Source: a virus
Length of the DNA: 21,354 bases
Reading direction: 5' to 3' (one strand)
Virus record (IMG/VR): IMGVR_UViG_3300045999_012947
Span: 1-21,354 of that record
Below the pieces are notes generated by a model. It did not search any database, was not told the DNA's origin, and saw nothing but the letters and a program-made list of their open reading frames with translations. The position numbers and the translations under genes are program-made. Below are positions 1-21,354 of this stretch, in pieces; position 1 is the first letter of the stretch, and each line of letters starts with the position of its first letter.

Positions 1-288
1 GGGACCGTAAAAAAGCAATACGATGAGTACATGAAAGACAAAAAGTGTGCCCATTGTGGTAATGATGACATAAGAGTTTTGCAATGGCATCATTTGGATC
101 CATCACAAAAAGATGCAAACGTTCCCAATCTTGTTTCAAGATACAAGTGGGAGAGAGTACTTGCTGAGATAAGTAAGTGCATATGCCTTTGTGCAAATTG
201 TCATTGCATAGAACACCATGTAAACAGAGACAAGTATAAGTACAAAGTTAAAAATTTATTCTTGCCTCTTCCATTTCTTGATTCATAA
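1..288 (+). CDS. HNH endonuclease, 5' end cut off by window
   Basis: The reading frame is open from base 1 and the first ATG (31) lies only five codons before the first zinc-binding cysteine, so the true start is probably upstream. Visible motifs are a CxxC pair (CAHCG), a central WHHLDP that supplies the catalytic histidine, and a second CxxC in LCANCH. This is the order of a zinc-stabilised HNH (beta-beta-alpha metal) nuclease. Such free-standing genes are common in large phages as homing endonucleases or nicking enzymes. The C-terminal tail (NLFLPLPFLDS) is not part of the fold. The 3' end carries the promoter of the next gene. A specific DNA target cannot be read from the sequence. Confidence 0.75.
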   Translation, partial: GTVKKQYDEYMKDKKCAHCGNDDIRVLQWHHLDPSQKDANVPNLVSRYKWERVLAEISKCICLCANCHCIEHHVNRDKYKYKVKNLFLPLPFLDS

Positions 289-289
289 T
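262..289 (+). promoter_or_regulatory. Sigma70-like promoter, leaderless geometry
   Basis: TTGCCT (262-267), 16-bp spacer, CATAAT (284-289), then 6 nt (ACACCT) to the ATG at 296. It is weaker than the other promoters in this window but has the same 16-bp spacer and 6-nt distance to the start codon. It overlaps the end of the HNH gene. Confidence 0.45.
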
Positions 290-295
290 ACACCT

Positions 296-460
296 ATGAA
301 AACTATTTTAAATAAACTTACAGTCCCCTTTCTTATGTTTCTCGGTTTCAACTTGATTGGTTTTTGTTACCACAAAAACTATGAAGGAGCAGTTGCTGGC
401 AGTCTTGTTGGAATGCTTGTTGCAATTCTTGTTTTAGAAATCAAAGTTAAATTGAACTAA
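296..460 (+). CDS. Small membrane protein (54 aa)
   Basis: I do not recognise a family. The ATG at 296 is preferred over the upstream TTG at 278, because the latter lies in the preceding gene and across the putative -10 box. Two hydrophobic stretches are visible: residues about 8-25 (LTVPFLMFLGFNLIGFCY) and about 32-48 (GAVAGSLVGMLVAILVL). They are joined by a short polar turn (HKNYEG), so a two-helix hairpin in the inner membrane is likely. There is no Shine-Dalgarno sequence; a sigma70-like -10 ends 6 nt before the ATG. It is probably a small early host-takeover or envelope protein, but no function can be assigned. Confidence 0.6.
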   Translation: MKTILNKLTVPFLMFLGFNLIGFCYHKNYEGAVAGSLVGMLVAILVLEIKVKLN

Positions 461-472
461 TGGATAGTAGTC

Positions 473-546
473 GGCCCTTTCGTCTAGTCGGTCTAGGACA
501 CGGCCCTTTCAAGGCCATAACATGGGTTCGAATCCCGTAAGGGTCA
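473..546 (+). tRNA. tRNA-Glu (UUC)
   Basis: The cloverleaf folds by eye: acceptor GGCCCTT / AAGGGTC (one G-U pair), D stem GTCT/GGAC, anticodon loop CTTTCAA with anticodon TTC, and T arm ATGGG-TTCGAAT-CCCGT. The outermost anticodon-stem pair (C-A) is a mismatch. The discriminator base is A546 and CCA is not encoded. The next gene starts 2 nt after the tRNA, and the 3' acceptor strand (AAGGG) lies 5 nt before that ATG at Shine-Dalgarno spacing. Confidence 0.9.
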
Positions 547-548
547 TT

Positions 549-776
549 ATGACATTACCACACGAAGAATACAATAGTCTTACACACACAAGAGAATTTT
601 TATATGATCTCTTGGATGCAAGTAAAACACCAAACGTCCCAAAGGCCATTCGGGATCGTGCGAGAGATGTTTTGAAACATTATCCGTTTGATACAACTCT
701 AAAGCAATTTTATAAGGACAGCATGCACCACCCAGACCGTGGAATTCTTGGTTGGGGGAAAGGAAAAGACGAATGA
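549..776 (+). CDS. Conserved phage protein (75 aa, TREFLYDLLD family)
   Basis: The ATG at 549 is chosen; the in-frame ATG at 522 lies inside tRNA-Glu. The sequence TREFLYDLLDASKTPNVPKA followed by IRDRARDVLKHYP is typical of a small protein family seen in many tailed phages, of unknown function. It is predicted mostly helical and soluble. The stop overlaps the next start (ATGA), so the two genes are translationally coupled. Translation may begin on a transcript trimmed at the tRNA 3' end, or use AAGGG (539-543), which is part of the tRNA acceptor stem, as ribosome binding site. Confidence 0.75.
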   Translation: MTLPHEEYNSLTHTREFLYDLLDASKTPNVPKAIRDRARDVLKHYPFDTTLKQFYKDSMHHPDRGILGWGKGKDE

Positions 777-1219
777 GCGATTCTATTGATAATCACCCGG
801 ATACTCTGGATAAACTCATTGAACAGTATCCAATTGTATTCAAGCATTTGAATAAAACTGGTTACCACAATCTTCCTTCTGGCTGGTATAAAATCGTGGA
901 TAGGCTTTGTTCAGAACTGTCTGTGATTCTTGAAGAAGCCCTTGAAGCAAATCCTGAGAATCCTGACGAGCCCCTGTTCAGCGTTCTTCAGGTCAAGGAG
1001 AAGTTTGGTGGTCTTCGGTTTTATTACATGATGAATACGAAAGACGATGAACTTTATAGAAGAATTCAGACCGCAGTTGATACCGCTGAAGACACTTCAT
1101 ATTCAACCTGTCAGATAACTGGAAACATTGGAGTCTTATGCAAAGATGGTTCTCACTACATGACTTTGTGTGAAGATTCTCGCATTTCAATGGGCTACAA
1201 GATTGTTGGCAATGGATAA
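773..1219 (+). CDS. Conserved phage protein with Cys-pair motif (148 aa)
   Basis: The start at 773 overlaps the previous stop in ATGA and has AAGGA about 9 nt upstream. The protein has a helical N-terminal half (DKLIEQYPIVFKHL ... GWYKIVDRLCSEL), then VLQVKEKFGGLRFYY, which is the signature of a frequent phage and bacterial protein of unknown function. A C-terminal part contains STCQITGNIGVLCKDG and MTLCED. The spaced cysteines (TC..TG and TLC) resemble a degraded zinc ribbon, because relatives carry C-x2-C pairs there. The role is unknown. Its 3' end overlaps the SpoU-type gene by 8 nt. Confidence 0.75.
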   Translation: MSDSIDNHPDTLDKLIEQYPIVFKHLNKTGYHNLPSGWYKIVDRLCSELSVILEEALEANPENPDEPLFSVLQVKEKFGGLRFYYMMNTKDDELYRRIQTAVDTAEDTSYSTCQITGNIGVLCKDGSHYMTLCEDSRISMGYKIVGNG

Positions 1220-1769
1220 CAGAAATCTAATAGATCATTATAAATATTGGACTGATGACGCAATTAGAGCTGATCTTGATGTTAAGCGTAATAACTTTTC
1301 TGTTGTCTGCTGCAACATTGGCAACGACTTTAATATTGCTACCGTTATACGGAATGCTAATGCGTTTCTGGCGAGAGAGGTTGTAATCTATGGTAACAAG
1401 AAATACGACCGACGAGGGACTGTCGGTACGCATCATTACACCAACTTTCGCCATGTCAAAAGCATTGAAAATCTCAGCACCTATGTTGAAGAAGTTGTTT
1501 CCCAGTTTGAAGGAAAAGTTAAACTACTGGGAATTGACAATGTTTCTCAAGCACAAGACGTAAATGCATATGAGTTTGATCCAAACATTCATTATGTTAT
1601 GATATTTGGTCAGGAACAAATCGGTGTTCCTGAGAACGTGCTAAGTATGTGTGATGACCTTCTCTATATTCCTCAGTATGGTTCTGTGAGAAGCATCAAT
1701 GTTGGTACGGCATCAGGAATTATTATGAACAATTACTGTGCTAAGGTTCATTATATAGTATCACAATAA
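1212..1769 (+). CDS. SpoU/TrmH-family RNA 2'-O-methyltransferase
   Basis: This 185-residue protein carries all three SPOUT (SpoU) signatures. They are N35-IGNDFNIATVIRNANAF (motif 1, catalytic Arg about 47), MIFGQEQIGVP at 130-140 (motif 2) and YIPQYGSVRSINVGTASGI at 152-170 (motif 3, forming the trefoil knot that binds S-adenosylmethionine). Family members methylate a ribose 2'-OH in tRNA (for example TrmH at G18) or rRNA. The substrate cannot be told from sequence, but the gene sits between two phage tRNA genes, which favours tRNA. It lacks the N-terminal RNA-binding extension of rRNA enzymes. The start at 1212 overlaps the upstream gene. There is no strong Shine-Dalgarno sequence, so coupling is likely. 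An 11-bp inverted repeat straddles its stop codon. Confidence 0.88.
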   Translation: MDNRNLIDHYKYWTDDAIRADLDVKRNNFSVVCCNIGNDFNIATVIRNANAFLAREVVIYGNKKYDRRGTVGTHHYTNFRHVKSIENLSTYVEEVVSQFEGKVKLLGIDNVSQAQDVNAYEFDPNIHYVMIFGQEQIGVPENVLSMCDDLLYIPQYGSVRSINVGTASGIIMNNYCAKVHYIVSQ

Positions 1770-1792
1770 ATGTTAAAATATTTGTGATACTA
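1756..1792 (+). repeat. 11-bp inverted repeat at SpoU/HNH junction
   Basis: TAGTATCACAA (1756-1766) and TTGTGATACTA (1782-1792) are perfect inverted copies around a 15-nt AT-rich loop. The repeat contains the stop codon of the methyltransferase and runs into the late-promoter motif (1790-1796) of the following HNH gene. In read-through RNA it would form a hairpin just before the HNH start. It is not followed by a U-run, so it is a poor terminator. Confidence 0.75.
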
Positions 1793-1796
1793 AATA
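1790..1796 (+). promoter_or_regulatory. T4-like late promoter for HNH gene
   Basis: CTAAATA followed by 5 nt (TATTT) and GTG (1802). The spacing is the same as at five other late genes here. This spacing is the reason for choosing GTG 1802 as the start of the HNH gene. Confidence 0.55.
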
Positions 1797-1801
1797 TATT
1801 T

Positions 1802-2293
1802 GTGAGAAATAGAAGATCTCCAATTTGGAAGATAAGTAAAAAAGAATTAAGTGAAATTGTTTCATTATGTGATACATTTTCTTGTATACTTTCTAAATTT
1901 AATTTATTGAATAAAGGTGGAAATGTAAAAACTCTTAAAACTAGATTATTGGAGGATAAAATTAATTATTCTCATATTCCAGAAGGAAGAGGTTCCAACA
2001 AAAATAGACCCAAAGGAGCAAAAACACCTTTAGATTTAAAAAAAGTACTTGTAAAAAATTCATCTTATAACAATAGAACAATATTGAAAAAAAGACTAGT
2101 TAAAGAAAAACTATTAGATTATAAATGTGATGAATGTGGTTTAACAAATACGTGGAATAAAAAATTAATAACATTACAATTAGATCATAAAAATGGAATC
2201 CATAACGATAATAGAATAGAAAATCTTAGATTTTTATGCCCTAATTGTCATTCTCAAACAGATACGTTTGCAGGAAGAAATCATGGAGGTTAG
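1802..2293 (+). CDS. Homing-type HNH endonuclease
   Basis: The protein has 163 residues from GTG 1802; another GTG in frame at 1784 lies inside the inverted repeat. The N-terminal part begins RRSPIWKISKKELSEIV, as in a common phage HNH family, and is probably a DNA-binding helix-turn-helix. The C-terminal zinc-stabilised HNH core reads YKCDECGL (first CxxC), LQLDHKNGIHNDNRIENLR (catalytic His, Asn and metal-site residues) and FLCPNCHSQT (second CxxC-H). It is expected to nick or cut double-stranded DNA and spread its own gene into related phages. It is visibly more AT-rich than the genes on each side, and its last 10 nt lie inside tRNA-Gln. Both facts are signs of insertion. Confidence 0.88.
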   Translation: MRNRRSPIWKISKKELSEIVSLCDTFSCILSKFNLLNKGGNVKTLKTRLLEDKINYSHIPEGRGSNKNRPKGAKTPLDLKKVLVKNSSYNNRTILKKRLVKEKLLDYKCDECGLTNTWNKKLITLQLDHKNGIHNDNRIENLRFLCPNCHSQTDTFAGRNHGG

Positions 2294-2356
2294 TTCAGCA
2301 GGTAGAACGCAAGGCTTTGGTCCTTGATGTCGGGAGTTCGAATCTCTCACCTCCAA
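2284..2356 (+). tRNA. tRNA-Gln (UUG)
   Basis: Acceptor TGGAGGT / ACCTCCA (7 perfect pairs, starting with the U1-A72 pair known from tRNA-Gln), D stem GTTC/GAAC, anticodon stem CAAGG/CCTTG with loop CTTTGGT (anticodon TTG), T arm GGGAG-TTCGAAT-CTCTC. Discriminator A2356; CCA is not encoded. The HNH gene ends inside its first 10 nt. Confidence 0.93.
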
Positions 2357-2374
2357 TTTAACTAGGAGAATATT

Positions 2375-2626
2375 ATGAAACCAGTAGGCAAATGGATAGT
2401 CGCAAAGTCATTGATCGGTGGCCAAAAGACCACCGAAGCAGGAATCATTTATAACGAGAAGTCTTCATCAAAAATCATTCCTGCCAAGGTAGAAGCAATT
2501 GGGAATAAACTCACAGAAGACATTCAGGTTGGAGATACGATCTGGTGGGATGTGAGTAAGATCAAAGATGGTTATGCTGGCTCACACGTGGTCCATCAAG
2601 ACTGGGTTGAGTTTGTAGAGCGATAA
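2375..2626 (+). CDS. GroES-like co-chaperonin
   Basis: This 83-residue protein begins MKPVGKWIVAKSL, the GroES beta-barrel start (compare MKPLGDRVLVK). The mobile-loop region GGQKTTEAGIIYNEKS, which would dock on GroEL, follows. Next come AKVEAIGN and the conserved VGDTIWW, and the C-terminal strand HVVHQDWVEFVER matches the GroES end. It is shorter than GroES (about 97 aa) and T4 gp31 (111 aa); it has no obvious roof hairpin insertion. Known phage homologues replace GroES so that host GroEL can fold the large major capsid protein. The Shine-Dalgarno AGGAG lies 8 nt before ATG 2375, and the gene is probably co-transcribed with tRNA-Gln. Confidence 0.85.
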   Translation: MKPVGKWIVAKSLIGGQKTTEAGIIYNEKSSSKIIPAKVEAIGNKLTEDIQVGDTIWWDVSKIKDGYAGSHVVHQDWVEFVER

Positions 2627-2631
2627 AAGAA

Positions 2632-2656
2632 ACAACCCCGAACTTCTCGGGGTTGT
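2632..2656. terminator. Bidirectional hairpin terminator
   Basis: A 10-bp perfect stem, ACAACCCCGA / TCGGGGTTGT, with a 5-nt loop, between convergent genes ending at 2626 (+) and 2686 (-). On the minus strand it is followed by TTCTTTTA, so it is a better terminator for leftward transcripts; on the plus strand the following bases are CGGGCC. A second small stem (TGAGAT-TCT-ATCTCA, 2662-2676) lies beside it. Confidence 0.7.
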
Positions 2657-2685
2657 CGGGCCTGAGATTCTATCTCAAGTGGGGT

Positions 2686-3516
2686 TTATCTTTCTCTGCG
2701 TGCAGACTTTGCTTTATCGTAATCTGTCAATGGAAGAGGTTTTGCTCCCATGTTCAAGCCACGTTCTGCTGGAGTATCAATTTCGGATGGTTCTGCCATC
2801 CCCCCTGTTTTAGAAAAGAATCCGGGCCCTTCGGCAGCACGTGCTGCTTGAGCAGTTGCGATTTTAGCTTGAGATTCTGGATGAGCGCGAATCGCGTCTT
2901 CTATAGCTGTAATTGCATCTCTAGATTTTTGACCTGCCATTGTTCCAGCCCATTCTTTGCCAAATTCATAAATTCCTTGATCGTGAGATATAACTGCATC
3001 AGCCAGTTTAGAATGTAAATCGGGCAAGGTTGCTATTCGTTCATCTTTACTATTGGGGCCATCATCTGCATCATTGAATCCATCGGTTGCATAAAACCCA
3101 TCAGGATCCTCATCTGGATCTGGGCGTTCAGCACCCCCATCAGGCTCCTCATCTGGATTTGCATTTCCTCTGGCCATACGGACTTCCACTTCATTCAAAA
3201 CTCTTGGGAACCCACCGTAAACAAAGTTTTTGGCCTGTACTACAGTATCTTCTTTCAATTCCTTCTTTTTCTTCTTTGCTTTCTTGTCAGGCTTCTTGGA
3301 CTTGTCGTTCTTCTTGGCCATATTAGCCTTGATTGCCTTGTCTTTGGAACCTAGGAACTCTTCGGAGCCGGTTTCCAATTCTCCGTCTCCATCGTAATCT
3401 TTATCAGCTTTCTTTTCTTTCTTTTTCTTTGCTTCAGTTAAAGCAATTAGTTGCAATCTATAAAGATTATCTGATAAGTTTGATGAAAAATTTAAATAGT
3501 CTTTGAAGTTATTCAT
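2686..3516 (-). CDS. Late low-complexity protein with Ca-site-like motif
   Basis: This 276-residue protein begins MNNFKDYLNF and then LIALTEAKKKK (residues 23-33), like a T4 capsid-targeting peptide with an LTE|A site for a prohead protease. Residues 30-90 are extremely lysine-rich and include DKDYDGDGELETGSEEFLGS (39-58), an EF-hand or dockerin-like acidic loop; the form DYDGDG...S.E.LGS.D.AIK recurs in marine T4-like phage proteins. An Asp/Pro-rich middle (DEEPDGGAERPDPDEDPDG) and an Ala-rich helical part (DAITAIEDAIRAHPESQAKIATAQAARAAE) follow. The base composition is clearly more GC-rich than that of the neighbouring gene. A late promoter sits 5 nt before the ATG. It is likely an internal capsid or core protein; this is inference. 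Confidence 0.75.
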   Translation of the reverse strand: MNNFKDYLNFSSNLSDNLYRLQLIALTEAKKKKEKKADKDYDGDGELETGSEEFLGSKDKAIKANMAKKNDKSKKPDKKAKKKKKELKEDTVVQAKNFVYGGFPRVLNEVEVRMARGNANPDEEPDGGAERPDPDEDPDGFYATDGFNDADDGPNSKDERIATLPDLHSKLADAVISHDQGIYEFGKEWAGTMAGQKSRDAITAIEDAIRAHPESQAKIATAQAARAAEGPGFFSKTGGMAEPSEIDTPAERGLNMGAKPLPLTDYDKAKSARRER

Positions 3517-3521
3517 AAAAT

Positions 3522-3528
3522 TATTTAG
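3522..3528 (-). promoter_or_regulatory. T4-like late promoter
   Basis: CTAAATA on the minus strand, 5 nt (ATTTT) before ATG 3516, inside the 13-nt gap after the upstream gene. Confidence 0.65.
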
Positions 3529-3529
3529 T

Positions 3530-4378
3530 TTATTTTAAGCTTAATGATTCGTCTTCTCTTGATTTAATATAATTATTCATTTTATCAAGATATCCTAAAT
3601 TTCTTAATTCTTTAAAAATTAAATTTTCTATTGAGTTTTCACCTGATTTTTTTAAAGAAGAATTCCTCATATTTTTAATTTTATCTTTCATTTTTTCAAA
3701 AGATTCATCTTCTGCATTACTAGAAATTAAATTATCTATTTTTTGAGTAAAATAATCTACTTTACTCTTTATAAGAGGATCTTCCAAATCTACTTTTTCT
3801 TGTTTGGGTTGCTGTATCCAATCATTATTTACTAAACTAAATACACCCTGTCCAGTTGGTGTAGGATCATCTTTTCCTTGGGCATACAGTTCAACATCGT
3901 GCCCATATACTGTTATATCGTGAATCTGTGACCACAACTGTTTTTTATCTTTGAGATAATCATCAAGTAAATCGGGACAATCCGGCATTTTTTCTTTATT
4001 TATTAAGATATGTACATCAATATCAGAATAATCGGTATAATTAAAATTTGCATTTCCACCAACCATTATAATATCTACGATAGCTTCTTCTGGTATCTGG
4101 GCAAATTCTGCCCACGTTTTACCAATTTGCAAAAGTTTGTCTCTAACTTCTTGTTTCAACATATCTTTATCCCACAATTTTTGATTTAATTCATTGTGGT
4201 ATTGCAAAGTTAAAGAAGAGGCTTCTTCCAAATGTTCTTTAAAGGTTTTTCTTTTCTTCTTTGAAATTTCAATGGCAGCAAGCTGGTCTTTTGCTTTTTC
4301 TTCACTAGAATGTGTGCCAAGAAGTTTTTCTCCAGAAGAATCTCTAACTTCCCATTTATTTCCGCGCTTTACAATCAT
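3530..4378 (-). CDS. Nucleotidyltransferase-fold protein, late
   Basis: 282 residues. Residues 1-40 (MIVKRGNKWEVRDSSGEKLL, then GTHSSEEKAKDQLAAIEISK) form a short beta-rich leader module seen in front of diverse phage proteins. Residues 44-53 (KTFKEHLEEA) look like a capsid-targeting and protease site. The enzyme part has the Pol-beta nucleotidyltransferase signature: GG at 107-108, then YSDIDVHI with D119 and D121, and a third carboxylate in VELYAQ (E163). Family members transfer NMP to RNA, proteins or antibiotics, and include toxins of MNT/AbiEii type. The substrate here is unknown. The C-terminal 100 residues are Lys-rich helices. Transcription starts from a late promoter at 4384-4390, suggesting a virion-packaged enzyme. 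Confidence 0.75.
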   Translation of the reverse strand: MIVKRGNKWEVRDSSGEKLLGTHSSEEKAKDQLAAIEISKKKRKTFKEHLEEASSLTLQYHNELNQKLWDKDMLKQEVRDKLLQIGKTWAEFAQIPEEAIVDIIMVGGNANFNYTDYSDIDVHILINKEKMPDCPDLLDDYLKDKKQLWSQIHDITVYGHDVELYAQGKDDPTPTGQGVFSLVNNDWIQQPKQEKVDLEDPLIKSKVDYFTQKIDNLISSNAEDESFEKMKDKIKNMRNSSLKKSGENSIENLIFKELRNLGYLDKMNNYIKSREDESLSLK

Positions 4379-4383
4379 AAAGA

Positions 4384-4390
4384 TATTTAT
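4384..4390 (-). promoter_or_regulatory. T4-like late promoter
   Basis: ATAAATA (GATAAATA with flank), 5 nt (TCTTT) before ATG 4378. The 16-nt string GATAAATATCTTTATG is identical to the one before the gene starting at 8646. Confidence 0.75.
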
Positions 4391-4401
4391 CCAATAAAAA
4401 A

Positions 4402-4430
4402 CCCGGTTTTTCAGATGCGGGAAAACCGGG
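4402..4430 (-). terminator. Rho-independent terminator of the tmRNA/tRNA unit
   Basis: Stem CCCGGTTTT / AAAACCGGG (9 bp, 11-nt loop), followed on the minus strand by TTTTTTA. It closes the leftward RNA unit just after the tmRNA coding piece and just before the next late promoter. Confidence 0.88.
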
Positions 4431-4443
4431 AAACCCCACTGCT

Positions 4444-4482
4444 TTAAGCAGCCATCCGCATTGGTGCGGCTTTTATATTTGC
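4444..4482 (-). other. tmRNA proteolysis-tag reading frame
   Basis: The resume codon GCA (4482-4480) starts ANIKAAPMRMAA followed by TAA (4446-4444). Counting the Ala brought by tmRNA, the tag would be AANIKAAPMRMAA. The C-terminal Ala-Ala end fits recognition by ClpXP-type proteases, as in E. coli (ends LAA). CCGCA-CCAA-TGCGG (4469-4456) forms a hairpin inside the tag, and the stop codon lies in the loop of CTGC-TTAAA-GCAG (4451-4439). Stop codons in such a loop are usual for tmRNA helix P5. Confidence 0.8.
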
Positions 4483-4564
4483 AACTGTTTATTTACGACA
4501 CTTGTTACCCGTGTCGGGTATCTCCTTCTTTCCTACTTTGCTCCAGTCGATGCCTTTCGGTCCC

Positions 4565-4661
4565 GTATTGATCTAAAGCCTAGGACTTTAGATCGTGCCC
4601 CTCTGCAGAGAGGACTTGTTTCGCCATTGCCAGAGGTTGCAGAGATTCTGGGTTAGGCTAA
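4565..4661 (-). other. Intervening segment of permuted tmRNA
   Basis: These 97 nt lie between the mature 3' end of the acceptor piece and the 5' end of the coding piece, and would be cut out after transcription. They hold a 9-bp hairpin, GATCTAAAG / CTTTAGATC (4594-4586 with 4578-4570), directly before the coding piece, and a second one, CTCTCTGCAGAG. The first hairpin could guide 5' end processing. Confidence 0.65.
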
Positions 4662-4726
4662 TGGAACCGAGGGGATTCGAACCCCTGTGCTGTAAGCATT
4701 TCTGTCCGAGATCAACAATACCAATA

Positions 4727-5374
4727 TTAATTATTTTTTTTCAAAAATACATGGTTGACACTATAATCACCGGTATTATGATGATATCCTGCATACCAAA
4801 TTATATGATGATTTGGAAAATATTTTTTAATATAATTTTCATCATAATTTCTATGCAATTCTATATCAATGTATTTTACAGTTTGTAAAAAAGTAGAATT
4901 TTCAATAATATTATACTCCCCTCCCTCTATGTCCATTTTTACAAAATCTATTGGTTTAAAATTAAAAAATTCTAATTCAAAAAGGTGAAAAGGCTCATCA
5001 GATTCAAAAAAATCACTACTAAAGTTATCTACTACAGTATAACCGCCAACATGAGAAAATGCCGGTTTTATTGCATTTTGATATTTTTTACCATAATGTA
5101 TACCACAATTTAAAAATACAAATTTATTTAAATTTTTTAATTTATTAAATAAATAATTAAAATTATCTTTTTGGGGTTCAAATAAATAACCTGTTTCTAT
5201 ACTAGGTATATTTTTTAACAAAACAAAAGACACACCACCCACATTTGCGCCTATATCAATAAAATTTTTTATATTTTCTTTTTTTAATATAGACGTAATA
5301 GTTTTAAAATAATCACCTTGTTCCCACTCATTTACACTATATTCCCAATGACTTTCTTGTGTTTCTGTTCCCAT
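4727..5374 (-). CDS. FkbM-family SAM-dependent methyltransferase
   Basis: 215 residues. The SAM-binding glycine loop is FIDIGANVGGVSFVLL (about 37-52), followed by the acidic strand end YLFEPQ (ribose-binding Glu), and the FkbM signature IDFVKMDIEGGEYNIIENS near residue 140-158. FkbM domains methylate sugar or polyketide hydroxyls; phage and bacterial copies are often linked to surface glycans. ATG 5374 has AAGG at Shine-Dalgarno distance, one of the few late genes here that keeps a leader. The late motif CTAAATA lies 17 nt upstream. The gene is very AT-rich and sits between tRNA-Tyr and the tmRNA, splitting an RNA block, so it looks like a later insertion. The substrate is unknown; a role in modifying phage or host glycan is a guess. 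Confidence 0.85.
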   Translation of the reverse strand: MGTETQESHWEYSVNEWEQGDYFKTITSILKKENIKNFIDIGANVGGVSFVLLKNIPSIETGYLFEPQKDNFNYLFNKLKNLNKFVFLNCGIHYGKKYQNAIKPAFSHVGGYTVVDNFSSDFFESDEPFHLFELEFFNFKPIDFVKMDIEGGEYNIIENSTFLQTVKYIDIELHRNYDENYIKKYFPNHHIIWYAGYHHNTGDYSVNHVFLKKNN

Positions 5375-5391
5375 ATATATCCTTAAATATT

Positions 5392-5398
5392 TATTTAG
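5392..5398 (-). promoter_or_regulatory. T4-like late promoter
   Basis: CTAAATA, 17 nt before ATG 5374, with AAGG between. Unlike most late sites here it leaves room for a leader with a ribosome binding site. Confidence 0.5.
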
Positions 5399-5415
5399 TA
5401 GCCTTTATGTTATAA

Positions 5416-5497
5416 TGCGAGCAGGAGGATTCGAACCTTCGTAGGCTATGCCATCTGATTTACAGTCAGACCTCGTTGACCACTTGAGTATACTCGC
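5416..5497 (-). tRNA. tRNA-Tyr (GUA)
   Basis: Acceptor GCGAGTA / TGCTCGC (one G-U), D arm CTC..GAG, anticodon arm TCTGA-CTGTAAA-TCAGA with anticodon GTA, and a long class-II variable arm (TGGCATAGCCTACG), as bacterial tRNA-Tyr has. T arm GAAGG-TTCGAAT-CCTCC has one A-C mismatch. The discriminator is A (5416) and CCA is not encoded. It lies 143 nt downstream of a good sigma70-type promoter. Confidence 0.9.
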
Positions 5498-5641
5498 TAA
5501 AAACGGGCATTGAATCCTTTTTCCAAGGCCGATCAAGCCTTGGGAAGTATAGTGCTAGCCCTTCGCGTTCTTCTGAGGTATTCGCGCCCCACCTCTGATT
5601 ACTGCGGGGTATCAGTTATCCCTAAGCAGCTTTATAGACGA
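5498..5641 (-). ncRNA. Structured non-coding leader upstream of tRNA-Tyr
   Basis: A stretch of about 144 nt between the sigma70-type promoter and tRNA-Tyr, more GC-rich than the surrounding genes and with no convincing reading frame. It holds a perfect 7-bp hairpin CCAAGGC-TTGATCG-GCCTTGG (5543-5523), GAGGT..ACCTC and CTGC..GCAG pairings, and ends in TTTTT before the tRNA. I could not fit it to a tRNA, tmRNA or 6S fold. It may be a separate stable RNA (T4 makes such RNAs in its tRNA cluster) or a decayed tRNA array. Confidence 0.45.
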
Positions 5642-5647
5642 TGCACT

Positions 5648-5675
5648 AGTATATATCACAACTGTTGTTTGTCAA
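5648..5675 (-). promoter_or_regulatory. Sigma70-like promoter of the RNA unit
   Basis: TTGACA (5675-5670), 16-bp spacer, TATACT (5653-5648). The expected start is near 5641. It reads through the structured leader and tRNA-Tyr, and possibly FkbM and the tmRNA, to the terminator at 4402-4430. Confidence 0.75.
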
Positions 5676-5678
5676 TAG

Positions 5679-5706
5679 TTGACTTCCTATTTTTTGGAGA
5701 TATATT
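5679..5706 (+). promoter_or_regulatory. Sigma70-like promoter, leaderless geometry
   Basis: TTGACT (5679-5684), 16-bp spacer, TATATT (5701-5706), 6 nt, ATG 5713. Its -35 is back to back with that of the leftward promoter (GTCAA-TAG-TTGAC, 5671-5683). A GGAG at 5696-5699 lies 13 nt before the ATG, too far for a good ribosome site. Confidence 0.6.
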
Positions 5707-5712
5707 GTAATC

Positions 5713-5886
5713 ATGTTCAAACACATCAAAAATAATTTCGATCTTCGTGATTACTCTGAACGATTTTTGGCTATTACTTTGTCATTCATGGCTGGATTGA
5801 TGGCCAACATGGGTGAAATTTGGATGGCTGGAATCATCATCTGTGTTGCAATGGTTGATCCTAAATGGTTTAAGGATGTAAAATGA
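5713..5886 (+). CDS. Small membrane protein (57 aa)
   Basis: MFKHIKNNFDLRDYSERF is followed by one or two hydrophobic segments (FLAITLSFMAGLMANM and IWMAGIIICVAMV) and a short polar tail ending in KWFKDVK. It is probably an inner-membrane hairpin with basic ends in the cytoplasm. ATG 5713 is the first start after an in-frame stop. No family is recognised. The stop overlaps the next start (ATGA), so the two genes form an operon. The sigma70-like -10 box ends 6 nt before the ATG. Confidence 0.65.
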   Translation: MFKHIKNNFDLRDYSERFLAITLSFMAGLMANMGEIWMAGIIICVAMVDPKWFKDVK

Positions 5887-6227
5887 AAAATAAAAGAACA
5901 AAAACCGTACCATTCATCTTAAACGACTTTGATTTTGTATCTTACCTTTTAGAGGATGGTGATGAAAAATTCAATAAGTCTTTAGAGGAGATGCCTTTTA
6001 CTTTACTTCTGCAGAATTATGCAGACTATTGTGAAGCAATCGGTACTCTTGTCAAGGAAAGAAAATCAAATAGTAAAGACCCAAGAGTCAGCAAACTTTA
6101 TGAACGCAAGTATCTATTGGCAGAGAGACTTAAGTTGAAGATGTTTGATACTCAAGAAGAAGCAAGTAGAGCAAATTATCATTACGATATGATTGCTGAT
6201 GAATATTGGGAACTAAAGAAAAAATAA
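5883..6227 (+). CDS. Hypothetical phage protein (114 aa)
   Basis: The start overlaps the preceding stop (ATGA). The sequence has a polar N-terminus (MKNKRTKTVPFILNDFDFVSYLLEDGD) followed by long charged helices (LLQNYADYCEAIGTLVKERK, YERKYLLAERLKLKMF, EEASRANYHYDMIADEYWELKKK), consistent with a helical bundle or coiled coil. No catalytic motif or known family is recognised. It is convergent with the late gene ending at 6232, with only 4 nt between, and there is no hairpin terminator. It is probably expressed early with the membrane protein before it. Confidence 0.6.
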   Translation: MKNKRTKTVPFILNDFDFVSYLLEDGDEKFNKSLEEMPFTLLLQNYADYCEAIGTLVKERKSNSKDPRVSKLYERKYLLAERLKLKMFDTQEEASRANYHYDMIADEYWELKKK

Positions 6228-6231
6228 TTTT

Positions 6232-6756
6232 TTAAAAGTTTTCGTAATTAACAATTCCCAAAAATTTATAGTATATTTGTTTTGCAGTAAATGTTTGGCC
6301 TCCAGAAATAACAGTGTGGCCAAATGTCATTCCTGTTATAGCTTCTGCAGTATTTCCAGCAAGATTTGTTAAAAAAGCACTTTTTTGATAATCTACATAA
6401 AAAATTTCATATTTTTCATATGTTGCTCCCGATGGAACTGTAGTATTAGTCAAAAAATATTTTGAATTTTCTGAATATTGCCAAGCAGAAGATATACCAG
6501 TCAACCCAATTATATAATCTGGTGTATATGCAGAAATTATTGCAGCGTCAGCAGTATCTGTAACTGAATTAGACATGTATAATGTGCACATATGTTCATA
6601 ACGTCTTGTACGTGGTCTAACATCACTCGGTGATTTGCAAAATAATTCTCCACCCAAAGCGGGAAGAGACCAGGTATTTCCAGAAATTGCAACTGAAGGT
6701 AAAGATGTATAAATTGTATTTGTTTTTGGTTTTATTGATGCGTTTATTGTTGGCAT
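6232..6756 (-). CDS. Probable virion protein (174 aa)
   Basis: Third gene of the late operon 8646-6232; its ATG comes 1 nt after the upstream stop and has no strong Shine-Dalgarno sequence. The sequence is rich in Ser, Thr, Gly, Ala and aromatic residues, with little charge, for example AISGNTWSLPALGGELFCKS and LAGNTAEAITGMTFGHTVIS, as in beta-sheet virion proteins (tail, fibre or decoration). There is no recognisable enzyme motif and no transmembrane segment. Two cysteines (FCKS, HMCT) are not arranged as a metal site. The function is unknown; a structural role is inferred from composition, the late operon and the neighbours. Confidence 0.6.
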   Translation of the reverse strand: MPTINASIKPKTNTIYTSLPSVAISGNTWSLPALGGELFCKSPSDVRPRTRRYEHMCTLYMSNSVTDTADAAIISAYTPDYIIGLTGISSAWQYSENSKYFLTNTTVPSGATYEKYEIFYVDYQKSAFLTNLAGNTAEAITGMTFGHTVISGGQTFTAKQIYYKFLGIVNYENF

Positions 6757-6757
6757 G

Positions 6758-7936
6758 TTATGTAAAACTTTCTAATCTATTTTTTATATTTTCTAATCCA
6801 GTTTTTATATTATCAAAATGCCATGTTCTTGCTATTTTTTTAGAAGTATTATTAGATAAATAAAATCCTGCCGTTAAACCTATTATATCTATAAAGTATT
6901 TCATAGAAGGATAAAATGTTCCTGCGTGTATTGGGCCACTAGCACTTCCATATATATTTCCATTTATTGTAGATGATCCGGCGAATAAACCGTGACCCAA
7001 CGTATATAATTTATTATTTTTTTTGTATAACATTAATCCAGAAGAATCACCTGGCCAAATATTTGCAGATATTATTTCTACTGAAATACTTTTCAATAAT
7101 GGTAAAAAATCATTTAAATTTGTTGATTTTAAAATTTTAGGTATTGAAAAAGATATGTAATCTACAGGAGCAATCGTATCATTTCCTCCCCAATAAAATA
7201 CATCAGTAACAGGTACTCTATAAGCGTCCGTAGAAGATAATTTATAATCATTAATATTTTTTATTTGTTCTTCTGACAAAACAGAAAGTGGATGAATTAC
7301 ATTTAATTTGCCTGTTCCAAAATTATTTGAAGAAGAATAATTTTTCTTTTTCATTAATGCATGGTCTGAAACTGTAATTCTATAAAATGTTGCACCTTGA
7401 TTTATATCATAAATACCGAACGACAAACCAACATCTGAAGATTCAGTAACATAATCGTACATATGCTCTATACCAGAAATATCATTAAAACCAGTAAAGC
7501 CGGAATTCCAAAATTTAACTGAATTTATTCCAGTTTGCCCACCTTCTCTAAATCCATTAGCAGGTAAAGAGTCTGAATTGCAAAATTGTGGTGGATTTAT
7601 TTTATATGGATCTGTGCAAAAATAATTATTTGGATAATCCCAATGGAAAAAATAGGTAAAATGTGTAGAACAACTTAAAAATTCGTCAGTTATTTTAAAA
7701 TATAAAGGTTCGTTGTTATTAAAATAATTGGGGTATAATGATATGTCTGTTCCGGGTGGTAAAGGATATGCTGGAGAAGGTATATCAAAATCTCTGTACC
7801 TTATGGATATTGCTTTATAACTTTCTCTAGCATCATAAAGTAAACAATTGGGATTTAGTCCAATTGGAAACCCAGTATTGCCTGAAGAATAAAGATAGGG
7901 ATCATGTAAAGTTGGATTATAAGCAGCAAAATACAT
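6758..7936 (-). CDS. Probable trypsin-like virion protein (392 aa)
   Basis: The start is taken at ATG 7936, overlapping the previous stop (TAATG); ATG 7945 is also possible. The N-terminal 190 residues are aromatic- and Asn-rich (SLYPNYFNNNEPLYF). The second half resembles chymotrypsin-fold peptidases. WPGDSSGLMLYKKNNKLYTL (residues 294-313) followed by GHGLFAG matches the serine-nucleophile loop GDSGxP and its following strands (S298). D259 in APVDYISFSI is placed like the catalytic Asp, and H192 (SDHALM) or H215 (VIHPLS) like the His. In trypsins the motif is GDSGG; here it is GDSSG, so activity is uncertain. Phage versions of this fold occur among structural genes. It could be an active peptidase, or a dead fold used as a receptor-binding module. 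Confidence 0.5.
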   Translation of the reverse strand: MYFAAYNPTLHDPYLYSSGNTGFPIGLNPNCLLYDARESYKAISIRYRDFDIPSPAYPLPPGTDISLYPNYFNNNEPLYFKITDEFLSCSTHFTYFFHWDYPNNYFCTDPYKINPPQFCNSDSLPANGFREGGQTGINSVKFWNSGFTGFNDISGIEHMYDYVTESSDVGLSFGIYDINQGATFYRITVSDHALMKKKNYSSSNNFGTGKLNVIHPLSVLSEEQIKNINDYKLSSTDAYRVPVTDVFYWGGNDTIAPVDYISFSIPKILKSTNLNDFLPLLKSISVEIISANIWPGDSSGLMLYKKNNKLYTLGHGLFAGSSTINGNIYGSASGPIHAGTFYPSMKYFIDIIGLTAGFYLSNNTSKKIARTWHFDNIKTGLENIKNRLESFT

Positions 7937-8646
7937 TAGTACCATTCACCCCCATTAATCAAATCTACAGTTCCAAGAGCTGTTGGTATTTCTTGGCCTG
8001 TAAGAAAAGAAACATTTTCATTTATATCTTGTATTAATTCATATAATTCTAACATAGTTGCTTCTCTTGGGAAATCTGTGTTTGTATCTACAGACCCCGA
8101 AATATAAAGTTCAACATCCTTTCCCTTTCTTTCTACTTGAACACCGGGACCACGTATAATTAAATTCCCAGCTGAACGAATAACTTTTATTTTATTTCCA
8201 CTCTCATCTTCAGAAATAATACCAATTCCACCTCCGCCACCTATACCACCCTCTAAATTTTTAGTTCTTACTGCTTCTAATGTTTTCTGTACTGTAATTG
8301 CATTTTCATCTGCAAACAGATCTGTGAGTTTATTTAAATCAATTTGAATTTTGTTATCTTTTACTACTAATGGTTCTTTAACTTCAATTTGAGAAGATTG
8401 CAATTGTTCATTTAAAGGAATTTGAACTTTTAATTTTGATTGCGTTTTTGGTTTTGTGTGTACACTTTTGTTTATAACTTCAACCAAAGCTTCTTTAGTA
8501 GCTTCAGTCAAATTCAAAGTTTTTGTTTTATTTTCTTCCTGTAATTTAGCAAAAACCTCGGCTTCGGCTTTATGTTTTTCAATAATTTGTTCTTTTGTAG
8601 ATTTTCTTATAAAATTTTGAATAAAATTCAAATTTGGGTGATTCAT
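7936..8646 (-). CDS. Probable virion protein with Gly-rich hinge (236 aa)
   Basis: First gene of a late operon. ATG 8646 (MNHPNLNFIQNFI) is preferred over the upstream in-frame start, because the late promoter ends 5 nt before it. Residues 15-60 form a charged helix leading to NLTEATKEAL, a possible prohead-protease site. A Lys/Gln-rich region with strands (LKVQIPLNEQLQSSQIEVKE) follows, then the hinge LEGGIGGGGGIGIISEDESG and strands NLIIRGPGVQVERKGKDVEL, reminiscent of the repeated beta hairpins of phage fibre and baseplate proteins. The C-terminus is FLTGQEIPTALGTVDLINGG. It was not matched to a named T4 gene. A fibre or tail-appendage role is likely. Confidence 0.6.
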   Translation of the reverse strand: MNHPNLNFIQNFIRKSTKEQIIEKHKAEAEVFAKLQEENKTKTLNLTEATKEALVEVINKSVHTKPKTQSKLKVQIPLNEQLQSSQIEVKEPLVVKDNKIQIDLNKLTDLFADENAITVQKTLEAVRTKNLEGGIGGGGGIGIISEDESGNKIKVIRSAGNLIIRGPGVQVERKGKDVELYISGSVDTNTDFPREATMLELYELIQDINENVSFLTGQEIPTALGTVDLINGGEWY

Positions 8647-8651
8647 AAAGA

Positions 8652-8658
8652 TATTTAT
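8652..8658 (-). promoter_or_regulatory. T4-like late promoter
   Basis: ATAAATA, 5 nt (TCTTT) before ATG 8646. It is identical over 16 nt, through the start codon, to the site at 4384-4390. Confidence 0.75.
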
Positions 8659-8663
8659 CTCAC

Positions 8664-8691
8664 TTGACAACACAAACTATTAACATATAAT
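8664..8691 (+). promoter_or_regulatory. Consensus sigma70 promoter, leaderless geometry
   Basis: TTGACA (8664-8669), 16 bp, TATAAT (8686-8691), 6 nt (AATATT), ATG 8698. Both hexamers match the consensus exactly. There is no room for a Shine-Dalgarno sequence between the expected start of transcription and the ATG. It is divergent from the late promoter at 8652-8658. Confidence 0.85.
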
Positions 8692-8697
8692 AATATT

Positions 8698-8871
8698 ATG
8701 ACAAATAAAGAACTTGAAGAAAAAATATATGAATTTGGACAAGTGCTCTACAAATTGGGTAGAATGGAAACAGATGGCAAAGACAGCACAAAAGATTATA
8801 ATAAAATGACAAAACTTCGTGAGGATTTAACTAAAGAATTTGATAAACATTTTAAAGCAATAAAAAATTAA
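8698..8871 (+). CDS. Small charged helical protein (57 aa)
   Basis: It begins MTNKELEEKIYEFGQVLYKL and continues GRMETDGKDSTKDYNKMTKL to a C-terminal REDLTKEFDKHFKAIKN. The heptad-like charged pattern suggests two helices or a coiled coil. No known family is recognised. Support for the gene comes from the perfect promoter 6 nt upstream and clean codon use to the stop. The stop codon overlaps that of the convergent gene 8868-9068 by 2 nt. It is likely expressed early in infection. Confidence 0.65.
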   Translation: MTNKELEEKIYEFGQVLYKLGRMETDGKDSTKDYNKMTKLREDLTKEFDKHFKAIKN

Positions 8872-9068
8872 AAAAGATCACCAAAAGTTGCTTTTATTAC
8901 AGCTTCTGGATTCATAACTTTTGATCTTTTTAATTGTTCCATTATTCTTTTTCTGGCTTCCAGCTTCCAAGAAGCCAATCCATCAACAGATGCGTTACTG
9001 TTTCCTGCAATTTGGTCTTCTTTATTATACAAATTTCCTTCTTTTAGATTTGACTTATTTTTATTCAT
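8868..9068 (-). CDS. Hypothetical small protein (66 aa)
   Basis: MNKNKSNLKEGNLYNKEDQI is followed by a helical, basic C-terminal part (SWKLEARKRIMEQLKRSKVM, then NPEAVIKATFGDLF). No family is recognised. No convincing Shine-Dalgarno sequence, sigma70-like box or TAAATA motif lies before ATG 9068. The rightward tRNA-Gly promoter lies across its 5' end. Its 3' end meets the convergent 57-aa gene, sharing stop-codon bases. The basic helix (EARKRIMEQLKRSK) might bind nucleic acid. Expression and function are unknown. Confidence 0.5.
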   Translation of the reverse strand: MNKNKSNLKEGNLYNKEDQIAGNSNASVDGLASWKLEARKRIMEQLKRSKVMNPEAVIKATFGDLF

Positions 9069-9077
9069 GGCTATAAT
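9050..9077 (+). promoter_or_regulatory. Sigma70 promoter for tRNA-Gly
   Basis: TTGACT (9050-9055), 16 bp, TATAAT (9072-9077), then 9 nt to the first base of tRNA-Gly. The expected start leaves a leader of only about 2-3 nt before the tRNA. Confidence 0.8.
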
Positions 9078-9086
9078 AGTTATATC

Positions 9087-9158
9087 GCGGCTGTAGTATA
9101 ATGGCCATTACTCTAGCCTTCCAAGCTTGATATGAGAGTTCGATTCTCTCCAGCCGCA
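9087..9158 (+). tRNA. tRNA-Gly (UCC)
   Basis: Acceptor GCGGCTG / CAGCCGC (7 perfect pairs), D arm GTATAATGGCCATTAC, anticodon loop CTTCCAA (anticodon TCC) on a stem with one T-T mismatch (CTAGC/GCTTG), T arm GAGAG-TTCGATT-CTCTC, discriminator A9158, no encoded CCA. A protein gene begins 3 nt later. Confidence 0.93.
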
Positions 9159-9161
9159 TTT

Positions 9162-9452
9162 ATGCCAAAACCTCGTAAAACTTCTACTCAACCAAAAAGA
9201 AAAATTAAAAAATTTGTAGAAAAACCAAAACCAATTTATCCAGAATTTATTCAGTCCTTTATTAATAAAGTTCAAGAAAATTCAAAATTTTTGGTAAAAG
9301 TTGATCAATATGCTGAAGGTAATTCATACCATGTGGCTGTAAATATAAAAAATGGTACGAGGCAAAGAACTATTTGGATGGTTGGTTTTGCTACAAGTAA
9401 TATTGAACTGAATGTTTTTTGGGATTCGGAAGCGTATAAAATACATAAATGA
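9162..9452 (+). CDS. Basic small protein following tRNA-Gly (96 aa)
   Basis: ATG 9162 is used, since the in-frame ATG at 9132 lies in the tRNA. The N-terminus is very basic and disordered (MPKPRKTSTQPKRKIKKFVE, then KPKPIYPEF). It is followed by a compact alpha/beta part with strands FLVKVDQYAEGNSYHVAVNI and RTIWMVGFATSNIELNVFW. Only 3 nt (TTT) separate it from the tRNA, without a ribosome binding site, so it is probably translated from the RNA left after tRNA 3' processing. No family is recognised; a nucleic-acid or ribosome-binding role would fit its charge but is not shown. Confidence 0.65.
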   Translation: MPKPRKTSTQPKRKIKKFVEKPKPIYPEFIQSFINKVQENSKFLVKVDQYAEGNSYHVAVNIKNGTRQRTIWMVGFATSNIELNVFWDSEAYKIHK

Positions 9453-9455
9453 AAA

Positions 9456-9470
9456 CCCTAAATATTAGGG
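9456..9470 (+). promoter_or_regulatory. T4-like late promoter inside a palindrome
   Basis: CTAAATA (9458-9464), 7 nt before ATG 9472, lies within CCCTAA-ATA-TTAGGG, a perfect 6-bp inverted repeat. Confidence 0.6.
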
Positions 9471-9471
9471 A

Positions 9472-9927
9472 ATGTTAATAGACTATAATTATAAAACCTA
9501 TCTTTCTGGTATAACTTTTAGTGGAATCACATATAGTTTTACTCCACCATTTAAAAATAATAAAGGTTTTATATATTCTCCGGCTTTAATTGAAAATTAT
9601 ACAGACGCTGATGTAAATGTTGGAATTGCATTTTTACAAAAAATTGTTTTTGTTGATCCCGACGAAAATGAAGTAGAATTTGATGTAGATAATGGTGCAG
9701 TTGGTGGCTATTATAATTCGGGTTCTGTAATAGATTATTACGCTCAATTTATGCCAATTACAACACCTTTGCGAATTAATAATTTAAGAATTGGTTTATT
9801 CAATACAGATTCACCTATTTCAATTTTTATGCCAATAAGATACAAACGAATGATATTTTCATTGGGTTCTAATCAAGTGGAACCAGTTACATGGCTAGAT
9901 ACTATAAAATTATTTACTTTATACTAA
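9472..9927 (+). CDS. Probable virion protein (151 aa)
   Basis: First of three late genes on the plus strand. The sequence is beta-rich and weakly charged: TYLSGITFSGITYSFTPPFK, YTDADVNVGIAFLQKIVFVD, MPITTPLRINNLRIGLFNTD, ending WLDTIKLFTLY. The pattern is that of a single-domain beta-sandwich decoration, head-completion or baseplate protein. There is no catalytic motif. The start is ATG 9472, immediately after the palindromic late promoter; AGGG is too close to the ATG to act as ribosome site. The two genes after it share the -LF C-terminal style, so the three may be related or assemble together. Confidence 0.6.
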   Translation: MLIDYNYKTYLSGITFSGITYSFTPPFKNNKGFIYSPALIENYTDADVNVGIAFLQKIVFVDPDENEVEFDVDNGAVGGYYNSGSVIDYYAQFMPITTPLRINNLRIGLFNTDSPISIFMPIRYKRMIFSLGSNQVEPVTWLDTIKLFTLY

Positions 9928-9928
9928 A

Positions 9929-10237
9929 ATGAGACTATACAATAATTTAAAAAAATACAACGGAACAGTCACCAAAAAAAACAAAGGTGTTTTAGTTGTT
10001 TATGAGGGAAATACTACCGTTGCTATTCCTTTTCGAGTCGCTTCTGTATCTGTAATAAACGTCGATAATACTACATCATCAGTATCTCTTTATGCGGAAC
10101 CAGCAACGGATGCAAATGGTGATCCTCATGAGATAGGAGCTACTAGCACCACCTACTTATTTTTTCCTTTTTCGGTAGCAGATATTACATCGTATGCTGA
10201 TGCAAATAATAGAATTTCGATATACGAACTCTTCTAA
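9929..10237 (+). CDS. Probable virion protein, paralogue of next gene (102 aa)
   Basis: Starts 1 nt after the previous stop, without a Shine-Dalgarno sequence. It begins MRLYNNLKKYNGTVTKKNKG and ends NNRISIYELF. The body is beta-rich (VLVVYEGNTTVAIPFRVASV, SSVSLYAEPATDANGD). Start and end correspond to those of the next gene (MRTFNNVK ... NVTVYELF), so the two are likely tandem duplicates of a small single-domain structural protein, for example a head-decoration or tail-tip subunit. No database family is recognised by eye. Confidence 0.6.
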   Translation: MRLYNNLKKYNGTVTKKNKGVLVVYEGNTTVAIPFRVASVSVINVDNTTSSVSLYAEPATDANGDPHEIGATSTTYLFFPFSVADITSYADANNRISIYELF

Positions 10238-10240
10238 ATA
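10234..10240 (+). promoter_or_regulatory. T4-like late promoter
   Basis: CTAAATA, 5 nt (ATAGT) before ATG 10246. It overlaps the stop codon (TAA 10235-10237) of the preceding gene. Confidence 0.65.
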
Positions 10241-10245
10241 ATAGT

Positions 10246-10500
10246 ATGAGAACTTTTAACAACGTAAAATTATTTGGTACTGGTATTACAGGTGCAACTG
10301 GTGCAAAACACAATAATTCTGTTTTAATTCGTAATGGATCTACAACAGCGACAATAACTTTACAGTGTATGAATACTGACAATGGTATCGAATATGTCGG
10401 ACCAATTTCTTTAGCAACAAATACTGTAGTGGTGTGGCCAACTTATGTTTATGGTTTTACTGCCAGCAGCGCAAACGTTACAGTCTACGAATTATTTTAA
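10246..10500 (+). CDS. Probable virion protein, paralogue of previous gene (84 aa)
   Basis: It begins MRTFNNVKLFGTGITGATGA and ends SSANVTVYELF. The central strands SVLIRNGSTTATITLQCMNT and ATNTVVVWPTYVYGF alternate hydrophobic and polar residues as in a beta-sandwich. It is shorter than its paralogue by about 18 residues in the middle. The gene has its own late promoter with 5-nt spacing to the ATG, so it can be expressed apart from the copy upstream. The function is unknown. Confidence 0.6.
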   Translation: MRTFNNVKLFGTGITGATGAKHNNSVLIRNGSTTATITLQCMNTDNGIEYVGPISLATNTVVVWPTYVYGFTASSANVTVYELF

Positions 10501-10503
10501 ATT

Positions 10504-10710
10504 ATGAAAAAAAAATTACGTTGTCTGGTAACAAACAACGAAATTAAACATGGTGAATGGTATTGGTATTCTTGGGAAATGGAAGCACCAATATCTGCCA
10601 GTGGTATGGCAGATATTGAGATGCGTCGTCACGAACCCGATGATGAATTTGCAAAAATTTTATGGGAAGAATGGATCTGGTCTAAAGAAATAGGCCAGCC
10701 CGATCTTTAA
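10504..10710 (+). CDS. Hypothetical protein (68 aa)
   Basis: It begins MKKKLRCLVTNNEIKHGEWY, followed by the aromatic run WYWYSWEMEAP and an acidic tail (HEPDDEFAKILWEEWIWSKE). The density of Trp and Tyr is unusual, and a single Cys is present. No family is recognised. There is no clear Shine-Dalgarno sequence or promoter; ATG 10504 comes 3 nt after the upstream stop, so coupling is likely. A 12-bp perfect inverted repeat lies inside the coding region (10589-10618). The stop overlaps the stop of the convergent gene by 2 nt. Confidence 0.55.
   Translation: MKKKLRCLVTNNEIKHGEWYWYSWEMEAPISASGMADIEMRRHEPDDEFAKILWEEWIWSKEIGQPDL
10589..10618. repeat. 12-bp perfect inverted repeat within a gene
   Basis: CAATATCTGCCA (10589-10600), loop GTGGTA, TGGCAGATATTG (10607-10618). 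It is stable as RNA or as a DNA operator-type dyad. No U-run follows. Confidence 0.85.
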
Positions 10711-11681
10711 AAACCCAAAAACTTAGAAATCTTTTGTGAAACTGATTCGTTTGTTGGTTTTGGTCTAGTAACAACTCTTATTTTTGCTCCACCACCAAGT
10801 GTGGCTCTTCCTTCAGCATCAGGAGCAAGTCCACCAACAACTGATGAAATTTTAGTTTTACTTACTACTGGTGAAGATGGTGTAGCAGGTTTTGGACGAA
10901 CTTTTTTTGTTGGTTCTGGTTCTGGTTCCATTACAGGAACTTCTGCTGTCATGGTTGATGCTGGAGTTGGTATGCCTCCCTTTGCCACCAACTCATCATC
11001 TCCTTGTGCAGGAGAGCCAGCTTCAATTCTTGCTTTAGCTGCGTTAGGGTTCGTAAATTTTGGATTCCCTAAAGTTACATTATGTTGTGCTATGTTTGAA
11101 GCTTCTACGTCTTTAACGTCGGCATCACCATCACCATCGGAGTCGGATACAGCTAAATCGGGATTTGATTGTCTTATACCACGATATACACCAATCATTT
11201 CGCCAGTAGTTCTTGGGCCGGGACTTGGAGTATCAGATAAAGATTCAAAACCTTCATCGCCAAATATGGTACTTCCTGTACCTTTTTCTGAAGCGGAAAT
11301 TTCTCTAGCTTCTTTTCCCATATTAACTATAGATTGTGGTTTAATGGTAAGTTGTTCAGAAGGTTTTAAAGCTGGATTTGGTGCTTTCGAACCTTCTTTG
11401 GCATCAGGTCTCTGTCCAGTATTAATAGTTTGAATTAAATTCACCATACCCTGCATTATGCGACTAGTTTGATCTTCATCGGCACTAGATGAAAATGTTT
11501 CAGGACGAACCCCTCCTCTTGGAATTGAGGCTTTCACTCTAGTAGTTTTACCAGAAGCATCGCCAACCGAACTTGTTGCTTTTGTAGCTTCTGATAACAA
11601 ATTTAGTTGATTTGTTTGAACCTTGTTTGCTGCTTGATTCAATGAATGTATCCAACTATAATAGCCTTTAATATTCTTCAT
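10707..11681 (-). CDS. Late low-complexity protein with Asp-rich loop (324 aa)
   Basis: The N-terminus MKNIKGYYSWIHSLNQAAN is followed by NQLNLLSEATK (residues 25-34), again like a capsid-targeting peptide ending in a prohead-protease site (LLSE|A). The rest is low-complexity, rich in Pro, Ser, Ala and Gly, for example MEPEPEPTKKVRPKPATPSS. It has one acidic loop, SDSDGDGDADVKDVEAS (about residues 179-195), resembling an EF-hand or dockerin calcium site. The C-terminus is SVSQKISKFLGF. No enzyme domain is seen. The late promoter TATAAATA stands 5 nt before the ATG, the best match to the T4 consensus in this window. It is likely a virion, possibly internal, protein. Confidence 0.7.
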   Translation of the reverse strand: MKNIKGYYSWIHSLNQAANKVQTNQLNLLSEATKATSSVGDASGKTTRVKASIPRGGVRPETFSSSADEDQTSRIMQGMVNLIQTINTGQRPDAKEGSKAPNPALKPSEQLTIKPQSIVNMGKEAREISASEKGTGSTIFGDEGFESLSDTPSPGPRTTGEMIGVYRGIRQSNPDLAVSDSDGDGDADVKDVEASNIAQHNVTLGNPKFTNPNAAKARIEAGSPAQGDDELVAKGGIPTPASTMTAEVPVMEPEPEPTKKVRPKPATPSSPVVSKTKISSVVGGLAPDAEGRATLGGGAKIRVVTRPKPTNESVSQKISKFLGF

Positions 11682-11686
11682 ACAAT

Positions 11687-11694
11687 TATTTATA
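11687..11694 (-). promoter_or_regulatory. T4 late promoter, exact consensus
   Basis: TATAAATA, 5 nt (ATTGT) before ATG 11681. It is divergent from the sigma70-type promoter at 11696-11723, which starts 1 bp away. Confidence 0.85.
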
Positions 11695-11695
11695 T

Positions 11696-11723
11696 TTGAC
11701 TTTATCTCAAAATAAACTATAAT
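11696..11723 (+). promoter_or_regulatory. Sigma70 promoter, leaderless geometry
   Basis: TTGACT (11696-11701), 16 bp, TATAAT (11718-11723), 7 nt, ATG 11731. Confidence 0.8.
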
Positions 11724-11730
11724 TATTCAT

Positions 11731-11880
11731 ATGGATTACGGTTCAAATGGTGCTGGTAAAGGAGATTCTTATCGTCCTGTAAATTATGCAGAATATTGTA
11801 AAAATTGGGATAAAATTTTTGCAAAAAAGAAGCCTTCAAAGAAAAAACTTGACAAACCCAAGAAAAAGCGTATAATATAA
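11731..11880 (+). CDS. Small conserved phage protein, GKGD...RPV type (49 aa)
   Basis: MDYGSNGAGKGDSYRPVNYA is followed by EYCKNWDKIF and a very basic tail (AKKKPSKKKLDKPKKKRII). The pattern GKGD/S-x2-R-P ... Y-x2-NWD-x-IF is one I know from many small phage proteins of unknown function. The gene has a near-perfect promoter just upstream and no ribosome binding site. Its 3' end holds a second complete promoter (11849-11876), whose -10 box overlaps the last codons. It is the first gene of an early cluster on the plus strand. Confidence 0.7.
   Translation: MDYGSNGAGKGDSYRPVNYAEYCKNWDKIFAKKKPSKKKLDKPKKKRII
11849..11876 (+). promoter_or_regulatory. Consensus sigma70 promoter inside a gene
   Basis: TTGACA (11849-11854), 16 bp, TATAAT (11871-11876), 6 nt (ATAATC), ATG 11883. 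It lies entirely in the 3' end of the 49-aa gene, encoding its tail. Confidence 0.8.
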
Positions 11881-11882
11881 TC

Positions 11883-12056
11883 ATGCCTAATTCAAAACAA
11901 CGTATTACTGCTCGTACTCACAAAAAGCGCAAGAATAGGATTGCTCGTCAACGTGCCGAGAGTCTTATGAATGCAAAGGTTGGCACTCTTCGTAAGCTTG
12001 ACGAGATTGGCCAACTTCCTAAGTCTGTCAAGCTTTCAAGGTTGCCAAATGGCTAA
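11883..12056 (+). CDS. Small, strongly basic protein (57 aa)
   Basis: MPNSKQRITARTHKKRKNRI continues with ARQRAESLMNAKVGTLRKLD to the C-terminus KLSRLPNG. The first half is a basic helix, which suggests RNA, DNA or ribosome binding, but no family is recognised. The gene is read from its own consensus promoter with no leader. The last 8 nt overlap the next gene (ATGGCTAA), which argues for coupled translation of the following genes. Confidence 0.65.
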   Translation: MPNSKQRITARTHKKRKNRIARQRAESLMNAKVGTLRKLDEIGQLPKSVKLSRLPNG

Positions 12057-12345
12057 AACTGAAACTGTTATGACGTTTGAAGAAGTTCGCAAGAAGTATG
12101 GTCAGATTGAATGCTTCTTTACGTACTTTGATGGAGAAAAGTGTTCTTTTGATTTTTATGGAACTGATGCTAATGGAAATGAAGTTCGTATTTCTATTGG
12201 CGGCTGTCCTGCTTGGATCAAACACTTGGCTTTCGGTCCCAATGATGGTATAAATATTTCAGACGCAATAGAGCGTCATGTTCGATACATCTCTGTTACA
12301 GATAATCGTAGCAAAGTTTTGTATGAACAAATTTTTGATGTTTAA
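12049..12345 (+). CDS. Hypothetical phage protein (98 aa)
   Basis: ATG 12049 is chosen: the longer frame to the left would run through the preceding gene. MAKTETVMTFEEVRKKYGQI is followed by a beta-rich core (CFFTYFDGEKCSFDFYGTDA, NGNEVRISIGG) and a helix (ISDAIERHVRYISV). It looks like a compact alpha/beta domain without catalytic motif. It overlaps the previous gene by 8 nt and is followed after 8 nt by the next, so it is part of the early operon. The function is unknown. Confidence 0.65.
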   Translation: MAKTETVMTFEEVRKKYGQIECFFTYFDGEKCSFDFYGTDANGNEVRISIGGCPAWIKHLAFGPNDGINISDAIERHVRYISVTDNRSKVLYEQIFDV

Positions 12346-12353
12346 AGGAAAAC

Positions 12354-12752
12354 ATGAATAACTCAGATTTTAACGATTTTATGAATTGGCAAAACGGTGA
12401 CGAAGAGCCACCAAAGAACTTTTTCTACTATGGTCCTTGGAATGAAAAATTTAGGGAAATGTGGAACAAGATGCATCAAAATATTGATAAGAATGAATAT
12501 GCAGAACAGATGAAAGATTATATGAATATCGATGATATCATGAAGGATGTCATGAATAATTCAATTAAAAAGCATAAAGAGAGTCCCAAAGCAAATAAAA
12601 ATCGTACAAAGAAGACTATCTTCAATCAAGACGATTATCTGAAGCTAATTGAGATTCGTGGTTATCTTGCTATTACTGAGCAATATGCTCACGTAAAGGC
12701 TTTGGATAAACTTCTATCACAAATTGTTATTATTCCAAAGGATGAAAAATGA
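12354..12752 (+). CDS. Hypothetical phage protein (132 aa)
   Basis: A classical ribosome binding site (AAAGGA, 5 nt before the ATG) marks the start. The sequence is rich in Asn, Lys and Met, with an aromatic N-terminal part (FNDFMNWQNGDEEPPKNFFY), a basic middle (SIKKHKESPKANKNRTKKTI) and a C-terminal helix pair (YLKLIEIRGYLAITEQYAHV, KALDKLLSQIV). No known domain is recognised. The stop overlaps the next start (ATGA). It belongs to the early operon 11731-12976. Confidence 0.65.
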   Translation: MNNSDFNDFMNWQNGDEEPPKNFFYYGPWNEKFREMWNKMHQNIDKNEYAEQMKDYMNIDDIMKDVMNNSIKKHKESPKANKNRTKKTIFNQDDYLKLIEIRGYLAITEQYAHVKALDKLLSQIVIIPKDEK

Positions 12753-12976
12753 GTGATTACACACCCGGTTCAGCTTATGATTTAGGTTATAACGCAAGAA
12801 TGAAAGGTTCTTCCAAACCAAATAACGTTTTAGTTGCTGAGAATAATGTTTATTGGCAAGAATGGGAAGCTGGTTGGGAAGATGCTCATCAAAAAATCAT
12901 AAATGAATCAAGAAATAGAAATATGTCTTGCAAAAGCCCAAAATGCTGCAAAAATAAAAAATTTATTCAAGATTAA
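12749..12976 (+). CDS. Ribosome modulation factor-like protein (75 aa)
   Basis: Residues 9-48 follow the RMF pattern: AYDLGYNARMKGSSKPNNVL, then YWQEWEAGWEDAHQKI. They match G-x-x-A-x(3)-G, an N/P-rich loop and W-x(2)-G-W-x(2)-A. RMF binds the 30S subunit near the anti-Shine-Dalgarno sequence and drives ribosome dimerisation in resting cells; phage relatives are uncharacterised. A Cys-rich tail (MSCKSPKCCKNKKF) follows, with no counterpart in E. coli RMF (55 aa), which might bind a metal. AAGGA lies 6 nt before ATG 12749, and the gene overlaps the previous one by 4 nt. The last 14 nt overlap the convergent late gene. Confidence 0.6.
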   Translation: MSDYTPGSAYDLGYNARMKGSSKPNNVLVAENNVYWQEWEAGWEDAHQKIINESRNRNMSCKSPKCCKNKKFIQD

Positions 12977-13691
12977 ATTTTTTAATATTTAAATTGTATT
13001 CTTCTAAAAAATTTTTAGCTGGATAATTAATCCAATGCAAATATTGGTCGCCAGATTCTGGATTAACAGTTCTGACGGCCATTTTTGTATTTGATCTTCT
13101 TTGAAATCTTTGCAAATATGATTTGGTTGGACTATCTTGAATATCTTTCCAAGATTTTCCTTGTTTGAATTGAGTAAATTCTTCCGGGCAAACATCAAAT
13201 ATTTCACAATTATTAAGATATTTTCTTTTTAAAATTTTATCTGTAAGTGGTGGATCAAAACCTGCAACATTAGCAGAATCTGGATTTGCCTGAACTGATG
13301 GGCCACCGAGATTTCCAGAAGCCATGTCTTCTACCAATTCCAAATAACTTACTTCTCCGTTAGAGATGTTTGTAATATGACCTTCAATTAACATATTGAG
13401 ATATAAAGGATCTAAATCATATTCTTCATACTCTTCTTGAAATAATTGCAGCGTACTAAAATAAGAAGCTAATTTTGCTTTTGTTAAATTTGAAGGAATT
13501 AATTCAAAAATTTTTTTAAGTTTAATCACAAGATATTCAAAAGAATCTATGCTACTTTCTGGTTTTATAATATTACCTTGATCATCTATCGCACCAGCTT
13601 TGTAGGCATCAAGAGCCGTATAAGGTCCAGATATTGCTTGCGCAAATTCGTAAAAATAAAATGGTGGAATATAAGAAGATCCTGAAAGCAT
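12963..13691 (-). CDS. Conserved phage protein, probable virion or assembly factor (242 aa)
   Basis: It begins MLSGSSYIPPFYFYEFAQAI, then a helical core FEYLVIKLKKIFELIPSNLT-KAKLASYFSTLQLFQEEYEE-YDLDPLYLNMLIEG. I recall similar phrases (LK.LFE..P...TK..L..YL..L.LF.EE.E) in uncharacterised proteins of T4-like phages. The second half (KMAVRTVNPESGDQYLHWIN) is less regular. There is no catalytic motif. Expressed from a late promoter 6 nt before the ATG. The function is unknown; the late class and neighbours suggest the particle or its assembly. Confidence 0.65.
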   Translation of the reverse strand: MLSGSSYIPPFYFYEFAQAISGPYTALDAYKAGAIDDQGNIIKPESSIDSFEYLVIKLKKIFELIPSNLTKAKLASYFSTLQLFQEEYEEYDLDPLYLNMLIEGHITNISNGEVSYLELVEDMASGNLGGPSVQANPDSANVAGFDPPLTDKILKRKYLNNCEIFDVCPEEFTQFKQGKSWKDIQDSPTKSYLQRFQRRSNTKMAVRTVNPESGDQYLHWINYPAKNFLEEYNLNIKKFNLE

Positions 13692-13697
13692 TAAAAA

Positions 13698-13704
13698 TAT
13701 TTAG
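13698..13704 (-). promoter_or_regulatory. T4-like late promoter
   Basis: CTAAATA, 6 nt before ATG 13691. It overlaps the stop codon (TAA 13703-13701) of the upstream gene. Confidence 0.6.
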
Positions 13705-14099
13705 TTTTCAGTTTGTGTAAGTTTTCTATCAACTCTTGGATCGGTATTTAAAATTTTATAATTTACTTCGGGAATATCAATATTTTTAAATTCTAAAAAT
13801 ACTAAAAAAGATTTTAAATAAGAATGCAATCTTGGATCTAATTTAAAAAATAGTATTCTCATCAATTTTTCTTCACCGAATACATTTTTTAAAATTATAA
13901 TATGATTTATTATCAATCTTTCACGTATAGATTTTAAAGTTTTATGTTTATGTATTTTTTGAAGAAGTCTTTTAACATATTTTACACGCTTCATATCATC
14001 TATAAATTCATCTTTTCCTGAGCATTCAGGGTTAAAATAATATCTTTGACAGAAGTTCATAAAATTTTCTTCTGTCAAAGATTCGTATTTTGAATTCAT
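13701..14099 (-). CDS. Widely conserved T4-like phage protein (132 aa)
   Basis: Start at ATG 14099 (MNSKYESLTEENFMNFCQRY); the longer frame overlaps the upstream gene and has no support. The core FIDDMKRVKYVKRLLQKIHK and SIRERLIINHIIILKNVFGE-EKLMRILFFKL is the signature of a small helical family found in many T4-like phages (R.RL.LNHII.L.NVFG.......LFFK). The family has no known function. It starts 4 nt after the upstream stop without a Shine-Dalgarno sequence, so it is probably coupled to the 184-aa gene. Confidence 0.75.
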   Translation of the reverse strand: MNSKYESLTEENFMNFCQRYYFNPECSGKDEFIDDMKRVKYVKRLLQKIHKHKTLKSIRERLIINHIIILKNVFGEEKLMRILFFKLDPRLHSYLKSFLVFLEFKNIDIPEVNYKILNTDPRVDRKLTQTEN

Positions 14100-14103
14100 T
14101 ATT

Positions 14104-14658
14104 TTAGTGCTGGCAACCACAGTCAGAATCTTTATCACTATTATATGAAGATGTGTCCATCGGAACAATTACCATTTCAACTCTTCTCAATCCACTTGGA
14201 AGTTTTTGAACTTGAACCATCAGAGCTAATGAATGGCCTAATTTTTCTTTAATGCCATCACCTTGTTTAAATCCTTTTTTATTTACATCTTCATATGGAT
14301 TTTGTCCATAAACACCTAGCTGTGGGCTACCATATTGAACCAATTCGTACATATTTTGCCCATCCATCATTTTGTTTGTTTTGCACATAAAATCCAATCC
14401 AAAATGATTTAATTTTTGTTTTACAACTGCGAGAAGGGAATCGGGATCAATATAATCTTTTGCAGAAAAAGTATACAATAATGCATTTATTGCATCAATT
14501 GAATTTGGCATCTGTAAATTAAATGTACCTTTATTTGTTAAGGCAGATGGTCCGGGGTTTGGTTGACCCATATCGTAAAGACCACCACCGCCTGTGGTAG
14601 CCTCTGGCGCATTTTCTACTAAAGTTCGGATATTTGAAAGTAATTCTTTAAATTTCAT
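14104..14658 (-). CDS. Late protein with capsid-targeting-like N-terminus (184 aa)
   Basis: MKFKELLSNIRTLVENAPEA resembles a T4 internal-protein leader (MK-x-aromatic-x-E-x-hydrophobic ... LVE|N). A Gly-rich turn (TTGGGGLYDMGQPNPGPS) and a mixed domain follow: SIDAINALLYTFSAKDYIDP, LLAVVKQKLNHFGLDF, and KLGHSLALMVQVQKLPSGLR-RVEMVIVPMD. The very C-terminus is DCGCQH. No known family is recognised. AAGGA lies 6 nt before the ATG, and the late motif ATAAATA lies 11 nt before it, so this late mRNA has a very short leader with a ribosome site. Confidence 0.65.
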   Translation of the reverse strand: MKFKELLSNIRTLVENAPEATTGGGGLYDMGQPNPGPSALTNKGTFNLQMPNSIDAINALLYTFSAKDYIDPDSLLAVVKQKLNHFGLDFMCKTNKMMDGQNMYELVQYGSPQLGVYGQNPYEDVNKKGFKQGDGIKEKLGHSLALMVQVQKLPSGLRRVEMVIVPMDTSSYNSDKDSDCGCQH

Positions 14659-14669
14659 GTTGTTCCTTA

Positions 14670-14676
14670 TATTTAT
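14670..14676 (-). promoter_or_regulatory. T4-like late promoter
   Basis: ATAAATA, 11 nt before ATG 14658, followed at once by TAAGGA. If transcription starts 6 nt after the motif, the Shine-Dalgarno sequence would be at the extreme 5' end of the mRNA. Confidence 0.6.
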
Positions 14677-14684
14677 GAATGTTT

Positions 14685-15836
14685 TTAATTCATTTTATGT
14701 TTTTCTATCAAACCATATAAATTTGGATTATAAGTTACATTTTTTATGCTATCCAATGTTTCTTGAGCAATGTCTTCAGAAAGCTTTTTCCACTTTCCTC
14801 CTTTAGATTTATAGCACTTTGCGGCCCAAGCATTGGCATATGCACTAGGATAAACATCAAACTTTTTCTTTGCTTGTTCGATGCAAGAATTCCACTTTTT
14901 AGGATTTTTGGCTTTGTTTTTGGAAGCCTCCTCCAACATTTCTGATTCCTTTAACATGGCTGATACTGGCTTGGCACTCCAAGTCTTGCAGGCCCAGTAA
15001 CGAGCCTTCCAGCGAGGACCCGGATTATCGCAATTATGTCTAGCTCTGAAGTTTCTGCGGCGATCTGGGTCATCGCGCTTAATTTCCATATTTGGGTCGC
15101 CAAAATTTACTTTTACGACATTCCCTTTATCATTTTTTACATAAACTTTGTACTTCTTTACATCACCTCGCATAATTTTATTGAGTTTTACTTTTTTACC
15201 GTTATCTTCATAAATTTCAATTTTTTCATCAAATTCATTAAGTTCAATTCCTTCAGTAGTATCAACAAATCCCATTACTGTTTCTGGATCAAATAATTCT
15301 TCTATTTCTTCACCGTCTTCGTTTTCAAAAATAACTTTATACTTGTTTTCAATTAACTCTACAAAATTTACATTAAAGAAATTTCCATTTTTAGAAACAA
15401 TTAAATCACATGGTAAAAGTTCTTTTGCTTCTATTATTGGATATTGAATTGTTAAAAAGTTTTCTGCGTTTTCAACAATAAATTTTGCGTATGATTCTTC
15501 AATTTTTGAAATTCCAGTATCAACGAATACTGGTTTCTTTCCTTTTCCTTTTACATCGCCTTTATCGGATCTTCCAGCTTTTTTCTGTGCAGATCTTTTA
15601 CGACGAACAAATGAAGCTATTTTTTCTTTACCTAACTTTTTAGCTTTTTGTTTACTTAAACATGCTGCATATGCTTCACCTTCTTTTGCATCGCCGCATT
15701 TTCCAACTCTTTCACCTTTAGTATTATATCTATCCCATCCCGGACCACCGCCTGCAGATTCTTTATTAAACCATTTGCCGAGACCAGAATCAGAAAATAC
15801 TTTTTCTAAAATTAAATTTACATTATTTGAGATCAT
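14685..15836 (-). CDS. Mosaic of Cys/Arg-rich marine-phage modules (383 aa)
   Basis: Start at ATG 15836, overlapping the upstream stop (ATGA), with AAGGA 6 nt before it. Module 1 (about 20-85) is KWFNKESAGGGPGWDRYNTK ... GKCGDAKEGEAYAACLSKQK ... SFVRRKRSAQ, as in a domain I recall as DUF5872. The middle part (about 135-245) is acidic, SH3-like: NKYKVIFENEDGEEIEELFD. Module 2 (about 255-285) is RRRNFRARHNCDNPGPRWKA-RYWACKTW. Module 3 (about 310-350) is NPKKWNSCIEQAKKKFDVYP-SAYANAWAAKCYK. Modules 1, 2 and 3 each occur in separate proteins of T4-like aquatic phages; here they are joined. Paired cysteines suggest small zinc or disulfide folds that bind nucleic acid. The function is unknown. Confidence 0.7.
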   Translation of the reverse strand: MISNNVNLILEKVFSDSGLGKWFNKESAGGGPGWDRYNTKGERVGKCGDAKEGEAYAACLSKQKAKKLGKEKIASFVRRKRSAQKKAGRSDKGDVKGKGKKPVFVDTGISKIEESYAKFIVENAENFLTIQYPIIEAKELLPCDLIVSKNGNFFNVNFVELIENKYKVIFENEDGEEIEELFDPETVMGFVDTTEGIELNEFDEKIEIYEDNGKKVKLNKIMRGDVKKYKVYVKNDKGNVVKVNFGDPNMEIKRDDPDRRRNFRARHNCDNPGPRWKARYWACKTWSAKPVSAMLKESEMLEEASKNKAKNPKKWNSCIEQAKKKFDVYPSAYANAWAAKCYKSKGGKWKKLSEDIAQETLDSIKNVTYNPNLYGLIEKHKMN

Positions 15837-18196
15837 TTCCAATCCTTATTTTGTTTCTCGCCTTTTTTATGGCCATTGTCTGCTCTATTTTTAGATCTAT
15901 CTCTAACCCGTAGATTATTTATACCTTTTGAACCACCAGAACGTAATGGTTTTTTATGATCTATATCTTTTCCATCACCCTTTTTTACAACTCCCTTTTT
16001 TTCCATCTGTTCTCTGGCTTTTGTTCTCGCAGCTCTTTCTTTTCTCTGCTTTGGCTTTCCGTGATAATTTCTATATTCCATGTCATAATCTCTTTTATAT
16101 TCTTCTTCAATGGAATTTAAAAGATTGATTAACATAAAATATCTAAATGGTTCTTGTTCAATTTTTTCTAATAAATTTTGATAAATAAATTTTAATTCTT
16201 GAGGTCTTACTTCATTTTCAAGAAGAACTTGGTTGCCCATTTTTATGAATGATTCTTCAGCTGCATCAATTAAATTGACTTTTACCAATGAGTTTAATAC
16301 AAAATTATTTGATAAAGATTCTAAAAGAATTTCATTCATAATAACTGCACTATTTTCCATCAGAGAATTGGCTATTTTTTGACCCTTTTCTACTGGTATT
16401 TTAATCATTTTTTTACCAATTTTTATGTGGTTATATTCGACAGCATTTAAATCTTTAGGTTTAAATCCGGGCAATAGACTTGCATTCATTGATATTTCAT
16501 AGTTATTAATCAAATTTGAAACCATTAATTGAACTGCATCTACGGAGTCTATTGGAACAATCATTTTTTTAAGAACATTATTTTCATTTTGTTCCACTAT
16601 AACACTGTATTTTTTTAACATTTCAGCAGCAGATGGTTTATAATTTATGACATTTTGTGCTGTAATAATATTTTTAGCAGGTTTTAAATCCAATTCAGAT
16701 TGATTGGCAATTACATTTATATAATCATCTGTAAGTGGAAACACACCATTTATTGTAATTACGTGATTAGCTGCAACTTTAGGAGAAACAATGCCATCCC
16801 CCCTTAAAACATTTTTTAATACTTGTCCTATTATAAAAGATTTAAATTGGCTATTTTTGCCTTTTATCATTTCTTTTGATAAATTTTTCCATTCCTCTTG
16901 GTAATTTTTAAGAGAAACTTTTGGATTTAATTTACCATCTTTACTTAAAACCATTCCCAAATTGTTACCATTCATATCAATTACTGGAGTTGACATGAAT
17001 TTATTTGTTAGTTTTTCATTTTTTAATATCAAATCAAGATATTCATCGGGAATCAATTCTTTTGAAAAGCCCGCTTTTATTTCTGCACCATTTTGAAAAA
17101 TTTCTCCAAGCATTTTATCGTTTTTAATAAAATCTGGATTTGATAAAGCACCAACCAAAGCAGCACCAATATATCCTTTAAACGATTTTGCCGATTGGCT
17201 CATTTCAGATGTAGAGAGACTTATTTCTCCTCCCGCAGAAACTTTAAATCTATAATTTCCACAAGACATGTCTGACATTCCATCGCTGTTTATAGCAGTC
17301 GGGCCGGATTCTAAAGAAGTCAACATATTTTGTATGCAAGCTTCGCCTAACTGTGATAAAATCTTTTTAGCAGTATAAAATGCATTTCTTGTAAAATCTA
17401 AACCCGCTGGATTTAGAGATGTGAGGGTTTGCATTTCTTGATCACTCGCGCCCATTTTCATTTTTGCCAAAAAAATTAAAGCATTCAATACTTGTTGATT
17501 GAATGGGCTTGAAGATATTGGATTTAAAGAAAATTTAATGCTTAAAGATTCATATGTTAAATTATCAAAATTATTATTGTCTAATGGCTTTCTTTGTGCC
17601 ATAAAATATTCTTGTCTCAATTCTGGTGGCAATTGGGCCAATTGTTCACCATTCATCTGAGACAAGTTTTGAAATATTTCTTCTTTTGAAAGTCTACGGG
17701 CTTTTGGTTTTTGTTCTTCTGCTTCTTTCGGTTTAGCAGTTCCTTTGGAAGATTCGCTTTTTCTTTCTTCTGATTTTTCTTTTTTATTTTCTTTTTTCTT
17801 TGGCTCTTTTGTTTTTACTTCACCAAATAAAAGTTTTGAAGCTCTTGTCTGTTCAAAATTTGGATCTCTTGTTAATTGCTGCGCTTCCCCGAGAGATAGG
17901 CTATCTTTACCAACTCTAGTGTGATATTTTTCATTAAATGAATCTTTAAAAATTAATTGAAGTTTTCCTTCATTAGTTTTTACAGAAATTACTTCCTTGA
18001 CAAGTTCCTGCTTCGGCTTCTTGTCTCTAGGAACCATTCTAGAGCGTTCTATACGCTTACGTGCGGCGTCTTTTGATTTTAAGTCCGTAGAAGAGCCTTT
18101 TGCTCTTTCTTTCTTTTCAGCCTCTCCAGACTTAGTAAAAGCTTCTTTTGATGTTCTGGCTTCTGTTAATTTGAATAAAAGTGATTTAAAGTTCAT
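15833..18196 (-). CDS. Large late protein with C-terminal HNH nuclease motif (787 aa)
   Basis: MNFKSLLFKLTEARTSKEAF opens like a capsid-targeting peptide with LTE|A at residues 10-13. Residues 15-180 are highly charged and probably disordered (KKKENKKEKSEERKSESSKG). Residues 190-700 are a long helical part without a known family. The C-terminus is an HNH nuclease pattern: RAARTKAREQMEKKGVVKKG (about 720-739), then DGKDIDHKKPLRSGGSKGIN and NLRVRDRSKNR, with the catalytic DH at 746-747 and downstream Asn and Arg in the right order. Such tails occur in other phage proteins. Late promoter 7 nt before ATG 18196. A packaged DNA nuclease, or a scaffold carrying one, is a reasonable guess. Confidence 0.7.
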   Translation of the reverse strand: MNFKSLLFKLTEARTSKEAFTKSGEAEKKERAKGSSTDLKSKDAARKRIERSRMVPRDKKPKQELVKEVISVKTNEGKLQLIFKDSFNEKYHTRVGKDSLSLGEAQQLTRDPNFEQTRASKLLFGEVKTKEPKKKENKKEKSEERKSESSKGTAKPKEAEEQKPKARRLSKEEIFQNLSQMNGEQLAQLPPELRQEYFMAQRKPLDNNNFDNLTYESLSIKFSLNPISSSPFNQQVLNALIFLAKMKMGASDQEMQTLTSLNPAGLDFTRNAFYTAKKILSQLGEACIQNMLTSLESGPTAINSDGMSDMSCGNYRFKVSAGGEISLSTSEMSQSAKSFKGYIGAALVGALSNPDFIKNDKMLGEIFQNGAEIKAGFSKELIPDEYLDLILKNEKLTNKFMSTPVIDMNGNNLGMVLSKDGKLNPKVSLKNYQEEWKNLSKEMIKGKNSQFKSFIIGQVLKNVLRGDGIVSPKVAANHVITINGVFPLTDDYINVIANQSELDLKPAKNIITAQNVINYKPSAAEMLKKYSVIVEQNENNVLKKMIVPIDSVDAVQLMVSNLINNYEISMNASLLPGFKPKDLNAVEYNHIKIGKKMIKIPVEKGQKIANSLMENSAVIMNEILLESLSNNFVLNSLVKVNLIDAAEESFIKMGNQVLLENEVRPQELKFIYQNLLEKIEQEPFRYFMLINLLNSIEEEYKRDYDMEYRNYHGKPKQRKERAARTKAREQMEKKGVVKKGDGKDIDHKKPLRSGGSKGINNLRVRDRSKNRADNGHKKGEKQNKDWK

Positions 18197-18202
18197 CTCC
18201 AA

Positions 18203-18802
18203 TTATTTAGGCTCTGGAGTAACCTTATAATTTTCTAATGGGTTGTAAAGTTTTAAATTTTTATATGTTTTTGATTTTCCTGTAGCCAATTTTCTTAAAT
18301 TGGCGTAATCCAACTTATTTTCCCTTGCATAATCTGCAATACAAGAAATATTCAAAATTTCATTGGTTTTTGTATTTACTAAAACCGCACCCATTTTTAT
18401 CTGAATTTTATTTACTTTTTTTTCTTTTATCTTTTCGTGGGATCCAGATCCCTCTTTTACTGCTCTTAATTCTACCGCCGTCCAGCCTTTATATGTTTTA
18501 CGTTTTCCATTTAAAAGTTCACAAATTTTTACTGGTGTTAACCCGTATTTTTTACCAAATTCACTCATATTTTCAAAAAATACTTTTTCTTCTGTGTCAA
18601 CGCGTTTTAACCAATATCCGTTTTTTTCTTTTATTGGATTTGTCCAAAGCCATTCACCGTCTTTTTCTAAAAAGACACCACCATATTTTTCAATAAAATT
18701 TTTTCTTAACTTGACAGCTTTAGTACTTTGATTCATTTGAACCCAAAGTTTTGTTCCTTTTGTATTTACTTGTTCTTCTAAAGTTTTTGGTTTATAAAAC
18801 AT
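18203..18802 (-). CDS. DNA-binding repeat protein, NUMOD-like, no nuclease (199 aa)
   Basis: Two copies of a motif known from the DNA-binding tails of phage homing nucleases are visible. Residues 73-108 read VFFENMSEFGKKYGLTPVKI-CELLNGKRKTYKGW; residues 149-185 read ILNISCIADYARENKLDYAN-LRKLATGKSKTYKNLKL. Each is a short helix-turn-helix with the GK-x-KTYK end. The N-terminal part (SEKYGGVFLEKDGEWLW-like region near 40-53) shows no HNH or GIY-YIG residues. It may be a nuclease remnant or a regulator. ATG 18802 overlaps the exonuclease gene by 11 nt. It is probably transcribed from the early-type promoter of that gene. Confidence 0.6.
   Translation of the reverse strand: MFYKPKTLEEQVNTKGTKLWVQMNQSTKAVKLRKNFIEKYGGVFLEKDGEWLWTNPIKEKNGYWLKRVDTEEKVFFENMSEFGKKYGLTPVKICELLNGKRKTYKGWTAVELRAVKEGSGSHEKIKEKKVNKIQIKMGAVLVNTKTNEILNISCIADYARENKLDYANLRKLATGKSKTYKNLKLYNPLENYKVTPEPK
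18204..18210 (-). promoter_or_regulatory. T4-like late promoter
   Basis: CTAAATA, 7 nt before ATG 18196, overlapping the stop codon (18205-18203) of the upstream gene. Confidence 0.6.
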
Positions 18803-19460
18803 TATTTACTTTTCTATAATTGGTTATCAATCCATGCAAATGTTTTACATATTTAATTGGATTTCCTTGGAATACCTGTTTTATTCCATCTTCACATGCA
18901 ATTAAAATAGCAAAGTTATCTACTATAATATTTGTTCTTTCTTGAAACATTAACGCATAAGCCGTTGCTTGTGCAAAATAATTATCAATATCTCTTTCTC
19001 TTTTTTCTTTTGTACTGGCTTTAAAATCAATGATAGTCATTTTTCCATCATATTCTGCTATACAATCTGTTCTTCCGGCTAGTTTTAATGTTTTAGACCA
19101 GAGAGAATTTTCTATAGATATAATATTATCAATTTTATCTAATTCGGGTTTAATCAAATTAAATAAAACTTTATTTGCAGAAGTCACGCTATCAAAATCA
19201 ATTTCTTCATTTCTAAGATATTTTTCAATCAGAGAATGAAATTTTGTACCTCTTGTTGTAACTCTTTTACTTTCTTCTGGATTTTTTTCTCTCCATTTAG
19301 AAAAAAACTGTTGTTTTTCAAAACCAACAACAGTTGTCACGCTGGGGAATATACCGCCGGGAGTTTCATAAAATCTTTTTCCATCAATTGTTACTTCCTT
19401 TAAGTTACAATCTATTTCAATAAAATTATGATTAAACTTTTTTAATTCTGATAAAGACAT
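18792..19460 (-). CDS. PD-(D/E)XK exonuclease, MGME1/RecB-like
   Basis: 222 residues. FPSVTTVVGFEKQQFFSKWR (38-57) and TTRGTKFHSLIEKYL (68-82, His 75) are the family's N-terminal signatures. The catalytic core is E117 (SIENSLW), LKLAGRTDCIAEYDGKMTII with D132, then DFKAS (D145, K147), and Q164 in NYFAQATAYA. This is the RecB/Cas4-like nuclease line with mitochondrial exonuclease MGME1 and many T4-like phage exonucleases, which trim single-stranded DNA in replication and recombination. There is no Cas4-type FeS cysteine cluster. ATG 19460 is chosen over the TTG at 19469. A sigma70-like promoter (TTGCAT-N16-TATAAT) ends 11 nt upstream, fitting early or middle expression between late genes. Confidence 0.87.
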   Translation of the reverse strand: MSLSELKKFNHNFIEIDCNLKEVTIDGKRFYETPGGIFPSVTTVVGFEKQQFFSKWREKNPEESKRVTTRGTKFHSLIEKYLRNEEIDFDSVTSANKVLFNLIKPELDKIDNIISIENSLWSKTLKLAGRTDCIAEYDGKMTIIDFKASTKEKRERDIDNYFAQATAYALMFQERTNIIVDNFAILIACEDGIKQVFQGNPIKYVKHLHGLITNYRKVNNVL

Positions 19461-19471
19461 ATTTAACAAAT

Positions 19472-19499
19472 ATTATACTATATTATTTTAAATATGCAA
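19472..19499 (-). promoter_or_regulatory. Sigma70-like promoter for exonuclease
   Basis: TTGCAT (19499-19494), 16 bp, TATAAT (19477-19472), 11 nt to ATG 19460. It overlaps the end of the upstream gene. Confidence 0.65.
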
Positions 19500-21354
19500 G
19501 TATTGAGTGAATCTTCCAAGAGCTCTTGCTCCTAAATTTACATTTGCACCCAATTTAAATCCACCACCCTGTTGTAGATTTCCATAATCATTGTCGCTGC
19601 CACCTATCGATGGTATTCCTGCTCTTGATGATTTTCCTTTTTGTCTTGGTTTACCGATATTTTTTGGTGGTGGACCTTTTTCTGAACCACCAATTCCACC
19701 TTTATCAGTTCCACCAGTTGAAATATTTTTTGTTACAGGTACTATTATTTGTGGGACTTGTGGAACTTGTGAAGTTTCATCATTTTGAGTATTTTGTTCT
19801 GTATCTTTTTCTTGCTTATTTGTTATTTTTTCTTGCGCTTTTTCAAAATCTCTATACATATCGCGCATCATATCAAAAATAGTTTTTGTTTCTTTAGTTT
19901 CTTTGGTTTCTTTGGTTTCTGGTGTTACACTCGGAGCCGAAACTGCAGAAGGTCTTTTTGCACCAGATATCTGTGACGGTTCCTGTATTGTAATCGTTTC
20001 AGCTGATTTTCCGGTAGCTTTGCCACCGAATCCTGCAGAAGAAGGTTCAACCAATTCTGGTGCTTGTCTGTCTCTCTCTGTTGTAGGTTGTTGTTCTGGT
20101 TGTGTGGAAGCATCATCCGGAATATCGGAATCGGGTGTTTTTTCGGGAGCCGAAACTGCAGAAGGTCTTTTTGCACCAGATATCTGTGATGGTTCCTGTA
20201 TTGTAATCGTTTTAACTTGTTTATCGGCAGGTGTTCCACCGGATCCCGCAGAAGAAGGCCCAACCAACTCTGGTGGCTGTCTATCCCTATCTGTTGTAGG
20301 TTGTTGTTCTGGCTGTTGTGGTTGTGCAGTAGCGGGCGTTGATATGGGAGCCGAAACTGCAGAAGGTCTTTTTGAACCAGATATCTCTGATGGTTTCTGT
20401 ATTGTAATTCTTTCAGGTGTTTTTGTTACTGCTCTTTCAGGTTTTGCTGAAGGCGGTAAAGCGTCATCAAGTTTTGTTCCTGTAGCTGGTTTTTCTATTA
20501 CTCCCGGTTTTGCAGTCGGAGCTTTCATTTGTGGCATTAAGTCTGCAACAGCTTTTCCAATTTGTTCGCCATTAATTATTTCTACTGGTTTTGTTTCTGT
20601 TGCCCATTTTGGTACAGAAATTTCAATTGCTGGTTTAACTTCTGCAACTTGTGGAAGTCTTAATAAATCTGCTAAAGTTGTTTGAGCTGGCAGCAGATTT
20701 GATCCTGCACCCGGAATTGAAGCTACTATTCCTGCCGCTCTTGCCAGAGATGGTTTTGGTGCTCGTTTCGGAAACTGAAATGAAACTGGTGAGAGATCTT
20801 TCAATAAATCTTGAATTTGCTCGGGAGTCAATTCCTCCGGTGGTTTTGGAGATATTTCAGGTTTTGCTGTTTCTGCAGGTACTTCTTTTGATTTTAGAGA
20901 AGCCTCTGCTTCTTTTGCTGCTCTAGTAAGAATTGATTCTGGTGGTCTTTTTATTTGTTCTATTGCCTTTATATCTGTTAAAGACAAAGTTGTTTTTGGT
21001 TCGGGAATTATTGCTGGTTCTGGAATTTGTGCAGTAAAAGCACCACCCCGTCTTCCTTTAGGTGCTAATTTATAGATATTTGGTAAATAACCAACAGATT
21101 TTAACGTTTCTCCAGTATTGGCCCAATCTGGTTTTAAAGAATATTCTGGTACAGGTGGAGTAGCAGGAGCATTCCAATCAACTTGTGTTTCTGATTTTTT
21201 GGGTGTTTCAACTGCAGGAACTGTTGGTTCTTCTGGTGGTTTTGGAGAAATTTCTGGTTCAGATCTTCTTCTTCTTCTTTCTTTTGCTTTTCCTTCGCCT
21301 CCAATTGGTTCTGGTGGTGTCCAGAATGTAATTGGAACATTTGGTTTTACAGAA
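19488..21354 (-). CDS. Long Pro-rich repeat protein, 5' end outside window
   Basis: At least 621 residues: the frame is open to the right edge, and a TTG at 20987 is only an internal codon. It is low in complexity and rich in Pro, Ala, Glu, Lys and Gln. EISPKPPEE occurs twice (near 21240 and 20850), and an RRRRR run lies near 21270. Three copies of TITIQEPSQISGAKRPSAVS (first copy RITIQKPSEISGSKRPSAVS) are spaced 67 and 71 residues, two of them followed by QPEQQPTTERDRQAPELVEP and a GG linker. Then KETKETKETK, a coiled-coil-like stretch and a Gly-rich C-terminus ending ARALGRFTQYLHI follow. There is no enzyme motif. It is probably a disordered virion or scaffold-like protein. Class and promoter are outside the window. 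Confidence 0.65.
   Translation of the reverse strand, partial: SVKPNVPITFWTPPEPIGGEGKAKERRRRRSEPEISPKPPEEPTVPAVETPKKSETQVDWNAPATPPVPEYSLKPDWANTGETLKSVGYLPNIYKLAPKGRRGGAFTAQIPEPAIIPEPKTTLSLTDIKAIEQIKRPPESILTRAAKEAEASLKSKEVPAETAKPEISPKPPEELTPEQIQDLLKDLSPVSFQFPKRAPKPSLARAAGIVASIPGAGSNLLPAQTTLADLLRLPQVAEVKPAIEISVPKWATETKPVEIINGEQIGKAVADLMPQMKAPTAKPGVIEKPATGTKLDDALPPSAKPERAVTKTPERITIQKPSEISGSKRPSAVSAPISTPATAQPQQPEQQPTTDRDRQPPELVGPSSAGSGGTPADKQVKTITIQEPSQISGAKRPSAVSAPEKTPDSDIPDDASTQPEQQPTTERDRQAPELVEPSSAGFGGKATGKSAETITIQEPSQISGAKRPSAVSAPSVTPETKETKETKETKTIFDMMRDMYRDFEKAQEKITNKQEKDTEQNTQNDETSQVPQVPQIIVPVTKNISTGGTDKGGIGGSEKGPPPKNIGKPRQKGKSSRAGIPSIGGSDNDYGNLQQGGGFKLGANVNLGARALGRFTQYLHI
19891..20420 (-). 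repeat. Three tandem coding repeats plus KET microrepeat
   Basis: The plus-strand string GGAGCCGAAACTGCAGAAGG recurs at 19933, 20146 and 20347 (spacing 213 and 201 bp, both multiples of three). Each copy continues with a similar CTTTTTG.ACCAGATATCT stretch. Between copies, the segment for QPEQQPTT.RDRQ and PSSAG is also repeated. Next to the first copy, TTTCTTTGG-type units (about 19891-19920) encode KETKETKETK. Confidence 0.88.

Follow-up and report, generated by a model that had tools for sequence, protein, structure and literature searches.

The 21,354-base window analysed here is a complete IMG/VR record. Its minus strand carries, at 4722-4396, a gene for a circularly permuted (two-piece) tmRNA. 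We consider it very probable, at about 93%, that this is an intact and selectively maintained gene of a T4-like phage that serves host-assisted ribosome rescue. The features of the gene are listed in Table 1.

Table 1. Features of the permuted tmRNA gene and the neighbouring tRNA gene in the window.
Feature	Position	Strand	Evidence
Acceptor piece (5' part of precursor): P2 strands, T arm, 3' acceptor strand, discriminator A	4662..4722	-	RF04321 match, covariation in 21 sequences
3' acceptor strand CGGUUCC and discriminator A	4662..4669	-	7/7 pairs with 4564-4558; U70 opposite G3 in 21/21
T stem-loop AGGGG-UUCGAAU-CCCCU	4670..4686	-	5/5 paired; both-side changes in 4/5 pairs among relatives
Intervening segment	4565..4661	-	Conserved fold of three hairpins
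Coding piece; primary 3' end expected at terminator	4396..4564	-	Begins at 5' acceptor strand GGGACCG
Inner P2 strand CUGGAGCA	4539..4546	-	Pairs with 4698-4690; both-side changes in 7/8 pairs
Outer P2	4722-4718 with 4521-4517	-	One compensated pair
PK1 stem CGACAC/GUGUCG, loop GGGUAACAA	4496..4516	-	Compensatory changes in the L154/L158 form
Tag reading frame GCA..UAA, ANIKAAPMRMAA	4444..4482	-	Same 12-codon frame in 34 distinct class 1 sequences
Hairpin CUGCU-UAA-AGCAG, stop codon in loop	4439..4451	-	One pair varies on both sides: U-A to C-G, G-C in relatives
3' pseudoknot GUGGG/CCCGC with CCCGGUUUU/AAAACCGGG	4396..4439	-	Direct alignment reading
tRNA-Tyr(GUA)	5416..5497	-	Upstream of tmRNA; directly before tmRNA in several relatives

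Identification of the permuted tmRNA gene

A cmscan search of Rfam matched the permuted tmRNA model RF04321 to 4722-4444 of the minus strand with 63.7 bits (E 1.9e-10, gathering cut-off 47). The sequence-only reading had proposed Infernal with the alpha, cyano and beta models of Rfam and ARAGORN as a check. RF04321 exceeded its cut-off, but none of the clade models RF01849, RF01850 and RF01851 (alpha, beta and cyano) reached its gathering score in the window, and ARAGORN called four tRNAs there and no tmRNA gene. The best clade model was beta_tmRNA, with 30.1 bits against the 84 required, and other matches of the same clan were lower. Most relatives were called "tmRNA*" by ARAGORN, the label that this program uses for permuted genes.

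One-piece tmRNAs of Pseudomonadota, which are ordinary genes with tags ANDEFYGEAVAAA and similar, also score 50-65 bits with RF04321. The score of 63.7 bits therefore proves a tmRNA and not its permutation, and the score alone was rejected as evidence of the permuted form. Because the score is not specific, permutation was judged by anatomy and covariation. On the minus strand the acceptor piece comes first, followed by the intervening segment and the coding piece (4722-4662, 4661-4565 and 4564-4396), and this order, together with the covarying acceptor stem and P2, indicates permutation. The two-piece phage tmRNA that the sequence-only reading had proposed, with the acceptor piece ahead of the coding piece and a removed segment at exactly 4565-4661, is thus confirmed by gene order, the RF04321 match, covariation and the ARAGORN calls in relatives.

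Secondary structure and covariation

Covariation was scored over 41 pairs in 21 diverse, distinct family sequences from which the intervening segment had been removed. Across these pairs, 95.3% of cells are paired, and 20 of the 41 pairs change on both sides. Shuffles gave 7.5 +/- 1.8 such pairs and slid controls no more than 5. The acceptor stem CGGUUCC/GGGACCG is fully paired in the window copy (7/7) and carries G3-U70 and discriminator A. Four of its pairs are compensated among the relatives, and the Ala-identity pair G3-U70, which had been recognised from the sequence alone, is invariant in all 21 sequences. P2, also predicted to join the two pieces, links them by GGUAU/AUACC (outer) and UGCUUACAG/CUGGAGCA (inner), and seven of the eight pairs of its inner helix are compensated. 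The predicted PK1 pseudoknot has its stem in place, ending 13 nt ahead of the resume codon GCA.

At the 3' side of the gene, the stop codon of the tag lies in a hairpin loop as expected. A terminator-like stem with a U run, likewise anticipated, occurs near 4422-4396 and in the window copy doubles as the second stem of the 3' pseudoknot, while some relatives have a separate terminator after this pseudoknot. Alignment reading shows several unrelated second stems at this place, including CCCGGUUUU/AAAACCGGG, GGUC/GACC, GACCA/UGGUC, AGCCCU/AGGGCU and GAUCC/GGAUC. CCA is not encoded in the window tmRNA, where A73 is followed by UUA, nor in the four tRNA genes of the window, implying that CCA is added by the host.

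The intervening segment

Among 25 distinct sequences, the intervening segment (spacer) folds into hairpin 1, closed by GCC/GGC, followed by hairpins 2 and 3. Both sides change in 16 of 31 pairs (shuffles 9.4 +/- 1.5, slid controls at most 7), and the fold has a z of -3.33. Hairpins 1 and 2 have complementary loops, CUGCAA and UUGCAG, or CUGUAA and UUACAG in L157; in L324 the loops are CUGUAA and CAACAG, and the C-G core pair becomes U-A. The two loops likely kiss, as suggested by one compensated pair and three invariant ones.

Spacer content varies within the family. Hairpin 3 is missing in several spacers (L192, L197, L270, L277, L300 and L319), and L180-L183, L201, L054, L030, L343 and L334 have only 5-6 nt (UUCAC, CUUUAC) between discriminator A and G1. 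A second, unrelated spacer type was found in six sequences, with 165-173 nt in L327, L336, L356 and L362 and 122 nt in L199 and L200. It is predicted to form a multi-branched fold closed by GGUUAG/CUAACC (z -3.15 for L199), and no Rfam family reached gathering on it in L199 and L336. Permuted tmRNAs can thus have at this place a conserved fold, an unrelated insert or a mere 5-6 nt, a range that is relevant to the maturation of two-piece tmRNAs.

Several other readings of the spacer were examined. In 4565-4661, only the tmRNA and tRNA models of Rfam reached gathering, with chance-level matches at E<5 and no ribozyme or riboswitch family. The words AAUGGCGAA and CAAGUCC are presumably shared with HDV-like or twister-sister ribozymes. 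A ribozyme of either kind was rejected, as the strand order is unlike HDV and no Rfam match was obtained. A pseudoknot between the 5' GCCUA and the loop of hairpin 3 was rejected as well: it is 94.5% paired, but its covariation is weak (64 of 500 shuffles were as good for paired cells), and it competes with the GCC/GGC pairing that closes hairpin 1. The spacer was also considered as a free-standing element. The core motif search gave 100 contigs, among which no free copy was found, and the covariance search gave 17 matches; all that could be placed lie in family tmRNA genes, one of them at a contig end. The spacer most likely protects the precursor or holds the ends of the acceptor stem in place for RNase P and 3' processing; a role as ribozyme or sensor is a more remote possibility.

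Two frame classes of the tag

After removal of duplicates the family comprised 64 distinct sequences, of which 61 have a readable tag, and the stretch from tag codon 2 to the stop spans the same 36 nt in all 61. Class 1 (34/61), which includes the window, resumes at GCA and encodes 12 amino acids, with tags such as ANIKAAPMRMAA, ANLIANEMAMAA and AKIIANYMAMAA. Class 2 (27/61) has exactly one extra base between GC and codon 2, which puts the conserved tag of 12 codons in the +1 frame. Read from GCA, class 2 sequences meet a premature stop (AKNNC*) or lack the terminal AA; read one base later they give QKIIANELAMAA, QKLIAAPMAMAA and QTMIANQLAMAA, so that the predicted tags start with Q. Internal stops are absent from the shifted frame of 15 distinct class 2 tags and number 26 and 10 in the other two frames. 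No +2 class was present among the 61 readable tags.

The inserted base is the sole alignment column that fully separates the classes, and 28 sequences of class 1 share the same 24 bases before GCA with 20 of class 2. In E. coli tmRNA, the A86C mutation strongly induces +1 reading, in a study whose +1 reporter was made by a one-base insertion before the resume codon (PMC2481249). Class 2 tmRNAs look like this reporter, with one base inserted before the resume codon. At position -4, which corresponds to E. coli A86, C occurs in 5/27 class 2 and 0/34 class 1 sequences (p 0.014 if the sequences were independent, which they are not). These five phage sequences with a +1 tag resemble the A86C mutant; the other 22 of the 27 keep A there, unlike the mutant, and A86C is therefore not the whole explanation of class 2. 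How the ribosome finds the resume codon was an unanswered question in PMC2481249, attributed there mainly to a ligand that binds A86. The two frame classes provide a natural experiment on this choice, with nearly identical upstream regions, one inserted base and the same 12-codon tag. A few database tmRNAs with apparent tag frameshifts have been retained (PMC11915505), and cases like class 2 may therefore not be unique.

On a tree of the exonuclease, well-supported branches imply three or more changes of frame class, which could result from swapping of tmRNA genes by recombination. We incline slightly towards the following reading: essentially identical PK1-to-resume regions would serve two natural frame classes (GCA and G|CAA), the resume frame would not be set by the A86 equivalent alone, the +1 switch would have arisen several times or spread by recombination, and the compact kissing-hairpin spacer may guide or control maturation of the precursor. 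Transcriptional slippage on an A run, or sequencing error, in place of a shifted resume codon seems rather unlikely. About half of the 27 class 2 sequences have six A's after GC, and the run lengths of L193 and L352 differ by a single A, as slippage or error would predict; however, members lacking the run (GCAAATC, GCAAACC; L170, L324, L331, L337 and L353) keep the same +1 frame, and the 27 sequences come from many metagenomes with none in +2.

The tag had been described from the sequence alone as unlike host tags. This holds for the N-terminus, which lacks the ND/DN start of sampled alphaproteobacterial tags, and fails for the hydrophobic C-terminus, which resembles alphaproteobacterial tags: endings such as ...APM.MAA and ...RMAA occur in bacteria, and the sampled bacterial permuted tmRNAs have tags ANNNSAPVAMAA, ANDNNAPMAVAA and ANDNVASDLRMAA. 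It is conceivable, though speculative and on the unlikely side, that the tag additionally diverts rescued proteins from the ClpXP/SspB pathway of the host, either for recycling or so that phage proteins are spared, a role that would be compatible with rescue. The missing ND/DN start and the Q-starting tags predicted for class 2 would fit this role, but the C-terminal ..AA is kept, with similar endings in bacteria.

Relatives, carrier phages and gene neighbourhood

Two window proteins retrieved 152 viral loci, and 100 of the records were searched with RF04321, which exceeded its cut-off in 52 (34/50 and 18/50). Nine of these 52 (L184-L191 and L194) form a separate group of phage permuted tmRNAs. 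In this group, L184-L191 score 115-136 bits and encode CCA, and three tags were read, ANDESYALAA, ANDSRFALAA and ANDEKFALAA, which are beta-like (ANDE..ALAA-like). A search with an exact 32-base PK1 motif gave 67 stretches, many of them new. All 64 distinct members of the window's own group are from uncultured T4-like phages. The relatives encode T4-type prohead protease, TerL and major capsid proteins, by which the carrier phages are judged to be T4-like; the terminase and capsid protein of L384 share no more than about 50% and 54% identity with those of the isolates listed. No isolate among 50,697 phage records has similar tmRNA DNA, with matches limited to T-arm-sized stretches of 32-33 nt.

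No host was indicated by the searches: the PK1-resume motif had no match in the species genomes scanned, and the spacer model found nothing in 398 Pseudomonadota genomes and in 194 from the phylum to which a Melainabacteria MAG belongs, a weak test with 10-21 candidates scored per genome.

The motif [AT]AAATA occurs within 25 nt upstream of the tmRNA in 34 of the 64 members, compared with a background of 3.7%; TAAATA is a T4-late-promoter-like core, and the match upstream of the window copy is weak. A methyltransferase-like ORF (window 4727-5374, minus strand) lies between tRNA-Tyr and the tmRNA. The tRNA-Tyr gene adjoins the tmRNA in L156, L163, L169 and L193, and the ORF therefore looks like an insertion. 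Eight relatives (L157, L158, L162, L177, L196, L030, L345 and L365) have a tRNA-like cloverleaf of ~95 nt directly upstream of the tmRNA, with acceptor GCGUAGU/ACUACGC, T loop UGCAAGU and a long anticodon arm. It received no ARAGORN call in the loci scanned, and its anticodon loop seems to be CUA in some (a possible amber suppressor) and UGC in others.

A search for SmpB in 20 related contigs, 45-154 kb long, found none; of 14 control genomes, 10 were positive. The phage RNA must then compete for host SmpB, which could suit a decoy that binds SmpB or stalled ribosomes and blocks or diverts host trans-translation instead of rescuing. The tmRNA of phage DS6A, which has little beyond the tRNA-like domain, is similar to molecules with a demonstrated inhibitory effect on tmRNA (PMC11915505, PMC4131195). 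The complete tag frame, the stop codon and PK1 are conserved in the present family, and a decoy would not need them, making this reading improbable. Phages can pick up ssrA fragments (PMC9004378), but a functionless, degraded host fragment or pseudogene is scarcely credible for a gene whose helices are all intact in the window copy and covary in relatives, and whose tag frame is kept in 61/61 readable sequences across many contigs.

Proposed function

In the favoured reading, ribosome rescue with host assistance, the gene would be transcribed, probably late, into an RNA whose acceptor and coding pieces are joined on folding by P2 and the acceptor stem. The 97-nt intervening segment would be excised by host tRNA-processing enzymes, and the host would add CCA, charge the RNA with alanine through G3-U70 and supply SmpB. 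The two-piece RNA would then enter ribosomes stalled on broken or non-stop mRNA, and translation would resume at the GCA at 4482, adding the carried alanine and ANIKAAPMRMAA before the ribosome is released at UAA. Such tagging and rescue during infection would presumably benefit the phage.

Comparison with known two-piece tmRNAs

Permuted tmRNAs of phages have already been published, and the window gene is a new lineage of this kind. A survey of 402 phages, which described the two-piece tmRNA of Melnitz together with those of other marine and aquatic phages, reported 133 unique tmRNA structures, 53 of them two-piece as suggested by ARAGORN and 50 of these marine or aquatic (PMC9004378). As ARAGORN missed the window copy, surveys of phage tmRNAs based on it are suggested to undercount. 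No description of the structured spacer or the +1 class was found in the literature examined.

The alphaproteobacterial permuted tmRNA (Caulobacter type) shares with the window gene its gene order, its two pieces and a similar tag C-terminus, e.g., ANNNSAPVAMAA. The best 30 bacterial examples score 144-163 bits with RF04321 versus 63.7 for the window, however, and alpha_tmRNA stays below its cut-off on the window. The betaproteobacterial model RF01850 is the best of the three clade models and has a similar P2 and PK1 layout, but it falls short of its cut-off by the margin given above (30.1 versus 84 bits), and the window tag does not follow the ANDE..ALAA pattern. The bacterial sample examined contained no cyanobacterial permuted tmRNA above cut-off.

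Two further phages carry permuted tmRNA genes that are unannotated in their records. Pelagibacter phage HTVC008M (KC465899 145161-145370) has the tag ANFNEYALAA, and Synechococcus phage S-CRM01 (HQ615693 88361-88533) the tag ANNVVKFRRTAVTSLVAAL. With RF04321 scores of 90.6 and 82.5 bits, respectively, both resemble the window gene in being phage-borne and permuted, with host factors presumed, and differ from it in their tags and in having no kissing-hairpin spacer. S-CRM01, with an intervening segment of 6 nt and no encoded CCA, is similar to the short-spacer members of the window family.
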